This document shows, one piece after another, positions 1 through 64,000 of a DNA stretch of 64,000 nucleotides. The number at the start of each line of letters is the position of its first letter. Position 1 is the first letter of the stretch. The notes beneath the pieces are model-generated. The model worked only from the letters and a program-made list of their open reading frames with translations. It had not been told where the DNA came from and made no database searches. The position numbers were made by a program, and so were the translations under genes. The stretch is from Pseudonocardia sp. N23 (lineage in GTDB: Bacteria; Actinomycetota; Actinomycetes; Mycobacteriales; Pseudonocardiaceae), in contig NZ_BEGX01000057.1 in the NCBI RefSeq assembly GCF_002583555.1, forward strand, positions 62,001-126,000, written 5' to 3'.

Positions 1-1
1 G

Positions 2-2344
2 GACCCGACGCCCGTCGTGCTCGGCGGCTCGCCCTACGCGGTGACGACGCTGCTCGGGACCCTGCTGGGCGACGTGCTGGGCCGGGTCACCGAGACGGAG
101 GGCGGCAAGCCCGACAGCGTGGTGCTCACCCACCCCGCCAACTGGGGCCCGTTCCGCCGGGAGCTGTTCGAGGAGGTCCCGCAGTTCGCGGGGCTGACCG
201 GACCCGACACCGTCACCGAGCCGGAGGCCGCAGCCGCGCACTACGCAGCGTCCCGGCACCTGTCCGACGGCGAGGTCATCGCGGTCTACGACCTCGGCGG
301 GGGCACGTTCGACGCGACGGTGCTGCGCAAGCACCCGGGTGGCATCGAGATCCTCGGCTCGCCCGAGGGCATCGAGCGTCTCGGCGGCGTCGACTTCGAC
401 GAGGCGATCCTGTCGCACGTCAACTACTCCTCCGGCGGCGCGCTCGCGGAGCTCGACATGAGCGACCCACAGACAGCGATCGCGCTGGCCCGGCTGCGCC
501 AGGACTGCGTGCTGGCAAAGGAGGCGCTGTCGATCGACTCGGAGACGACCATCCCGGTGTTCCTGCCGGGACGGCACTTCGACATCCGGCTGACCCGCGG
601 CGAGTTCGAGGACATGATCCGCGCGCCCATCGAGTCGACGATCGGCACGCTGTCACGCACGCTGCGCTCGGCCCAGGTGGAGCCCACCAACCTCTCCGCG
701 GTCCTGCTCGTCGGCGGGTCGTCGCGGATCCCGCTGGTGTCGCGCATGATCTCCGAGGAGCTCGGGCGGCCCACCGTCGTCGACGCCCACCCCAAGTACG
801 CCGTCGCCCTCGGCGCGGCCACCCTCGCCGCGGCCAGCGCCTCCGGTGCCGGCCGCGGGTCCGAGGGCGGCGCGGCGTGGCCCGGTGTCGTCGTCTCCGC
901 GGCTCCCGAGCAGGGCGGCGCGCCGTTCGGTGCGGGTGCCGCCGCGGCGGCCGGCGCCGGTCTCGGTGCGCGTGCCGCGAGCGGTGGCCCGTCGGCGGGC
1001 GCGGCGACGATGCCGCCGCGCGCCCCCGGCGTCGCGCAGGGCGCGCCCGGCCAGCAGGGCAACGGGTGGGGACCACCGCCCCAGGGCGGCAACGGCCAGG
1101 CGCAGCGCGCCGCCGCCGGTCCCCCGCCACAGCAGCAGCGGCAGCAGCCGCAGCACAACCAGTTCCAGCAGGGCTCCCCGCCCGGGCCGCCCCCCGCACC
1201 CGGTGCCCCGGGCGCGCCGCAGGGCGGTGGCTCCGGTGGCGGGAACCGCAAGGTGCTCGCGATCGTCGCCGCCGTCGTCGTGCTGCTCGCGCTCGCAGGC
1301 GGCGGGACGTGGTGGGCACTGAACCGCTCCGGCTCCAGCACCCCGACCGACGGCGGCGCCTCCACCACGGCGACCGCCGCCACCGGCACGGGGACCGCGG
1401 GCGGCGGCACGACGCCGGTCACGGTCGCCGCGAGCGTGCCGGTGCCGTCACTGGGCCAGACGATCCCCGCCGGCAAGCCCGCCGGCTTCGCGGTCGTCTC
1501 GCCCTCGGGCCGGCAGGTCTACGTCGCCAACCGGGCCACCAAGACGGTCACCGTCATCGACACATCGGTCAACAAGATCACCGCGACGATCCCGGTCGAT
1601 GCCGGGCCGCCGCAGTACCTGGCCTTCGCGCCCGACGGCAAGAAGATCTATGTCAGCATCTGGGACGACGCGAAGACCATCGCCGACGTCGCCGTGATCG
1701 ACACGACGACGAACTCGATCATCGCGAACATCAAGGTCGACACGCGCCCGTTCCTCGCCGCGGTCACGCCCGACGGCTCCAAGCTGTGGGTGCCCAACCA
1801 CGACTCAGGCTCGATCTCGATCATCGACACGTCGACCAACACCGTGGTCAACACCCTCAAGGTCGCGCCCAACCCGCACTGGATCGAGTTCAGCACCGAC
1901 GGCACGAAGGCCTACACCGCCAACCACGAGTCGAACGTCATCTCCGTCCTCGACGTCGCGAACGAGTCCGAGATCGCCCAGATCCCGGTCGACAAGAGCC
2001 CACACAGCCTCGCGGTGAACCACCAGCGGCCGCTCGTGGCGAACGTCAACTACGACTCCAACACCGTGACGATGATCAGCACGGACAACGACCAGGTCGT
2101 GGCACGGATCCCCGTGGGCAAGAACCCGCAGGAGATCACCTGGGCCCCCGACGGCCGCTTCGCCTACGTCGTCAACGTCGCCGACAACACCGTGTCGGTG
2201 ATCAGCGCCGACTCGAACTCGGTGACCGCGACCCTGCCCGTCGGCCTCTCGCCGACGTCGGTCGCGGTGACGCCCGACGGCAGGACCGGGTACGTCACCA
2301 ACCTCACCGACGGCACGCTGAGCATGCTCAACCTCGCCGGCTGA
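2..2344 (+). CDS. Hsp70-family protein with membrane anchor and YVTN beta-propeller (5' partial)
   Basis: The reading frame is already open at base 2, so the true start lies upstream. The first ~275 visible residues are an Hsp70/DnaK-type actin-fold ATPase: the phosphate-binding motif YDLGGGTFDA is encoded near 287-316 and the adenosine motif LLVGGSSRIP near 704-733. A Gly/Ala/Pro/Gln-rich linker of about 130 residues follows, then one hydrophobic segment (near 1250-1325), a Ser/Thr-rich stretch, and about 300 residues of YVTN-type beta-propeller repeats (VYVANR, IYVSIW, AYTANH, AYVVNV and similar). Inferred topology is a cytoplasmic ATPase with an extracytoplasmic propeller. There is no visible DnaK substrate-binding domain, so it is not the housekeeping chaperone. 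A strong hairpin follows the stop codon. The role is unknown. Confidence 0.88.
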   Translation, partial: DPTPVVLGGSPYAVTTLLGTLLGDVLGRVTETEGGKPDSVVLTHPANWGPFRRELFEEVPQFAGLTGPDTVTEPEAAAAHYAASRHLSDGEVIAVYDLGGGTFDATVLRKHPGGIEILGSPEGIERLGGVDFDEAILSHVNYSSGGALAELDMSDPQTAIALARLRQDCVLAKEALSIDSETTIPVFLPGRHFDIRLTRGEFEDMIRAPIESTIGTLSRTLRSAQVEPTNLSAVLLVGGSSRIPLVSRMISEELGRPTVVDAHPKYAVALGAATLAAASASGAGRGSEGGAAWPGVVVSAAPEQGGAPFGAGAAAAAGAGLGARAASGGPSAGAATMPPRAPGVAQGAPGQQGNGWGPPPQGGNGQAQRAAAGPPPQQQRQQPQHNQFQQGSPPGPPPAPGAPGAPQGGGSGGGNRKVLAIVAAVVVLLALAGGGTWWALNRSGSSTPTDGGASTTATAATGTGTAGGGTTPVTVAASVPVPSLGQTIPAGKPAGFAVVSPSGRQVYVANRATKTVTVIDTSVNKITATIPVDAGPPQYLAFAPDGKKIYVSIWDDAKTIADVAVIDTTTNSIIANIKVDTRPFLAAVTPDGSKLWVPNHDSGSISIIDTSTNTVVNTLKVAPNPHWIEFSTDGTKAYTANHESNVISVLDVANESEIAQIPVDKSPHSLAVNHQRPLVANVNYDSNTVTMISTDNDQVVARIPVGKNPQEITWAPDGRFAYVVNVADNTVSVISADSNSVTATLPVGLSPTSVAVTPDGRTGYVTNLTDGTLSMLNLAG

Positions 2345-2369
2345 GACACTCCGCGGCAGCACGCGGGTA

Positions 2370-2404
2370 GGGGCCACCCCACCGGATTCCGGTGGGGTGG
2401 CCCC
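2370..2404 (+). terminator. Terminator hairpin after the Hsp70-family gene
   Basis: A perfect 17-bp inverted repeat with a 1-nt loop begins GGGGCCACCCCACC and ends at 2404. It lies 26 bp after the stop codon. There is no U-tract, as is usual for actinobacterial intrinsic terminators. Confidence 0.75.
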
Positions 2405-2500
2405 TTCACGTGGGGGGTTGGCGATATGTATCCGAGCCTCGGATCGGCGCATCCTTCAGTGGTCCGGATCACACGGACACCACCTCGAAGGGAGAACGTC

Positions 2501-2728
2501 ATGAACGCCACCGTCACCCCCATCAACGGCCGCGACCGCGCCGTCCTGCGAGCCGTCGCCGCCGGCCGCGCCGAGTTCCCCCGCATCGGGGGCGGCCTCG
2601 TCGTCGACGGCCTGAACCTGAGCGACCAGTTCACCGGGCTGCGTCTGACCACCGCGGGCTTCATCGTCGACCGGCCCGGCCCGGCGGCACTGACCCCGAC
2701 GGGCGTCGCCGTCCTCGCGGCCGCGTGA
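2501..2728 (+). CDS. Small protein of unknown function (75 aa)
   Basis: The ATG at 2501 is preceded by the ribosome-binding site GAAGGGAGA at good spacing, which fixes the start. The 75-residue product has no signal peptide and no cysteines. Its C-terminal end reads LTPTGVAVLAAA, resembling the last strand and helix of small winged-helix proteins where LTPxG is common, but I cannot assign a family. It sits between the Hsp70-family terminator and a DUF7455 gene 82 bp downstream. GC-rich third positions support real coding. Confidence 0.6.
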   Translation: MNATVTPINGRDRAVLRAVAAGRAEFPRIGGGLVVDGLNLSDQFTGLRLTTAGFIVDRPGPAALTPTGVAVLAAA

Positions 2729-2810
2729 TCGCCATGAACGAGCGCCTGCGAGTGAATCATCAGCACCGCGCCGGCGGGCACCGCCGCCCGAGCGTCAGCG
2801 AGGGCGTGCG

Positions 2811-3026
2811 ATGACCGCCTTCGCTGCCGCGGCCGCCACGACCGCTGCCGTCTCCGACGCCATCACCCGCCCGCTGACCCGCGCCGACCGCTGCGACGCC
2901 TGCGGTGCCGCAGCCCGCGTCCGGGTCCTGCTCCCGGCCGGTGAGCTGATCTTCTGCGGCCACCACGCCCGCCGGCACGCACCGCGCCTGCGAGAGATCG
3001 GTGCGGAACTGGTCACCGACCCCTGA
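2811..3026 (+). CDS. DUF7455 family small zinc-ribbon-like protein
   Basis: A 71-residue protein whose core is RCDACGAAA, about 20 residues, then FCGHHARRHAPRL. The CxxC and CGHH pairs look like a small metal site; metal binding is inferred. It belongs with the short actinobacterial DUF7455 proteins of unknown function. A second paralogue lies at 18409-18594 with the same CxxC...FCGHHAR layout. The ATG follows GAGGGCGTGCG. A hairpin at 3042-3071 ends the unit. Confidence 0.8.
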   Translation: MTAFAAAAATTAAVSDAITRPLTRADRCDACGAAARVRVLLPAGELIFCGHHARRHAPRLREIGAELVTDP

Positions 3027-3041
3027 CCTCCCGCGACACCC

Positions 3042-3071
3042 GAGCCCGGCCGTCATCCGACGGCCGGGCTC
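3042..3071 (+). terminator. Terminator hairpin after the DUF7455 gene
   Basis: A 13-bp perfect inverted repeat (GAGCCCGGCCGTC, loop ATCC) lies 15 bp past the DUF7455 stop codon. Confidence 0.7.
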
Positions 3072-3290
3072 CTCGCCGTCCAGGGCCCCACCCCGCCGAG
3101 TTCGGCATGAGACTGCCCGTGGGGCCGCCGGGACCAGGCCGGTGTCGAGCTCGGCGCACGGGGACTCGCGCGCCGGGCCGGTACTCGGGTGCGGGGCCAG
3201 GCCGGTGCCGAGCTCGGTGCGGTGCGGCTACGCCCGGTCAGTGCTCCTGGGGGGGCTCCTGGGGGCTCCTGGGGGCTCCTGGGGGCCTCT
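3072..3290. repeat. Gene-free stretch with short direct repeats
   Basis: No gene is visible here. Two imperfect direct repeats (CAGGCCGGTGTCGAGCTCGG near 3136 and CAGGCCGGTGCCGAGCTCGG near 3200) are followed by four tandem copies of the 10-mer GGGGGCTCCT at about 3246-3286. The tandem array abuts the 3' end of the decayed atpB remnant. Confidence 0.6.
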
Positions 3291-3741
3291 CGACCGCCTC
3301 GCCGAAGTGGATGGGCGTCAGCAGTGCGAAGACGACGGCCTGCAGCCCCCCGACGAACAGGTCGAAGCGTCCACGCGGCGGCGGGCAGCCACGGCACGTA
3401 GGCCGGGAGCAGCCCGATGATGCCCACCATCAGCCCGCCCGCGACGATGTTCCCCCGCAGCCGCAGGGCCGGCGAGGCCGGCCGAAGAACTGCGAGATGA
3501 TCTCGAACGGGCCCTAGTGCACGATGGCCAGGAAGTGCTCGCCCACACCCTGGGCGCGGACGCCTGCCACGTTGACCCGGACGACGACCAGGAGCATCAG
3601 TGGGTAGGTCAGGTTGCTGCCCGACGTGGTGCGCTCCCGGCCGGCGTCGGGGCCCAACGGGACGATGGTCGCCGAGAACACGTTGGCGCGCATGGCCGGG
3701 CACCCGGCTCCGGGCAGCCGCACGATGGAGGTCGTGGGCAC
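3290..3741 (-). pseudogene. atpB: Decayed F0F1 ATP synthase subunit a (atpB) remnant
   Basis: Read on the minus strand, three frames together recover the C-terminal half of ATP synthase subunit a. The first segment (3741-3514) includes SNLTYPLMLLVVV and VAGVRAQGVGEHF and is stopped by an in-frame TAG at 3516-3514, after which GPFEIISQF continues in frame. A second frame then gives LRGNIVAGGLMVGIIGLLPA, matching the helix with the essential Arg (ALRLFGN in intact proteins). A third frame gives FDLFVGGLQAVVFALL followed by IHFGEAVE, the family's C-terminal helix. At least one nonsense codon and two frameshifts are therefore present. The N-terminal half is not recognisable. No other atp genes are nearby, so this is a fragment, not a working operon. 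Confidence 0.75.
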
Positions 3742-3859
3742 CCTGCCCGGGATGATCCAGACCTACGCGGCGAGCGGACGCCCCCGCGGCGGCATCCTCG
3801 ACGACGACTTCCTCGCCGTGCAGATCCGCGGCCGCATCCGGCACTCGGGCCGCACGCGC

Positions 3860-3893
3860 GAGTGCCGGTGCCGCGGAAGCGGCACCGGCACTC
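3860..3893 (-). terminator. Terminator hairpin downstream of the synthetase/aminotransferase fusion
   Basis: A 15-bp perfect inverted repeat (GAGTGCCGGTGCCGC, loop GGAA) lies 78 bp beyond the stop codon of the minus-strand fusion gene, between it and the atpB remnant. Confidence 0.6.
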
Positions 3894-3970
3894 GGGCACG
3901 ACCTGTGCTGGGCTCGACGTGCGATCCGGCCGGGCCGTGGGCCGGAAACGGCCGGCCCGACCGGGGTGCG

Positions 3971-6900
3971 TCAGGCGTTCGCCCACGCGGACTCGATGGT
4001 GCGCACCAGGATCGCGAGTGCGACGTCCATGACCTCGGCGGTCACGTTGAGCGGCGGCAGCATCCGGACGACGCAGTCGTCGCGGCCACCGAGCTCCACG
4101 ATCAGACCGGCGCGCAGTGCCCGGGCCTGGACGTCCTCGGCGAGCTGGGTGACGGTGCGGCCGTCGGCGGGGGCGACGAGCTCGATCCCCCACATCAGGC
4201 CCATCCCCCGGACCTCCAGGACAGCCGGGTGGGCGGCGAAGCCCGACAGCCGCGACGCGACCTGGCGGCCACGCTCGGCGACGTTGCCGAGGACGTCGTC
4301 GCGCCGGACGATCTCGACGGTCTTGGCACCGGCGGCGAAGGCGAGCTGGTTGCCGCGGAAGGTGCCGGTGTGGGCGCCGGGGGCCCAGGTGTCGAGCTTC
4401 TCGTCGTACATGATGATCGCGACGGGCATCCCCATGCCGGACAACGCCTTCGAGGCGATGATGACGTCGGGCTCGATGTCGTACTGCTCGAACGCGAACC
4501 AGGTGCCGGTGCGCCCGCACCCGGTCTGCACCTCGTCGACGATCAGCGGGATGCCCAGCTCACGGGTGAGCCGCCGGACGCGCTGCACGAACTCCAGCCG
4601 GGCCGGGATCACCCCGCCCTCGCCCTGGACCATCTCCATGATGACCGCGGCCGGCAGCTCGAGGCCACCGTTGGGGTCGGCGAGCGCGTTCTCGAGGAAC
4701 GAGACGCAGTTGGTCTGGCAGGTCTGCGGGTCCAGCGCCAGCGGGCAGCGGCTGCACGAGGAGAACGGGAAGAACTGCACGCCGGGCATGCCGTTGGCGA
4801 TCGGGCGCTTCTGCGAGACGTTGCCGGTCAGGGCCATCGCGGCGTGCGACGAGCCGTGGAAGCCGCCCTGGAAGGAGATGATCTGGCCGCGGCCGGTGGC
4901 GGTCTTGCAGAGCTTGATCGCGGCGTCGACGGCGTTGGCGCCGGTGGGGCCGCAGAACTGGATGCGCATCCGGTCACGCATCCCCGCAGGCAGCATCGAC
5001 AGCTGGGCCTCGGTGAAGTCGTCCTTGGCGGGCGAGGCCATGTCGAGGCCGTGGGTGAACACGCCCATCTGCTCGGTGGCGGCGGCGACGAGCTCGGGGT
5101 GGTTGTGCCCCAGCGACAGCACCCCGGCGCCGGCCAGGAAGTCGACGAACACGTTCCCGTCGAGGTCACGGATGAACGAGCCGGACGCCTCGGCGACGGC
5201 GAACGGGAAGTGCCGCGGGTAGACGCGGGCGTTGGACTCGCGCCGGGCCTGCCGGGCGAGCAGCTCGGCCGAGCGCGGGCCGGGCAGCGCCGTGGTGACC
5301 GACGGACCGGTCATCGGGAGACCGGCACCCTGCGCGGCGGGGGCGAGCGGCGCACGTGGCGCGGGTGCCCCGCGCGGAACGGGGCGTGGCCCGGGTGCGG
5401 CGACGAGGCCGGGCGCAGGCGACGCGGACGGCACGGGCCGCACCGTCGCAGGCACGGCCGGGACTGCCGCGAGCGGACGGGCGGTGCCGGTGGTGGTGGT
5501 GCTGGTCATGACGACGGTCTCCTGGTTGTCGCGCGGCCGGGCCGCGGTGACGGGCCGCGCGGCGGGTGCCGGCGGGGTGGGACGGTGCTGCGGGGTGGGA
5601 CGGTGCTGCGCGGTGGGACGGTGCTGCGCGGTGGGACGGTGCTGCGGGGTGCGCCGCGTCGGGTGCACGATCGTCGCCTCGACAGCGGCCACGTGCCGGG
5701 CCGGGCCGGTGAAGACCGGGCCGGGAGCCGGCCGGTCGAGCTCCAGGTTCGGCACGGAACCGGAGGCGTAGGCGGCGAGCATGGCGGCCTTGTCGGCGTC
5801 GGACCGCTGCGCGACGACGGGCAGGACCGCGGCCGGGGGCGCGGGCCGGGCCGGGGCGGCCGGGGTACGACGCTCCCGCAGCTCGGTGGCCGGGTTGCCC
5901 ACCCACACGGCGTGCGGCGCGACGACCTCGCCCTTCATCAGGAACGCGTCGGCCTCGATGATCGCGCCCTCGCCGACCGTGACGCCGTAGTGCACGAACG
6001 CCTCGACCCCGACGACGGCGCCCGCGCCGAGCACGGTGGCGTCGGACTTGAAGCTGCCGTCCTCCAGCGAGTGGCACTGGATCACGCTGCCCGCGTTGAG
6101 GATCACGTCGTCGCCGAGGGTGACGAGCGTCTTCTCCGGGATGGCGCACCCGTCGTCGAACACGCGGCGGCCGATGCGCACACCCAGCAGCTTCCAGATC
6201 AGGTTCTTGAACGGGGTGCCGCTGAACAGCGCGCTCGCGCCGAGCTTCCAGAGCCGCTCGTGGCGCCAGAAGTACGGGTCGTAGATCGACACGAAGCGGG
6301 CGCGCAGCGGGCGGAAGCCGAGGACGGCCCGCTCGACGAGGGCGGTGAGGACGATGTTGAACAGGAGCGTCGCGACGGTCGCGGCGGCGATTCCGAACTC
6401 GGCGAAGCGGTAGTAGAGGTCGGCGGCGATCGCGAAGGTCAGCATGCTGACGAAGAACTGGATGTAGCGGACTCCGAGGAACGCGAGCATCGACGCGAGG
6501 TTGTGCCGGTTCTTGCGCCGCAGCAGCTTCTTCAGCACTGCCGGGTCCTTGAGGTGGTCGAACTCGGTGTCGCGGGAGACGGTGCGCGGAATCTCGAAGC
6601 TCGGCGAGCCGAGCAGTCCGACGTTCTCGCGGACCGGGCCGTCCATCGGGACCATGACCTTGGTGCCGAGCAGGACGTTGCTGCCGACGCGGGCGTCGGC
6701 GGGGTAGGCGATGTTGTTGCCGATGAAGTTGTCCGGGCCGATCGCCACGTGGGAGAACCGGAAGGACGAGGCCGAGAAGTCGGCGTTCATGACCGACAGC
6801 GCGTCGGACACCATCGTCCCGCGGCCGATCGAGGTGTAGAGCGCGTTGTCCTGCTTGAGCTCGGTGCCGAAGTTGGAGCCGGTCTGGTCGACGTCACCCA

Positions 6901-9900
6901 GGTCGTAGCCGATGGCCGACAGATAGCCGGTCGCGGCGGAGGCGTCGCCGAACAGCGTCATGTAGAACGACGAGTTGGTGAGCCGGGTGATCGTCTTCGC
7001 GACGGCCCAGCGGACGCCGTGCAGGGGGTAGGTGCGGCCCGGCTCCACCAGCACCGACAGGATGCGCGGGGCGACGACCATCAGGGCGAGCCCGCCGAAC
7101 GCGCCGGCGAGGAACACCCCGCCGGTGGCGGCGGCGATCGTCACGTAGAAGCCGGGGTCGGTGAGCAGCGCGTGCCCGTCGGCGACGGCCTCGCCGACCG
7201 CCGGGACCATCGTGGCCAGGGCGACGAGCGCGGCACCGGCCAGCGGCAGGACCGCCACGGCGAGCAGCAGCTGCCCGGCGGCGTAGGTGAAGCGGCGCAG
7301 CGACCCGCACCGGACGGGCTCGACGACGCGGTAGTTCGTCGTCGTCGGCTCGGCGGGGACGCCGTGCCAGGTCTCGCCGGCCGGGACGTGCATGCCGGTG
7401 TGCAGCGACGAGGTGTGTCCGAGCGACGCGCCGTCGCCGATCGAGCTGCCGATGTCGAGGACGGTCTTCTCGCCGACGAACACGTCGGAGCCGATGGTGA
7501 CCCGGCCGGTGCGGATGACGCCGGCGACGGCGTGGTAGCCGGCGAACGCCGAGTCGCGGCGGACGACGGTGTGCGCGCCGATGGTGAGCAGGTCGGTGGC
7601 GACGGGGACGGTGCGCGACAGGATGGTCGTGCCCTTCCCGATCCTGGCGCCGAGGGCGCGCAGGTAGAAGGTGTAGAGCGGGCCGCCGGCGGTCAGGGCG
7701 AGCGGGTTGGCCCGGATCAGCGTCTTCACGACCCAGAACCGGACGTACCCGAGGCTCCACAGCCGGATCTCCCGCTCCTTCCACCGGCCGACCAGGATCC
7801 ACTTGGCGGCGATGGGCAGCAGGCACGCGGCGAGGTAGATGCCGGCGTTGTAGAGCGCGGAGCGGCCGAAGATCTCCAGCGGCGTCGCGCCGTCGACCGA
7901 CCACACGAACCCGCGCTCGAGCACGAGCGCGCCGAGGTAGGTGAAGGCGAGGAACGCGATGAGCTGCAGGGCGCCGGTCGTCAGGTAGCCGGCGGTGGAG
8001 CCCTTCGCGACCGGTCCGGTGCGGACCGCCGCGGACTCGCCGGGCGCCTCGCCGCCGAGGGCGACGGCGAGCTCGCGGATCGTCGGGTTGGCGTAGATCA
8101 CGCGCATCGACGGCGCCGCCAGCGACGTCTCCTTGCGCAGCGCCGCCGAGAAGCGGGCCATGAGCAGCGAGTTGGCGCCGAGGTCGTCGAAGAAGTTGGA
8201 GTCGACGGAGACGGCGTCGAGGCCGATGGTGCGCGCCAGCGTGGCGGCGAGGACCTCCTCGGTGTCGGTGGCCGCGGCGACCATCTCACCGGCCGGCCCG
8301 CCCGCGCGGCGCATGGTGGGCGGCGGCAGGGCCTTGCGGTCGGCCTTGTCCGACGTCGTCATCGGGATGGCGGCGAGGTGCTCCAGGTACGCGGGCACCA
8401 TGTAGGCGGGCAGCCGCTCACGCAGGTGCGCGTGGACGGCGTCGGTCTCCAGCGGGGCGACGCCCGTCTTCAGGCTGTAGTAGCCGACGAGCTCGACCTG
8501 GCCGGGTGTGGGCTCGAAGGTGTCCACCACGGCCGCCGACACCCCGGGCACCTGCAGCAGGACGGACTCGATCTCGGTCAGCTCGATGCGGTAGCCGCGG
8601 ATCTTGACCTGGAGGTCGATGCGGCCCATGTACTCGATCTCGCCCTGGTCGTTGACGCGCCCCAGGTCGCCGGTGCGGTAGATGCGCCCCGACGGGTTGC
8701 CCGCGATCCCGAGGAAGTCCTCGATGAACGACTTGTCGGTGAGGTCCTCACGGTTGAGGTAGCCCGTGGCCAGGCCGATGCCGGCGATGCCGATCTCCCC
8801 GACCTCGCCGTGCGGCAGCGCCCGGTACGGGTTCTCCGGGTCCAGGACGACGGTCGTGTAGGTGGGCAGCGGCTGGCCGATGGTGACGGGCCGGTCGGGG
8901 TGGACCTCGGTCCAGGTGGCGGTGACGGTGGCCTCGGTGGGGCCGTAGACGTTGAGGAAGCGGCGGCCGTCGCGGTACCAGCGGGCGACGAGGTCCTGCG
9001 GGCACGCCTCGCCCGAGACCAGCAGGAAGCGCAGCGCGGGCAGGTCCTCCTCGATCGTCGCGAGCAGGGTCGGGACGACGCACATCGCGGTGACGCGGCG
9101 TTCGGTCAGGAAGGCGTGCAGGTCCATGCCCAGCAGCGACGTGCCCGCGGGCTTCGGGACGAGGGTGGCGCCCGCCATCCACGGCACCCAGATCTCCTCG
9201 ACCGAGAAGTCGAAGGCGATCGTCATGCCCTGGTAGACACGGTCGCTGGAGCGCAGGCCGTAGACCTCGGCGGCGACCCGGACGAAGTTGCAGATGCTGG
9301 CGTGCTCGATCGCGACGCCCTTGGGGCGGCCCGTCGTGCCGGACGTGTAGATGAGGTAGGCCAGGTCCTCGACGGCCTCGCCGCGCTCGGCGTCGGTCAG
9401 CCGCGCGCCGGACTCCGCCTCGATCTGCGCGGCGATCCGGTCGACGTGGATGAGGCCGGGGGCGAAGTCCTCCAGGCCCACGACGCGCTCGGGGACGTGC
9501 GAGAGCGACAGCACGAACGACACGCCCGCGTCGGAGAGGATGTAGGCGATCCGGTCGGCCGGGAACGCGACGTCCAGCGGCACGTACGCGGCGTTGATCT
9601 TCATCACCGCGAGCATCCCGACGTAGGAGTGCACCGGCTGGTCGAACAGCAGCGCGATCCGGTCGCCCGCCCGGGCCCCGGACGCGAGCAGCCGGCGTGC
9701 GAGCCGGTTCGCGCGCTCGTCGAGCTCGATGAAGGTCAGGGCGACGTCGCCGGCGTCGACGGCCAGATGGCCGGCGCGGCCGTAGGCGCGCATCCAGTCG
9801 GCCTGCTCCTCGAAGACGTGGTCGAGGCGCTCACCGGCGCGGGCCCGCGAGCCCTGGGCGTAGTCGGCCGCCACGAGCAGCGCCGGCGCTGTCGTCGCCG

Positions 9901-9937
9901 CGGCGGGCGGTGCATCGGGTTCCTGCAACGTGGTCAC
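3971..9937 (-). CDS. Fusion of Pls/PosA-type poly(amino acid) synthetase and diaminobutyrate-2-oxoglutarate aminotransferase
   Basis: A 1988-residue membrane enzyme. Residues 30-545 are an NRPS adenylation domain with YLIYTSGTTGRPKG (193-206), NVYGPTEAT, YRTGDLGRV and a terminal Lys in SDKADRK. Residues 558-629 are a carrier domain with the phosphopantetheine Ser in DDLGANSLL. Residues 650-1350 hold six hydrophobic segments in three pairs (about 652, 695, 880, 930, 1150 and 1182) separated by hexapeptide-repeat domains, the layout of epsilon-poly-lysine synthetase. An HRPT-repeat linker (1431-1455) leads to a class III PLP aminotransferase (about 1560-1988) like EctB/DABA aminotransferases, with the PLP Lys at 1830 in IIASKALSGMG and a Cys-rich SCSRCPLALDPQTC insert. 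The GTG start is chosen for AGGAG 6 nt upstream. The aspartate kinase upstream supports a diaminobutyrate product; the polymer itself is inference. Confidence 0.9.
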   Translation of the reverse strand: MTTLQEPDAPPAAATTAPALLVAADYAQGSRARAGERLDHVFEEQADWMRAYGRAGHLAVDAGDVALTFIELDERANRLARRLLASGARAGDRIALLFDQPVHSYVGMLAVMKINAAYVPLDVAFPADRIAYILSDAGVSFVLSLSHVPERVVGLEDFAPGLIHVDRIAAQIEAESGARLTDAERGEAVEDLAYLIYTSGTTGRPKGVAIEHASICNFVRVAAEVYGLRSSDRVYQGMTIAFDFSVEEIWVPWMAGATLVPKPAGTSLLGMDLHAFLTERRVTAMCVVPTLLATIEEDLPALRFLLVSGEACPQDLVARWYRDGRRFLNVYGPTEATVTATWTEVHPDRPVTIGQPLPTYTTVVLDPENPYRALPHGEVGEIGIAGIGLATGYLNREDLTDKSFIEDFLGIAGNPSGRIYRTGDLGRVNDQGEIEYMGRIDLQVKIRGYRIELTEIESVLLQVPGVSAAVVDTFEPTPGQVELVGYYSLKTGVAPLETDAVHAHLRERLPAYMVPAYLEHLAAIPMTTSDKADRKALPPPTMRRAGGPAGEMVAAATDTEEVLAATLARTIGLDAVSVDSNFFDDLGANSLLMARFSAALRKETSLAAPSMRVIYANPTIRELAVALGGEAPGESAAVRTGPVAKGSTAGYLTTGALQLIAFLAFTYLGALVLERGFVWSVDGATPLEIFGRSALYNAGIYLAACLLPIAAKWILVGRWKEREIRLWSLGYVRFWVVKTLIRANPLALTAGGPLYTFYLRALGARIGKGTTILSRTVPVATDLLTIGAHTVVRRDSAFAGYHAVAGVIRTGRVTIGSDVFVGEKTVLDIGSSIGDGASLGHTSSLHTGMHVPAGETWHGVPAEPTTTNYRVVEPVRCGSLRRFTYAAGQLLLAVAVLPLAGAALVALATMVPAVGEAVADGHALLTDPGFYVTIAAATGGVFLAGAFGGLALMVVAPRILSVLVEPGRTYPLHGVRWAVAKTITRLTNSSFYMTLFGDASAATGYLSAIGYDLGDVDQTGSNFGTELKQDNALYTSIGRGTMVSDALSVMNADFSASSFRFSHVAIGPDNFIGNNIAYPADARVGSNVLLGTKVMVPMDGPVRENVGLLGSPSFEIPRTVSRDTEFDHLKDPAVLKKLLRRKNRHNLASMLAFLGVRYIQFFVSMLTFAIAADLYYRFAEFGIAAATVATLLFNIVLTALVERAVLGFRPLRARFVSIYDPYFWRHERLWKLGASALFSGTPFKNLIWKLLGVRIGRRVFDDGCAIPEKTLVTLGDDVILNAGSVIQCHSLEDGSFKSDATVLGAGAVVGVEAFVHYGVTVGEGAIIEADAFLMKGEVVAPHAVWVGNPATELRERRTPAAPARPAPPAAVLPVVAQRSDADKAAMLAAYASGSVPNLELDRPAPGPVFTGPARHVAAVEATIVHPTRRTPQHRPTAQHRPTAQHRPTPQHRPTPPAPAARPVTAARPRDNQETVVMTSTTTTGTARPLAAVPAVPATVRPVPSASPAPGLVAAPGPRPVPRGAPAPRAPLAPAAQGAGLPMTGPSVTTALPGPRSAELLARQARRESNARVYPRHFPFAVAEASGSFIRDLDGNVFVDFLAGAGVLSLGHNHPELVAAATEQMGVFTHGLDMASPAKDDFTEAQLSMLPAGMRDRMRIQFCGPTGANAVDAAIKLCKTATGRGQIISFQGGFHGSSHAAMALTGNVSQKRPIANGMPGVQFFPFSSCSRCPLALDPQTCQTNCVSFLENALADPNGGLELPAAVIMEMVQGEGGVIPARLEFVQRVRRLTRELGIPLIVDEVQTGCGRTGTWFAFEQYDIEPDVIIASKALSGMGMPVAIIMYDEKLDTWAPGAHTGTFRGNQLAFAAGAKTVEIVRRDDVLGNVAERGRQVASRLSGFAAHPAVLEVRGMGLMWGIELVAPADGRTVTQLAEDVQARALRAGLIVELGGRDDCVVRMLPPLNVTAEVMDVALAILVRTIESAWANA
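5507..5523 (-). promoter_or_regulatory. Possible internal ribosome binding site and ATG for the aminotransferase part
   Basis: Within the fusion, AGGAG at 5523-5519 precedes an in-frame ATG (5509-5507) by 9 nt, exactly at the end of the low-complexity linker. The aminotransferase domain could also be made alone as a product of about 512 residues. Alternatively this is a relic of two genes joined by loss of a stop codon. Confidence 0.4.
5574..5650. repeat. 18-bp tandem repeat in the fusion linker
   Basis: Four copies of an 18-bp unit (GGGGTGGGACGGTGCTGC and close variants) encode repeated QHRPT(A/P) hexapeptides between the synthetase and aminotransferase domains. It is coding and in frame, so length changes by whole units keep the fusion open. 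Confidence 0.85.
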
Positions 9938-10127
9938 GATCGGCTCCTGGCTGAACTCTGGGGGCTTTCTCTGCTGCTCCTCAGAGTGCCGAGGGGCCGT
10001 GTCCGATTCGATGGTGTGCTCCCCCGAGCCGGCCGGGCCCTCCCCCGGGCCCGGGTGGGGTTCTCCCCCGCACGCGAACAGGCCCGGGATCAGGGGATCC
10101 CGGGCCGGCACGAACACTGCGAGACGG
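9938..10127 (-). promoter_or_regulatory. Leader region between the aspartate kinase and synthetase genes
   Basis: A 190-nt gap contains a perfect 11-bp hairpin at 10081-10106 (GGCCCGGGATC, 4-nt loop), placed like a terminator or attenuator after the kinase gene. Nearer the synthetase start it contains the motif CGATGGTGTGCTCCCCCG (plus-strand reading, 10009-10026), which recurs upstream of the aspartate kinase gene. Confidence 0.5.
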
Positions 10128-11384
10128 TCAGGCGGCGGTGGCGCCCGCCCCGGCGGACTCGCCGCCCACGAGCGCCGCGTGCAGGGCGCGCACCGCGTCG
10201 TCGACGCGGTCGGCGGCGACGAGCACGCCCACCCGCGACGGCGTCGTCGTCACCAGGCGCGGGGTGATGCCCGCGGCGGCGAGCACGTCGAGTGTCGACG
10301 CCGGCACCTCCGGCGCCCGGGCCAGGCCGAGGCTCACGACTCCCACCGACCCGAGGTCCTCCCGGCCGAGGAGCGTGATGGCGGCGGCGTCGAGCGCGGC
10401 GGCCACGGCCGCGGGATCGGCGCCGGGGACGGTGACCGCGACCACCGTGCCCGCGCCGGGGACGACCGCGCCGAGGGCCAGCCCGCGGCCCGCCAGCGCG
10501 GCGGCGACCGCGGTGACCGGGGCGTCGACGCTGTAGAGGTGCTCGTCGCGGCGGTGCGCCACCCCGGCGACCGTCGCGGTGCCGGCGACCTCGAAGTCAC
10601 CGGCACCGCCACGGATCCAGGTGCCCTCCTCCGTGCCGAAGCTCGACCGCAGGTGGATGTCGACGCCGTGCGCCATCGCCAGCTCCACCGACCGTGGCTG
10701 CAGCACCCCCGCGCCGGCCTCGGCGAGCTCGAGCATCTCCTGCGGGCGGATCGTCGCGAGCCGCCGCGCGTCCGGGACGACCCGCGGGTCGGCGGTGTAC
10801 ACGGCGGGGACGTCGGTGAAGATCTCGCACTCCCGGGCCCCGAGCGCGGCCGCGACCGCGACGGCCGAGGCGTCGGACCCACCGCGGCCCAGCGTCGTCG
10901 TGTCGCCGTCGGACGACTCGCCCTGGAAGCCCGTGACCAGCACGATCGCGCCGTCGTCGAGGGCCTTGCGGATGCGGGCGGGGTCGATGCCGAGCATGCG
11001 GGCGCTGCCGTGGGTGGCGTCGGTGCGAATGCCGGCCTGGGCGCCGGTCAGCGACACGGCGTGGCCGCCGAGGGACGCGATCGCCATGGCGGTCAGCGCG
11101 CAGGAGATCTGCTCACCGACCGAGAGCAGGGCGTCGAGCTCGCGCAGCGGCGGGTTGGGCGAGATCGCAGCGGCCTGGGCGACGAGCGCGTCGGTCGACT
11201 TCCCCATCGCCGACAGCACCGCCACGACCCCGCGTCCGCTGCGCTGCGCTGCCACCATCCGTTCGGCGACGGCGAGCACACGCTCCTGGTCGCCGACGGA
11301 CGTGCCGCCGAACTTCCAGACCAGCGGCGCCTGCGGCCCGCTGATCGATCGCGGTGCCGGCTTGCCGCTCCTGCGCCCTGCCAT
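10128..11384 (-). CDS. lysC: Aspartate kinase
   Basis: A 418-residue aspartokinase that phosphorylates L-aspartate to 4-phospho-aspartate, the first step toward aspartate semialdehyde, lysine, threonine and 2,4-diaminobutyrate. The N-terminal VWKFGGTSVG motif (from about residue 22), GFQGESSDGDTTTLGRGGSD and the TDVPAVYTADPR segment are the kinase signatures. The C-terminal ~150 residues form the ACT-type regulatory region (DAPVTAVAAALAG; GITPRLVTTTPSRVGVLV). The ATG is chosen because GAGGAG lies 6 nt upstream; a longer frame exists but has no such site. It sits upstream of the synthetase/aminotransferase fusion on the same strand. No aspartate semialdehyde dehydrogenase gene is adjacent, as it would be in a usual lysC-asd pair, so I infer a dedicated copy. 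Loss of feedback sensitivity cannot be judged from sequence. Confidence 0.9.
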   Translation of the reverse strand: MAGRRSGKPAPRSISGPQAPLVWKFGGTSVGDQERVLAVAERMVAAQRSGRGVVAVLSAMGKSTDALVAQAAAISPNPPLRELDALLSVGEQISCALTAMAIASLGGHAVSLTGAQAGIRTDATHGSARMLGIDPARIRKALDDGAIVLVTGFQGESSDGDTTTLGRGGSDASAVAVAAALGARECEIFTDVPAVYTADPRVVPDARRLATIRPQEMLELAEAGAGVLQPRSVELAMAHGVDIHLRSSFGTEEGTWIRGGAGDFEVAGTATVAGVAHRRDEHLYSVDAPVTAVAAALAGRGLALGAVVPGAGTVVAVTVPGADPAAVAAALDAAAITLLGREDLGSVGVVSLGLARAPEVPASTLDVLAAAGITPRLVTTTPSRVGVLVAADRVDDAVRALHAALVGGESAGAGATAA

Positions 11385-11746
11385 GACGTTCTCCTCGGTC
11401 CCCCCGGCCCGGACTGTCCGGGACCCGATCGAGACTGGGGCCGGGGACCGGTCCGCGGCGATGGTGCGCTCCCCCGGGACACGGGTGCGCTCCCCCGACC
11501 TCGGGTAGGGCGTTCCCTCCGCCCGTTTCATCCGGTACACCCCGTCCGCCCCCGCCGGGCCGAGTTCGACCTGGGCCCGGCCACGCGCGGCACGCCACCG
11601 CGGATCGTCGGTCGGCGCGCAGGTTGTCCGCGCCGCGCACACCGTGCAGGCCACGCACCGACCGCGGACGCCGCGTGCCGATGGCAGAGCCCGCGCCGAG
11701 CCGAGCGGACCGGACGCCGGGGCGTGCACGGACCCGGCCGCCGATA
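11385..11746 (-). promoter_or_regulatory. Upstream region of the aspartate kinase gene with duplicated motif
   Basis: No convincing gene is seen here. Two exact copies of GGTGCGCTCCCCCG (plus-strand reading) at 11463-11476 and 11484-11497 are spaced 21 bp, two helical turns. The proximal copy extends to CGATGGTGCGCTCCCCCG (11459-11476), 17/18 identical to the element before the synthetase gene. A shared regulator or common RNA leader element is inferred. Confidence 0.5.
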
Positions 11747-11798
11747 TGCAGGAACGGCACGTCCCCGCAACCGGGTGCGGGAAGGTGCCGTTCCTGCA
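11747..11798. repeat. Palindromic intergenic element, terminator-like
   Basis: Perfect 14-bp arms (TGCAGGAACGGCAC and its complement) enclose a second palindrome CCCGCA-ACCGGG-TGCGGG. It lies past the minus-strand regulator/transporter operon. A related element with ACGGCAC...CCGCAACC...GTGCCGTT occurs at 36557-36603, so it is a dispersed repeat that could act as a bidirectional terminator. Confidence 0.65.
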
Positions 11799-11828
11799 GC
11801 TCCGGGCCCGACCTCGGGTCAGGACCGG

Positions 11829-11978
11829 TCAGAGGACGTACGGGTCGGGGCGGGTGGGCCCGCAGGAGTCCAGGCGGCGCAGCTCCGCGCCGTGGGGCAG
11901 CAGGTCGGGGCGGGCGGCGTCGTCCCACACGTTCTCCCAGTTTCGGGCACGCTCGGGCAGGTCGGCGGTCGGTTCCAT
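11829..11978 (-). CDS. Small hypothetical protein (49 aa)
   Basis: The frame starts MEPTADLPERARNWENVW and ends RPDPYVL. The ATG is preceded by CGGGGGATGAC, a plausible ribosome-binding site. The composition (acidic/basic mix, two Trp, one Cys) looks protein-like and third positions are GC-rich, but no family is recognised. It lies 118 bp downstream of the ROK regulator gene on the same strand and just before a palindromic element, so it may be the last gene of that operon. Confidence 0.45.
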   Translation of the reverse strand: MEPTADLPERARNWENVWDDAARPDLLPHGAELRRLDSCGPTRPDPYVL

Positions 11979-12096
11979 GTCATCCCCCGGGTCGCTCCCG
12001 GGCACGGCTGGGCCCGGGTCACCGAAGCGTTGCGCGGCACCGCGGCCGGCACGAGGGGGTGCGCCCGACGCCGGCCGGGTGCCCACCCCCCGGTCC

Positions 12097-13269
12097 TCAG
12101 ATCGACTCGAGGATCTGCTCGAAGGCGAGCTCGGCGGCGCCGACGAGGCGGGCGTCGCGGCCCAACGGGGACACGGTGATCCTGGTCCCGCCGATGGCGC
12201 GGCTGACCAGGCTGCGCTCGTGGACGATCGAGCGGGCCCGGTCGACGACGCGGGGCGGCAGCGCGGTGAGCAGGTCGCCGAGGACGACGAGCTCGGGGGC
12301 GAGCATGTTGACCAGCGTGACCAGACCGGTGGCGAGCCACTCGGTGAACTCGCCGAGCTTGTCGTCGATCTGGTCCGGCGCCGCGGACAGCGAGCGGAGC
12401 TCGGCGACGAGCGCGCCGCGGGGGGTGTCCTCGGGCAGCCCGAGCGCCCGGCACAGTGCGGGTTCGCCGACCTCGGTCTCCCAGCAGCCCTGGGCGCCGC
12501 AGAAGCACGCGCGGCCGCCCGGGCGGACCTGGATGTGCCCGATCTCCCCGACGTAGCCGCCGGTGCCGCGCAGCGGCCGGCCCCCGGCGATGACGCCGCC
12601 GCCGAGGCCGACGTCGGCGGACAGGTAGACGAGGTCGCTGGACTCGCGGGCGACGCCGCGGACGTGCTCGGCGAGGGCACCGAGCTCGGCGTCGTTGCCG
12701 ACGAGCGTGGGCAGCTGCAGCACCGACCCGAGCCGGCGGCCGAGCGCGACGTCGCGCCAGCCGAGGTTGGGGGCCTCGTGGACGAAGCCGTCGGCGCGGC
12801 GCACGACGCCGGGCACCGACACCCCTGCCCCGGACACGACGACGGCGAGCTCGTCGCGCAGCAGCTGGGCCGACTCGACGACGTGGGTGATGACCTCGCC
12901 GGGCAGCCGGGTGGTGCGGTGCAGGTTCCAGCTGTGCCGGCCGAGGATCTGCCCGCCGATGCCGATCATCGCCATGGCGACCTGGTCGACGCGGATGTCG
13001 ACGGCGAGCACCACCGCGGACTGCGGCTGCGGCAGCACCATCAGGGAGGGCCGTCCCGCCCCGGTGCGCTGGGACGGGACGGCCTCGGTGACGACGCCGG
13101 CCTCGGCGAGGCCGTCGACCACCGCCTTGATCGTGCTGCGGTTGAGCCCCAGCTCGGTGGCCAGGGTCGCCCGGGTGCAGGGCCCTTCGACGTGCAGCCG
13201 GCGCAGCAGCGCCGAGCGGTTGTGCCTGCGCGCGTCGTCGGGCCGCGTGCCGGACGTCGGAGCGGTCAC
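12097..13269 (-). CDS. ROK-family transcriptional regulator
   Basis: A 390-residue protein with an N-terminal winged helix (about 15-75; TRATLATELGLNRSTIKAVV) and a ROK sugar-kinase-like domain. The ROK zinc motif CFCGAQGC and the glycine-rich segment LSADVGLGGGVIAGG are present. Such proteins (XylR/NagC type) repress sugar uptake operons and respond to sugar. The start codon overlaps the permease stop by 4 bp (ATGA/GTGA type), so it is the distal gene of the sugar ABC operon and probably controls it. A candidate operator lies before the first gene of the operon (16806-16820). Confidence 0.88.
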   Translation of the reverse strand: MTAPTSGTRPDDARRHNRSALLRRLHVEGPCTRATLATELGLNRSTIKAVVDGLAEAGVVTEAVPSQRTGAGRPSLMVLPQPQSAVVLAVDIRVDQVAMAMIGIGGQILGRHSWNLHRTTRLPGEVITHVVESAQLLRDELAVVVSGAGVSVPGVVRRADGFVHEAPNLGWRDVALGRRLGSVLQLPTLVGNDAELGALAEHVRGVARESSDLVYLSADVGLGGGVIAGGRPLRGTGGYVGEIGHIQVRPGGRACFCGAQGCWETEVGEPALCRALGLPEDTPRGALVAELRSLSAAPDQIDDKLGEFTEWLATGLVTLVNMLAPELVVLGDLLTALPPRVVDRARSIVHERSLVSRAIGGTRITVSPLGRDARLVGAAELAFEQILESI

Positions 13270-14768
13270 AGCCCGGCGGAGGCCGATCGACGCCGGGACA
13301 GCACGTCGACACCGGCCGCCACGAGCAGCACAAGGCCGGTGATCACGAAGACCACCGCCGCGGGCTGCTTGAGCAGACCCAGGCCGTTCTCGACGGTCGC
13401 GAGGACCGCACCGCCGATGACGGCGTTGCTGACCCGGCCGCGGCCGCCGAACAGCGACGTCCCGCCGATGACGGCCGCACCGACGGCGAACAGCAGCGTG
13501 TTGCCGCCACCGGCCGCGGGTGAGACGGACCCGACCTTGGACGAGTAGACGATGGCCCCGATCGCGGCGAACGCGGCCGCGATGACGAACACGCTGGCAC
13601 GGATCCGGACGACGTCGATGCCGGCGCGGCGGGCCGCCTCACGGTTGCCGCCGACGGCGTAGACGTGGCGGCCGAAGCGGGTCCGGTCGAGCACGTAGGT
13701 CCCGGCGACGAGCAGCACGAGGACCACCGGGACGACGTAGGGCACCCCGGAGATCTCGGTCAGACCGGCCGACCTGTTGCGCGTCAACAGGTACGTCGCA
13801 ACGGCACCGAGGACGACGACGGCACCGATCTTGAGCAGCACGAGTCCGGTCGGCTGGGCGACGAGGCCCTTGGCCAGCCGGGTGCGCTGCCGGTTCAGCA
13901 GGATGGCTGCGTAGCCGCCCGCGGCGACCACGAACAGGACCCAGCTGCCCAGGGTCGACAGGTTGCCGTTGGCGACGGCGTTGATGACGGGGTCACGCAG
14001 GCCGAGGGTGCCGCCGTCGCCGATCAGCTGCAGGATGACGCCCTGCCAGGTGATGAACAGCGCCAGCGTCACGACGAACGAGGGCATCCCGATCTTCGCG
14101 ACGAGGAAGCCGGTCAGCGTGCCGATGACGACGCCGGTGCAGATCGCGAGCAGCATCTCGAGCCAGGCGTTCTGCGGGAACCCCACGACGAGCAGCAGTG
14201 CCGCCACGAGGCTCAGGACGACTGCCCACCAGATCCGCAGGTACGCGGCCAGCGCAGCGGCGACCAGCATGACGAGGACGAACAGGACGAAGACGGTCAG
14301 GCCCATCGCGCCGAGCATGTTGCCGCCCGAGACGAGGTGCAGCGCCATGAGCGAGGCCGCGAGTCCGGACGCGGTGCCGGCGGCGAGGTCGATCTCGCCG
14401 GTGAGCAGCACGAACACGAGGCCCATCGCGATGATCGTGCGCCCGGCGCCCTGCTGGAGCAGGTTCGCGAGGTTGAGCAGGCTCGGGAAGACCCCGCCCC
14501 GGTCGAGCGCGGTGAACAGGATGAACAGCGCCAGCAGGCCGAGCAGGGCCGGCAGCGAGCCGAGCTCACCGGAGCGCAGCCGCACGCCGTAGTCGCGCAG
14601 GGCCTGGCCGGTGGTGCGGGCGGTGGTGTCGATCCCGAAGTCGCCCTGGCGGTTGCCGGGTGCGGCCCGTTCCGCCGCGCCGGGCGCGGAGTCGGTGGAG
14701 GTGGCGGTCGCGACGTCGGCGGCCGGCCCGCTGTCCTTCGACAGGTCGGGCCCGGAGTCCTCGCTCAC
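13266..14768 (-). CDS. CUT2 sugar ABC transporter permease (D-xylose XylH-like)
   Basis: A 500-residue membrane protein of the ribose/xylose permease family: about ten hydrophobic helices from residue ~75 on, with GLVFVLLTGEIDLAAG near the first helices and GGTSLFGGRGR plus a C-terminal LVLLVAAGVDVLSRRR tail as in xylose permeases. A hydrophilic Asp/Ser/Ala-rich extension of about 60 residues precedes the first helix. The GTG start overlaps the ATPase stop (GTGA), showing translational coupling. It forms the channel for sugar delivered by the lipoprotein encoded at 15634-16758. Confidence 0.87.
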   Translation of the reverse strand: MSEDSGPDLSKDSGPAADVATATSTDSAPGAAERAAPGNRQGDFGIDTTARTTGQALRDYGVRLRSGELGSLPALLGLLALFILFTALDRGGVFPSLLNLANLLQQGAGRTIIAMGLVFVLLTGEIDLAAGTASGLAASLMALHLVSGGNMLGAMGLTVFVLFVLVMLVAAALAAYLRIWWAVVLSLVAALLLVVGFPQNAWLEMLLAICTGVVIGTLTGFLVAKIGMPSFVVTLALFITWQGVILQLIGDGGTLGLRDPVINAVANGNLSTLGSWVLFVVAAGGYAAILLNRQRTRLAKGLVAQPTGLVLLKIGAVVVLGAVATYLLTRNRSAGLTEISGVPYVVPVVLVLLVAGTYVLDRTRFGRHVYAVGGNREAARRAGIDVVRIRASVFVIAAAFAAIGAIVYSSKVGSVSPAAGGGNTLLFAVGAAVIGGTSLFGGRGRVSNAVIGGAVLATVENGLGLLKQPAAVVFVITGLVLLVAAGVDVLSRRRSASAGL

Positions 14769-15544
14769 CGGGTCACCCCCGCAGCCTCGGGCCGGGCGAG
14801 GCCGAGGTCCCCGGAGCGCCCGGCGGTGATGAGCTCGACGACCTGGCCATGGGTGACGTCCTTCGTCGGTACCTCGGCGACCATCCGGCCGAGGTAGAGG
14901 GTCGCGATGCGGTCGGCGACCTCGAAGACGTCGGCCATGTTGTGGCTGATCAGCACGACGCCGAGGCCCTGCTCGGCGAGGCGCCGGACCAGGTCGAGGA
15001 CCTGGCGGGTCTGGGCGACGCCCAGTGCGGCGGTCGGCTCGTCGAGCAGCACGACCTTGGAGTCCCAGAGGACGGCCTTGGCGATGGCGACGGTCTGGCG
15101 CTGCCCACCGGACAGCGACGCGACGGGCATCCGCACCGAGGTGACGGTCCGCACCGACAGGGACGCGAGCGTCCGCCGGGCGGCCTGCTCCATGTCGGAC
15201 TCGTCGAGCAGCCAGGGCTTGCCGCGCTCGCGGCCGAGGAACATGTTCTGGACGATGTCGAGGTTGTCGGCGAGCGCGAGGTCCTGGTACACGACCTCGA
15301 TGCCGAGCGCGGAGGCGTCGGCGGGCGAGTTGATCGTGACGGGCTCACCGTCGAACGCGATCTCCCCGCCGTCGATGGGATGGATGCCCGCGACGCACTT
15401 GACCAGCGTCGACTTGCCGGCGCCGTTGTCGCCGACGAGCGCGGTGACCTCACCGGCCCGGACAGTGAAGTCGACGTCGTGCAGCACCCGGACGGCGCCG
15501 AAACTCTTGGAGACCGCCCGCAGCTGCAGGATCGGTTCGGACAC
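14765..15544 (-). CDS. Sugar ABC transporter ATP-binding protein (single-domain, XylG-like)
   Basis: A 259-residue ATPase with Walker A GDNGAGKST (Lys44), signature LSGGQRQTV, Walker B VVLLDEPTAAL and switch His in LISHNMADVF. CUT2 systems often have a duplicated ATPase of about 500 residues; this one has a single nucleotide-binding domain, as in many actinobacterial xylose-type operons. The GTG at 15544 is chosen because AAGGAG lies 5 nt upstream; a 21-codon longer frame has no site and would cover the hairpin at 15571-15609. It energises the permease encoded just downstream. Confidence 0.88.
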   Translation of the reverse strand: MSEPILQLRAVSKSFGAVRVLHDVDFTVRAGEVTALVGDNGAGKSTLVKCVAGIHPIDGGEIAFDGEPVTINSPADASALGIEVVYQDLALADNLDIVQNMFLGRERGKPWLLDESDMEQAARRTLASLSVRTVTSVRMPVASLSGGQRQTVAIAKAVLWDSKVVLLDEPTAALGVAQTRQVLDLVRRLAEQGLGVVLISHNMADVFEVADRIATLYLGRMVAEVPTKDVTHGQVVELITAGRSGDLGLARPEAAGVTR

Positions 15545-15570
15545 TCGCGCTCCTTGCGATGGGGGCCGGG

Positions 15571-15609
15571 ACGTGGCGCCGGCGTCGGGTCTCGACGCCG
15601 GCGCCACGT
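15571..15609 (-). terminator. Intercistronic hairpin between binding-protein and ATPase genes
   Basis: A perfect 17-bp stem (ACGTGGCGCCGGCGTCG) with a 5-nt loop lies 24 bp after the binding-protein stop codon. Such hairpins in ABC operons typically stabilise the binding-protein mRNA or partly terminate, giving more binding protein than ATPase. Confidence 0.7.
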
Positions 15610-15633
15610 GCTTCGGCCGGACGGGTCAGCGGG

Positions 15634-16758
15634 TCACTTGATCCCGAGCTCGGTGCAGGCGGCCTGCGTCTGCGCGACGCAGATCTCACTCGCCTTCACG
15701 TAGCCGGCGTCCGTGACGACCTTGACCTTGTCCTTGGTGATCAGCTGCGGGGTGAGCAGGACGGACTTGACCTGGCGGTTGCCCTTCGGGTCGTCCGTGT
15801 TCTGCGTCGCGACCGCGTTGGCGGCGGCGGTGTCACCCTTGGCCAGCGCCGCCGCGAGCTTCGCGGTGGCGTCGGCCTCCTCCTGGATCGGCTTGAAGAC
15901 CGTCATGTACTGGTCCCCGCGGAGGATGGCCTGCAGGCCGTCGGCGGTGGCGTCCTGGCCGGTGACCGGGACCTTGCCGTTGAGACCGTTCTTGGCCAGC
16001 ACGGTGATGATCGCGCCGGCGAGGCCGTCGTTGGCGGCGACGACGCCGTCGACCTTGCCGCCGTTGCTGGTCAGGATCTGCTCGAACGTGGTGCCGCCGA
16101 CCTGGTTGTCCCACTTGTCGATGGCCTGCTTCTGCACGAGCTTGAGAGCGCCCGAGTCGTACAGCGGCTTCAGCACGGTCTGCTGGCCGTTGTAGAACAG
16201 CGTCGCGTTGTTGTCCGTGGGGGCGCCCTCGATCTCGATCACCTGCGCGCCCGGCTTGGTCTGCAGCGCCTGCGCGAGGCCCTGACCCTGCAGCGCACCG
16301 ACCTTCACGTTGTCAAAGGACACGTAGTAGTCGCTGGTGCCGCCGAGGTTGAGCCGGTCGTAGTCGATGACCGGGATGCCCTGGGCCTTGGCCTTGGCCG
16401 CGACGGCGCTGCCGCCGTCGGACGAGATCGAGGCGATGACCAGGACCTTGACGCCGCTGGAGATCATCCCGTCGGCGAGGGTGGAGAACTTCTGCTCGTC
16501 ACCCTGGGCGTTCTGGATGTCGGGGTCGAGCCCCTGTGCCCGCATCGCCTTCTCGATCATCGGCTTGTCGAAGCCCTCCCACCGGGCCGACGAGTCGGTC
16601 TCCGGCAGGATCACGCCGACCTTCACACCACCCGCGGCCGGGGCGGTGCTGCCCCCGGTGCTTCCGCCGGTCGAGGGTGCGGCGTTCTGGCCACACGCCG
16701 CCAGCGCGAACGCCAGGCCCGCACTGACGACGGCAAGGGCCGTCTTCCGTATGCGCAT
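15634..16758 (-). CDS. Sugar-binding lipoprotein of ABC transporter (D-xylose XylF-like)
   Basis: A 374-residue protein with a lipoprotein signal (basic MRIRK, hydrophobic stretch, lipobox LAAC, lipidated Cys22) and a Ser/Gly linker, then a periplasmic-binding-protein type I fold (KVGVILPETDSSARWEGFD; VIDYDRLNLGG; GVVAANDGLAGAII; PVTGQDATADGLQAIL; QYMTVFKPI). These motifs match D-xylose-binding proteins best. The ATG at 16758 has GGAAGGA 5-8 nt upstream; the longer upstream frame is unsupported. It is the first gene of the xylFGH-like operon with a ROK regulator at the end. The ligand is inferred from homology only. Confidence 0.87.
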   Translation of the reverse strand: MRIRKTALAVVSAGLAFALAACGQNAAPSTGGSTGGSTAPAAGGVKVGVILPETDSSARWEGFDKPMIEKAMRAQGLDPDIQNAQGDEQKFSTLADGMISSGVKVLVIASISSDGGSAVAAKAKAQGIPVIDYDRLNLGGTSDYYVSFDNVKVGALQGQGLAQALQTKPGAQVIEIEGAPTDNNATLFYNGQQTVLKPLYDSGALKLVQKQAIDKWDNQVGGTTFEQILTSNGGKVDGVVAANDGLAGAIITVLAKNGLNGKVPVTGQDATADGLQAILRGDQYMTVFKPIQEEADATAKLAAALAKGDTAAANAVATQNTDDPKGNRQVKSVLLTPQLITKDKVKVVTDAGYVKASEICVAQTQAACTELGIK

Positions 16759-17219
16759 CGATGTCCTTCCCACGTCATCGTGGGCCGCCGTGGCGGCGCC
16801 CGAATGTTGCGAGCCACAACGTATGACCCATACCCAGGTGACGGGAAGCACACTGAATCGGTCCAGGTCCTCACGCAACATCACATTTGGGTCACGCAGA
16901 GGGGAATTTGTTGTCGACATCAGCCGAACTTCGGCCACTCGATCACCGAACGGCGCGCGGCGCGACACGCCCGAACGGGCCGGAGCCGACCGTGTGGTTC
17001 CCGAGCGTCGAGTGCCGTTCGGCGATGAGTGCGCGCGACACCGACCGATTGAGCCGAACGCGGCGGCCGACATCCGGACATTCCTGACCCGACGTCCCGA
17101 CAAAGGGACAATCCGGGTCTATTCGGACAGCACATGATCAGGAAATCACCCGTTCGCGCCGCTTACTGTCACACGAGGTCACACGGTGGGTTATCACTCT
17201 GCGTAGCAACGACCGCTGA
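16759..17219 (-). promoter_or_regulatory. Promoter region of the sugar ABC operon
   Basis: A 460-bp gap with no credible gene. An inverted repeat ATGTTG-N7-CAACGTAT (core GTTG 16806-16809, CAAC 16817-16820) lies about 50 bp before the binding-protein ATG, suitable for a ROK or other repressor. The rest shows no clear promoter consensus to my reading. Confidence 0.35.
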
Positions 17220-18098
17220 TCAGGAGGGTGGCACGGCATCCGGGGCCGCTTCGTCCCCGTCACGGGAGCGCAGCGCCACCGCTGCCACGACGGCCACGAT
17301 GCCCACCCCCTCGAGGACTCCGGGCACCTGTCCGAGGAACACCAGACCGATCACCGTCGCGGTCACCGGCAGCAGCGCGAGCAGCACCGCGAAGCGCGCC
17401 CGGCCCACCCTCCGCAGGACAACCTGATCGAGTGCATACGGCACGACGCTCGACAGCACCCCGACGCCCGCCGCCAGCCCGAGAACCGACGGCGAGCCCA
17501 GCGCGGCGAGGCCGCCGCGGTCGACCACGAGGAGCACGACGAGCGGCACCGAGGCGAGCGCGAAGCCCGTCGCCATGTCGTCCAGACCGTTGCCGGCGAG
17601 CGCCACCCGCTTGCCGACGACGATGTACGCCGCCCACAACGCCGCCGCCGCGAGCCCCCACGCGACGCCGGCGGGACTTCCTGACCAGCGCACATCGGCG
17701 ATGCACGCCACCCCCGCCGCTGCCAGCACCACCGCCGCCACGTCGCGCGGCCGCCTCGACGCCAGTGCGGCGACCGCCACCGGGCCGCAGAACTCGATCG
17801 CGACCACGGTGCCCAGCGGCAGCCGCGCGACCGCCTCGTAGAAGGCGACGTTCATTCCCGCCGTCGCGAGCCCGAACACCCCCGCACGCAGAACCCGCCG
17901 GCCCCGCCAGGCGTCCCTCCCGGGCCGCCGCCACGCCATCAGCACGACTGCCGCCGCCATGATCCGTAACGCGGCGACCACGGCGGGCGAGAGATCATCG
18001 AACAGACCGACGGCGACGGCCGCCCCGACGTACATCGAGGCTCCGCCGACGACGAAGAGGACCGGCGCCGGGACCCGGCGGGGGCTCGTCGTCGTCAC
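17220..18098 (-). CDS. EamA/DMT-family transporter (RhtA-like)
   Basis: A 292-residue protein with ten hydrophobic helices in two five-helix halves, typical of EamA drug/metabolite exporters. Motifs GTVVAIEFCGPVAVA and VPYALDQVVLRR resemble the RhtA (threonine/homoserine exporter) branch. The GTG start at 18098 has no strong ribosome-binding site. It stands alone: 460 bp from the sugar operon on one side, 310 bp from the divergent DUF7455 gene on the other. The substrate is unknown; amino acid or metabolite efflux is the family expectation. Confidence 0.82.
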   Translation of the reverse strand: MTTTSPRRVPAPVLFVVGGASMYVGAAVAVGLFDDLSPAVVAALRIMAAAVVLMAWRRPGRDAWRGRRVLRAGVFGLATAGMNVAFYEAVARLPLGTVVAIEFCGPVAVAALASRRPRDVAAVVLAAAGVACIADVRWSGSPAGVAWGLAAAALWAAYIVVGKRVALAGNGLDDMATGFALASVPLVVLLVVDRGGLAALGSPSVLGLAAGVGVLSSVVPYALDQVVLRRVGRARFAVLLALLPVTATVIGLVFLGQVPGVLEGVGIVAVVAAVALRSRDGDEAAPDAVPPS

Positions 18099-18408
18099 GT
18101 CTGCGAGCCGTTCACCACGACTGCGAAGAGTAGTCGTGACCCGACGAGAGTTAACGCACCTGACCTTGCGAGGCCATCAGCGGCACCGCATCATTCACTC
18201 GTCGTCAACTGAATCGCAGAGGTTCCCCGGCGGTACACCGGAAAGACTCCTCACCGACCCCGAGTGGTCGAACGTGACGGTCGTCGCCCCCGGGCCGGGA
18301 ACACGTACAGCGCTCTGTACGTCTGCAAGAGTGTGGGCGCGCCGCGCGAGCGGTCGTCCAGTGCACAGGGCACCGGATCCTCCGGTGTCGAGACGGAGGG
18401 AGACCGCC
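18099..18408. promoter_or_regulatory. Divergent promoter region with a 7-bp palindrome
   Basis: No gene is seen. The perfect palindrome CGTACAG-CGCT-CTGTACG (18304-18321) lies about 90 bp before the DUF7455 ATG and looks like a repressor operator or sensor site. Confidence 0.4.
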
Positions 18409-18594
18409 ATGCAGCCCGGAACCCTTACCCGCCCCGAGTTGACCGCCGCCGACCGTTGTGACCGTTGCGGCGCGGCAGCCAAGGTTCGCGCCGTACTTTC
18501 CTCCGGTGGAGAGCTCCTCTTCTGTGGCCATCACGCGCGTGCGCACGCCGACAAGCTGCGCGAGCTCGAGGTGGACGTGCAGTCGGGCAGTTGA
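18409..18594 (+). CDS. DUF7455 family small zinc-ribbon-like protein (second copy)
   Basis: A 61-residue protein with RCDRCGAAAKVRAV and LFCGHHARAHADKL, closely matching the paralogue at 2811-3026 in the CxxC and CGHH positions. GGAGGGA 5-8 nt upstream sets the ATG at 18409. A strong hairpin follows. Function is unknown. Confidence 0.82.
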   Translation: MQPGTLTRPELTAADRCDRCGAAAKVRAVLSSGGELLFCGHHARAHADKLRELEVDVQSGS

Positions 18595-18626
18595 CGCGCC
18601 GGCGGTAGCCGGTCACCCAGACGTCC

Positions 18627-18665
18627 GACGCAGGGCGGGAACCATTCAGGTTCCCGCCCTGCGTC
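18627..18665 (+). terminator. Terminator hairpin after the second DUF7455 gene
   Basis: A perfect 17-bp stem (GACGCAGGGCGGGAACC) with loop ATTCA lies between the DUF7455 gene and the convergent desulfurase-like gene, so it may serve both strands. Confidence 0.75.
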
Positions 18666-18710
18666 ATGTCCGGGGTTCCCGCCGCGGTGACGAGCCGCAG
18701 CGCGGTCCGG

Positions 18711-19952
18711 TCAGGGCGTGAGGGCGGCCAGCACGTCGAGCGCCCTGTCGACCTCCCACGCACGGGAGTAGTGGTTCGGGCTCAGCCGCACGAGCCCGCC
18801 GTCCTCCCGCACCCCCAGCGCCCCGGCCGCGCCCCACGCGTACGCGTAGCCGGCCCAGGCGTTGACACCCGCGGCGTCCAACGCGGCCACGACCTGCGCG
18901 GGCGTCCGCCCGGCCACCCGGAACGCCGCGATCGGCGTCCGGACCGCGGCATCGGACCCGGCAGCGCCCTCAGCGCCCTCGGGACCCTCAGGGCCGTAGC
19001 GCCGCACGTGCGGCTGCTCCCCGAGCGCCGACCACAGCCGGGCCCCCAGCGCCGCCGTGTGCGCCGCCGCGGCCCGTTGCCCGGCCCGCGGGTCGTCGCC
19101 GTCCGCCATCCCGGCCCAGTGCGCGACCGCCGCCGCCACTCCCGCGAGCGCCGGGAACGGGTTGGTGCCCTGCTCGAACCGTGCGGGTCCCGACGCCGGT
19201 GCCCCGGCCGGACGCGGCGGGTCGATGTCGTCGAGCACGGCCGGATCGGCCGCCACCAGCGCCGCGACGTGCGGGCCTGCCCACTTGTGGGCGCTCGTCG
19301 CGTAGAGGTCCGCGCCGAGGGCCCGGACGTCGACGGCCGAGTACGCGGCGTGGTGCACCCCGTCCACGACGCTCGTCGCCCCCACGGCCCGGGCCGCGGC
19401 GGTGACCGCCGCGACGTCGACGCGTGCCCCGGTCAGGTTCGACGCCGCGGTGAGGGCGACCAGTCGCGTCCTCGGCCCGATCAGCGACGTCACCGCGTCA
19501 GCGGGCAGCCCGCCGTCGGCGCCGAGCCGGGCCGTCCGGACGGTCGCGCCCGTCCGGGCGGCCGCCCGCGTCCAGGGCGCGACGTTGGCCTCGTGGTCGG
19601 CCTCGGTGACGACGATCTCGTCGCCGGGCCCCCACGCCTGTTCCAGGGCGGTGGCCAGCCGCACCGTCAGTGCCGACATCGTCGGGCCGAGGACGACGCC
19701 CGCCGGGTCGGGCGCACCGGTGAACGCCGCGAAGGCCCGGCGCGCCGCGTCGACGAGCGCGTCGGCACGCCGGGCTGCCGGGAACATCCCGCCCTGGTTG
19801 GCGACGCCCGCCCGCATCGCGGCCGCGACGGCCTCGATGACCGGTTCCGGGACCTGGGTTCCTGCCGCGCCGTCGAGCCAGGCCCGGCCGTCGCCCAGCG
19901 CCGGGTACTGCGCCCGGACGCGGGAGACGTCGAACCCTGCCGGGCTCACCAC
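18711..19952 (-). CDS. Cysteine desulfurase-like PLP enzyme (TIGR01976-type)
   Basis: A 413-residue fold-type I aminotransferase class V protein. It starts FDVSRVRAQYPALGDGRAWLDGAAG and has TEADHEANVAPW, VDGVHHAAYSAVDV and the PLP-lysine segment YATSAHKWAGPH. The C-terminal NAWAGYAYAWGA and RLSPNHYSRAWEVDRAL match the cysteine-desulfurase-like subfamily, whose reaction is not well defined. The GTG start follows the helicase stop by 1 nt, so the two genes are translationally linked. Desulfurase activity is family-based inference; the flexible-loop catalytic Cys of SufS/IscS is not evident. Confidence 0.82.
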   Translation of the reverse strand: MVSPAGFDVSRVRAQYPALGDGRAWLDGAAGTQVPEPVIEAVAAAMRAGVANQGGMFPAARRADALVDAARRAFAAFTGAPDPAGVVLGPTMSALTVRLATALEQAWGPGDEIVVTEADHEANVAPWTRAAARTGATVRTARLGADGGLPADAVTSLIGPRTRLVALTAASNLTGARVDVAAVTAAARAVGATSVVDGVHHAAYSAVDVRALGADLYATSAHKWAGPHVAALVAADPAVLDDIDPPRPAGAPASGPARFEQGTNPFPALAGVAAAVAHWAGMADGDDPRAGQRAAAAHTAALGARLWSALGEQPHVRRYGPEGPEGAEGAAGSDAAVRTPIAAFRVAGRTPAQVVAALDAAGVNAWAGYAYAWGAAGALGVREDGGLVRLSPNHYSRAWEVDRALDVLAALTP

Positions 19953-19953
19953 G

Positions 19954-21687
19954 TCACCGCCAGGAGCGCAGCGTCGCGATGCGCTCCTCCAGCTGCTCGA
20001 TCGTCGCCATCGCGGTGACCGGGCCACCACACGACGCACGCAGCTCGTTGTGGATCGCGCCGTGCGGCTTCTTCGTGCGGTGGTGGTACATCGCCACCAG
20101 GGTGTTCAGCTCCTTGCGCAACCCGTTGAGCTGCTCGCGCACCGACTTCTGCGGGCGCTCGGTGGGCTCGGGAGCGGGGGTGGCGCGGGCCTGGGCCCCG
20201 GTGCGGGGGCGCTCCTGGCCGCGGGCCATCCACTCCTGCTGGCGCTGGTTGAGCAGGGTGCGCACCTGGTCGGGGTCGAGCAGGCCCGGCAGGCCGAGAT
20301 AGTCCTCCTCGTCGGCGCTGAACGACGTGCCCTCGTAGATGAGCTGGTCGAGCTCGGCGTCGGCGTGCAGGGCGGTGAACGACTTCTCGTCCTCCCCCGG
20401 CTCGTCCTCGACGCGCTGGGCGGCCGCGAGCTCCTCGTCGTTCCAGATCTCCTCGGCGCGGTGCGGCTTGCCCAGGACGTGGTCGCGCTGCGCCTCGAGC
20501 TCGCTGGCCAGCCCGAGCAGCACGGGGACACTCGGCACGAACACCGACGCCGTCTCCCCCTGCCGGCGCGACCGCACGAAGCGGCCGATGGCCTGGGCGA
20601 AGTACAGCGGCGTCGACGCGCTCGTGGCGTAGACGCCGACCGCGAGCCGCGGGACGTCGACGCCCTCGGACACCATCCGGACCGCGACCATCCAGCGGTC
20701 GTCCGACGACGAGAAGTCGGCGATGCGCTTCGAGGAGCCCTTCTCGTCGGACAGCACGATCGACGGCGCGGTGCCGGTGATCTTCTCCAGGATCGCGGCG
20801 TAGGCGCGGGCCGCGGTCTGGTCCGACGCGATGACGAGACCGCCCGCATCGGGCATGCCACCCGCCCGGTGCCCGGTGAGGCGCTTGTCGGCGGCCGCCA
20901 GCACCGCCGGGATCCACTGGCCGCCCGGGTCGAGTGCGGTGCGCCAGGCCCGTGCGGTCTGCTCGGCGGTCATCGGCTCGCCGAGCCGGGCGGTGATCTC
21001 CTCGCCCGCGCTGGTGCGCCAGCTCGACGTACCCGAGTAGGCGAGGAACACCACGGGCCGCACGACGCCGTCGGCCAGCGCCTCGGCGTAGCCGTAGGCG
21101 TGGTCGGCCTTGCTGCGCAGCGCGCCCTCGGCGTCGGGCAGGTAGTCGACGAACGGGATCGGGTTGTCGTCGGAACGGAACGGCGTCCCGGTGAGGGTGA
21201 GCCGGCGCACCGCCGGGTCGAACGCCTCCTTGACCGCGTCGCCCCACGACTTCGCGTCGCCGGCGTGGTGGATCTCGTCGAGGATCACCAGGGTCCGGCG
21301 GGTCTCGGTGCGGGCCCGGTGCAGCATCGGGTGCGCCGCGACACCGGCGTAGGTGACCGCGATGCCGGTGTAGTCCGACGACGTGCCGCCCGCCGAGTTG
21401 CGGAACTCAGGGTCGAGCGGGATGCCGGCTTGGGCGGCCGAGTCGGCCCACTGGTACTTCAGGTGCTCGGTCGGGGTGACGACGGTGATCCGGTCGATGC
21501 GGCGGTCGCGCAGCAGCTCGGCGGCCACCCGCAGGGCGAACGTCGTCTTGCCGGCGCCGGGCGTCGCGACCGCGAGGAAGTCCTGTGGCGATCCTGCGAG
21601 GTAGCGGGCGAGCGCGCTGCGCTGCCAGGCCCGCAGCGGCCGCTGCTCGAGGGCGATCCCGGGGCTGCGCTCAACTGCCTGCGACAC
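19954..21687 (-). CDS. DEAD/DEAH-box superfamily 2 helicase
   Basis: A 577-residue SF2 helicase: Walker A ATPGAGKTTFAL near residue 40, motif Ia VVTPTEHLKYQW, DEIHHAGD (DEIH Walker B), motif III LTLTGTPFRSDD, motif V-like MVSEGVDVPRLAVGVYAT and motif VI FAQAIGRFVRSRR. The C-terminus is charged with a coiled stretch near EQLEERIATLRSW. The GTG at 21687 is preceded by AGGGAG at 4 nt; an in-frame ATG at 21711 is the alternative. Very long upstream continuation of the frame is a shadow of the opposite-strand genes. It resembles phage- and restriction-type helicases, but no nuclease or methylase is adjacent. It is coupled to the desulfurase-like gene. Confidence 0.85.
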   Translation of the reverse strand: MSQAVERSPGIALEQRPLRAWQRSALARYLAGSPQDFLAVATPGAGKTTFALRVAAELLRDRRIDRITVVTPTEHLKYQWADSAAQAGIPLDPEFRNSAGGTSSDYTGIAVTYAGVAAHPMLHRARTETRRTLVILDEIHHAGDAKSWGDAVKEAFDPAVRRLTLTGTPFRSDDNPIPFVDYLPDAEGALRSKADHAYGYAEALADGVVRPVVFLAYSGTSSWRTSAGEEITARLGEPMTAEQTARAWRTALDPGGQWIPAVLAAADKRLTGHRAGGMPDAGGLVIASDQTAARAYAAILEKITGTAPSIVLSDEKGSSKRIADFSSSDDRWMVAVRMVSEGVDVPRLAVGVYATSASTPLYFAQAIGRFVRSRRQGETASVFVPSVPVLLGLASELEAQRDHVLGKPHRAEEIWNDEELAAAQRVEDEPGEDEKSFTALHADAELDQLIYEGTSFSADEEDYLGLPGLLDPDQVRTLLNQRQQEWMARGQERPRTGAQARATPAPEPTERPQKSVREQLNGLRKELNTLVAMYHHRTKKPHGAIHNELRASCGGPVTAMATIEQLEERIATLRSWR

Positions 21688-21951
21688 ACAACTCCCTGGT
21701 CGGACGGTCATTCCGAGGCCGCGTCGGGGAAGGGACGGGGTCGGGGCCCCCGCGCTCGCGGACCACGACGAGGGTAGCCCGCGGGGATCCGGCGGCGCGT
21801 CGTGACCCGCCGTCGGCGGCCCCGGGGGCCATGCTGTGCCGCGATGACCTCCGACGACCCGACCGGCGAGCCACCGGCCGAGCCCCCGGTGACAGGGCCG
21901 GGGCCCGGCCCCGCGGCGGCTCCGCCGCGCAGGCGGTGACTGGTCCGCCGG

Positions 21952-23142
21952 GTGGCGGGGCGGACCCTGGTCAAGGCGTGGGACGACGGGATCTTCTCGA
22001 TGTCGGCGCAGGCCGCGTTCTGGCAGGCGCTGTCGCTGCCCCCGCTGCTGCTGGCGCTGCTCGGTTCGTTGGGCTTCGTCGACGACTGGTTCGGGCCGCG
22101 GACGGTCGACTCCGTGGAGGCCGCGATCGTCGGGTTCTCGCGGACCGTGTTCACCCCCGAGGTGGTCGACCAGATCATCGCCCCGACCGCCGAGGCGATC
22201 CTCACCCGCGGCCGCGCCGACGTCGTGTCGCTCGGGTTCCTCATCGCACTGTGGGCGGGGTCGTCGGCGGTGGCGTCGATGGTCGACTCGGTCACCGAGG
22301 CCCACGGCCAGTACGAGGTGCGCAACCCGGTGTGGCAGCGGCTCGTCGCGCTCGGCGTGTACCTGGTGGCGCTGGTCGTGGCGGTCCTCGCACTGCCCGT
22401 CGTCGCGCTGGGGCCCGACCTGCTGCCGCGGGTCTTCCCGGTGGCGTGGCGGCCCTCGGTGACCGCCGCCGTCGACGCCTTCTACTACCCGGGGGTCGCG
22501 CTGGTCCTGGTCCTGGGCCTGACCACGTTCTACAAGGTGGCGCTGCGGCACAGCCCGCCGTGGCGGCGTCTGCTGCCCGGGGCGCTGCTGGCGATGGTCG
22601 TGTTCGTGGTCTCGACGACCGGGCTGCGCGTCTATCTCACCCTCATCACAGCGACCGGCTACACCTACGGCGCACTGGCGACACCCATCGCGTTCCTGCT
22701 CTTCGGGTTCCTGCTGGGGTTCGCGATCGTGCTCGGGGCTCAGCTCAACAACGCCGTCGAGGAGACGTGGCCGTCCCGGCCGACGCGGCGCCAGCGCCGG
22801 TTGCGGCGGCTGCGGGCGATGCGCGCCGCCGCGGCGCGGGCGGCGCTGGCCGGGACGTCGGCGGCCCGCCACGCGGCGGCCGCGCACACCCGCACCGCCC
22901 GCCACGCCGCGCTCACGGGGACGTCGGCGGTACGGGAGGCGGGAGCGCGGGCGGTCGCCGCGGTCCGGCAGGCGGGCGTGGTGCCGGAGCAGGTGGCGCC
23001 CGTGCAGCCGGGGACGCGACGGGACGCCGCCCGTCCTGCCGACTTGCCCGCCCCCGAGCAGCCCGCCCATGCTGACGGTGGACGATCACTCCGGCCGGCC
23101 GTGACGGCGGGTGGGGACCGAGCACGTCAGGAGATCATGTGA
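21952..23142 (+). CDS. YihY/BrkB family membrane protein
   Basis: A 396-residue integral membrane protein with about six helices, FSMSAQAAFWQALSLPPLLL near the start, the family signature ALWAGSSAVASMVDSVTEAHG and a QLNNAVEETWP end to the membrane part. A basic Arg/Ala-rich cytoplasmic tail of about 120 residues follows. The frame begins at GTG 21952. An in-frame ATG at 21844 would add 36 codons but is blocked by TGA at 21937-21939, so the annotated start may be an N-terminally shortened form. The stop overlaps the next gene's GTG (ATGTGA). Confidence 0.8.
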   Translation: MAGRTLVKAWDDGIFSMSAQAAFWQALSLPPLLLALLGSLGFVDDWFGPRTVDSVEAAIVGFSRTVFTPEVVDQIIAPTAEAILTRGRADVVSLGFLIALWAGSSAVASMVDSVTEAHGQYEVRNPVWQRLVALGVYLVALVVAVLALPVVALGPDLLPRVFPVAWRPSVTAAVDAFYYPGVALVLVLGLTTFYKVALRHSPPWRRLLPGALLAMVVFVVSTTGLRVYLTLITATGYTYGALATPIAFLLFGFLLGFAIVLGAQLNNAVEETWPSRPTRRQRRLRRLRAMRAAAARAALAGTSAARHAAAAHTRTARHAALTGTSAVREAGARAVAAVRQAGVVPEQVAPVQPGTRRDAARPADLPAPEQPAHADGGRSLRPAVTAGGDRARQEIM

Positions 23143-24455
23143 GCAGCGCGCCGTCCGGTGGCGGAGCAGCCGGCGACCCCGACGACCCGCCGACGGTGGC
23201 CGCCGCCGGTTCGCGCCTGGCCACGGCACTGCTGTCCCGGCCGGCCGGCCTCGCCCGGCACACGGTCGCCCTCGCCGGTGAGCTCGCCCGGATCGGGCTG
23301 GGCAGCTCCGGGCTCGCGCCCGACCCCGGCGACGACCGGTTCGCCGCGCCCGCGTGGTCGGCCGACCCGCTGCTGCGCCGGGTCGTCCAGACCCATCTCG
23401 CCACGACCGCCGCCGCCGCCGCGATGCTCGACGACGCCGGCCTCGACGCGGGCGACGCCGAGGTGCTGCGCGCCGTCGTCGAGTCGGTCGCCGACGTCGT
23501 CGCGCCGAGCAACAACCCGGTGCTGCGTGCGCTGGCCGCCCGGCACGCGCCTCCGGAGACCACCGGGGCGGCCGGCGCCGTCGCCGAGCCCGCGCCCCCA
23601 CCCGCACCAGCGGTGACCGGGACGCGGCGGCTCACCGTCGGCGAGGACGTCGCCGCCACCGGGGGCGCCGTCGTCCTGCGCACCGACGTGTTCGAGCTGC
23701 TGCACTACCTGCCGCAGACCCGGGAGGTCCACGCGCTCCCGGTGCTCGTCGTGGCCCCGCCGGGCCTGCCCTGCTACCTCGCCGACCTGTCCCCCGGCCG
23801 CAGCCTCGTCGAGCACCTGGTCCGGGCGGGCGAACAGGTCCTGCTCGTGAGCTGGCACCCCGGCGCCACCGGCGACCCGGACACGCTGGGCCAGGCGCTG
23901 CTCGACGCCCTGGACGCCGCCGAGCGCATCGCACGGACCACGGCCACCGTGGTCCTCGGGATCGGCGGCGGCGCCGACCTCACCGCGGGCGTCCTCGCCC
24001 ACCTCGCGGCGGTCGGGCTGCAGGCGCGTGTCGCCGCGGCCGTGCTAGTCGGCCTCGACCCGCGCGCCGCCACCACCGACGGGCGCGTACCCCGCGACCT
24101 GAGGCAGTGGCTCGCCGACACCGCCGACGCACCCACCGGTCCCGGCACACCTGCCGACCTGCTGGGCACGCCGCTCGACCCGGCCGCCGTCGACCGGGAC
24201 GGGCTGGTCGTCGCCGACGCCGCGGACGTCGCGGTCTGGGCCCGGCTCGCCGGCTCCGGGCCGGTGCGCGTCGTCGAGACCTCCCACGCCGAGTTCGTCG
24301 ACCCGCCCGCCGACGACCGCGAGTCGTGGTGGGAGGTGCTCACCGACTGGCTGGGCGCCCGGACCGGCGAACGCCGCGAGGCACCTGCCGAGCTGGGAGG
24401 GCGCGGGATGCACGCGATCGCGCCCTCCCCGGGCGAGTACGTCTCCGCACGGTGA
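23139..24455 (+). CDS. PHA synthase (PhaC) homologue lacking the catalytic cysteine
   Basis: A 438-residue protein. Residues ~65-125 match the PhaC N-terminal domain (RFAAPAWSADPLLRRVVQTH; VVAPSNNPVLRAL), followed by an alpha/beta-hydrolase domain (PVLVVAPPGLPCYLADLSPG; LLVSWHPG). In intact PhaC the lipase-like box is GxCxGG; here it reads VLGIGGGAD, with Gly in the Cys position. The Asp and His of the triad appear kept (VVADAADVAVW; TSHAEFVDPP), and the end PGEYVSAR is PhaC-like. Probably non-catalytic: a partner, regulator or decaying copy. GTG start with AGGAG 5 nt upstream; overlaps the depolymerase gene (GTGA). A complete PhaC is encoded at 30596-32344. Confidence 0.8.
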   Translation: MSSAPSGGGAAGDPDDPPTVAAAGSRLATALLSRPAGLARHTVALAGELARIGLGSSGLAPDPGDDRFAAPAWSADPLLRRVVQTHLATTAAAAAMLDDAGLDAGDAEVLRAVVESVADVVAPSNNPVLRALAARHAPPETTGAAGAVAEPAPPPAPAVTGTRRLTVGEDVAATGGAVVLRTDVFELLHYLPQTREVHALPVLVVAPPGLPCYLADLSPGRSLVEHLVRAGEQVLLVSWHPGATGDPDTLGQALLDALDAAERIARTTATVVLGIGGGADLTAGVLAHLAAVGLQARVAAAVLVGLDPRAATTDGRVPRDLRQWLADTADAPTGPGTPADLLGTPLDPAAVDRDGLVVADAADVAVWARLAGSGPVRVVETSHAEFVDPPADDRESWWEVLTDWLGARTGERREAPAELGGRGMHAIAPSPGEYVSAR

Positions 24456-25288
24456 GCGACGCCGAACACGTCGCCGACGTGAGCGTCGACGGCCGGACCC
24501 TGCGGGTGTCGGTCCGGCACGCCTCGGCGGGCTCGGCCCGCACCCCGTTGTTGCTGGTCAACGGCATCGGCGCGGAGCTGGGCCTGCTCGACCCGTTCGT
24601 CCGCGCGCTGCCCGCCGACCTGGAGACGGTCCGGTTCGACCCGCCCGGGGTCGGCGGCTCCCCCGCACCGGTGCTGCCGTACCCGCTGGCCGGGCTCGCG
24701 ATCGTCGTCGACGACCTGCTGGCGCGGCTGGGCCACGGCCGGGTCGACGTGCTGGGCTTCTCGTGGGGCGGGGCGCTCGCGCAGCAGCTGGCGCTGTCGG
24801 CTCGGCACCGGGTGCGTCGCCTCGTGCTGGTGGCGACGGGCACGGGCGCACTCATGGTGCCGGGCCCGCCGTCGGTGCTGGCGCGGATGCTGACGGGCCG
24901 CCGCTACCACGATCCGGACCACGCGCGGGCCGTCGCGGGCCGCATCTACGGCGGGACGATGCGGACCCGGCCGGAGCAGGCGGCCGACGTTCTCGGCGCC
25001 GGGCGCGCGGCCGGCCCGGGCGACCGCGGCTACCGCTACCAGCTGCTGGCGGCGGCGAGCTGGACGAGCCTGCCGTTCCTGCCGTTGCTGCGGGTGCCGA
25101 CGCTCGTCGTCGCCGGTGAGGACGACCCGATCGTGCCACTGGTCAACGCGCGGATCCTGCACCGCGGCATCGCCGGGTCACAGCTGCACGTGCACCCCGG
25201 AGGGCACCTCGCGTTGCTGACCGAGGCGCACGAGCTGGCCCCGGTCGTCGACGCGTTCCTGGCCGCCCCCGCAGGAGCGGATCTCTGA
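24452..25288 (+). CDS. phaZ: Poly(3-hydroxyalkanoate) depolymerase-like alpha/beta hydrolase
   Basis: A 278-residue alpha/beta hydrolase very close in motif order to intracellular medium-chain PHA depolymerases: LLLVNGIGAELGLLDPF, FDPPGVGGS, nucleophile elbow GFSWGGALAQQ (Ser), a lid with RRYHDPDHARAVAGRIYGG, acid region AGEDDPIVPLVNARIL and catalytic His in PGGHLALLTEAHE. It would hydrolyse stored polyester. It overlaps the degenerate PhaC gene by 4 bp, supporting a PHA role; a generic esterase is the alternative. Confidence 0.82.
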   Translation: MSDAEHVADVSVDGRTLRVSVRHASAGSARTPLLLVNGIGAELGLLDPFVRALPADLETVRFDPPGVGGSPAPVLPYPLAGLAIVVDDLLARLGHGRVDVLGFSWGGALAQQLALSARHRVRRLVLVATGTGALMVPGPPSVLARMLTGRRYHDPDHARAVAGRIYGGTMRTRPEQAADVLGAGRAAGPGDRGYRYQLLAAASWTSLPFLPLLRVPTLVVAGEDDPIVPLVNARILHRGIAGSQLHVHPGGHLALLTEAHELAPVVDAFLAAPAGADL

Positions 25289-25293
25289 CGACG

Positions 25294-25539
25294 TCAGTCC
25301 TTGCCGGGCGGCATCGACTCGAAGATCTTCTTGCAGTCGGGGCAGACCGGCGACCCGGGCTTGGGCGACTTGGTGACGGGGAACGTCTCCCCGCACAACG
25401 CCACCACGAGGTTGCCCATGACCGCGCTCTCGGCGATCTTGGCCTTCTTCACGTAGTGGAACATCTTGGGCTCGTCGTTGCCCGTGGAGTCGGTGCCCTC
25501 CGGGCGGGTGTCGACCTCGGGCAGCGTCTGGGTGGCCAT
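25294..25539 (-). CDS. DUF3039 family protein
   Basis: An 81-residue protein with FHYVKKAKIAESAVMGN, VVALCGETFPVTKSPKPGSP and VCPDCKKIFE. The lone Cys plus CxxC pattern and overall layout match actinobacterial DUF3039, of unknown function. The ATG at 25539 (MATQTL) fits family N-termini; an in-frame ATG at 25548 is possible. It is divergent from psuG with practically no gap, so each promoter must lie in the other's coding region or transcripts are leaderless. Confidence 0.8.
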   Translation of the reverse strand: MATQTLPEVDTRPEGTDSTGNDEPKMFHYVKKAKIAESAVMGNLVVALCGETFPVTKSPKPGSPVCPDCKKIFESMPPGKD

Positions 25540-25546
25540 GTGCTCC

Positions 25547-26518
25547 ATGATGCCGCACGTGACCGCCCGCGTCCTCCCCCCTTCCCCCCTCGCCGGCTCC
25601 CCGCTCGCCCCGGTCGTGTCCGACGAGGTCGCCGACGCGCTCGCCGGGGGCAGGCCGGTCGTCGCCCTGGAGAGCACGTTGCTGGCCCACGGGCTGCCCG
25701 CGCCGCGCAACCGCGCGACCGCCGAGGTCCTCGAGCGCACGGTCCGCGACCGGGGTGCGGTACCGGCGACGGTCGCCGTGCTCGACGGGCGGCCCCGCGT
25801 GGGACTCGACGCGGCCGCGCTGGACCGGGTCTGCGGTGACGACCTGGTGAAGCTGTCGGTGCGCGACCTCGGCGCGGCTGCCGGGCTGGGCCGCGACGGC
25901 GCCACGACGGTCGCCGCGACGGCATGGCTCGCCGCGGCCGTCGGCATCGCACTGTTCGCGACGGGCGGGCTCGGCGGGGTGCACCGCGGCGCCCGCGACT
26001 CGTGGGACGTCTCGGCCGACCTGGGGGTGCTGGCCCGCACCCCGGTGGCGGTGGTGTGCTCGGGCGTGAAGTCGATCCTCGACGTCGGCGCCACCCTGGA
26101 GGTGCTGGAGACCGACTCCGTGGGTGTCGTCGGCTACTGCACCGACGCGTTCCCCGGCTTCTACCGCCGCGACTCCGGGCACCCGGTGCCGTGGCGGGCC
26201 GACACCCCGGCACAGGTGGCGGCGGTGTGGGCGGCGCACCGGGCGACGGGTGCGGGGCTCGTCGTCGCCCAGCCCGTCCCGGCCGCCGCCGAGCTCGACG
26301 AGACCCTGCACGACCGGCTGCTCGCCGAGGGCCTGGCGATGGTGGCCGAGCGCCGGATCGCCGGCAAGGACGTGACCCCCGCACTGCTGGAGCACTTCCA
26401 CAGCGGCAGCGGTGGGGCGAGCCTGGCGACGAACGTCGCGCTGGTCGAGGCCAACGCGGCGCTGGCCGCGGACGTCGCGGTGGCGCTGGCCGGCCGAGCG
26501 GGGGTCAGCCGTCGATGA
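25547..26518 (+). CDS. psuG: Pseudouridine-5'-phosphate glycosidase
   Basis: A 323-residue protein of the PsuG/IndA family, which reversibly cleaves pseudouridine 5'-phosphate to uracil and ribose 5-phosphate. Motifs: PVVALESTLLAHGLP, TVAATAWLAAAVGIALFATGG, GGVHRGARDSWDVSADL, VCSGVKSILDVGATLEVLET and GKDVTPALLEHFHSGSGG with TNVALVEANA at the end. The start is one of two adjacent ATGs (25547/25550) or GTG 25559. No PsuK kinase gene is adjacent. The 3' end overlaps the convergent DUF3099 gene by 14 bp. Confidence 0.9.
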   Translation: MMPHVTARVLPPSPLAGSPLAPVVSDEVADALAGGRPVVALESTLLAHGLPAPRNRATAEVLERTVRDRGAVPATVAVLDGRPRVGLDAAALDRVCGDDLVKLSVRDLGAAAGLGRDGATTVAATAWLAAAVGIALFATGGLGGVHRGARDSWDVSADLGVLARTPVAVVCSGVKSILDVGATLEVLETDSVGVVGYCTDAFPGFYRRDSGHPVPWRADTPAQVAAVWAAHRATGAGLVVAQPVPAAAELDETLHDRLLAEGLAMVAERRIAGKDVTPALLEHFHSGSGGASLATNVALVEANAALAADVAVALAGRAGVSRR

Positions 26519-26825
26519 CGGGCCGCTCCCGCGCTTCGATGGCGTGGCGGTCGGGCGTGAACTTGTTCGGCTTCTCGACCTTGCGCGGCAGCCGGTCGTT
26601 CGCAACGAGAACGGCCATCCACGGCAGCGGGATCGAGATCACGAGCAGACCCACGGCGAGCCACGGGATCTGGTAGCAGGCGGCCGCGGCGATCATGCAC
26701 GGGATCCGCATCAGCATCATGATCTTGTACCGTCGCTTGCGGACCGCCAGTTCCTGCTCGTACGACATCGCCGCGTCGGTGATGAGTACCGGCTGGTCCT
26801 GGCTGCTCCGCTGCGGCTCGGTCAC
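26505..26825 (-). CDS. DUF3099 family membrane protein
   Basis: A 106-residue protein with two hydrophobic helices (MLMRIPCMIAAAACYQIPWL; VGLLVISIPLPWMAVLVAN) between charged ends, PVLITDAAMSYEQE at the N-terminus and KKRRY-like basic flank, matching actinobacterial DUF3099. GTG 26825 is chosen for GAGGGAG 6 nt upstream; the frame extends further without support. Function is unknown. Confidence 0.8.
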   Translation of the reverse strand: MTEPQRSSQDQPVLITDAAMSYEQELAVRKRRYKIMMLMRIPCMIAAAACYQIPWLAVGLLVISIPLPWMAVLVANDRLPRKVEKPNKFTPDRHAIEARERPVIDG

Positions 26826-27018
26826 GACATCTCCCTCGCTGTCGCCGGGAAGGTGTCCCCGCCGACCTGCACCATCGTTGCACCACAGCCGTGGGATCGC
26901 GCGTCCGTCCGCAGATGCGTCCAGGATCCTCGCACGCGACGACGGACGAACGACCCGCAGCCGTCGCAACCGGGCAGCCCGGAACGGGTACGGAGCTGAC
27001 GGGCAGCCGTGGACGCGG

Positions 27019-27435
27019 TCAGCCGGTGACGACGTCCTTCGGGTCGGCATGGCCGTGCGCGTGGAGCTTGACGGGCGCGACGGCCTCGTCGGAGACGACC
27101 TCGAGGAGCCTGCGCGCCATGCCCTCGCCCACGCGGTAGCGGACGAGGCGACCCTCCCGGTGCGCGGAGACGATCCCGTGCGCCCGCAGCAGCCGCAGGG
27201 CGTGGGACACGGCGCTGTCGCTCATGCCCACGGAGACCGCGAGGTCGGACACGCAGAGATCACCGGCGTGGTGGAGCGCGAGCAGGATGCTGAGCCGGTT
27301 CGTCTCGCCCAGCGCGTCGAGGACGGTGGCCGCACGGGTGAGCTCGTCGTGGTCGGCGAGGACTGCCGTCGCGTCGCACACCTGATCGGGGTCGACGACG
27401 CGAAGGCCCTGGCGATCGGTCGGGACCTTGTGCAC
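27019..27435 (-). CDS. ArsR/SmtB-family metal-responsive repressor (putative)
   Basis: A 138-residue winged-helix protein: LGETNRLSILLALHHAG, LCVSDLAVSVGMSDSAVSHALRLL (recognition helix) and SAHREGRLVRYRVGE (wing). LCVSDLA corresponds to the ELCVxDL metal-site helix of SmtB/CadC members, and Cys20 plus the C-terminal LHAHGHAD His cluster suggest metal sensing of the NmtR/KmtR/SmtB kind. No metal transporter gene is adjacent, so the target is elsewhere or the gene autoregulates. GTG start. Confidence 0.82.
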   Translation of the reverse strand: MHKVPTDRQGLRVVDPDQVCDATAVLADHDELTRAATVLDALGETNRLSILLALHHAGDLCVSDLAVSVGMSDSAVSHALRLLRAHGIVSAHREGRLVRYRVGEGMARRLLEVVSDEAVAPVKLHAHGHADPKDVVTG

Positions 27436-27532
27436 GACGCCGATGCTAGCCCGTGAGTCTCAGCATGTGCGCACATGGCGGTGTGTCGCTCGTCGAATTC
27501 GGCACGGACCGCAGGCGGTCCCGCCCCGGCCG

Positions 27533-28114
27533 TCAGCCGGCTGCGGCAGCCTTCTTGGCGGCTTTGGCGGCCTGCTTGTAGTCGCGGACCCGGCCCAGCG
27601 ACGCGGCGTCCACGACATCGGCGACAGACTTGTGGACGCCGTCCTCGCCGTAGCCGCCCGCGGCGTCGCGCCAGCCGTCCGGGGTGACACCGCGCTGCTT
27701 GCCCAGCAGGGCGGTGAAGATCTGAGCCTTCTGGGTGCCGAAGCCGGGTAGCCCGGCGAGCCGGGAGAACAGCTCCTTGCCGGTCGCGGCGTCGGACCAG
27801 ATGCCGGTGACGTCGCCGTCGTAGCGGTCGACGATCGTCGCCGCCAGCGCCTGGACCCGCTGCGCCATCGACTTCGGGTAGCGGTGCACCGCGGGCGGCC
27901 CGGTGAACAGGGCGACGAGCCCGTCCGGGTCGTACTCGGCCAGCTCGCGGGCGTCGAAGCGGTCGACACCGAGGCGGGCGGCGAGCAGCGCGGGCCCGGC
28001 GAAGGCGCGCTCCATCGGGAACTGCTGGTCGAGCAGCATCCCGATCAGCAGAGCGAGCGGGTCGCGGTCGAGCAGCGCGTCGGCGTCGGCGTCCTGGGCC
28101 AGGCAGAGCGTCAC
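27533..28114 (-). CDS. HhH-GPD-type base excision repair family protein (TIGR03252-like)
   Basis: A 193-residue protein with PLALLIGMLLDQQFPMERAF, a helix-hairpin-helix-like LAGLPGFGTQKAQIF and a Lys/Ala-rich C-terminus. This is the uncharacterised actinobacterial HhH-GPD family; the usual iron-sulfur Cys cluster of EndoIII/MutY is absent. GTG start. DNA glycosylase activity is possible but unproven. Divergent from the methyltransferase gene with an 79-bp gap. Confidence 0.85.
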   Translation of the reverse strand: MTLCLAQDADADALLDRDPLALLIGMLLDQQFPMERAFAGPALLAARLGVDRFDARELAEYDPDGLVALFTGPPAVHRYPKSMAQRVQALAATIVDRYDGDVTGIWSDAATGKELFSRLAGLPGFGTQKAQIFTALLGKQRGVTPDGWRDAAGGYGEDGVHKSVADVVDAASLGRVRDYKQAAKAAKKAAAAG

Positions 28115-28193
28115 GCGGTCAGCCTAGCGGCCGACCCCACCGGTCCGGGACCCGTCGGTGGGGCCCCCGGACCGGGGCGGCGAGGATGGACGC

Positions 28194-29693
28194 GTGCTCC
28201 CCGATCTCGTCCCGGTCGCGCCCGGTCTGCGCACGGCGTTGTCCACCCACGGCTACACCGTCGACGGTGTGCGGGCCCTGCTCGGCAACGCCGCGCACGA
28301 CGCCCTGACCCGCGGCGAACCGGAGGCGGCACACCGTGCCACCCGCGACGGCGGTGAGCTGGGTGTCGTCGTGCGGCTGCTGCTGCTCGGCGCGACGGAG
28401 CCCGCCGCCGCCGTGCGCGCCGCACTCGGTGACCCGGACCCGCTCGTCGCGGGCGGGCTGCTGCGCCGCGACGGCGCCGGGTTCGCCGCCGCGCTCGACC
28501 TGCGCCCCTACGCCGACGACGCCGGCCCCGGCGACGCGGACGACGCCTGGTGGGTCGTCTCCGACCTCGACACCCCGGCCGCGCGCCAGGACCGCGACCA
28601 CGTCACCGGCGTCGGCGGGGCGTCGCTGTCACTCGCCGCCGCCGCGATCCGCCGGCCCGCCGCCGCGACCCTGGACATGGGTACCGGCTGCGGCGTGCAG
28701 GTGCTGCACGCGAGCCGGCACTCGGCGACGGTCGTCGGCACCGACCTGGCACCGCGCGCGCTGGCGATGGCCGCCGCGACCCTCGCGCTCTCCGGGGTCG
28801 ACGCCGAGCTGCTGGAGGGGCCGTGGCTGGAACCGGTGGCGGGCAGGCGGTTCTCCCACATCGTGTCCAACCCGCCGTTCGTACCGGGTCCCGCGCGGGT
28901 CGACTACGTCTACCGCGACTCCGGCCGCGACGGCGACGACGCACTCGCCGCCCTGCTGCGCGACCTGCCCGGCGTACTGGAGCCGGGTGGGGTGGCGCAG
29001 CTGCTGGGGTCGTGGCTGCACGTGCGCGGGCAGGACTGGCCCGACCGTGTCCGCGGCTGGCTCCCGCCGGGCTGCGACGCCTGGATCCTGCAGCGCGAGG
29101 TCGTCGACCCGGCCATGCACGTCGGGACCTGGCAGCGTGACGCCGGCCTCGACGTCTCCTCCCCCTCCGCCCGGGCCCAGGCGGGCGAGTGGCTGGACTG
29201 GGCCGCGCAGCGCGACGTCGAGGGCATCGGGTTCGGCCACCTGTTGCTGCGGCGCACCGACTCCGAGCCGGTCGTCGTGGTCGAGGACCTCGTCGGTGAC
29301 TCGGCCGGCCCGCTGGGGCCGGAGGCCACGGGCTGGCTCGACCGCGTCGACTGGCTGCGCGCCCACACCCGCGACGAGGCGCTGCTCGACGCCACGCTGA
29401 CGCTGACGCCGGCCGCGACGCTGGAGCGCTACGCGGTGCCGGGCCCGGAGGGCTGGGAGGACGCCGGGGCCGCCGTCACCCGCCGCGACGGGCCGCCGTG
29501 GCGGCACGAGGTCGACGAGCCGGCCGCCGCGCTGCTCGCCGGGTGCCGCGGTGACCTCCCGCTCTCGGAGCTGCTGGCGCTGCTGTCGTTCGCCCACGAC
29601 CGCCCGTACGACGCGCTCGTCGACGCGACGCTGCCCGCGGTGCGCGAGCTGGTCCGGCACGGGTTCCTGGTCCCGGCGCAGGGGCCGGCGTGA
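28194..29693 (+). CDS. Class I SAM-dependent methyltransferase with DUF7059 N-terminal domain
   Basis: A 499-residue protein. An N-terminal ~130-residue domain with LRTALSTHGYTVDGVRALLG is followed by a Rossmann methyltransferase core: ATLDMGTGCGVQVLHASRHS (motif I), VVGTDLAPRALAMA (motif II) and HIVSNPPFVPGP (NPPF, as in HemK/RsmC-type N-methyltransferases). About 200 residues follow. NPPF suggests modification of an amide or exocyclic nitrogen in protein or rRNA; the substrate is unknown. GTG 28194 follows GAGGATGG. The stop overlaps the dtd start by 4 bp. Confidence 0.83.
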   Translation: MLPDLVPVAPGLRTALSTHGYTVDGVRALLGNAAHDALTRGEPEAAHRATRDGGELGVVVRLLLLGATEPAAAVRAALGDPDPLVAGGLLRRDGAGFAAALDLRPYADDAGPGDADDAWWVVSDLDTPAARQDRDHVTGVGGASLSLAAAAIRRPAAATLDMGTGCGVQVLHASRHSATVVGTDLAPRALAMAAATLALSGVDAELLEGPWLEPVAGRRFSHIVSNPPFVPGPARVDYVYRDSGRDGDDALAALLRDLPGVLEPGGVAQLLGSWLHVRGQDWPDRVRGWLPPGCDAWILQREVVDPAMHVGTWQRDAGLDVSSPSARAQAGEWLDWAAQRDVEGIGFGHLLLRRTDSEPVVVVEDLVGDSAGPLGPEATGWLDRVDWLRAHTRDEALLDATLTLTPAATLERYAVPGPEGWEDAGAAVTRRDGPPWRHEVDEPAAALLAGCRGDLPLSELLALLSFAHDRPYDALVDATLPAVRELVRHGFLVPAQGPA

Positions 29694-30112
29694 GGGCCGT
29701 CGCGGCGCGGGTCACGCGCGCGGCGGTGCGCGTCGAGGGCGAGGTCGTCGGCGAGATCGGGGCCGGCCTGCTGGTGCTGCTCGGGGTGCACCGCGACGAC
29801 ACCGCCGAGCACGCGGCGACGATGGCCCGCAAGCTCCACGAGCTGCGCATCCTGCGCGACGAGGCGTCGTGCGCGACGGCGGACGCCCCGCTGCTCGTCG
29901 TCAGCCAGTTCACGCTCTGCGGCGACACCCGCAAGGGCCGCCGCCCGTCGTGGCAGGCGGCCGCGGCGCCGGAGGTGGCCGCACCGCTGGTGGAGGCGGT
30001 CGTCACCGAGCTGCGGGCGCGCGGTGCGACCGTCGGGACCGGGGTGTTCCGGGCCGCGATGGAGGTCGAGTCGGTCAACGACGGCCCGTTCACGGTGCTG
30101 GTCGAGGTCTGA
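29690..30112 (+). CDS. dtd: D-aminoacyl-tRNA deacylase
   Basis: A 140-residue DTD enzyme, which hydrolyses D-amino acids from mischarged tRNA in the cytoplasm. Both hallmark motifs are present: SQFTLCGDTRKGRRPSW (SQFTL...KGxRP) and NDGPFT (cross-subunit Gly-Pro). Full family length. GTG start overlaps the upstream methyltransferase stop (GTGA). Confidence 0.92.
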   Translation: MRAVAARVTRAAVRVEGEVVGEIGAGLLVLLGVHRDDTAEHAATMARKLHELRILRDEASCATADAPLLVVSQFTLCGDTRKGRRPSWQAAAAPEVAAPLVEAVVTELRARGATVGTGVFRAAMEVESVNDGPFTVLVEV

Positions 30113-30134
30113 CGCGTCGATCCGCCGCCGGGCG

Positions 30135-30545
30135 TCAGCGGGCCGGGGACGCACCCTCGACGAAGCTGCGCAGCACGCCGAGCAGGGCGGCCTTCTGGTC
30201 GTCGCTGAGCCGGGGGTCGGCGCGGATGGCGTCCTCGGTGCCGGTGGCGGCCGGTTCCGGCTCGGGTGCCGGGGCGGTCGGCTCCGCCGTCGACCAGCCG
30301 GCCTCGGAGAGCAGCTGCTCGGTCGACAGCGACAGCGCGTCGGCGATCGAGCGCAGGACCTTGAGCGACGGCTGGTGCAGCCCCCGCTCGACCTGCGACA
30401 GATAGGCGTTGGACACGCTGGTCAGCGACGCCATCTCCCGCAACGAGAGGTTGGCGAGCTGGCGCTGGGCACGGATGAAGTCGCCGAGCGCGTTGACCTG
30501 CTCGGCCCACGGCCCGGTGTCCGCGGCTCGCTCCCCGGTGCTCAT
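30135..30545 (-). CDS. XRE-family helix-turn-helix regulator
   Basis: A 136-residue protein with an XRE helix-turn-helix (residues ~20-80: LGDFIRAQRQLANLSLREMA, NAYLSQVERGLHQPSLKVLR), a Pro/Glu-rich spacer and a C-terminal helix DPRLSDDQKAALLGVLRSF. GGGGAGGGCG precedes the ATG. It lies directly downstream of phaC on the same strand (50-bp gap), so a PHA regulatory role is a reasonable guess. Confidence 0.85.
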   Translation of the reverse strand: MSTGERAADTGPWAEQVNALGDFIRAQRQLANLSLREMASLTSVSNAYLSQVERGLHQPSLKVLRSIADALSLSTEQLLSEAGWSTAEPTAPAPEPEPAATGTEDAIRADPRLSDDQKAALLGVLRSFVEGASPAR

Positions 30546-30595
30546 CGCCCTCCCCGTCCCACCATGCCATTGTCCCTGATGCCCCTGCCCCGCCG

Positions 30596-32344
30596 TCAGG
30601 TCTCCCGGACGTAGCGTCCCGGCGCGTCGTCGAGGGGCGGATGGTCGGAGCTGCCCGTCGGGGGCGGCGGGCGCATCGGCCCGGCCCGCTCCCCCGCCCA
30701 CACCGCCCAGTCCTCCCACCAGCTCCCCGACCGCCGCTCGGCCGCGTCGCGCCAGGTGTCGGCGTCGGCGGGAAGCGGCCCGGTGCCGATCCGGTGCGCC
30801 GCCCGCGGCGACGGTGGGTTGACCACCCCGGCGATGTGCCCGGACGTCGTCAGCACGAAGCGGACGTCGCCGCCCAGGTGCCTCGCCCCGGCGTGCACCG
30901 ACCGCCACGGCGCGATGTGGTCGGTCTCGGCGGCCACGACGTAGGTGTCCTGGCGGACCGCGCCCAGGTCGAGCAGCTCACCGGCGAGCTCCATCCGGCC
31001 GGTGGCCAGCCGGTTCTCGACGTAGAGCCCCGCCAGGTACTCGGTCTGCATCGCGGCGGGCATGCGGGTGGAGTCGGCGTTCCACACGAGCAGGTCGAAC
31101 ACCGGCGGGTCCTCACCGAGCCACCAGCCCTCGACGACGTAGCGCCACACCAGGTCCTCGGGGCGCAGCGAGTCGAACGTCGCCTTCATCGCCGATGCGG
31201 GCAGGAAGCCGGGTCCGCGCATGCGCCGTTCGAGGCGGGCGACGGAGCGGGCGTCGGTGAAGACGCCGAGCGGGCCCGGGTCGCGGTAGTCGAGCATGGT
31301 GTTGAGCAGGGTGAGCGTGCCGATGCGCCGGTCCCCGCGGGCGGCGAGCCACGCGGCGGCGGCGGTGGCGAGGGTGCCGCCCAGGCAGAGGGCGGCGACG
31401 TCGGCGCGCGACTCGCCCGTGACGTCCTCGACGACGTCGAGCGCGGCGAGCAGCCCGTCGCGCAGGTAGTCCGACATCGTCAGGTCGCGGTGCGCGGCGT
31501 CGGGGTTGCGGTAGCTCAGCGCGAAGACGGTGCGCCCGTGGTCGACCGCCCACTGGGCGAAGCTGCGCCCCGGTGCGAGGTCCATGACGTAGTACTTGTT
31601 GATCCAGGGCGGCGACAGCAGCAGCGGGGTGCGGTGCACGGTCGCGGTCGTCGGCGCGTACTGGACGAGCTCGACGAGGTCGTTGCGGAACACGACCTTC
31701 CCCGGTGTCGCGGCGATGTCGCGGCCGACGAGGAGCGCGTCGCGGGGCACCTGCCGGGGCGCGGCGCCGTTGGTGGCGACGTCGCGGACGAGGTTGCGCA
31801 GGCCGCGCAGGATGCTGCGCCCGCCGGTGCGCAACGCGGCGGCGGGGACCTCCGGGTTGGTGAGCGGCCAGTTGGCCGGGTCGGCGGCGGCGACGGCCTG
31901 GTCGAGGACGAACGCGAGCTTGCGGGACGCGCCCGGCCCCAGCTCGGTGCCCGCGGCGACGGCGTGCGCCCACTCGGCGAGCAGGACGTGCTCGCGGCGC
32001 AGGAACGCGTACCAGGCGTTGGTCTCCCACGCGGGGTGGCTGTGGCGACGGTCGGGCGGTGGGGCGGGCGCATCGCCGGAGCCGGTGACGGCGGCGAGGG
32101 CGTGCAGGCTCCCGCCCGCGAGACGGGTCGTGGCGGCGACCGCGGCGGACGGGCTGCCCGCGACGGCCAGCGCAGCCCCGGCGAGGGTCCCCACGACGTC
32201 GATCGGGTCGAGCCGGGCCGCGAGCCAGGACGGGGACACGACGTCGCGCAGCCGCGACACCGCCGACCGCGCGGTCGCGGTGCGGGCGGCAGACCCCGCG
32301 GACGGTTCGGCGTGCGGCGGTGGCACCACGTCCGACGTGCCCAC
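30596..32344 (-). CDS. phaC: Polyhydroxyalkanoate synthase
   Basis: A PhaC of about 582 residues, polymerising 3-hydroxyacyl-CoA into storage polyester at granule surfaces. HPAWETNAWYAFLRREHVLL and LTNPEVPAAALRTGG belong to the PhaC N-terminal domain; TPLLLSPPWINKYYVMDLAP, the lipase-like box ALCLGGTL (catalytic Cys), ETDHIAPW (Asp) and TSGHIAGVVNPP (His) complete the enzyme. It ends APGRYVRET. The start is uncertain: GTG 32344 with GGGGGAG 3 nt upstream is chosen; in-frame starts exist further up to 32458. Partner genes here are the XRE regulator downstream and the PhaZ-like and degenerate PhaC genes 6 kb away. Confidence 0.87.
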   Translation of the reverse strand: MGTSDVVPPPHAEPSAGSAARTATARSAVSRLRDVVSPSWLAARLDPIDVVGTLAGAALAVAGSPSAAVAATTRLAGGSLHALAAVTGSGDAPAPPPDRRHSHPAWETNAWYAFLRREHVLLAEWAHAVAAGTELGPGASRKLAFVLDQAVAAADPANWPLTNPEVPAAALRTGGRSILRGLRNLVRDVATNGAAPRQVPRDALLVGRDIAATPGKVVFRNDLVELVQYAPTTATVHRTPLLLSPPWINKYYVMDLAPGRSFAQWAVDHGRTVFALSYRNPDAAHRDLTMSDYLRDGLLAALDVVEDVTGESRADVAALCLGGTLATAAAAWLAARGDRRIGTLTLLNTMLDYRDPGPLGVFTDARSVARLERRMRGPGFLPASAMKATFDSLRPEDLVWRYVVEGWWLGEDPPVFDLLVWNADSTRMPAAMQTEYLAGLYVENRLATGRMELAGELLDLGAVRQDTYVVAAETDHIAPWRSVHAGARHLGGDVRFVLTTSGHIAGVVNPPSPRAAHRIGTGPLPADADTWRDAAERRSGSWWEDWAVWAGERAGPMRPPPPTGSSDHPPLDDAPGRYVRET

Positions 32345-32539
32345 CCGCTCCCCCGATGCTCTCCCGGCCACCACGGGTGAATCCGGACGTTCCGAGAGTG
32401 ACGAGAGGCACGTTGTCACCCGCACGGCGGATGCGCCGCGCCGGGAACGATTGTTCACGGCGTTGCGTTGGAACGGTCAGAAGCCGGGGCGGCAGACGCC
32501 ACAGCGTACCTCCCCCGGCAGCGCAGGGAGGGAACCAAG

Positions 32540-33610
32540 ATGACCGCAGCCACCGCCCGTAAGCCCGCTGCCCGCAAGCCGAAGGCAGTGCCGTCGCAGC
32601 GTACCGCTCCCGAGCCGGAGATGGTCGACACCGACCCGACGATCGAGCCGCGGCCCGCTCCGACCGTCGACGAGCTCGACGCGCAGAGCCCCGCGGCCGA
32701 CCTCGTCCGGGTGTACCTGAACGGGATCGGCAAGACCGCGCTGCTCACTGCGGCACAGGAGGTCGACCTGGCCAAGCGCATCGAGGCCGGCGTCTTCGCC
32801 CGCCACGTGCTCGACTCCGCCGCCGCCGAGGGCCGCGAGCTCGACGCCGACTACGCCCGCGACCTGCGGGCCGTGGGCCGCGACGGCGTCCGGGCCCGCA
32901 ACCACCTGCTCGAGGCCAACCTGCGCCTCGTGGTGAGCCTGGCCAAGCGCTACACCGGGCGCGGGATGCCGCTGCTGGACCTGATCCAGGAGGGCAACCT
33001 CGGCCTGATCCGTGCCGTCGAGAAGTTCGACTACGCCAAGGGCTTCAAGTTCTCGACGTACGCGACGTGGTGGATCCGCCAGGCCATCACCCGCGGCATG
33101 GCCGACCAGGCCCGCACCATCCGGCTTCCCGTCCACCTCGTGGAGCAGGTGAACAAGCTGGCGCGCATCAAACGCGACATGCACCAGCGCCTGGGCCGCG
33201 AGGCCACGCACGCCGAGCTGGCCGAGGAGTCGGGCCTGCCCGAGGGGAAGATCGCCGACCTCCTCGACCACGCCCGCGACCCGGTGAGCCTGGACATGCC
33301 GGTCGGCGCCGAGGAGGAGGCCCCGCTCGGGGACTTCATCGAGGACGCCGAGGCTGCCGACGCCGAGAACGTCGTGATCTCGCACCTGCTCCACGACGAC
33401 CTGCGCCGCGTCCTCTCGACGCTCGACGAGCGCGAGCAGAACGTGATCCGGATGCGCTACGGCCTCGACGACGGCCAGCCGCGCACACTCGACCAGATCG
33501 GCCGCCGGTTCGGTCTCTCGCGCGAGCGGGTGCGCCAGATCGAGCGTGAGGTCATGGGCAAGCTGCGGGTCGGCGAGCGGGCCGACCGGCTGCGCGCCTA
33601 CGCGAGCTGA
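32540..33610 (+). CDS. sigB: Group 2 sigma-70 factor (SigB-like)
   Basis: A 356-residue primary-like sigma factor with a short basic N-terminus (no long region 1.1). Region 1.2 is [20 protein letters not shown], region 2 [38 protein letters not shown] and [13 protein letters not shown], region 3 [20 protein letters not shown] and region 4 [17 protein letters not shown]. These match mycobacterial SigB/HrdB-type factors of stress and stationary phase. The ATG at 32540 is set by GGAGGGAA. A 14-bp hairpin follows the gene. Confidence 0.88.
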
Positions 33611-33650
33611 CCTTCGCGGGCGACCCGGAGAACCTCTCGAGACGAGGCCG

Positions 33651-33682
33651 CGGTCGGCGACCGGGGAACCGGTCGCCGACCG
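33651..33682 (+). terminator. Terminator hairpin after the sigma factor gene
   Basis: A perfect 14-bp stem CGGTCGGCGACCGG with loop GGAA lies 40 bp past the stop, in the gap between convergent genes. Confidence 0.75.
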
Positions 33683-33812
33683 TCGGGTCGCCGCCGCCCA
33701 CCGGGCTCCCCACGAGTGACGGGCGGCGACTTCCGCCGTCTTTTTACCCCTCCATGTCCCGCCACTCACGGGCGACAGGCATCCCGTTCGAGTGACGGAC
33801 AGTCACCAGGTG

Positions 33813-35288
33813 TCAGCCCAAGGTGAACGGGTCCCGGGTGCCGCCGGACAGTTCGACCCACACCGACTTGTTCTCGGTGTACTCGTTGACGGCCTCGATG
33901 CCGTTCTCCCGGCCCAGGCCCGAGCTCTTGTAGCCGCCGAACGGCACGCTGGGGGCGACGACCCGGTACGCGTTGATCCAGACCGAACCGGCCCGGATCT
34001 TCGCCGCGACGCGGTGCGCCCGGTGCACGTCCTTGGTCCAGACGGCGCCGGCCAGACCGTAGTTCGTGTCGTTGGCCAGCTTGATCGCCTCGTCCTCGGT
34101 GGTGAACGTGTAGGCCGACAGCACGGGCCCGAACACCTCCTCGCGCACGATCGTCGAGTCCGGCCCGACTCCGGTCAGCACGGTCGGCTGTACGAACAGC
34201 CCGCCGAGGCCGGTGTCGGCCGCGCCACCGTAGGCGACCGTCGCGCCCTCACCCTTGGCGGTCTCGAGGTAGCCGAGGACCTTCTCGTACTGCGGCCGGT
34301 TCGCGACCGGGCCCATCTCGGTGTCGGGGTCGTTGGGGTCGCCCAGCCGGATCCGTGACGCCCGCTCGGCCACCAGCCGCACCAGCTCGTCGTGCACCGA
34401 CTCGTGCACGATCAGCCGCGACCCGGCCATGCAGGTCTGGCCCGTCGCGGCGAAGACCCCGGCGACGAGCCCGTTGGACGCCGCCTCGAGGTCGGCGTCG
34501 GGGAACACGATCTGCGGGGACTTGCCGCCCAGCTCCAGGGTGACCTTGTTGAGGTTCTCCGCCGCGGCGTGCGCGACCGCGCGCCCGGTGGCCGTCGACC
34601 CGGTGAACGCGACCTTGTCGACGCCCGGGTGCCCGGCCAGGTGCGCGCCGACCTCACGCGACCTGCCCGTCACGACATTGACGACGCCCGCCGGGAAGCC
34701 GGCCTTCTCGAACAGCTCGGCCAGCCCGAGCGACGAGGCCGGGGCGTGCTCCGAGGGCTTGACGACGATCGTGCACCCGGCGGCCAGCGCGGGTGCGACC
34801 TTCCACGTCAGCAGCAGCAGCGGCGAGTTCCAGGGGGTGATCGCCGCGACCACACCGACCGGCTCGCGCCGGGTGTAGACGAGGAAGTTCGGGTTGGGCG
34901 ACGGGATCTGGCGGCCCTCGAGCTTGTCGGCGAGGCCCGCGTAGTAGTGGAACCAGCCGCCGAGGCCGTTGAGCTGGCCGATCATCTCGCGGTAGAGCTT
35001 GCCGGAGTCGTTGACCTCCAGCCTGGCCAGCCGGTCGGCGTTCTCGGCGATCAGGTCGCCGAGACGGCGCATCAACGCCGACCGCGCGAACCCGGTCAGC
35101 TCCCCCCACTCGCCGTCGAGTGCGGCGCGTGCCGCGGCGACCGCCGCGTCGACGTCGTCGGTGCCGCCGTCGGGGAGCACCGCCCACGGCGTGCCCGTGT
35201 AGGGGTTCTCCGACTCGAACGTCGCCCCCGAGATCGCGTCGACGGGTTTGCCGCCGATCACCATCCGGAAGTGCTCGAGATCCGCCAT
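33813..35288 (-). CDS. NAD(P)-dependent aldehyde dehydrogenase
   Basis: A 491-residue ALDH superfamily enzyme oxidising an aldehyde to the acid. Motifs: ITPWNSPLLLLTWKVAPALA (cofactor), FTGSTATGRAV, catalytic Glu in LELGGKSPQ, catalytic Cys in GQTCMAGSRL, and EEVFGPVLSAYTF. It resembles betaine/aromatic aldehyde dehydrogenases; the substrate is not deducible. ATG 35288 has GAGGAGGA upstream. The divergent flavin reductase gene starts 183 bp away, so both may belong to one oxidative pathway. Confidence 0.9.
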   Translation of the reverse strand: MADLEHFRMVIGGKPVDAISGATFESENPYTGTPWAVLPDGGTDDVDAAVAAARAALDGEWGELTGFARSALMRRLGDLIAENADRLARLEVNDSGKLYREMIGQLNGLGGWFHYYAGLADKLEGRQIPSPNPNFLVYTRREPVGVVAAITPWNSPLLLLTWKVAPALAAGCTIVVKPSEHAPASSLGLAELFEKAGFPAGVVNVVTGRSREVGAHLAGHPGVDKVAFTGSTATGRAVAHAAAENLNKVTLELGGKSPQIVFPDADLEAASNGLVAGVFAATGQTCMAGSRLIVHESVHDELVRLVAERASRIRLGDPNDPDTEMGPVANRPQYEKVLGYLETAKGEGATVAYGGAADTGLGGLFVQPTVLTGVGPDSTIVREEVFGPVLSAYTFTTEDEAIKLANDTNYGLAGAVWTKDVHRAHRVAAKIRAGSVWINAYRVVAPSVPFGGYKSSGLGRENGIEAVNEYTENKSVWVELSGGTRDPFTLG

Positions 35289-35471
35289 TGCACCGTCCTC
35301 CTCGACGTCGCCGGGCGTTCGGCGGCAACGCTACGAGACCCCGGCGGGCTCGGCCACGCCTGCGCGACGCGGATCGGCTCCGATCGCAATGACCGCCGTC
35401 ACACTCCGCCGACATCGTGGTGTGATGCTCTTCCATGGTCCCGGGACGTTCCGCCGCCTAGGGTTGATCGG

Positions 35472-35999
35472 GTGACGGACTCGCAGCCCAGGACAGGTGT
35501 GTCCCCCGATCCGGTCGACGCCGCAACCATGCGCGACGTGCTGGGTCATTTCGTGTCCGGGATCGTCGTCGTGACAGCGGCGGGCCCCGACGGACCGCTG
35601 GGCTTCACCTGTCAGTCGTTCGCGTCGCTGTCGCTGGACCCGCCGCTGGTGAACTTCTCCCCGGCCCGCTCGTCGTCGACGTGGCCGCGGATCCGGGAGG
35701 TCGGCCGCTTCTGCGTGAACGTCCTCGCCGCCGACCACCAGCACTACAGCGCCGGGTTCGCGCGCTCGGGCGTCGACAAGTTCGCGGGCGTGAGATGGGG
35801 CGCGGCGCCGTCCGGGGCACCGATCCTCGACGGTGTGAGCGCCTGGATCGACTGCGCGCTGGAGAACGAGTACGACGGCGGCGACCACACGATCGTCGTC
35901 GGCCGGGTCGGCGCCCTGGGTGCCGACGAGTCCCGCTCGCCGTTGCTGTTCCACCGCGGCGCCTACACCCTCGTCGCCGAGCCGGAGCAGGCCCGATGA
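35472..35999 (+). CDS. Flavin reductase family protein (HpaC-like)
   Basis: A 175-residue flavin reductase-like FMN-binding protein: DVLGHFVSGIVVVTA, GFTCQSFASLSLDPPLVNFS, FCVNVLAADHQ and HTIVVGRVGAL. Such proteins supply reduced flavin to two-component monooxygenases. No monooxygenase gene is adjacent. GTG start with a weak ribosome-binding site. The stop overlaps the next ATG (ATGA), so it is co-translated with the FMN reductase gene. Confidence 0.87.
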   Translation: MTDSQPRTGVSPDPVDAATMRDVLGHFVSGIVVVTAAGPDGPLGFTCQSFASLSLDPPLVNFSPARSSSTWPRIREVGRFCVNVLAADHQHYSAGFARSGVDKFAGVRWGAAPSGAPILDGVSAWIDCALENEYDGGDHTIVVGRVGALGADESRSPLLFHRGAYTLVAEPEQAR

Positions 36000-36541
36000 G
36001 CCCGGTGCTGGTGGGGCTCGTCGGCGGCCCGGACGTCGGTGGCCGGACCACGACCGCCGTCGAGGGCATCCTCGCGGGGGCGGCGAAGGCGGGGGCGACG
36101 ACGTCGCTGCTGGAGATCAGCCAGGTCACCCAGGACGAGATCGCGGCGGCGTTCGAGGCCGCCGACGGTGTCGTGCTCGGCAGCCCGGTCTACCGGGCGT
36201 CATTCAGCGCACTGCTGCGCACGGCCCTGGAGGGCTGCGAGCGCGGCCGCTGGGGCGAGAAGACCGCGCCGCTGCAGGGCAAGGTGGCCGCAACGGTGCT
36301 GACGGGCGCGAGCGCGCACCACTTCCTCGCGGTGAACGACCTGCGCAACGTGCTGGCGTCGTTCTTCGCGGTCCAGGTGCTCTCACCCGGCCTGTACGTC
36401 GACCACGCCGGCTACGTCGACCGCACGATGCTGACCGAGGACACTGCGACGCTCGCCGCCGCGCACGGCGCCGCGCTGGCCGACCTCGCCCGCGCGGTGC
36501 GCGGATCCGCTGCGCTGCAGGCGATCACCCCGCAGGTCTGA
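35996..36541 (+). CDS. NADPH-dependent FMN reductase-like flavodoxin-fold protein
   Basis: A 181-residue flavodoxin-fold protein: VLVGLVGGPDVGGRTTTAVE (FMN phosphate loop; typical GSxxxxSxT is altered to GGPDVGGRTT), ADGVVLGSPVYRASFSALL and TGASAHHFLAVNDLRNVLAS. It matches the SsuE/MsuE type of NAD(P)H:FMN reductases. Coupled to the flavin reductase gene by a 4-bp overlap. Presumably it supplies reduced FMN to an unlinked oxygenase. Confidence 0.83.
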   Translation: MSPVLVGLVGGPDVGGRTTTAVEGILAGAAKAGATTSLLEISQVTQDEIAAAFEAADGVVLGSPVYRASFSALLRTALEGCERGRWGEKTAPLQGKVAATVLTGASAHHFLAVNDLRNVLASFFAVQVLSPGLYVDHAGYVDRTMLTEDTATLAAAHGAALADLARAVRGSAALQAITPQV

Positions 36542-36556
36542 CCACCTCCGGAGCGA

Positions 36557-36603
36557 ACGAACGGCACAGTGCCGCAACCGAGTTGCGCGACGGTGCCGTT
36601 CGT
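36557..36603. repeat. Palindromic intergenic element between convergent genes
   Basis: Arms ACGAACGGCAC (36557-36567) and GTGCCGTTCGT (36593-36603) enclose a second palindrome CGCAAC-CGA-GTTGCG. It shares the layout and much sequence with the element at 11747-11798. Lying between two converging genes, it likely acts as a bidirectional terminator. Confidence 0.65.
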
Positions 36604-36608
36604 GCAGG

Positions 36609-39068
36609 TCAGGGCGCGGCGGCCAGGGCCCGGACCGTAGCCGCGTCGGGGGCGCGGAGAGCCCGGTCCGCGAGTTCCGCGGCGGCCGCGACGTCGATCT
36701 CCCGGACCGACTGCTTCACGCCTGCGACGGCCGGGGCCGCGACGCTGAGCTCGCGGACCCCCAGCCCCACCAGCAGCGCCGCGGCGGCGGGGTCGGCGGC
36801 GACCTCCCCGCAGACGGCGACGAGGACGTCCTCGCCCGCTCCGCGGCACGTGGCCGCGACCAGCGCGAGCACCGCGGGATCGAGCGGGTCGGCCAGGGCG
36901 GTGACTGCGTCGTTGCCGCGTTCGGCCGCGAGCGTGTACTGGGTGAGGTCGTTGGTGCCGATGGACAGGAAGTCGACGTGCGGCGCGAACGCCGCCGCCC
37001 GCAGGGCCGCGGCGGGGACCTCGACCATCATCCCCACCTGCAGGTCCGTGGGCCGGCCACGACCCTCGGCCGCGATCGCGGAGTCCAGCGCCGCCCGTGC
37101 GGCGAGTAGTTCGTCGACGGTGGTGACCATCGGGAACATGATGCTGACCGGCGTCGTGTGCGCGGTGCGCACGATCGCGCGCAGCTGGGTGGCGAACAGG
37201 TCCGGGGCGCGCAGCGCGAGCCGCAGCCCCCGGACCCCGAGGAACGGGTTGGCCTCGGCCGGGGCCGGCACGTAGGGCAGCGGCTTGTCGCCGCCGACGT
37301 CGAGGGTGCGTAGCGTGATCCGGCGGCCGCCCAGGGCGGCGGCGACGTCGCGGTAGGCCGATTCCTGCTCGTCGATGCCGGGGGCGTCGCCGCGGCCGAG
37401 GAACAGGAACTCGGTGCGGACCAGGCCGGCGAGGTCGGCACCGGTGGCGGCCGCGACGTCGGCAGCCGATCCGGCGTTGACACCGACGAGCACGCCGACG
37501 CCGTCGCGGGTGACCGCCGGTTCCGTGGCGCGGGCGCGGGCGGCGCGGTCGCGTCCGGCGGCCGCGGCGGCGCGGGCGGCGAACCGGTCGGCCTGCTCCG
37601 GTGTCGGGTCGAGGAGCACCTCCCCGGTGGCGCCGTCGATCGCGACGACGGTGCCCGCGGCGACGTCGAGAACGTCTGCGCCCGCCCCGACCACCGCCGG
37701 GATCGCCTTGGCGCGCAGCAGGATCGCGGCATGCGCGGTCGGGCTGCCCGCGGCGAGGACGACACCGGTGACGCGCGCGGGGTCGAGCCCGGCGGCGCCG
37801 GCCGGGGTGAGGTCGGTGGCGACGAGGATGCCGTCGCCCGGTGCCGCGGCGGGCGCGGGTGCGCCGGTGAGGGCGCGCAGCACCTCCTCGCCGACGGCGC
37901 GGACGTCGGCGGCGCGGGCGCGCAGGTACTCCCCCGGCAGCACGGCGAACCGGTCGGCCGCGGCGGTGACCGCGTCGGCCCACGCCCGGCCCGCGCCGCG
38001 GCCCGCCGTGATGCCGGTGTGGGCCGCATCGAGCAGGTCGGGGTCGTCGAGGAGAGCGAGGTGGGCGTCGAAGATCGTGGCCTCGCCTGCGGCCCCGGTC
38101 GCAGCGGTGCGGGCCCGGGTCGTCTCGATCGAGGCGGCGGCGTCGGCGAGGGCGCGGCCGAGCGCGGCGCGCTCGGCGGCCGGGTCGCCCGCCGGGGTGT
38201 CGGGGACGTCGACGGCGACGGCGCGCAGGGGCCGGGCGGGGCCGACGGCGATCCCGGGCGAGGCCCCGAGCGGACGGGCGGGCGGTCGCGTCACGACGGG
38301 GTGCACGGGTCGCGTCGCGGGGCCGGCGGTGAGGCCCGCGTCCGCGGCCGCGGCCACCACCCGGTCGACGGCCGTCGCGGCGTCGGGACCCGTCGCCCCG
38401 ATCTCGACGGTGTGCCCGGCGAGCGCGCCGAGAGCGGCGAGCCGCGACAGGCTCGCGACCGGGGCCCAGTCCGAGCGGGTGGTCGTGTTGCGGGCGCGGA
38501 CGTCGGCGTCGAGCCCACGCACCGCGCCGACCAGGCGTGACGCCGGACGTGCGTGCAGGCCGTGCGGGTCGGTGAGGGTGAGCGAGACGGTGGGGGCGGT
38601 CGGGTCGGCGTACCCGGAGTCGGTCGGGGCGTCGACCGCCGCGCCGCCGAGCTGCGCGGTCTTCGCGGCCAGCGCACCGCTCGCCTCGGCGGCGACGCCG
38701 GCCCGGTCCGCGCCGCCCGCCGCCGTCACGACGGCCGCGACCAGCCCCTCGACCAGCGGTGCCGCGCACAGTGCCACCCGACCGGCGACGTCGGGGTCGA
38801 GCATCTCCAGTGCCAGCTCGGCCGAGAGCACGGCGCTGCCCAGGTCCATCAGGACGACGACGCCCGCTCCCGCGTCGGCGGCCTCGACCGCCGCCATGAT
38901 CGCGGCCGCGTCGGTGCCGAAGGTGGTCTCGTCGAGGCCTGCGGCGACCTCGATCGGCGGGCCGCCGTCGTGCACCATCTCCCGGGCCAGCGCGACCGCG
39001 GCCTCGGCCAGCGCCCGGCTGTGGGAGACGACGACGATCCCGACGAGCGCCCCGGTCGGCCCGCTCAC
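36609..39068 (-). CDS. dhaM: DhaM-type fusion: EIIA(Man)-like, HPr and complete PTS enzyme I
   Basis: An 819-residue phosphotransferase that passes phosphate from PEP to the DhaL-bound ADP. Residues 1-130 are DhaM (active His16 in VVSHSRAL; LMDLGSAVLSAELALEM). Residues ~160-248 are HPr (active His172 in DPHGLHARPAS). Residues ~265-819 are enzyme I, with active His446 in GSPTAHAAILLRAKA, TEFLFLGR, FLGVRGLRLAL, LSIGTNDLTQY and catalytic Cys in AVCGEVAADP. E. coli DhaM has only part of EI; here EI is complete, so the operon carries its own full PEP relay. GTG start overlaps the dhaL stop. Confidence 0.92.
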   Translation of the reverse strand: MSGPTGALVGIVVVSHSRALAEAAVALAREMVHDGGPPIEVAAGLDETTFGTDAAAIMAAVEAADAGAGVVVLMDLGSAVLSAELALEMLDPDVAGRVALCAAPLVEGLVAAVVTAAGGADRAGVAAEASGALAAKTAQLGGAAVDAPTDSGYADPTAPTVSLTLTDPHGLHARPASRLVGAVRGLDADVRARNTTTRSDWAPVASLSRLAALGALAGHTVEIGATGPDAATAVDRVVAAAADAGLTAGPATRPVHPVVTRPPARPLGASPGIAVGPARPLRAVAVDVPDTPAGDPAAERAALGRALADAAASIETTRARTAATGAAGEATIFDAHLALLDDPDLLDAAHTGITAGRGAGRAWADAVTAAADRFAVLPGEYLRARAADVRAVGEEVLRALTGAPAPAAAPGDGILVATDLTPAGAAGLDPARVTGVVLAAGSPTAHAAILLRAKAIPAVVGAGADVLDVAAGTVVAIDGATGEVLLDPTPEQADRFAARAAAAAGRDRAARARATEPAVTRDGVGVLVGVNAGSAADVAAATGADLAGLVRTEFLFLGRGDAPGIDEQESAYRDVAAALGGRRITLRTLDVGGDKPLPYVPAPAEANPFLGVRGLRLALRAPDLFATQLRAIVRTAHTTPVSIMFPMVTTVDELLAARAALDSAIAAEGRGRPTDLQVGMMVEVPAAALRAAAFAPHVDFLSIGTNDLTQYTLAAERGNDAVTALADPLDPAVLALVAATCRGAGEDVLVAVCGEVAADPAAAALLVGLGVRELSVAAPAVAGVKQSVREIDVAAAAELADRALRAPDAATVRALAAAP

Positions 39069-39694
39069 GCCAGTGCGTCGGCGGCGGCCGCCACGAGCAG
39101 CGTGACCGACGTGGCGCCCGGGTCCTGGTGCCCGACGCTGCGTTCGCCCAGGTAGCTGGCGCGGCCCTTGCGGGCGACGAGCGGGATGGTCGCGTCGCGG
39201 CCCGCCTCGGCGGCAGCGGTCGCCGCCCGCAGCGACTCCCCCAGCGGGTCGCCGTCGGCCAGCGCCGCATCGAGCGCGTCGACGGCGGGGGCGAGCGCGT
39301 CGAACATCGTCTTGTCGCCCGCCTCGGCCTTGCCACGGGCCACGATTCCCTCCAGACCCGCCCGCAACGCCTTGGCGAAGGCGGGGCCGTCGAGCTCGGT
39401 GACCTCGCCCGAGGCGGTGGCGACGCGCAGGAAGAACGTGCCGTAGAGCGGCCCGCTCGCCCCGCCGACGGTGCTGACCAGCGTCATCCCGACCTTCTTG
39501 AACAGGGCGGCGGCACCGGGCTGTGGTTCCGCGTCGAGGGCGGCGACGACGGCGGTCATGCCGCGGTCGAGGTTCGAGCCGTGGTCGGCGTCGCCGATCG
39601 CGGCGTCCAGCCGGGTCAGCTCGTCACGGTGGGAGTGGACGGCGACCGCGAAGCGGCGGACCCACTCCTCGAGCCGGCCGAGTGTCGCGCTCAT
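39065..39694 (-). CDS. dhaL: Dihydroxyacetone kinase subunit DhaL (ADP-binding)
   Basis: A 209-residue DhaL/DAK2 domain. The Asp/His nucleotide-magnesium motif [50 protein letters not shown], and [19 protein letters not shown] are all as in the family. It holds ADP that is rephosphorylated by DhaM and transfers phosphate to DhaK-bound dihydroxyacetone. ATG overlaps the dhaK stop (ATGA) and its own stop overlaps dhaM. Confidence 0.93.
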
Positions 39695-40692
39695 GCACCC
39701 CACCGCAGTCCGGGCGTGGTGACCGGCGCGTCCCACAGCCGGACCAGCTCGTCGTCGGCCTTCAACAGTGTGACCGAGCAGCCCGCCATCTCCAGGCTCG
39801 TGATGTAGGGCCCGACGAGCGAGCGGGCGATGCGCACGTTCGCCTTCTCCAGCAGCGCGGCGACCTCGGCGTACATGAGGTACAGCTCCAGCAGCGGGGT
39901 GCCGCCCATTCCGTTGACGAAACAGATGACGCCGTCCGGGCCGGTGAAGTCCAGGTCGTGCAGGACCGGCTCGACGAGCATCGCCGCGATCTCGCGGGCC
40001 GGCGCGACCGGCACCCGGCGCCGGCCCGGCTCCCCGTGGATGCCGATGCCGATCTCCATCTGGTCGTCGGGGAGGTCGAACGTGGGCTGCCCGGCAGCAG
40101 GCACGGTGCACGACGTGAGCGCCATCCCCATGCTGCGACCGTTGCCGTTGACCTTGCGCGCCAGCGCGGCGACGGCGGCGAGGTCGCGGCCCTCGTCGGC
40201 GCCCGCACCGACGATCTTCTCCAGCAGCACCGTGACACCGACCCCCCGGCGGCCCGCGGTGTAGAGGCTGTCCTGGACGGCGACGTCGTCGTCGGTGACG
40301 ACCGACAGGACCTCGACGCCCGTCTCGGCGCCGGCCAGCTCGGCCGCCATCTCGAAGTTCATGACGTCGCCGGTGTAGTTCTTGACGATGTGCAGGACGC
40401 CGGCGCCGCCGTCGACGCCTCTGGTGGCCTCGACCATCTGGTCGGGCACCGGGGAGGTGAACACCTCGCCCGCGCACGCGGCGTCGAGCATCCCGGGGCC
40501 GACGAAGCCGCCGTGCATCGGCTCGTGGCCGGACCCGCCGCCGGAGATCAGCCCGACCTTGCCGCGCACCGGGGCGTCGCCGCGGTAGACGATCCGGTTC
40601 GTGTGGTCCACCCGCAGCTCCGGGTGGGCGGCGTCCATGCCGCGCAACGCCTCGGCGACGACGTCGGCCGGATCGTTGATGAGCTTCTTCAT
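39691..40692 (-). CDS. dhaK: Dihydroxyacetone kinase subunit DhaK
   Basis: A 333-residue substrate-binding subunit. [38 protein letters not shown] and the His that covalently holds dihydroxyacetone in [11 protein letters not shown] are present, with [13 protein letters not shown] near the end. Start ATG 40692 is supported by GGAGGG. First gene of dhaKLM; the product dihydroxyacetone phosphate enters glycolysis. Control by the divergent IclR regulator is likely. Confidence 0.93.
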
Positions 40693-40850
40693 CGTGGGCC
40701 CTCCGTTGGGCGCGACCGGGTCTGGCGGCACGTGCGGATCACCGTGAATGTATTTCGACTATGCCGAACGCGCATCGGAAGCTACGCTCACCCGCGGAGC
40801 CGGGCAAGAGTCCGTCCAGGGAATCCGCGACGACGAGGCGGGAGGACCGC
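40693..40850. promoter_or_regulatory. Divergent dhaK/iclR promoter region with candidate operator
   Basis: The 158-bp gap holds TTCG-ACTATGC-CGAA (40754-40768), a palindrome of the kind bound by IclR regulators, in a locally A/T-richer stretch about 60 bp before the dhaK start. Confidence 0.4.
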
Positions 40851-41645
40851 GTGATCCAGTCCGTCGACCGCGCCGTCCGCATCCTGACCGCGCTGCAGGG
40901 CGCACGCCGGATGGGTCTCGGAGAGCTCGCCACCCAGCTGGAGCTCGCGCCGTCGACGGTGCACGGCATCGTCCGCACCCTGCTCGACCACGGGATGATC
41001 GCCCAGGAACGCGACTCCGGCCGCTACCGCCTCGGCCCCGCCACGCTGCGGCTGGGCAACGTCTACCTCGACACCCTGGAGCTACGCTCCCGCTCGGTGC
41101 CCTGGGCCGAGGACCTCGCGGCCCGCACCGGTATGGCCGTACGCACGGCCGTCCCGCTCGCGGGCTCCGACCGCGATGTCCCCGAGCGCGAGATCATCGT
41201 CGTCGCCCACGAGCCCCGGCCCGGCGGCGGTCGCCAGATGAACGAGGTCGGGATCGTCGTCCCCGCCCACGCGTGCGCCCTCGGCAAGGCGCTGCTGGCG
41301 TTCGACGACACCGCCTTCCCGGAGGCGGACACGTTGCGCAGCATGACCGGCGAGACCGTGACCGACCTCGCGCGGCTGCGCGCCGAGCTGGCCGCCGTGC
41401 GCGCCGCGGGCATCGCGACCGAGGCCGAGGAGGCCGTGCTCGGCGAGTACGGCGTCGCCGCCCCGGTCGGCGACCACAGCGGCGCCGTCGCGGGGGCGAT
41501 CGGGCTCGTGGTTCCGCAGACCGGCTGGCCGCTCGACCCCGCCGCCACCGACGCCCTGCGCGCCGCCGCCCGCAGCATCTCCCGCGAGCTGGGCGCCGCC
41601 TCCTGGCCACCGGTCATCACCGAGCGACCGGCGGCGAGCGCGTGA
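40851..41645 (+). CDS. IclR-family transcriptional regulator
   Basis: A 264-residue protein with an N-terminal winged helix (IQSVDRAVRILTAL; LGELATQLELAPSTVHGIVR; RDSGRYRLGPATLRLG) and the IclR effector domain ending AIGLVVPQTGWPL and RSISRELGA. GTG 40851 is chosen for GGAGG 5 nt upstream; an in-frame ATG at 40761 would overlap the operator region. Divergent from dhaKLM and overlapping an aldo/keto reductase gene, so it likely controls triose/glycerol metabolism genes. Confidence 0.87.
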   Translation: MIQSVDRAVRILTALQGARRMGLGELATQLELAPSTVHGIVRTLLDHGMIAQERDSGRYRLGPATLRLGNVYLDTLELRSRSVPWAEDLAARTGMAVRTAVPLAGSDRDVPEREIIVVAHEPRPGGGRQMNEVGIVVPAHACALGKALLAFDDTAFPEADTLRSMTGETVTDLARLRAELAAVRAAGIATEAEEAVLGEYGVAAPVGDHSGAVAGAIGLVVPQTGWPLDPAATDALRAAARSISRELGAASWPPVITERPAASA

Positions 41646-42601
41646 GCGCGCGACTGGGCATCGGGCTCGCGGCCGTCGCGCGGCCCGCCTACATCACCTC
41701 CGGCCGCGACGCCGACCTCGGGACGCACCGCGACGTCGAGACGCTGCGGGACCGCACCTGGCAGGTGCTCGACGCCGCGGTCGCCTGCGGGGTCGACTAC
41801 ATCGACGTCGCCCGCTCCTACGGCCGCGCCGAGGAGTTCCTCGCGGGCTGGCTCGACGCCCACCCCGGCGCCGCCGTCGAGGTCGGGTCGAAGTGGGGCT
41901 ACCGCTACGTCGGCGACTGGCGCACCGACGCAGCCGTCCACGAGGTCAAGGACCACTCGATCACCGCGTTCACCACGCAGCTCGCGCTCACCCGCGCCAC
42001 GCTCGGGCCGCGGTTCGACGTCTACCACGTGCACTCGGCGACGCTGGAGACCGGCGTCCTGGCCGACACGTCCCTGCACACCCAGATGGCGGCGCTGCGC
42101 GACGAGGGCGTCCGCGTCGGGATCTCGACGTCCGGGCCCCGGCAGGCCGACGCGATCCGGCGTGCCCTGGAGATCCACGTCGGGGGGCGGGCGTTGTTCA
42201 CGTCCATCCAGTCGACGTGGAACGTGCTCGAACCCTCGGCGGGCCCGGCACTGGCCGAGGCCGCGGGCGCGGGTGCGCGGGTGATCGTGAAGGAACCCGT
42301 GGCCAACGGCCTGCTCGCACCCGGTGGGCAGGACGGCTCCCCCGCCGCGGCCAAGGCGGCCGCGCTCGCCGCGAAGGCCGGCATCGGGGTCGACCGGCTC
42401 GCCATCGCCGTCGCCATGGCCCGGCCGTGGGCCTGGCGCGTCCTGTCCGGCGGCGTCGACGGCGCGCAGGTGCGCAGCAACGCGGCCGCGGCGAACGTCG
42501 ACCTGCGGGTCGTCGACACCGCTGTCCTCGAGGAGCTCTCGGACCTGGCCCAGCCGGCCGAGGAGTACTGGGCGGCACGCTCGGCGCGCGCCTGGAGCTG
42601 A
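41642..42601 (+). CDS. Aldo/keto reductase
   Basis: A 319-residue AKR-superfamily NAD(P)H oxidoreductase. Catalytic Tyr in IDVARSYGRAEEFL, Lys in VGSKWGYRYVG and His in YHVHSATLE; the barrel C-terminus has VIVKEPVANGLLAPGG. GTG start overlaps the IclR stop by 4 bp. Context beside dhaKLM suggests a small hydroxy-aldehyde or ketone substrate such as glyceraldehyde or dihydroxyacetone, which is inference. Confidence 0.88.
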   Translation: MSARLGIGLAAVARPAYITSGRDADLGTHRDVETLRDRTWQVLDAAVACGVDYIDVARSYGRAEEFLAGWLDAHPGAAVEVGSKWGYRYVGDWRTDAAVHEVKDHSITAFTTQLALTRATLGPRFDVYHVHSATLETGVLADTSLHTQMAALRDEGVRVGISTSGPRQADAIRRALEIHVGGRALFTSIQSTWNVLEPSAGPALAEAAGAGARVIVKEPVANGLLAPGGQDGSPAAAKAAALAAKAGIGVDRLAIAVAMARPWAWRVLSGGVDGAQVRSNAAAANVDLRVVDTAVLEELSDLAQPAEEYWAARSARAWS

Positions 42602-42639
42602 CGGCCCGGCCGGGGCGGCCTCGTGGTGGACTGTCGCCC

Positions 42640-43827
42640 GTGGAACCGATCACCGTCGCGGCCCGGCGCGCGCGGCTCGCCGCCCGGCACCGGCTGACCG
42701 CCGCGGCCCGGGCCGGCGGCGACCCCGACGGCATCGTCGCGGCCGCGTCCGCGGTGCTCGGCCTGCACGCCACCGACCCCGCCACCGTGCACCTGTCCGC
42801 ACTGGCCCGCACCGACGGCGGCGGCGTCGCCGACGTCGAGCACGCCCTCTACACCGACCGCAGGCTCGTCCGGATGCTCGGCATGCGCCGGACCGTGTGG
42901 GTGCTCGACCGCGAGACCGCCGCACTGGTCCAGCACGGCTGCGCGCACACCGTCGCCGCGACGCAGCGCAAGCGCCTCGTCATGCACCTCGACGGGTCCG
43001 GGGTCGCCGACGCGGCGGCCTGGCTGGCCGACGTCGAAGCCGAGACCCTCGCCGCCCTGCACGCCCGCGGCGAGGCCTTCGCCGCCGACCTGGCCGCCGA
43101 CGTCCCCCGGCTGCGCACCCGCATCGAGGCCACCGGCCAGAACGCCACCGCGCGGGTGCTGCTGCAGCTCGCCGTCGACGGGCACATCGTCCGCGGCCGC
43201 CCCCGCGGGTCGTGGACCTCGACGCAGTACCGCTGGTCACCGGTGGCGACGTGGCTGGGCGCCCCCCTCGCCGCGGTGCCCGTCGAACAGGCGCAGGCCG
43301 GGCTCGCCGCCCGCTGGCTCAGGGCCTTCGGACCGGCACCGGTGTCGGACCTGCGCTGGTACACCGGCTGGACCGCCCGGGAGGCCACCCGCGCGCTGGC
43401 CACGCTCGGCCGCGACGCGGTCGTCGACGTCGACCTCGACGGCACCCCGGGTATCCGGCTCGCCGACGATCCCGTCACCGGCTCGGCCGTCGACGCCGAG
43501 CCGCCGGCCGAGGCCGCGCTGCTGCCCGCGCTCGACCCGACGCCGATGGGGTGGCAGTCCCGCGACTGGTTCCTCGGCCCGCACCGCGACCTGCTGTTCG
43601 ACCGGACCGGCAACATCGGGCCGACGGTGTGGTGGGCGGGCCGTGTCGTCGGCGGATGGGCGGTTCGCGACGGCGGCGAGGTCGTCGTGCGGCTGCTCGA
43701 GGACGTCGGCGCCGAGGCCACCGGCTGCGTCGACGCGGCCGCACACCGGGTCGCGACGCACCTCGGCGGCACCCGGGTGGTGCCGCGGTTCCGCACGCCG
43801 CTGGAGAAGGAGCTCGCGACCGGCTGA
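42640..43827 (+). CDS. Winged-helix DNA-binding domain protein (HTH_42 superfamily)
   Basis: A 395-residue protein with GLHATDPATVHLSALAR, LVRMLGMRRTVWVLDRETA, NATARVLLQLAVDGHIVRGR and WFLGPHRDLLFDRTGNIGP, as in HTH_42 proteins related to AlkZ and YcaQ DNA glycosylases. In AlkZ-type members the catalytic segment reads QxQ-D; here it is HATD, so AlkZ-like chemistry cannot be assumed. GTG start is tentative because no good ribosome-binding site is seen. It follows the aldo/keto reductase gene by 38 bp. Confidence 0.78.
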   Translation: MEPITVAARRARLAARHRLTAAARAGGDPDGIVAAASAVLGLHATDPATVHLSALARTDGGGVADVEHALYTDRRLVRMLGMRRTVWVLDRETAALVQHGCAHTVAATQRKRLVMHLDGSGVADAAAWLADVEAETLAALHARGEAFAADLAADVPRLRTRIEATGQNATARVLLQLAVDGHIVRGRPRGSWTSTQYRWSPVATWLGAPLAAVPVEQAQAGLAARWLRAFGPAPVSDLRWYTGWTAREATRALATLGRDAVVDVDLDGTPGIRLADDPVTGSAVDAEPPAEAALLPALDPTPMGWQSRDWFLGPHRDLLFDRTGNIGPTVWWAGRVVGGWAVRDGGEVVVRLLEDVGAEATGCVDAAAHRVATHLGGTRVVPRFRTPLEKELATG

Positions 43828-43889
43828 CCCGCGTGCCTTGTCCGCACCGGCCGGGGCGAGCATCCTCGTTCCGATCCCCGGGAGGTGGC

Positions 43890-44837
43890 ATGCCGGTCTG
43901 GGACATCGGGCGGCGACCGCCCGCCGACCAGTTCGCGATGTGGCACGACGTCATCTGCCGCGCCTTCGTGCCGCTGACCCCGAGCCGCATCGGCGCGGAC
44001 GTGAACGGCTTCCCGTCCCGGGTCGAGACGCGGGAGCTCGGTGAGGTCAACCGCGCCCGGATCGACTCGCAGCCGCAGCTCACCGCGCACGGCGCCCGCG
44101 AGGTCGCACGCTCGGACGGCGAGTTCGTCTTCGTCAACCTGCAGCTGCGGGGCCGCTGCCACGTCCGCCACCGCGTCGGGACCGAGGACGTCGAGTCGGT
44201 CGTCGGGCCGGGGCGGTTCGTCGTCCTCGACACGACCGAGCCCTACCACCTCCGGTTCGACGAACCCTGGCGGATGCTGTCGTTCCGCGTGCCCCACCGC
44301 GACCTCGGCGGCAGGCCCCGGCCTGCGCGGCTCGGCCGTGCCGTCGGCGCCGACACCGGCACCGGGCACGTCGTCGCGACCCTGATGACGGCGTTGTGGC
44401 ACCTCGACGACGCCCCGGAGCCCCCCGCCGCGGGGGGCCAGGACGACCTCCAGCGATCGTTCGCCTCAGCGGTGTCCGCGCTGCTCGGTGGCCCGGGCGA
44501 CGAGCCGGGACACGAGGCGCTGCGTGCCGCCGTGCTGCGCCACGTCGCGGCCAACCTCGGCGACCCCGGACTGTCGGTGACGACGGTGGCGCGGCACTTC
44601 GCCGTCTCCCCTCGCACGTTGCACGCCGCGTTCGCCGGGCACGACACGACGTTCGCCGCCGCCGTCCGCACGATGCGGCTCGAGCGCTGTTCCCGTGCCC
44701 TCGTCGATCCCGCCGTGGCGGGCACCGTCACGGCGATCGCCGCCCGCCACGGCTACCGGGATCCGTCGGCCTTCAGCCGTGCGTTCCGCCGCGAGTACGG
44801 GATCGCCCCCGGCGACCTGCGCCGACGCCGGGCCTGA
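43890..44837 (+). CDS. AraC-family transcriptional regulator
   Basis: A 315-residue regulator: an AraC-binding-like N-terminal domain (residues 1-180, with VFVNLQLRGRC and FVVLDTTEPYHLRFDEPWRM) and a C-terminal double helix-turn-helix (LSVTTVARHFAVSPRTLHAAF; VTAIAARHGYRDPSAFSRAF, FRREYGIAPGDLRRRR). GGGAGGTGGC precedes the ATG. It probably regulates the acyl-CoA dehydrogenase-like gene 121 bp downstream. Confidence 0.87.
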   Translation: MPVWDIGRRPPADQFAMWHDVICRAFVPLTPSRIGADVNGFPSRVETRELGEVNRARIDSQPQLTAHGAREVARSDGEFVFVNLQLRGRCHVRHRVGTEDVESVVGPGRFVVLDTTEPYHLRFDEPWRMLSFRVPHRDLGGRPRPARLGRAVGADTGTGHVVATLMTALWHLDDAPEPPAAGGQDDLQRSFASAVSALLGGPGDEPGHEALRAAVLRHVAANLGDPGLSVTTVARHFAVSPRTLHAAFAGHDTTFAAAVRTMRLERCSRALVDPAVAGTVTAIAARHGYRDPSAFSRAFRREYGIAPGDLRRRRA

Positions 44838-44958
44838 GCAGGCGCGTGCACGTTCTGCACGGCGATCGCGCACGTCCGGCCGGGACGCGGCCGGGCCCGC
44901 GGCCCGACGGTGGACGTCACACCTCGACGCCCGGCCCGAGACCGCAGAGGAGCACCCC

Positions 44959-46194
44959 GTGGCCGTCTCCTTCACCCTGTCCCCCGCGCAGCAGCAGCTC
45001 GTGCACGTCGCCCGCGCGTTCGCCGACGAACAGCTGCGTCCCCTCGCCGACGCCGTGCGCGCCGAGCCCGACCCGCTGCGCCGCGCATTGCTGGCCCGGC
45101 CCGCGTTCGAGAAGGCGGTCGCCTCCGGCTTCCTCAAGGGCCTGATCCCGGTACCGTTCGGCGGTGCCGCGGGCGGTGGTGTCGACGCCGCGATCCTCAT
45201 CGAGGAGTGGGCGGCGCAGAGCCCGGACTTCGTCATCTCGATGGCGGGGCCGCTCATCGCACTGGCGCCCGTCTACGAGGTGGGCACACCCGACCAGATC
45301 CGCAGGTTCGTCGCCCCGTTCCTGGCCGACTCGGGCGCGCCGGTCGCCGCGATGGCCTTCTCCGAGCCCGACGGCAGCGCGAACTTCGACGCCCCGCCGC
45401 CCGCCGAGGGCACCCGCACCGTCGCGGTGCCCGACGGCGACCACTGGGTCGTCAACGGGCGCAAGCAGTGGGCGTCGCACCTGCCCGGCTGGGACGGCGA
45501 CGGCCCCGACCTGATGACGATCGTCTGCCGGACCCCCGGCGGAGTCTCGCTGGTGGTGGCCGAGCGCGAGCACCTCGCCGGGCACATCGAGGTCGAGCAG
45601 TACCTGGACCTGCCCGGCCTGGCCGGCTGCATGACCGCCCGGGTCCGGCTGCACGACGTCAGGGTGCCGCGGGCGAACCTGCTCGGTGCCGAAGGGCAGG
45701 GCCCGTCGTTGACGCGCAACGCCTTCTTCGCCAGCGGTGCCTCGATCGGGACCTTCGCGACGGCCGCGATGCGGCAGGCCTTCGACGTCGCCCACCGCTT
45801 CGCGACGACGCAGCGCCGCGGCGGCACCGAGCCGATCATCGCCCACCAGGCCGTGTCCGACGTCCTCGCCGACGCCAAGGGCCGGATCGAGGCCGTCCGG
45901 CTGCTGTCGTGGCGGGCGCTGGACGCCGTCCTGTCCCAGGACCCGGCCGGGCCCGAGCTCGCCCTGCACGCCAAGGTGTTCGGCTCCGAGACCGCGGTCG
46001 ACGTGATCAACGACCTCGTCAAGATCGTCGGGGTCACCGCCTACGACAAGCAGTTCCCGCTCGTCCGCCACCTCAACGAGGCGTTGGCCTACCCGGTCAT
46101 CGAGGGCAGCAATGCCGGGGTGCGCCGCCGTCAGCTGCAGACGATGCTCGCCGCGCCCGGATACGACCCGCTGGCGGCGGCGGGCATGGGCTGA
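44959..46194 (+). CDS. Acyl-CoA dehydrogenase family protein
   Basis: A 411-residue flavoprotein: SPAQQQLVHVARAFADEQL at the N-terminus, AMAFSEPDGSANFD (FAD/substrate segment), VNGRKQWASHLPGWDG and C-terminal VINDLVKIVGVTAYDKQFPL with PVIEGSNAGVRRRQLQ. The order matches acyl-CoA dehydrogenases, including the divergent desulfurisation-type monooxygenase branch. The active base at the GLU/Gly positions is not certain here. GTG start with GAGGAG 7 nt upstream. The upstream gap has GTGCA-CGTTC-TGCAC (44846-44860), a possible AraC-regulator site. Confidence 0.83.
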   Translation: MAVSFTLSPAQQQLVHVARAFADEQLRPLADAVRAEPDPLRRALLARPAFEKAVASGFLKGLIPVPFGGAAGGGVDAAILIEEWAAQSPDFVISMAGPLIALAPVYEVGTPDQIRRFVAPFLADSGAPVAAMAFSEPDGSANFDAPPPAEGTRTVAVPDGDHWVVNGRKQWASHLPGWDGDGPDLMTIVCRTPGGVSLVVAEREHLAGHIEVEQYLDLPGLAGCMTARVRLHDVRVPRANLLGAEGQGPSLTRNAFFASGASIGTFATAAMRQAFDVAHRFATTQRRGGTEPIIAHQAVSDVLADAKGRIEAVRLLSWRALDAVLSQDPAGPELALHAKVFGSETAVDVINDLVKIVGVTAYDKQFPLVRHLNEALAYPVIEGSNAGVRRRQLQTMLAAPGYDPLAAAGMG

Positions 46195-46207
46195 CGGAGC
46201 CGGGCGC

Positions 46208-46888
46208 TCAGGACGGCAGGCCGAGCAGCGCGGGGAGATCCGCGACGGAGTCGACGATCGCGTCGGCACCCGCCGCCCGCAGGGGCCCCGCCCGGTGCGC
46301 CCCCGACAGCACGCCGACGGTCAGGCCCGCCCCCGCGCGACGGCCCGCCACCATCGCCGAGGTGGCGTCGCCCGCGGTCACGACGTCGGCCGGTCCGGCG
46401 TCGACGCGCGCGGCGGCCGTCAGCAGCATGGCCGGATCGGGCAGGCCGCGGCCGTCGACGTCGGCGGGACAGACGGTCACGTCGGCCAGCCCGGTCCAGC
46501 CCAGTGCGGCGACGATGTCGGCGTGCAGCGTCGGTTCGAACCCGCTGGACAGACCCACCGCGATCCCCGCCTCCCGCAACGCGGCGATCGCGCTCGTCGC
46601 ACCGGGCACCTCGCGCAGCACCCCGTCGGCCATCCGGGTGCGCAGCCGCGCGGCGAACGCGGCGTCGGCGTGCCGGGCCCGGCACATGTCGCCGTCGAGC
46701 AGGTCGCCGAACACCGACAGCGAGGCCCGGTCCATCGTGGCCTCCGCCTGGCGGCGCAGCGCGGGGAACCGCGGACCGGCGCTCGGCACCCGGACCGCAC
46801 CCAGTCCGGCGAGCACCGCGTCGAGGACGAGCCCGTCGTCGCACACGGTCGTCCCCGCCAGGTCGAGCAGCGCCAACCGCAGCGTCAC
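46208..46888 (-). CDS. Phosphonatase-like HAD hydrolase
   Basis: A 226-residue HAD hydrolase with nucleophile motif LALLDLAGTTVCDDG (DxAGT as in phosphonoacetaldehyde hydrolases), FEPTLHADIVAALGW region, motif II LSSGFEP and motif IV TAGDATSAMVAGRRAGAG. It matches the phosphonatase-like family; the Lys that forms a Schiff base in true PhnX is not obvious, so substrate is uncertain. GTG start. No phosphonate uptake genes are nearby. Confidence 0.82.
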   Translation of the reverse strand: MTLRLALLDLAGTTVCDDGLVLDAVLAGLGAVRVPSAGPRFPALRRQAEATMDRASLSVFGDLLDGDMCRARHADAAFAARLRTRMADGVLREVPGATSAIAALREAGIAVGLSSGFEPTLHADIVAALGWTGLADVTVCPADVDGRGLPDPAMLLTAAARVDAGPADVVTAGDATSAMVAGRRAGAGLTVGVLSGAHRAGPLRAAGADAIVDSVADLPALLGLPS

Positions 46889-47133
46889 CAGCGCCCCTGC
46901 GGGCCGTCGAAGACCATGGGTGGAACCTCACCGGTCGGGGATGACCGTTCCCCGTCGATCGGATGTCGACGGGGTGAACGCCGCGGGTCCGCACGGCCCC
47001 GGGCATCCGGGCGGGGACGCGTCGCGGCGGTGAGAAGGTTCACCACGCGCGGCAGGTGGTGACGGACCGGGGTCCCGTCGCGCATCCTGGGGCGAGCCGC
47101 ACGAACCGACACCGCGGGGGGTCCCGGTCCGAG

Positions 47134-48684
47134 ATGGCGTCATCGACCGCGCAGCGCGCGCGTGAGGCAGACCCGGCGACGCCTCGTCGGCGGGGTCCGC
47201 TCCGGGCGCTGTGGCGGGAGCTGCGGTCCTGGCCCACGCTGGTGGTCCTCGCCGTGTGCGTCCTCGGCGGCCTGCCCGCGACGATCGCGCTGACCCCCGC
47301 CCAGGACGTCACCGTCCTCGGCCAGCACGTCCAGCTCGGGGCGCGGACCCCGACGCCGTCGGTCTCCGGGCCCGCGCAGCTCGTGCAGATCGGCAACACC
47401 CGCCTCGACATCGCACCGCTGCAGGTGTGGGGGCCGATGCGCCCGCAGCTCACGCTCGGGCCGGTGCAGCGCAACGCCGCCGCCGCGCAGGTCCTCGACC
47501 CGCAGCGCACCGTCGCCGCCCGCGCCCAGGCCGCGGACACGCTGACGTCCGGGTTCGTCCGCTGGTACGTGTGGGGTGCCCTGGGGCTGGTCGGGGTGTG
47601 CGTCGCGATCTGCGCGGTCGCCGGCTGCATCCGGACGCTCGCGCTGCTGCGCCGGGAGAGCCGCACCGCCGCGACCGGGCACGTCACCGTCGCCGACCTG
47701 TGGCACCGCGGCGCCGGCACCGTCGGGCGCACGACGGTCCTCGCGCTGACGACGTCGCTGCTGGCCTGGGCGGCGTGCGGGGCCCTCGCCTACGCGGGTG
47801 CGACGCGGGGGCTCTCCGACATCCGGTCGCTCACCCAGCTCGTCGGGTCCTACCACCTGTCGCCCTCGCCGGAGGGGCCGACGGTGTTCGGCTACACCGG
47901 GGCGGTGATCGGCGACTCCCGGGTGGCGCGCGTCGGCGGCCCACCCGTCCCCGACGCCTCGCCGGAGGACACCGCCTGCGAGCGCAGTGCCGACTCGCTC
48001 GCCTCGGAGCTCGCGCTGGTCTCCGGCGCACCCGTGCGCAACCTCGCGTGCTCGGGCGCGAGCATCTCCCAGGGCCTGCGCGGACCACAGGCCCGCGGCG
48101 GTGACACCTCGGTGCCCGCGCAGGTCGGGCTGCTCAAGCAGATCGCGGGGCTGCGCTGGGTCGTCGTCGCCATCGGGCCCAACGACCTGGGCTGGAGCGA
48201 CTTCCTCGCCTACTGCTTCGGCGTGCCCGACTGTGCCGACCGCTTCACCGCGGGCGAGTTCGACTACCGGCTCGCCGCGTTCGACCGCGACTACGGTGAC
48301 CTCCTGCAGGACCTCACGACGCTGCCCGGGCATCCGCAGATCGTCATCGCGACGTCCTACGACGTGTTCGCCCCTGGCCGTGACACCGCCGACTGCCCCG
48401 ACGCCCGTGGCCCGGCCGGTGTGCCGGGGCTCGACCGGGCCAAGACCGAGCTCATGCACGAGCGCAACCAGGCACTCAACGACGTGCTCCGCGCCGGCGC
48501 GGCGAAGTACGCGCTGACGGTCGTCGACCCGCCGCTGGAGCCGTTGTGCAGCCCGCCCCCGGTCGACGGGCTGGGCCCTGACCTGCAGGGTCTCGGCGAC
48601 CGATATCCGTTCCATCCGACGGGCGTCGGGTCGCTGCGCATCGCCGCCGCGACGGCCCGGCTGCTGACGCCCGAACCGTCCTGA
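47134..48684 (+). CDS. Membrane-anchored SGNH/GDSL hydrolase
   Basis: A 516-residue protein with an Arg-rich N-terminus, three hydrophobic segments (SWPTLVVLAVCVLGGLPATI; WGALGLVGVCVAICAVAGCI; VLALTTSLLAWAACGALAYA) and a C-terminal SGNH hydrolase: block I AVIGDSRVARVGG, block II CSGASISQG, block III VAIGPNDLGW and block V DRYPFHPTGVG (catalytic His). The hydrolase part faces outside by inference, acting on cell-envelope esters. ATG 47134 is chosen; an in-frame GTG at 47056 is possible. Confidence 0.83.
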   Translation: MASSTAQRAREADPATPRRRGPLRALWRELRSWPTLVVLAVCVLGGLPATIALTPAQDVTVLGQHVQLGARTPTPSVSGPAQLVQIGNTRLDIAPLQVWGPMRPQLTLGPVQRNAAAAQVLDPQRTVAARAQAADTLTSGFVRWYVWGALGLVGVCVAICAVAGCIRTLALLRRESRTAATGHVTVADLWHRGAGTVGRTTVLALTTSLLAWAACGALAYAGATRGLSDIRSLTQLVGSYHLSPSPEGPTVFGYTGAVIGDSRVARVGGPPVPDASPEDTACERSADSLASELALVSGAPVRNLACSGASISQGLRGPQARGGDTSVPAQVGLLKQIAGLRWVVVAIGPNDLGWSDFLAYCFGVPDCADRFTAGEFDYRLAAFDRDYGDLLQDLTTLPGHPQIVIATSYDVFAPGRDTADCPDARGPAGVPGLDRAKTELMHERNQALNDVLRAGAAKYALTVVDPPLEPLCSPPPVDGLGPDLQGLGDRYPFHPTGVGSLRIAAATARLLTPEPS

Positions 48685-48702
48685 GGCCTGCGCTCCGCCC
48701 CC

Positions 48703-48756
48703 GGCCCGGCGCGGTGGTCTGGCCCGGCGCCGTGGCCCGGCCCGGCGCGGTGGTTC
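48703..48756. repeat. Three 18-bp tandem repeats between convergent genes
   Basis: Three consecutive copies of an 18-mer beginning GGCCCGGCGCGGTGG, with a few changes, lie past the SGNH hydrolase gene. No gene is seen in this 140-bp gap. Confidence 0.7.
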
Positions 48757-48824
48757 CCGCTGCTCAGCGCCGGGTCCGACACGAGGTTGGTTCGAACATG
48801 AACGGGACCGGTCCGTCGTCGGTC

Positions 48825-51524
48825 TCAGGCCGTCGCGGCGACCGGCGTGACGGTGCCCGCTGCGCCGTCGACGCGCACGACCTGGCCGGTCCGCAGCACC
48901 GTCGTCGCCGACGGCACACCGACCACCGCCGGGATGCCGTACTCGCGGGCCACGACGGCGCCGTGGGAGTTCGACCCACCCATCTCCATGACGAGCGCGC
49001 CCGCGGTGAGGAACAGCGGGGTCCAGCCGGGGTCGGTCGACGGCACGACGAGCACCTCCCCCGGCTGCAGTGCGGCGTCGGCGGGATCGAGGACGATCCG
49101 CACCGGCCCCTCGACCGCACCCGCCGACGCCGCGGTGCCGGTCAGCGCCCCGTCCGCCGGGGTCTCGGCCGCCAGGACCGCTGCCTCGGGTTCGGTCCCG
49201 TCGGCCAGGACGATCCGCGGGACGTGCCGGCGGCGCAGCTCATGCTCGTGCTCGGCCCGGCGACGGGTGACGAGCGCGCGCTGGTCGGTGCCGGCGACCG
49301 CGGCGCCGATCTCGGCGAGGTCGAGCATGACCACGTCGTCGGCCGCCGCGAGCAGCCCGCGCACGGTGAGGTCGGCGCCGGCGAGCAGCAGGTGCGCCCG
49401 TGCGGCTGCGAGCACCCGCACCAGCAGGTCCTTGTGCTCCTCGCGCAGCCCGGCGAGCGCGCGGGTGCGGCGCAGTGCCGCGGCGACGAGCACGGCGCGG
49501 AGGCGCGAACGGGTCCGGACGCGGGCGGCGACCGCCGTCACCGCCTGCTCCGCGGCCCGGGCACCGCGGGCGAACTGGACGTCGGGTGCGGTGTCGGGGC
49601 GCTCGTCGACGGGCAGCCGCAGGTAGCCGGCGAGCACCGCGAGGACGGGCCCCGGATCGTCGGACCAGCGGGCGACCCCGAGGTCGATCTCGGCCGCGGC
49701 GCGGTGGCCGTGGTCACGCAGGAACCCCGCGAGCCCGGTCTGCAGCGCGTCGGGCAGCTCGGTTCGTCCGTACCGCGCGGCGAGGGTGGCCGGGTCGTGG
49801 TCGCGGAGGGCGGCCGCCGACGCGGGGTCGGTGCGCAGCCGCGCGGCGAGCGCCCACAGCCGCAGGTCCATCTCGGTGGTGACGTTGTGCGGCAACGACC
49901 GCAGCACCTCGTGGACGTCGGCGGCCGGCAGGTCGGCACCCGCGAGCCACCGGGCCGCGCCGAGCGCGACGAATCCTGCCCCGGCGACGGGCGCGGTCGT
50001 CGGCAGCACCGGGAAGACGGCCGCGACGACCTCCTCGGCCCGCTGCAGCCGTGCCGGCGTCGGCAGGTCCGGGGCGACGACGCACAGCGGCGCTATGCCC
50101 ATGCGGACCCGGGCGACGTGGCGCAACGCGTACCGCGGCGACACGAGCGCACCGACGAGACGCACCGGCACCCGGAACCGGACGGCGATCCGCCCGACGC
50201 CGCGCAGGAACGGCAGCCACGACCGGCGGCCCGCGGGCCGGTCCAGCTCGTGCTGCCCGGCGAGCCCGCCCGCGAGCAGTGCCCGCGCGACGACGGCCGA
50301 GCGGGCCTCCATGACGTCGAGGATCGGTGGCAGCAGGGCCCGTCCGGGTGCGCTGCGCAGTGGCATCGTGACGTCGACGAACGGGCGGCCCGCGGCGACC
50401 GCGAACCCGCGGGGGCCGCGGCGCGGGTCGGCCGGCTGCCGGCCCGTCATGAGGCCGACACCGGTCGCGCCGATCACGCGGGCCGCGGAGACCCCGAGCG
50501 GGGTCATCGGCCGCACGAGGCCCTGGGCCAGGCTGACGCACAGGTACACGTGTCCGGGCACGACGGGTTCGACCAGCGGGAACAGCGTCGTGACCGGGCG
50601 GGACTGGGTGAGCGCGACGGTGCCGTCGGCAGCGACCGCCCACTCGACGTCCTGCGGCGCGCCGAAGTGCGCGGCCGCCCGGAGCCCGAGCGCGACGATC
50701 TCGGCGACCTGGGCGTCGCTGAGGCAGCGGGTGCGCTCCGAGGTGGGTTCCTCGTGCACGGTGCCACCGCCGGCGACAGCCCGGACGGCCACCCCGTCCC
50801 GGCCGACGCGGTAGTCGAGGACGCGTCCGTCGTGCCCGGCGACGACGTGGTCGGGGTCGACCGCGCCGGAGACGACGGACTCGCCGAGCCCGGGCGCGGC
50901 GTCGAGGACCGCGCGGTCGCGGGTGCCGGTGAGCGGGTCGGCGGTGAACAGCACACCCGCGGCGACGGCGTCGACCATGCGCTGCACCACGACCGCGAGC
51001 CGCACCGTCGCCGGGCCGATCCCGGCGGTCTCGCGGTAGGCGACGGCCCGGTCGGTCCACAGCGACGCCCAGCAGCGGCGCACCGCGTCGACGACCGCGT
51101 CCGCGCCGACGACGTTGAGGTAGGTGTCCTGCTGCCCGGCGAAGCTGGAGTCGGGGAGGTCCTCGGCGGTCGCCGAGGACCGGACCGCGACCGGGACGTC
51201 CCCGCCGCCCGCGCCGCCGAGTGCGGCGTAGGCGGCCCGGACGCTGTCGGCGATCCAGGCGGGGACGGGTGCGTCCTGCAGCCGGGCCCGCAGAGCGGCA
51301 GGGACGGCGCCCTCGGCGAGGGCCGCGGGCAGGCCCGCCGCGGTGGCGGCCGAGGTGTACGCGTCGGTGGTGACGCAGAACCCGTCGGGCACCGGGAGGC
51401 CCGCGGCGACCAGCTCCCCCAGGTTGGCCGCCTTTCCCCCGGCGACGGCCAGGGAACCGCGGCGCAGGCCGGCGAGCCCGACCACGAGCTGCCCCGCGCG
51501 GGCGGTGCCTGCGGCGTCCGTCAT
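48825..51524 (-). CDS. Rifampin phosphotransferase-like / PEP synthase-like enzyme
   Basis: An 899-residue protein with the three-domain plan of RPH: an ATP-grasp domain (AVAGGKAANLGELVAAGLPV; VAVRSSATAEDLPDSSFAGQ; FTADPLTGTRD; QDVEWAVAADGTVALTQSRP), a large middle domain (~330-780), and a C-terminal swivelling phosphohistidine domain with GGSNSHGAVVAREYGIPAVV (catalytic His after Ser). The SHGAVVAREYGIP form is typical of rifamycin phosphotransferases and short PEP-utilising enzymes. ATG 51524 is chosen by family length; ATG 51551 is possible and neither has a clear ribosome-binding site. It lies 66 bp downstream of an FAD monooxygenase gene on the same strand. Rifamycin as substrate is inference. 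Confidence 0.8.
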   Translation of the reverse strand: MTDAAGTARAGQLVVGLAGLRRGSLAVAGGKAANLGELVAAGLPVPDGFCVTTDAYTSAATAAGLPAALAEGAVPAALRARLQDAPVPAWIADSVRAAYAALGGAGGGDVPVAVRSSATAEDLPDSSFAGQQDTYLNVVGADAVVDAVRRCWASLWTDRAVAYRETAGIGPATVRLAVVVQRMVDAVAAGVLFTADPLTGTRDRAVLDAAPGLGESVVSGAVDPDHVVAGHDGRVLDYRVGRDGVAVRAVAGGGTVHEEPTSERTRCLSDAQVAEIVALGLRAAAHFGAPQDVEWAVAADGTVALTQSRPVTTLFPLVEPVVPGHVYLCVSLAQGLVRPMTPLGVSAARVIGATGVGLMTGRQPADPRRGPRGFAVAAGRPFVDVTMPLRSAPGRALLPPILDVMEARSAVVARALLAGGLAGQHELDRPAGRRSWLPFLRGVGRIAVRFRVPVRLVGALVSPRYALRHVARVRMGIAPLCVVAPDLPTPARLQRAEEVVAAVFPVLPTTAPVAGAGFVALGAARWLAGADLPAADVHEVLRSLPHNVTTEMDLRLWALAARLRTDPASAAALRDHDPATLAARYGRTELPDALQTGLAGFLRDHGHRAAAEIDLGVARWSDDPGPVLAVLAGYLRLPVDERPDTAPDVQFARGARAAEQAVTAVAARVRTRSRLRAVLVAAALRRTRALAGLREEHKDLLVRVLAAARAHLLLAGADLTVRGLLAAADDVVMLDLAEIGAAVAGTDQRALVTRRRAEHEHELRRRHVPRIVLADGTEPEAAVLAAETPADGALTGTAASAGAVEGPVRIVLDPADAALQPGEVLVVPSTDPGWTPLFLTAGALVMEMGGSNSHGAVVAREYGIPAVVGVPSATTVLRTGQVVRVDGAAGTVTPVAATA

Positions 51525-51590
51525 GCCGGGACGGTAGCGCTCCCGGGACATCAACTCAACGTCCGATGAATAATGGACGTGACGGACGAG

Positions 51591-52805
51591 TCACAGCGGT
51601 GTCGAGGGGGCGACGAGGCCGCCGTAGTCCGGCAGGTCGATCCCGTCCGCGGCCGAGAAGATCCGCGCGGCCAGCAGCCGCAGCGGCCACCGTGTCATCC
51701 ACCGCATCGACGCCCGCCCCACGGCGATCCGCGCCCGGCTCCTCGGCGCGAAACCCTCGGTGCCGCCGGGCGGGAGCTTGCGGGCCCGCACGGCATAGGG
51801 GCGCATCCGCTCCTCGTAGGCGGCGAGGGCCGCGGGACGGCTCTCCGGGTGCCGGACCAGCTCCCCCGCCAGGACATAGGCCGCGACGAGCGCGAGGCTC
51901 GTCCCCATCCCGGTCAGCGGCGACGGGCAGCACGCCGCGTCACCGAGGAGCACGACGCTCCCACGCGACCAGCAGTCGAGATGCACCTGGCCGATCGCCT
52001 CGACGTAGAAGTCGTCGGCGCCGTCCATGTCGTCGAGAACCTGCGGGACGACCCAGCCGGCGCCGGCCAGCGCCTCCCGCAGCAGCGCCCGGGACCGCTC
52101 CCGGGGGAGCCGGTGCACCGGTTCGCCGGTGTGCGCCGCAACCAGCGCCTTCGCCTGCCCGGCGACCCGGTCCGGCCGCAGCTCGACGACACCGCCGGGA
52201 ACGTTGTGCATGGTGCACCAGCCGTCGAGGCCCACGCGGTCGGGCGTGGTGAAGAACGCCATCACCAGCCCGAGCGGGCGCACGAACTCCGACTCCGGCC
52301 CGAACGCCAGCGCCCGTACCCCCGAGTGCAGCCCGTCGGCGCCGACGACCAGCCCGAAGCGGCGCCGCTCACCGCTCGCGAACCGGACGTCGACACCGTC
52401 GGGGCCCTCGCCGAGGGCCGCGATCCGGTCGCCGAACAGGTACTCGACGTCGCCGCGCGTCGCGTCGAACAGCACCTCCGCGAGATCGCCGCGCATCACC
52501 TCGATCTCGGCGACGATCCCCTGCCCGCCGAAGGCCTCGACGGGCACCTCGGCGACGCGACGGCCCTGCTCGTCGACGTAGGCGAGGCCGCGTTCGTGCA
52601 CGCAGCGGGCGCGGACCGCGTCGAGAAGACCCATCCGCTCGACGACCGTGCGGCCCGCGCCGCGCAGGTCGACCGTCTGCCCGCCCGGGCGCAGCGCGGG
52701 CGCCCGTTCGACGACGGTCACCCGGTAGCCGGCCCGGCTCAGCCAGAACGCCAGCGCCGGGCCCGCGATACTCGCTCCGGAGATCAGGACGTCGTTCTCG
52801 TGCAC
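51591..52805 (-). CDS. FAD-dependent monooxygenase (PHBH fold)
   Basis: A 404-residue flavoprotein hydroxylase: DVLISGASIAGPALAFWLSR (GxGxxG-like FAD site), GQTVDLRGAGRTVVERMGLL, VVGADGLHSGVRAL (DG motif) and LLGDAACCPSPLTGMGTSLA (GD FAD motif). It acts on an aromatic or polyketide-like substrate using NAD(P)H and O2. The GTG start has GAGGAGG 7 nt upstream. It is divergent from a GntR/TetR regulator with three operator-like repeats between, and upstream of the RPH-like gene, suggesting inducible modification of an antibiotic or aromatic toxin. Confidence 0.87.
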   Translation of the reverse strand: MHENDVLISGASIAGPALAFWLSRAGYRVTVVERAPALRPGGQTVDLRGAGRTVVERMGLLDAVRARCVHERGLAYVDEQGRRVAEVPVEAFGGQGIVAEIEVMRGDLAEVLFDATRGDVEYLFGDRIAALGEGPDGVDVRFASGERRRFGLVVGADGLHSGVRALAFGPESEFVRPLGLVMAFFTTPDRVGLDGWCTMHNVPGGVVELRPDRVAGQAKALVAAHTGEPVHRLPRERSRALLREALAGAGWVVPQVLDDMDGADDFYVEAIGQVHLDCWSRGSVVLLGDAACCPSPLTGMGTSLALVAAYVLAGELVRHPESRPAALAAYEERMRPYAVRARKLPPGGTEGFAPRSRARIAVGRASMRWMTRWPLRLLAARIFSAADGIDLPDYGGLVAPSTPL

Positions 52806-52862
52806 CGTAAGCCTCCTCGTCCGGCGGGCCTCGTCGACCCCCACGACGCAGGAACGTACGCC

Positions 52863-52970
52863 GTACAAGTGCACTGTCTCAAGGTGTTCGCGCTGGAAAA
52901 CAGCAGCGTACTAGTGCACTATTTCGACGGTGGCGCGCCGACCGGCGCAGACAATGCTGTACTAGTGCAC
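52863..52970. promoter_or_regulatory. Three operator-like repeats GTACWAGTGCAC
   Basis: GTACAAGTGCAC at 52863-52874 and GTACTAGTGCAC at 52908-52919 and 52959-52970, spaced 45 and 51 bp, fill the 179-bp gap between the monooxygenase and its divergent regulator. The last copy ends 14 bp before the regulator ATG. The ACTAGT core is palindromic. Very likely the binding sites of the adjacent GntR/TetR protein. Confidence 0.75.
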
Positions 52971-52984
52971 CTCAGGAGGTCGGG

Positions 52985-53911
52985 ATGGCCGCGTCGTCGG
53001 CAGAGATCGCCGCACAGCTGCGGGCCCGCATCCGGTCGGGCGAGCTCGCCGCGGGTGCACGGGTGCCGTCGACGCGAGAGATCGTCCGCCGTCACGGCGT
53101 CGCGATGGCCACGGCCACCAAGGTGCTGACGGCGCTACGCCAGGAAGGACTCGTCGAGGCACGGCCCGGCGTCGGCACCGTCGTCGCCGGGGCGACCGCG
53201 CCCGTGCGCGGCACCCGGGCAGGCACCCCCACCGGCCGGACCACCGACGGAGCCCTCGACCGTCGGGCGATCGTCGCCGTCGCGGTCGCCGTGGCCGACG
53301 CCGAAGGTCTGGACGCGTTGTCGATGCGACGACTCGCGGCGGCCCTCGGGGTCGCGACGATGTCGCTCTACCACCACGTCGCCGACAAGGACGATCTCGT
53401 ACTGGGGATGCTCGACCTCGCACTGGGCGAGATCCCCGTCCCGGCGACGGTCCCCGCGGACCTCCGCGCGGGCCTGGAGACGGGCGCGCGGCTCATGTGG
53501 ACGGTCTTCCGCCGCCATCCCTGGGCCGCACCCGCGATGTCGCTCACCCGGCCGCAGGCGATTCCCAGCGGACTGCATTACACAGAATGGATGCTCGGCG
53601 TGCTCGACCACCGCGGCCTCGGCCACGACACGGCATTCACCGCGCACCTGACGTTGATCAACTACACGCGCGGGACCGCGGTGAACCTCGAACCGGAGCG
53701 CGTGGCGCAGGCCGAGACCGGCCTCGACAGCGAGGCCTGGATGGAAGCCAACGAGAACTCGCTGCGCGCGCTGCTCGACCGCGGCGACTTCCCGCGGTTC
53801 GCGCGGATGCTCGACGTCGAGTACGACCTCGACCTCGACGAGCTGTTCGAGTTCGGACTGCAGGCCCTGCTCGACGGGATGGTGCCGATGCTGGAGCGCG
53901 CGGCGACCTGA
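52985..53911 (+). CDS. Regulator with GntR and TetR DNA-binding domains
   Basis: A 308-residue regulator. Residues 5-68 are a GntR winged helix (IAAQLRARIRSGELAAGARV; PSTREIVRRHGVAMATATKV; LRQEGLVEARPGVGTVV). After a Gly/Thr/Arg linker, residues ~95-150 are a TetR helix-turn-helix (RAIVAVAVAVADAEGLDALS; MRRLAAALGVATMSLYHHVA; DKDDLV), and the rest is a TetR_C ligand domain. CAGGAGGTCGGG precedes the ATG. Divergent from the monooxygenase gene; two DNA-binding domains and three operator repeats suggest cooperative repression relieved by a small molecule. Confidence 0.9.
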   Translation: MAASSAEIAAQLRARIRSGELAAGARVPSTREIVRRHGVAMATATKVLTALRQEGLVEARPGVGTVVAGATAPVRGTRAGTPTGRTTDGALDRRAIVAVAVAVADAEGLDALSMRRLAAALGVATMSLYHHVADKDDLVLGMLDLALGEIPVPATVPADLRAGLETGARLMWTVFRRHPWAAPAMSLTRPQAIPSGLHYTEWMLGVLDHRGLGHDTAFTAHLTLINYTRGTAVNLEPERVAQAETGLDSEAWMEANENSLRALLDRGDFPRFARMLDVEYDLDLDELFEFGLQALLDGMVPMLERAAT

Positions 53912-53930
53912 CGGGTCGCCGCGGCGCGGG

Positions 53931-54530
53931 TCAGCGGTCGCGCACGGGCGCCGCACGGCGCCGCTTGCCCTCGTCGGAGTCGAGCTGCTGCTGGACCGAA
54001 CGCAGCGAGTTGCCCAGCCGACGCATCGAGTCGGGGCTCAGCGATCCCACGACGAACGCCTCCTCGGCACCGAAGCGCGGGAACAGCTTGTCGACGAGCG
54101 CGCCACCCTCGGAGGTGAGCTCCACCAGCACCAGCCGGCCCTCGGACTCGTGGCCGCGGCGGGTGAGCAGGCCCCGGCGTTCGAGGGTGGCCAGCACCCC
54201 GCTCAGGGTGCTGCGGTTGACCCCGACCTCCTCGGCCAGGTACCGCGTCTGCATCTCACCGAAGAGCCAGAGGACCCACAGGACGAGGAAGCCCGTCCAG
54301 GTCAGTTCGCTGTCCTTGAGGACGCCCTGTTCGAGGTGATGCCGGATGCGCATCGCGACACGCTGGATCGACGCGATCGTCGTCATCGCCGCGACCGTCT
54401 CGGCCGACGTCTCACGCTCGGTGAGGATGTCCGCTGCCGACCTGTCGGCGGGGGGTTCCCCCGCGAGCGCAGGACCCGACCTCGAATCCGACCCGGGCCT
54501 CGCCCGCCGTTGAGAAGAACTGCCCGCCAT
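53931..54530 (-). CDS. MarR-family transcriptional regulator
   Basis: A 199-residue regulator. About 65 polar residues precede the MarR fold: LTWTGFLVLWVLWLFGEMQT, AEEVGVNRSTLSGVLATLER (recognition helix) and RGHESEGRLVLVELTSEG (wing). The ATG at 54530 has no ribosome-binding site, but TATTAT lies 6-11 bp before it, so the mRNA is probably leaderless. The palindrome CACGA-A-TCGTG (54545-54555) directly upstream suggests autoregulation. Convergent with the GntR/TetR gene, 19-bp gap. Confidence 0.85.
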   Translation of the reverse strand: MAGSSSQRRARPGSDSRSGPALAGEPPADRSAADILTERETSAETVAAMTTIASIQRVAMRIRHHLEQGVLKDSELTWTGFLVLWVLWLFGEMQTRYLAEEVGVNRSTLSGVLATLERRGLLTRRGHESEGRLVLVELTSEGGALVDKLFPRFGAEEAFVVGSLSPDSMRRLGNSLRSVQQQLDSDEGKRRRAAPVRDR

Positions 54531-55353
54531 GCCCGAATAATAACCACGAATCGTGTGGGTACGGTCGACCCGGTCCTCGACGACGCCCGTTTCGTGACGC
54601 ACGGCTCAGGACGCGGGGCGCTGTTCCCGGACCCGGGTGCGAATCGGCGTCCAACCGTACTAACGCGGAATGGACTGGACGGTCGTCCAGCTATTGTCTG
54701 TGGATTTTATGATGATCGCTACGTGCAGTGAGGACGCCTTTACTCACGGCACGATCGTGCGCAACTCGCCAGGGTCCGAGCACGCAACGTCACTGCCGCC
54801 GCCACGTGGTGGCCCCGCTACAACCTCGATCGCGCCGGTCCCACGGACGCTCACCGGTCCGACGGTCCGACGGACGTCGCGAGCGACGGCGTGAACACGA
54901 GTCGAGTCGAGGTCGTGGGTTGGGACCGTCCGGACGCGCGGTGCACCCGAACGGTCCAGCACGTCCGGCCAGGATCAGCCTTCGGCGCCGTAACCATCCG
55001 AATCGTACCGTACAGTCGCACTACGCGATCGTTCTGCATACCTTCCGCCCGCACGGCCCACAGGCCCGTCGCCGCCGCTCGCCGTGATTCTCGGGCCGCC
55101 GAGCGTTCCCGGAGTGGACCGTTCGGCACCCGACCGTCGGTCGGGAGAAACTGTAGCGCGACGGCCGGGTCGTCCCGAACGGTGACCAGCCAATCACAAT
55201 TCATCGACGATTCCGCCCGCTCCGTCCTGAGAATTCGATTAACGCGTCCTTGTGCGGGGGCGCAACCATTGACCGGGCGCGTGATCGTTCGGCGCCGCAG
55301 ATCTCGCGACCGGGCGGGCACCCGCCCGACATCCGCGCCGTAGCCTTCCGCAC
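54531..55353. other. Gene-poor 0.8-kb stretch
   Basis: No convincing gene on either strand: possible frames have low third-position GC and no family features. It contains the MarR operator at its left end, the perfect palindrome CTGGAC-GGTC-GTCCAG (54675-54690), reminiscent of TetR operators, followed by A/T-rich DNA with TATGAT at 54708-54713, and a short direct repeat of TCCGACGG near 54858. Base composition is less GC-rich than flanking genes. Confidence 0.5.
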
Positions 55354-56016
55354 GTGCCGATCACGCTCGACGCCCTGCTCGACCGCACCTTCGCCGCCGC
55401 ACTGTTCGACATGGACGGCACGCTCGTCGACTCCACCCCCGCCGTCGTCCGCTGCTGGACCCGCTGGGCCCAGGAACACGGTGTTCCCGACGCCGCCCTC
55501 GTGAACACGCACGGCCGGCCCGCCGTCGAGATCATCGCCGACGTCCTTCCCCCCGACCGCGTCCCCGCCGCGCTCGCGCGCATCGTCGCCCTCGAGCTGG
55601 CGGACACCGACGGCGTCGTCCCCCTCCCCGGTGCCCTCGACGCCCTGCGCGCCACCGCCCCGGCAGCGATCGTCACCTCCTGCACCCGTGACCTGGCGCT
55701 GGCCCGCATCGCGGCCGCGGGCCTGCCCGTCCCGGCCGTGCTCGTCACCGCCGACGACGTCCGAGCCGGCAAGCCCGCTCCGGAGCCGTTCCTGCTCGCC
55801 GCCGACCGCCTCGGCGTCGACCCCACTGGCTGTCTCGTCGTCGAGGACGCCCCGGCCGGGCTGGCCGCCGGCCGGGCCGCGGGGGCGACCACGCTCGCCG
55901 TCGCCGGCACGCACGCCCTCGCCGACCTCACCGCCGACGCCCACGCCCCCGACCTGTCACACGTCCACTTCGTGATGAGCCCCACCGGAATCCGGGCCGC
56001 AGTCCGCGCCACCTGA
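55354..56016 (+). CDS. HAD-IA family sugar/polyol phosphatase-like hydrolase
   Basis: A 220-residue HAD phosphatase: motif I ALFDMDGTLVDSTPAVVRCW, motif II IVTSCTRDLAL, motif III Lys in VRAGKPAPEPFLLAA and motif IV LVVEDAPAGLAAGRAAG. It resembles yeast GPP1/DOG-type glycerol-phosphate and deoxyglucose-phosphate phosphatases. GTG start. Stand-alone gene. Confidence 0.87.
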   Translation: MPITLDALLDRTFAAALFDMDGTLVDSTPAVVRCWTRWAQEHGVPDAALVNTHGRPAVEIIADVLPPDRVPAALARIVALELADTDGVVPLPGALDALRATAPAAIVTSCTRDLALARIAAAGLPVPAVLVTADDVRAGKPAPEPFLLAADRLGVDPTGCLVVEDAPAGLAAGRAAGATTLAVAGTHALADLTADAHAPDLSHVHFVMSPTGIRAAVRAT

Positions 56017-56089
56017 CCGTCACCCCACCCTCCCCCGGAGATCATCCGCAGGTCACGGCCGGTACCGGTGTCGGAGCGGCGCCGGCGAC

Positions 56090-56833
56090 ATGGTGAGATC
56101 GACGACGATGCTCCCCAAGCTCCGGAACGGCCCCGCGGCCGTCGGGGCGGCCGCGCTGGTCTCGGCGGCGGTCGCCGTCGGCGGTCTCATCGTGGCTGCG
56201 TCCGTCTCCTCTCCCGCTCCTCCCGACGAGCTGCCGCCCGCCGCGTCCGCCGTCTCCGTCGCGCCACCCACCTCCGCCCCGATCACCACTGTGCCGGAAC
56301 AGGCGCCGACCACCACCGCGGACGCCGCCGAGACCGAGGACGCCCCGCAGCGCGGCCGCGCCACCGGCCCGATCCTCGTCGTCGGCGACTCCATCTCCCT
56401 GGGCAGCGCCGCGGCGATCAAGGCCGCCCTCGGCTCCGACACCACCGTCGACGCCGAGGTGGGACGGCAGTTCTCCACCGCACCCGCCAAGGTCCGGGCG
56501 TGGACGGCCCGCAACCCGGGCCCGATCGTCGTCGACCTCGGCGCCAACGGCACCGTCTCAGCCTCCGACGTCGACGCCGTCCTCACCGCCGCGGGTCAGC
56601 GCCCGGTCGTGCTCGTCGGCACCTTCGTCCCGCGGGTCTGGCAGAGCTCCAACAACGCGGTCCTGAAGTCGGCGGCGTCACGCCACGGGTCCAACGTCGT
56701 GTTCCTCGACTGGGCCGCCGCGGTCCGCGCCGCCGGGACCGGCGTCCTCGGCGCCGACCAGATCCACCCCACCCCCGCGGGCCGCACCGTGCTGGCCGAG
56801 GCGATCCGCGACGCACTGTCGCGGGCTGCCTGA
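56090..56833 (+). CDS. Secreted SGNH-hydrolase-like protein (OatA C-terminal type)
   Basis: A 247-residue protein with an N-terminal hydrophobic segment (AAALVSAAVAVGGLIVAASV) acting as signal or anchor, a Thr/Pro/Ala linker, and an SGNH domain: ILVVGDSISLGSAAAIK (Ser), VVDLGANGTVSASD (Asn-Gly in place of GxND), LGADQIHPTPAGR (Asp-x-x-His). This resembles the extracellular domain of peptidoglycan O-acetyltransferases without the acyltransferase membrane part. Start 56090 or 56108. Convergent with the reverse transcriptase gene, 5-bp gap. Confidence 0.83.
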   Translation: MVRSTTMLPKLRNGPAAVGAAALVSAAVAVGGLIVAASVSSPAPPDELPPAASAVSVAPPTSAPITTVPEQAPTTTADAAETEDAPQRGRATGPILVVGDSISLGSAAAIKAALGSDTTVDAEVGRQFSTAPAKVRAWTARNPGPIVVDLGANGTVSASDVDAVLTAAGQRPVVLVGTFVPRVWQSSNNAVLKSAASRHGSNVVFLDWAAAVRAAGTGVLGADQIHPTPAGRTVLAEAIRDALSRAA

Positions 56834-56838
56834 CCGTC

Positions 56839-58056
56839 TCAGTCCCAGCTGATCCCGCCGAAGAGCGCACGCAACCGCTCGGCCCGCGCCGGGCTGCCCG
56901 TCGCGACCCAGCCGATCCGGCCCAGCAGGTGCGCCCGGAAGTCCGGGTGGCCGTCGCGGTTCTGCGCGGCGGGCCCCGTCCGCGCGCAGTTGTGCAGCAG
57001 CGCCCGCAGCGCGTCGAACTCGCGACGCGACACCGCCGGCGTCTCGTTGACCACCAGCCCCACCACCCGCTGCCGGTGGTGCGCCGGCATCACCCGCGTC
57101 TTCGCCGGGCGGACGGCGAACCCCTCGTCGGCGGCGACGTCGCGCGCCCGGCGCAGCAACCCCTGCACCGGCAGGGTGGTGTCCCCGGAGAACACGAGGT
57201 CGTCGGCGTACCTGCCGTAGCGGGCGCCCGCGGCCGCGGCGAGCGCGGTCAACCTCCGGTCGAGACCGTGCGCGAGAACGTTCGCGACCGCCGGTGACGT
57301 CGGCGCCCCCTGCGGCAGGTGCGGGGCGCGCAGCCGGTCCCGGGTCGCGGCGTCGACGTGAGCAGGAGCTGCCCGCAGCACGCCCGGAGGAGTCGCCGTC
57401 ACCAGCAGCCCCGCGAGCGTCCGCGCCACCGCGGCCGGATAGCCCGCCGTCGCCAGCAGGCCCGCGATCCGCGCCGGACCGATCCGGGTGAAGAAGCCCT
57501 CCACGTCGAGGCGCAGCACCAACGCCTGTCCCGCGTGCACGCGCGCGAGGGTCAGCGGTGAGCGGCCACGCACGTAGCCGTGCGCGGCGTCGTGCACCGG
57601 GATGTGCGCGAGCACGCGCCGCCCGACCCGACGCTGCAGCTCCGCGAGCCGCGGCTTCGGTGCCTCGATCAGCCGGCGGTCGTGCCAGCGCCTGCGGTAG
57701 TGCCCCAGCCGCCCGTCCGCGAGCCATCCGCGGGTGTCGGCGAACCAGTCGAGCTCGCCGTCGCGGAGGTCGAGCCCGGCCGCGAGCGCATCGACGTCCT
57801 CCCACCGCTGCACCGGCCAGCGCCACCGCGGCGGGGGCAGCGGGTCGAGCACGATACGCCGGCCCAGCGCCGTCGTGATGCCGGCGAGGATCTCGGCGTG
57901 CGTGACGCGTGGTGCGTCGGGCCAGCGCTCCAGCAGCCGGGCGGCGAGCTCCGGCGCTCGCTGCGCACCGACGATCTCGCGGACGGCCGCGGCGACGGCC
58001 CGCTCGCGCCACGGCACACGCAGGATCGCGACGAGCACCGCCTCCGGGTCGGTCAC
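56839..58056 (-). CDS. Retron-like reverse transcriptase
   Basis: A 405-residue RNA-directed DNA polymerase. After about 110 residues of N-terminal extension come WHDRRLIEAPKPRLAELQRR, AAHGYVRGRS (the AxHG motif of retron RTs), RLDVEGFF (catalytic Asp184), LPQGAPTSPAVANVLAHGLD (248-267), RYADDLVFSGD (YADD 283-286) and GFAVRPAKTRVMP with RQRVVGLVVNE, in the place of the retron VTGLxVN segment. No maturase or endonuclease domain is present, so it is not a group II intron protein. GTG start. The 338-nt upstream gap is hairpin-rich and a candidate msr-msd template. No effector gene is adjacent in the same orientation. Confidence 0.87.
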   Translation of the reverse strand: MTDPEAVLVAILRVPWRERAVAAAVREIVGAQRAPELAARLLERWPDAPRVTHAEILAGITTALGRRIVLDPLPPPRWRWPVQRWEDVDALAAGLDLRDGELDWFADTRGWLADGRLGHYRRRWHDRRLIEAPKPRLAELQRRVGRRVLAHIPVHDAAHGYVRGRSPLTLARVHAGQALVLRLDVEGFFTRIGPARIAGLLATAGYPAAVARTLAGLLVTATPPGVLRAAPAHVDAATRDRLRAPHLPQGAPTSPAVANVLAHGLDRRLTALAAAAGARYGRYADDLVFSGDTTLPVQGLLRRARDVAADEGFAVRPAKTRVMPAHHRQRVVGLVVNETPAVSRREFDALRALLHNCARTGPAAQNRDGHPDFRAHLLGRIGWVATGSPARAERLRALFGGISWD

Positions 58057-58394
58057 CGACGCGCCCCGGCGATGCGGCGGGGCACGGTCGACCTGGGTTC
58101 CTGTCCGCCGCGCGCAGACTCACGCGGGAGCAGTGACCGCACGCGCGGGACGCGATGGCCCGCTGAGGTGGTGCACCCCGGGGTTTCCCCGGAGCCGCGA
58201 TCCGCGCCGCGGCGGCCGAAACCGCCGCGCCGGGCCGCCGACTCGTCCGCTCCCCGCCGCATCACGGCCACCGTAGCGCCGACGTCCGGCAGATCCGCGG
58301 AACCGTTCGGTGACGGATCAACTGCGGGGAGCGACCGTTCGGACGGAGATCATCCCGCCGCTCCCCGGCTGCCCGACGCACGAAGGACCCCCAC
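58057..58394 (-). ncRNA. Candidate structured RNA upstream of the reverse transcriptase
   Basis: A 338-bp gap without a gene. It holds strong hairpins GCGGCGG-6-CCGCCGC (58209-58228) and CCGGGG-TTT-CCCCGG (58178-58192), plus GTCACCGA at its far side complementary to TCGGTGAC at the RT start, roughly enclosing the region as retron a1/a2 repeats do. The pairing is short and may be chance. This is only a position-based candidate for msr-msd. Confidence 0.3.
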
Positions 58395-59408
58395 GTGATC
58401 ACCGCCCGGATCGAACGACTCCTCGACGCCGACCACGCGTGGGCGGTCGTGGACGTGGAGACGACCGGCCTGCACCCCGGCGGCAGCCGCGTGCTGAGCG
58501 TCGCCGCGATGGCGCTCGACGCCGCCGGCCGCCCTCCGGACCCGGCTTCTCCTCGCTCGTCGACCGGGCTGCGACCCGGGCCCCGTGCACGTCCACGGCC
58601 TCACCCCGAACGCCTCGCCGGAGCGCCGCGGTTCGAGAAGATAGCGCCGGACCTGCTGGAGGTGCTCGACAGAGGATCCTGCTCGCCCACAACGCCACCT
58701 TCGACCACGGCTTCCTCGCCGCAGAGACCGCCCGGGAGGGCATCGCGGTCGCCGACGAGGCCACCCTGGTGCGGCTGCTCGACGACGTCCGGCACACCCG
58801 TCGCACCGCCAGACCGAGCTGCCGCAGCACCGCGGCGAGGTCGCGCTGGGCATCACCCTGCCCGCGCCGACGCCGGAGGACCTCACCTCCACCTACGTCG
58901 GGCGGCACCGCTCCGACTCCCCCGGTGCCGGGCTCCCGGTGCTCACCCGCGGCGCGGTCATCGACCTGCCCGACGAGAACGTCTGGACCGTCGACGTCGC
59001 CTGGCGGGCCGACGCGCTCGTCACCGGCACCGACGCGGCGTCGTCGCCTTCCTCGTCGACGCCGACGACCGCGTCGTCGCCGACGAGGACTTCGTCTTCC
59101 ACAACGCCCCGCTCAGCGAGCACGGCGCCGTCGCCCTCGCGGCCGACAGCGACAGCGACAGCGACAGCGACAGAGCACCCGCATCGACCCGTCCCTCGTG
59201 TCCGAGGAGCACAGCAAGATCGCGGCGACCGCCACCCTCGATGCCGCCACCACCGAGCGCACGATGCTGCTCGCGGAGGTGTACCGGCGCAACGGGGTCT
59301 GGTGGGTCCGCGCCATGGGGCAGGGTTACGACGACGGCCTCGCCGAGCTCGCCTTCCGGCACGCGGTGGCGGTCGAGGACCGAGCCGGGCATCGGCCCGC
59401 GGACGTGA
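58395..59408 (+). pseudogene. Frameshifted DnaQ-like exonuclease / TerD fusion
   Basis: Switching among frames recovers one protein. AWAVVDVETTGLHPGGSRVL (ExoI, DxE) is in the first frame; PVHVHGLTP lies in another frame and PERLAGAPRFEKIAPDLLEV back in the first; LLAHNATFDHGFLAAETARE (ExoII) follows in a third. The second half is TerD-like: LTRGAVIDLPDENVWTVDVA, then FLVDADDRVVADEDFVFHNA, then AEVYRRNGVWWVRAMGQGYD near the end. At least six frameshifts (about 58546, 58600, 58672, 58800, 59035 and 59175) break it, so it is a pseudogene unless the sequence is faulty. A GACAGC tandem repeat (4.8 copies, 59145-59173) marks the last one. Intact DnaQ-TerD fusions are known in actinobacterial Ter-type stress loci. 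Confidence 0.78.
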
Positions 59409-59841
59409 CCGGTCCGACGACGAAACGCAGCGCGACGGACTGGTTCCGCACTCCGGAGACCCCACCGACGCAGAAGGGCACACGTCCCGAGTCCGGTCAC
59501 CTGCAGGACACATGCGCTGCGGCTCGACGCGTGGTCCGGTCCGATGTGCGGATGACGCGCGGCCGGCTCCTTGGGGCCCGGTGACACGGTGTTCGTCGGC
59601 CTGCAGGTCGCTGGGATGCCGATGGCCTTGCGGCAGGCCTCCGACAGCGAGCGCGGGACCGCCGAGCCGCCGTACTCGCTGCGAGCCGCCGGTTTCGGCG
59701 GCGCGACGTGCGCGAGAACCCGGCGCCGCATCGGATCGACGAGGTCGCCCACCACGAGGAACGGTTGCGTAGCGTCCATCTGAACGTGGTCCGGTCGGCG
59801 GATCCCGCCACCGGGTCACGATGCAGGGTGCTCCGGCTTGG
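59409..59841. other. Stretch without an assignable gene; possible winged-helix remnant on minus strand
   Basis: On the minus strand a frame starting at 59779 reads MDATQPFLVVGDLVDPMRRR followed by VLAHV, like the start of an ArsR-type winged helix (DPxRRRxL), but no recognisable recognition helix follows and the frame runs through the opposite-strand pseudogene. It may be a truncated regulator. Otherwise nothing is seen before rnpB. Confidence 0.3.
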
Positions 59842-60247
59842 GCGGACGAGTCGGTCTGTAAGCCGGATCCTGTTCCCGGGAGCCTCGCGGCCCTCCGTTC
59901 GGCGACCATCCATCTCGGTCCGCCGTCGCCGGCGGACTCTTGCGACCTACCCGCAGACTCGGACGGGCCGCCCTCGAACGTCTGCGCAGCCCCCTTGCGG
60001 GCGCCTTTTGGCCTTGCTCCGGGTGGGGTTTACCGAGCCACCCCGGTCACCCGGGGTGCTGGTGGTCTCTTACACCACCGTTTCACCCTTACCGCCGGCT
60101 CGCGCCGTCGGCGGTCTGTTCTCTGTGGCACTGTCCCGCGGGTCGCCCCGGGTTGCCGTTGACAACCACCCTGCCCTGCGGAGTCCGGACTTTCCTCGGC
60201 GACGATCCGGGGATCGTCGACGCGGTCGCCCGACCGACTCGTCCGCG
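59842..60247 (-). ncRNA. rnpB: RNase P RNA (M1 RNA, type A)
   Basis: On the minus strand the conserved 5' core GAGGAAAGTCCGGACTCC is followed by GCCACAGAGAACAGACC, GGTAAGGGTGAAACGGTGG, GTGTAAGAGACCACCAGC and the 3' conserved GGATCCGGCTTACAGACC. The two ends (GCGGACGAGTCGGTC and GACCGACTCGTCCGCC) pair to form helix P1, fixing a length of about 406 nt. This is the catalytic RNA that trims tRNA 5' leaders. Its placement near the histidine phosphatase and zinc-ribbon genes is common in actinobacteria. Confidence 0.93.
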
Positions 60248-60331
60248 TCGCGAATCCTACGGGCCGCCGGTGTGACGCGATCACCACGGGGTCGGCGCGC
60301 CGGATGCCGGTACGCGGATTACCGTCGCCCC

Positions 60332-61093
60332 GTGCTGCACCTGACCGCCGGAAGTCTGACGTTCCTGCTCGTGGCGGGGCTTGTCGCCGGCGCAGTCAAC
60401 GCCATCGCGGGCGGCGGGTCGTTGCTGGTCTTCCCCGCCTTGTTGGCGGTGGGGCTGCCGCCGCTCAACGCGAACGTCACGAACTCGATCGCGCAGTGGC
60501 CCGGCTATCTCGGCAACGTGGTGGGCCAGCGGAGGGAGCTGGTCGGGCAGGGCCGGCGGATCGCGCTGACGTCCGGAGTCGCGGTGGCGGGCGCGGCGGT
60601 CGGCTGTGTGCTGCTGCTCCTGCTGCCGCAGAGCGTGTTCGACGCGGTCGTCCCGATCCTGGTGCTGCTCGCGAGCCTGGTGATGGCGATCGGGCCGTGG
60701 CTGAAGAAGAAGATCGGCACCCCGGACGCCGACGCGCCGGACCGCATGGGTGTGCTGCTGCCCGCGGTGTTCCTGGCCGCGGTCTACGGCGGCTACTTCG
60801 GTGGGGCGCTGGGCGTCATCCTGATCTCGACGCTGTCGCTGCTGGCCAACGACAAGCTGGTCCGGCTGAACGCGCTGAAAGGCCTGCTGTCGCTGATCGT
60901 CGCGACGGTGACGGTGCTGATCTTCTCGCTGCGCGCACCGGTCGAGTGGCCGGCGGTGGCACTGCTGGCGCCGGCGACGCTGGTCGGCGGGTTCCTGGGC
61001 GCCCGGATCGCGCGGCGGATGCCGGAGAACGTGCTGCGCTGGTGCGTCGTCCTGCTGGGGCTGGGCGTCGGCATCTGGCTGCTCCTCACGTAG
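60332..61093 (+). CDS. TauE/SafE-family sulfite/anion exporter
   Basis: A 253-residue membrane protein with about eight helices and the TauE/SafE hallmarks LVAGAVNAIAGGGSLLVFPA, NANVTNSIAQWPGYLG, AVYGGYFGGALGVILI and LLAPATLVGGFLGARIARRM. Such proteins move sulfite, sulfonates or other small anions. GTG start right beside the divergent rnpB promoter region. An ArsB-like gene follows by 50 bp. Confidence 0.88.
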   Translation: MLHLTAGSLTFLLVAGLVAGAVNAIAGGGSLLVFPALLAVGLPPLNANVTNSIAQWPGYLGNVVGQRRELVGQGRRIALTSGVAVAGAAVGCVLLLLLPQSVFDAVVPILVLLASLVMAIGPWLKKKIGTPDADAPDRMGVLLPAVFLAAVYGGYFGGALGVILISTLSLLANDKLVRLNALKGLLSLIVATVTVLIFSLRAPVEWPAVALLAPATLVGGFLGARIARRMPENVLRWCVVLLGLGVGIWLLLT

Positions 61094-61142
61094 ATGGACG
61101 TGCCAGCGGTGATCGGCAGGCTGCGGTGACGGGCGGGCTCCG

Positions 61143-62417
61143 ATGACGGGGGTCGTCGCGACCGTGGCCGCGGCGGCGCTGCTGGTCGTGGTGCTGGTCG
61201 CCGCGGCGGTGCGTCCGCGCGGGCTGCCGGAGGCGGCGGTCGCGATCCCGGCGGCGATGGTCGTCGTCGGGGCGGGCCTGCTGGCGTTGCCCGCGGCGGT
61301 GGCCGAGGTGGGCACGCTCGGGCCGACGGTCGGGTTCCTGGCGGCGATCCTGCTGCTGGGGCGCCTCGCCGAGGCGGAGGGCGTCTTCGACTGGCTCGGC
61401 GCCCGGCTCGCGACAGGCTCGCGCGGCCGTCCGACCCGGCTGCTCGGGCTGGTGTTCGTCGCCGCGTCGACGACGACGGTCGTGCTCAGCCTGGACGCGA
61501 CGGTCGTGCTGCTCACGCCGGTCGTGCTGCTGACGGCGCGGCGCCTGAGCGTCCGCGCCCGCCCGCACGCGTACGCCTGCGGGCACCTGTCCAACTCGGC
61601 GTCGCTGCTGCTACCCGTCTCGAACCTGACGAACCTGCTGGCGTTCAGCGCGTCGGGCCTGCCGTTCCTGGGCTTCGCGGGGTTGATGGCGTTGCCGTGG
61701 CTGGCGGCGGTCGCGGTCGAGTACGGCGTGTTGCGCTGGTTCTTCCGGAACGACCTGCAGGCGCCCGCGTCCCCTGCCACACCATCACCGACGACGGAGG
61801 CTCCGCGCTTCGCGCTCGTCGTGCTCGGTCTGACGCTGGCCGGGTTCGCGGTGTCGTCGACGATCGGGCTCGAACCGGTGTGGGTCGCGGCCGCCGGGGC
61901 GGTGGTGCTCGCGGCCCGGTCGCTCACAGGCGGGCGCATCGACGTCACGGGCGTCGTCCGGGCGATCGACCCGCTGTTCTGCCTGTTCGTGCTGGCGCTG
62001 GGGATCGTCGTCGCGGCGGTCGGCGAGCACGGGCTGACGGATCTGCTCCGCGCCCTGGTCCCCGCGCCGGACGCCACGACCCTGCTCGCGCTGCTCGCGG
62101 TCGCGGGGATCGCGGCGGTGCTGGCGAACGTCGTCAACAACCTGCCGGCGACCTTGGTGCTGCTCGACGTCGTCGCCACCGCACCACCCGGCGTCCGCAC
62201 CGGGCTGGTACTCGCGGTGCTGCTCGGGGTGAACATCGGCCCGAACCTGACCTTCGTCGGCTCGCTCGCGACGCTGCTGTGGCGGCAGGTGCTGGGGGCG
62301 CGCGACGATCAGGTGTCGACGGCCGAGTTCACCCGCCTCGGCGCCCTGACCGTCCCGCTCACCCTCGCCGCGGCGACGTGCGCACTCTGGTTGGGGCTGC
62401 AGGTCGCCGGCCTCTAG
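61143..62417 (+). CDS. ArsB/NhaD-superfamily (SLC13-type) transporter
   Basis: A 424-residue membrane protein with about eleven helices: VGFLAAILLLGRLAEAEGVF, DATVVLLTPVVLLTARRL, GHLSNSASLLLPVSNLTNLL, NVVNNLPATLVLLDVVATA and GVNIGPNLTFVGSLATLLWR. The Asn/Pro-rich loops match ArsB arsenite efflux and related anion permeases. No arsenic regulator or reductase is adjacent, so the substrate is open. ATG 61143. Confidence 0.85.
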   Translation: MTGVVATVAAAALLVVVLVAAAVRPRGLPEAAVAIPAAMVVVGAGLLALPAAVAEVGTLGPTVGFLAAILLLGRLAEAEGVFDWLGARLATGSRGRPTRLLGLVFVAASTTTVVLSLDATVVLLTPVVLLTARRLSVRARPHAYACGHLSNSASLLLPVSNLTNLLAFSASGLPFLGFAGLMALPWLAAVAVEYGVLRWFFRNDLQAPASPATPSPTTEAPRFALVVLGLTLAGFAVSSTIGLEPVWVAAAGAVVLAARSLTGGRIDVTGVVRAIDPLFCLFVLALGIVVAAVGEHGLTDLLRALVPAPDATTLLALLAVAGIAAVLANVVNNLPATLVLLDVVATAPPGVRTGLVLAVLLGVNIGPNLTFVGSLATLLWRQVLGARDDQVSTAEFTRLGALTVPLTLAAATCALWLGLQVAGL

Positions 62418-62616
62418 CTCCGTCGAGGTCCCGTCGGGCCGGACCCGGCGTCGCCGATGTCCGGCGGGGCCCGATCACAGGATCAGCGTCGGCGAGCGGG
62501 GCGCCCGACATGATCACCGGCCCTGGCTGGTCAGCGGCGTATCCGTCGCTCATCGGCCAGGAACGACGATCACGAGCTCAGCCGGCGTCCCGCCCGGGCA
62601 TGTCCCGGAGGAGGCG

Positions 62617-63282
62617 TCAGGTGGGCAGGTGCGAGGTGTCGTTGACCAGCCGCACCGAGGTGCCGCCGTCGGGGTAGAAGTCCGCGATCGAGAGCGACGC
62701 GGTGTCCAGGTGCAGCCGGTAGAGGATCGACGGGCCCGCGCCGAGCGCCTGCTGCAGCAGCAGCTTGATCGGCGTGACGTGGCTGACGACGACGACCGTC
62801 GCCCCCGGGTACCCGGCGAGGATCGCGTCGCGCTCGACGGTCACCCGCTCCCCGACCTGCGCGAAGCTCTCCCCGCCGGGCGGGGCGACGTCCTGGCTGC
62901 CCAGCCAGCGGGCGTGGGCGTCGGGGTCGAGGTCGCGGGCCTGTGCGAAGGTCAGGCCGTCCCAGTCGCCGAAGTTCGTCTCGATCAGGCCGTCCCGGAC
63001 GACGAGCGGTGCCCCGGTGGCCTCGGCGACGGCCTGCGCGGTGGCGCGGGTGCGGCGCAGCGGGGAGGTGAGGACGGCGGCGATCCCGGCGACGCCCCCG
63101 AGCCGGGCCGCGGCGCCGGCGACCTGGGCACGGCCGAGGTCGGTGAGCTCGGGGTCGCCGTGCCCGGAGTAGCGCCGCTCGACCGACAGCGGTGTCTGGC
63201 CGTGACGCAGGAGCAGCATCCGGGTGGGCGCGCCGACCTGCCCCGTCCAGGCGGCACTCGCCGCCGGGGCGGGCGACGTCAC
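62617..63282 (-). CDS. Histidine phosphatase family protein (CobC-like domain)
   Basis: A 221-residue phosphoglycerate-mutase-fold phosphatase: MLLLRHGQTPLSVERRYSG (catalytic RHG), LTSPLRRTRATAQAVAEATG, ETNFGDWDGLTFAQ and VVVVSHVTPIKLLLQ (second His). Actinobacterial homologues at this position (Rv2228c type) carry an N-terminal RNase H domain; here only the phosphatase part is present. GTG start overlaps the zinc-ribbon gene stop (GTGA). Substrate may be alpha-ribazole phosphate or another phosphoester. Confidence 0.87.
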   Translation of the reverse strand: MTSPAPAASAAWTGQVGAPTRMLLLRHGQTPLSVERRYSGHGDPELTDLGRAQVAGAAARLGGVAGIAAVLTSPLRRTRATAQAVAEATGAPLVVRDGLIETNFGDWDGLTFAQARDLDPDAHARWLGSQDVAPPGGESFAQVGERVTVERDAILAGYPGATVVVVSHVTPIKLLLQQALGAGPSILYRLHLDTASLSIADFYPDGGTSVRLVNDTSHLPT

Positions 63283-64000
63283 AGGCCGGACTCGGAGGTG
63301 CGGACCAGGATCGCCCCGCACTCCTCGCAGGTCACGACGTCGTCGGGTGCCGCGGCCCGGAGCTGGCTGATGAACGTCCGGTCGAGCTCGAGACGGCACG
63401 CGCCGCACCGACGTTCGCGCAGCAGCCCGGCCCCGACGCGGCCCTGGCTCCGGCGGGTCTCGTAGGCGGCGAGCACGTCGGCGCTGCCGATCTTCTCCAC
63501 GACCTCGGTGCGGGCCCGCTGCCGGCCGCCCTCGGAGGCGGTGATGTCGGCGAGTGCGGTGTCGCGGCGGGCGGAGATGTCGGTCAGCTCCTGCTCGGAA
63601 CGGGCCAGCGCGACGCGGGCGTGTTCGAGGTCGAGGCCGACGGCTTCGCGTTGCTCCATGATCTCGAGCTGCTCGTCCTCGAGGACGCTCTGCCGGCGGG
63701 CCAGGGTCTCGAGCTCGTGCTGCAGGTCGTTGGCCTGCTTCGCACCGACGCCGGCGGAGGCGAGCATCTGGTGGTCGCGGGTGGTGCGGGTGCGCACGCC
63801 CTCGACGTCGCGCTCGACGCGGCGGATGTCGCGGTCGAGATCGCCGGCGTTGGTCTCGATGCCAACCAGCTTGTCCTTGGCCGCCTGGACGGCCAGTTCG
63901 GCCGCGGCGTGCTCGCCGTCCTCTGGCAGGGTGCGGCGGCGGTGGGCGAGCCTGCCCAGCTCGGCGTCGACCTCCGCGAGTTCCAGCAGCCGACGTTGGT
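63279..64000 (-). CDS. Coiled-coil C4 zinc-ribbon protein, Rv2229c-like (5' partial)
   Basis: The gene enters from the right window edge; its start lies beyond 64000. The visible part (about 240 residues) is a long coiled coil rich in Glu, Arg and Leu (LLELAEVDAELGRLAHRRRT; DIRRVERDVEGV; ELETLARRQSVLEDEQLEIM) ending in a C4 zinc ribbon (CGACRLELD...VTCEECGAILV). It matches the actinobacterial zinc-ribbon proteins encoded next to the RNase H/phosphatase gene. Function is unknown; RNA or nucleic-acid association is often suggested. Confidence 0.87.
   Translation of the reverse strand, partial: QRRLLELAEVDAELGRLAHRRRTLPEDGEHAAAELAVQAAKDKLVGIETNAGDLDRDIRRVERDVEGVRTRTTRDHQMLASAGVGAKQANDLQHELETLARRQSVLEDEQLEIMEQREAVGLDLEHARVALARSEQELTDISARRDTALADITASEGGRQRARTEVVEKIGSADVLAAYETRRSQGRVGAGLLRERRCGACRLELDRTFISQLRAAAPDDVVTCEECGAILVRTSESGL

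Follow-up and report, generated by a model that had tools for sequence, protein, structure and literature searches.

Organization of the locus

The window analyzed here, 64 kb of DNA from Pseudonocardia sp. N23 (positions 62001 to 126000 of contig C57, in a genome of 6.54 Mb and 173 contigs), opens within a gene whose product joins an Hsp70 nucleotide-binding domain (NBD) to a beta-propeller through a linker and a predicted transmembrane (TM) helix (Table 1). The preliminary description of this gene, made on the part that lies in the window, had called for its full 5' end and for a survey of Hsp70 domain architectures. The complete gene encodes a protein of 854 amino acids (aa) and starts at a GTG codon (L009:11780, equivalent to C57:61780) located 221 bp upstream of the window, with a GGAGG sequence ending five bases 5' of that codon. 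An operon encoding a histidine kinase, a LuxR response regulator, and two kinase-like proteins is transcribed divergently from it.

Table 1. Features of the Hsp70-propeller gene and the divergent operon. Positions without a prefix are those of the window; L009:11780 corresponds to C57:61780.
Feature	Position	Strand	Remarks
Kinase of 1633 aa: hydrophobic N-terminal part, HisKA_3, HATPase_c, long low-complexity stretch, C-terminal IniC-like domain	L009:3731-8632	-	
Kinase-like protein of 472 aa	L009:8636-10054	-	Upstream of the Hsp70-propeller gene
LuxR response regulator	L009:10146-10811	-	Upstream of the Hsp70-propeller gene
HisKA_3 protein of 252 aa, no HATPase domain recognized by Pfam	L009:10802-11560	-	Upstream of the Hsp70-propeller gene
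Hsp70-NBD/TM/YVTN-propeller gene	2..2344	+	Residues 75-854 and stop codon; first 74 residues upstream of the window
Hsp70 nucleotide-binding domain	2..832	+	Residues 75-351 (whole domain 1-351); Pfam HSP70, ATP-site residues, AlphaFold2, Foldseek to DnaK
Gly/Pro/Gln-rich linker	833..1249	+	Residues 352-490; mostly predicted disordered
Predicted TM helix	1253..1309	+	Residues 492-510; positive charges N-terminal to the helix; hydropathy, AlphaFold2
Seven-bladed YVTN beta-propeller	1448..2341	+	Residues 557-854; TIGR02276, 1l0q, AlphaFold2, Foldseek
Inverted repeat just 3' of the stop codon, candidate terminator	2370..2404	+	Read in the sequence and by palindrome scan

An assembly chimera was ruled out, since the gene and its flanking operon recur in records of other species. 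No Rfam match was obtained when the intergenic region was searched for known structured RNAs. One sub-threshold Rfam match fell inside the Hsp70-propeller gene.

Domain architecture and predicted topology

The layout first proposed for this protein, that is, an Hsp70 NBD, a linker, one TM helix (here a predicted one), and a YVTN propeller, with no substrate-binding domain, was borne out by Pfam, NCBIfam, and AlphaFold2. The Pfam HSP70 model matched in two stretches (E value, 2.3e-50), the better of which ended at profile position 373 of 599; therefore, the protein has no substrate-binding domain. The NBD shows the actin-like ATPase fold of the Hsp70 superfamily, with its phosphate 1, phosphate 2, and adenosine motifs, while the C-terminal substrate-binding domain of DnaK-class chaperones is absent and a predicted disordered linker comes after the NBD. 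For its part, the propeller region matched the YVTN repeat model TIGR02276 of NCBIfam in six stretches, with an E value of 7.1e-55 and a score of 182.7 bits against a cut-off of 27.85. The best sequence matches in the PDB were the YVTN propeller of an archaeal S-layer protein (1l0q; 4.8e-53) and DnaK (2v7y; 2.6e-42).

AlphaFold2, run with a 43-row alignment, modeled the NBD with a pLDDT of about 95 and the propeller as a closed seven-bladed ring with a pLDDT of about 97, whereas nearly all of residues 358 to 489 remained below 50 and a helix was placed at residues 490 to 516. When the alignment was omitted, the propeller alone was well modeled. Foldseek paired the predicted NBD with DnaK (1.5e-30) and the predicted propeller with the S-layer protein 1l0q (3.6e-29).

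The hydrophobic segment (residues 492 to 510) has a mean Kyte-Doolittle value of 2.52, and the minimum was 2.37 across the window protein and the 30 of 34 propeller loci (see below) present in our alignment A1. Net charge was more positive on the N-terminal side of the segment in 29 of these 31 proteins. Thus, by the positive-inside rule, the NBD is predicted to lie in the cytoplasm and the propeller outside. This prediction agrees with the inside ATPase and outside propeller of the preliminary description.

Distribution of the family

One scan of genome contigs yielded 73 loci, a lower bound because the scan was seeded by six short peptides from the query. The NBD, a TM segment, and the same propeller were found together in 34 of the 73 fetched loci; the window and 13 of these 34 loci had supplied the propeller profile, so their matches are by construction. 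A close homologue, L018, is encoded by Pseudonocardia dioxanivorans CB1190. The survey of architectures therefore returned the same layout at 34 other loci, which rules out a one-genome oddity. They come from Pseudonocardia, Actinomycetospora, Geodermatophilaceae, and unplaced Pseudonocardiales; among them, L020 and L022, as well as L015 and L016 (in the NBD), are identical or nearly so, and the propeller of L041 is split. Pfam propeller models matched 31 members of A1, an alignment of the window protein, 30 of the 34 propeller loci, and 12 others, and PQQ_2 (Pfam) was matched in 2 of the 43 members. The remaining NBDs of the 73 either end just past the TM segment (the Cellulomonas loci and L065) or carry tails that by eye are Pro/Thr rich, Ig-like in appearance, or of other kinds. 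Loss of the propeller in L033 was considered and ruled out, as this locus has several NBD genes in tandem as well as additional propellers.

A tree of the NBDs had 65 rows, drawn from 59 of the 73 loci and six proteins of the window genome; the 14 other loci were omitted for being truncated, duplicated, or lacking a usable start. All 34 propeller rows, the window included, fell within a single clade of 42 rows with an SH-aLRT support of 100; the method was a quick one and warned of long branches. Three changes of tail type suffice for the whole tree. Also encoded in the window genome are DnaK, a protein that we call HscC-like from inspection, and, on contigs C114, C69, and C112, three more NBD-linker-TM proteins with different tails, so that the layout, earlier called unusual, is not unique even in its own genome.

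Conservation was uneven along the protein, with mean majority values of 0.83 for the NBD, 0.73 for the propeller, and 0.47 for both the linker and the TM segment. Given that the linker is mostly predicted to be disordered and that its length in the propeller relatives lies anywhere between 44 and 503 aa, rigid coupling of the NBD to the membrane is unlikely. On these models, tethering or recruitment by the linker would be easier to defend than rigid transmission through it.

Conservation of the ATP site

The main ATP-site residues were scored in 66 relatives, using residue numbers and roles that we take to be those of Escherichia coli DnaK. D8, K70, D194, T199, D201, K270, S274, G342, and R345 were kept in all 66 and E171 in 65. 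Other positions in or near the DnaK nucleotide pocket are less well kept: T12 was present in 54 of 66, and N13, D231, and E267 in none, so ATP turnover may be altered. The ten main residues disfavor an inactive NBD, even with T12, N13, D231, and E267 not kept. On sequence grounds, the NBD likely binds ATP, and hydrolysis is plausible. The positions for docking of J proteins have diverged: R167 is replaced by D and N170 by T in the window protein, and among the relatives R167 was found in 15 of 66 and N170 in 0 of 66. The protein thus shares with DnaK/Hsp70 chaperones the NBD fold and ten main ATP-site residues, and differs from them in the J-protein contacts, in N13, D231, and E267, in the missing substrate-binding domain, and in the added membrane anchor and propeller.

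A divergent kinase-regulator operon

By tblastn, 32 of the 73 loci have the regulator (77 to 99% identity) in divergent orientation to the NBD gene, some of the 73 having little upstream DNA. Twenty-six of these 32 were propeller loci (26 of 34), and synteny of the operon is kept in loci of Pseudonocardia, Actinomycetospora, and Geodermatophilus, the regulator being at least 77% identical. The preliminary description had suggested a signaling or envelope-sensing role, and on this point it is partly upheld, in that an adjacent kinase-regulator operon fits such a role. At the other eight propeller loci (L013, L014, L039, L041, L043, L046, L076, and L077), the regulator was not found in the DNA examined; thus, the Hsp70-propeller protein may work alone. 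One of them, L076, still has a homologue of the 252-aa protein.

Residues expected of a working two-component pair were present in the large kinase and the regulator. With matches below 38% identity excluded, the His, the N-box Asn, and the G-box Asp of the kinase were present in 28 of the 28 loci read, and the Asp of the regulator in 32 of 32. By the same count, the His was lost from the 472-aa protein in 31 of 31 loci. The two smaller kinases of the operon (252 and 472 aa) are partial or degenerate, which for the 252-aa protein is judged from the Pfam search, where no HATPase domain was recognized. The Pfam names of six neighboring proteins did not include GAP1.

The C-terminal part of the large kinase was 32% identical over 483 aa (2.6e-43) to a protein encoded on contig C69 of the same genome, which is of the IniC type and has a Dynamin_N match. 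The P-loop Lys of a dynamin-like GTPase is missing from the kinase-fused domain, both in the window genome and in all 12 relatives with a readable motif (L010, L011, L017, L019, L020, L024, L026, L027, L028, L030, L034, and L036); elsewhere among the operon loci, the DNA examined did not reach the motif or no alignment of it was possible. In L034 and L036, the motif is degenerate throughout. Six of six IniC genes adjoining other NBD genes have the Lys intact. A stop codon falls within 178 to 314 aa after the kinase in seven loci (L021, L028, L029, L034, L036, L038, and L066), so the full kinase-IniC fusion is not universal. The degenerate IniC-like part might do nothing.

A tandem palindrome between the divergent units

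The pattern GGGG-N4-CCCC occurs twice in tandem at L009:11597-11630, between the divergent transcription units. Of 69 loci with a usable start, one had too little upstream DNA; in the others, the palindrome pattern precedes the NBD gene at 31 of the 32 loci with the operon and at 0 of the remaining 36. The pattern was written after viewing the operon loci, so the value of 31 of 32 is partly by construction. Shuffled sequences gave the pattern in 0 to 5% of cases per locus. The loose pattern also occurs by chance, several further matches being present on each strand of the 64-kb window.

A sequence model of 25 sites (R1) located the palindrome in L057 and L076, both outside its alignment and both beside the 252-aa gene, and no site at E values up to 1 in seven propeller loci that lack the operon (L013, L014, L039, L041, L043, L046, and L077); the palindrome thus seems to follow the 252-aa gene. 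Support that depends less on how the pattern was chosen comes from its absence at the 36 other loci and from the R1 matches in L057 and L076. Off-site matches of R1 do occur (for example, L038:8840-8874; 2.9e-4). Across the genome, with 150 of 5106 candidates scored so that sites may be missed, the first site had an E value of 3.1e-7 (it is in the training alignment), the next 0.014, and the rest at least 0.03. Sites at window positions 10050 and 11484 are weak. The tandem palindrome may be a binding site of the LuxR regulator.

Linkage of NBD-only Hsp70 genes to dynamin-like genes

No IniB-IniA-IniC operon adjoins the window gene; such an operon lies beside its paralogue on C69, an NBD-TM gene divergent from two IniB-like genes (named by eye, with no Pfam match), an IniA gene, and an IniC-type gene. 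The IniA homologue matched Mycobacterium smegmatis IniA (6j72) with an E value of 1e-139. The window genome has four Dynamin_N matches above 50 bits, only on C69 and C112, each within about 5 kb of NBD-TM genes. The nearest IniA-like homologue in the window genome is on another contig (C4:37074) and by eye has no G domain. Among the relatives of the window gene, IniA-like matches flank the NBD gene in only a few (L010, L024, L025, L049, L052, and L066), and the one in L010 has no Pfam match and reads as degenerate.

In 12 same-genus genomes, picked from 40 for having no more than 10 contigs, all 24 listed pairs of dynamin-like (IniA/IniC-type) genes lay less than 6 kb from an NBD-only Hsp70 gene (2.0 to 5.6 kb from match start to match start), against an expectation of 0.33 pairs within 8 kb. 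This pairing covered 48 of the 71 Dynamin_N matches, weak ones being omitted, and the labels DnaK, HscC-like, and NBD-only were assigned from profile coverage. DnaK or an HscC-like gene was nearest to none of the 24 pairs. Conversely, 25 of the 49 NBD-only genes in these genomes were not beside a listed pair.

When 15 other genera of the class were sampled, four of five strong dynamin pairs adjoined an NBD-only gene; the fifth (G053) had no Hsp70 match on its contig. The weak pairs of G047 (C81) and G052 (C9) likewise lacked an Hsp70 match on their contigs, and the stronger single dynamin-like genes of G041, G049, and G054 showed no Hsp70 adjacency. All five genomes with strong pairs have NBD-only genes, as against 1 of the 10 other genomes; with the weak pairs included, the figures become 5 of 7 and 1 of 8. 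As judged from gene order, this membrane Hsp70 ATPase family appears to keep company with bacterial dynamins, one branch having apparently been built into a kinase circuit. Adjacency of the genes does not by itself imply contact between their products.

Comparison with known systems

PknD-type receptor kinases have a comparable plan, with a cytoplasmic nucleotide-using domain, a linker, a TM segment, and an outside propeller; they differ in having a Ser/Thr kinase where the window protein has an Hsp70 NBD and an NHL propeller where it has a YVTN one. The nearest published precedent that we found, in the part of the source available, is provided by the GAP1-N2 GTPase-centric conflict systems of actinobacteria, in which an HSP70 without a peptide-binding domain is gene-linked to a GTPase (PMC7159879). 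Those systems have GAP1, GrpE, DnaJ-FNIII, and TRAFAC GTPases, whereas here there are IniA/IniC pairs or a kinase-IniC fusion, and the term "dynamin" does not appear in the available portion of that text (PMC7159879).

The mycobacterial iniBAC operon with its regulator IniR is a cell-wall stress system (PMC5760070; the IniA structure is described in PMC6715688), to whose IniA the dynamin-like protein encoded beside the C69 paralogue is homologous. The IniC-like domain of the window differs in being fused to a kinase and in lacking the P-loop Lys, and "hsp70" is not a term of the iniR paper in its available portion (PMC5760070). Duplication of DnaK has been surveyed, as far as the accessible text goes (PMC11019930). 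Among the matches listed in our literature searches, no description of the Hsp70-propeller family or of its dynamin link was found; the linkage to dynamin pairs, the divergent kinase-regulator operon, and the tandem palindrome are the new context.

A proposed circuit and its alternatives

The reading that we favor, tentatively and with somewhat less than even confidence, is that an Ini-type (dynamin-like) module gave rise to a dedicated two-component stress circuit, and that this membrane-anchored Hsp70 ATPase, which has no substrate-binding domain, is its envelope-facing component. The propeller would dock outside on a wall or envelope partner, and the NBD, which its flexible linker keeps at the inner face, would cycle between ATP- and ADP-bound shapes. 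It would also bind a partner at the membrane on the cytoplasmic side, for which the IniC-like pseudo-GTPase domain in the neighboring histidine kinase is the most likely candidate, and this engagement would tune the kinase; the LuxR regulator would act on the tandem palindrome, its presumed operator. Envelope stress would be the input, and the direction of signaling is likewise presumed. The sequence features behind this proposal are the architecture, the main ATP-site residues, the conserved operon, the competent kinase and regulator residues, the lost P-loop Lys, the palindrome, and the Hsp70-dynamin linkage in the genus.

An alternative that we consider possible, if rather unlikely, is that the protein is an output of the circuit and not its sensor. 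It would be a stress-induced scaffold under the adjacent regulator. The propeller would steady a complex for envelope export or wall synthesis, in the way that MSMEG_5308/Rv1057 acts on MmpL3/TtfA, and the NBD would do no more than anchor or recycle it. The palindrome stands where such control would place it, between the operon and the Hsp70-propeller gene, and the NCBIfam model for the MmpL3/TtfA stabilizer does match the propeller region (2e-16), its 60 bits being far below the cut-off of 600. To our knowledge, MSMEG_5308 has no NBD, and the propeller of MSMEG_5308/Rv1057 is presumably stand-alone. According to the part of the source available, MSMEG_5308 is likewise a seven-bladed propeller tied to two-component stress control: it accumulates when MmpL3 transport is inhibited and stabilizes the MmpL3/TtfA complex, and its homologue Rv1057 is controlled by two two-component systems (PMC6593404). 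Such a scaffold leaves unexplained both the invariant main ATP-site residues and the NBD-only relatives near dynamin-like pairs.

It seems improbable that the NBD family serves in general to control how Ini dynamin-like proteins assemble or cycle at membranes and that the link in this branch is a relic, the propeller gene now being free-standing. The adjacency of all 24 listed pairs to NBD-only genes, the degeneracy of the IniC-like part, and the eight propeller loci with no operon in the DNA examined are consistent with a relic; that the operon has stayed syntenic in Pseudonocardia, Actinomycetospora, and Geodermatophilus loci, with a highly similar regulator, argues against one. More doubtful still is the original idea that ligand binding by the propeller and ATP turnover by the NBD are coupled, in one direction or the other, across the single TM helix, since a mostly disordered linker of such variable length and a TM segment so much less conserved than the NBD and the propeller weigh more than the presence of both domains in one polypeptide, the conserved main ATP residues, and the kinase-regulator neighbors.

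Returning to the sensor circuit that we favor, a broader version of it can be stated, which we regard as speculative and on balance unlikely in its full form: actinobacteria would use membrane-tethered Hsp70 ATPases without a substrate-binding domain as dedicated regulators of Ini dynamins, and the branch seen in the window would have rebuilt this pair into a sensor, with the dynamin turned into a pseudo-GTPase domain within a histidine kinase and an Hsp70 with an outside propeller reading it.

As a chaperone, Hsp70 is known to depend on its substrate-binding domain, which the conserved membrane family described here has dropped while keeping the main ATP site. The neighbors, either membrane-remodeling dynamin-like genes or a sensor-kinase circuit, point to surveillance of the cell envelope as its role. 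That members of the family adjoin all of the dynamin-like pairs listed for the 12 genomes suggests an unrecognized partner of bacterial dynamins. The ini genes respond to wall-active drugs in mycobacteria, according to the available part of PMC5760070, and their helpers would thus matter for the survival of envelope damage by actinobacteria.

Further matches to the palindrome

Among the 150 of 5106 candidates scored in the window genome, the palindrome site ranked second (E 0.014) is on contig C61. It falls where one ORF ends, ahead of a deacetylase-like gene (names assigned by eye), and may be a terminator. Two weak matches in the window, close to the starts of minus-strand genes read by eye as aspartate kinase-like and NRPS-like, may be chance occurrences. 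A loose match was also found by a pattern scan ∼200 bp upstream of an IniA-like gene on contig C4 of the window genome, a site at which the 25-site model R1 gave no match at E values up to 1. When read by eye, the IniA-like protein showed a membrane hairpin, and no G domain was seen in it.

Gene arrangements in the window genome and in relatives

A GrpE-like protein (22 bits, below the cut-off) is encoded immediately before the NBD paralogue of contig C112. In locus L033, from a relative, two NBD genes lie in tandem, one with and one without the propeller, and an additional, separate propeller stretch is located in the operon region. For its part, the propeller gene of Actinomycetospora cinnamomea is interrupted by ∼1.2 kb, perhaps an insertion.

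Coordinates of the sites and genes described
Feature	Position
Second-best palindrome site	C61:79273-79318
Weak palindrome match	window 11484-11517
Weak palindrome match	window 10050-10069
IniA-like gene	L104:7074-8258
GrpE-like gene	L092:8014-8964
Tandem NBD genes	L033:3677-11234
Interrupted propeller gene	L041:8253-9465
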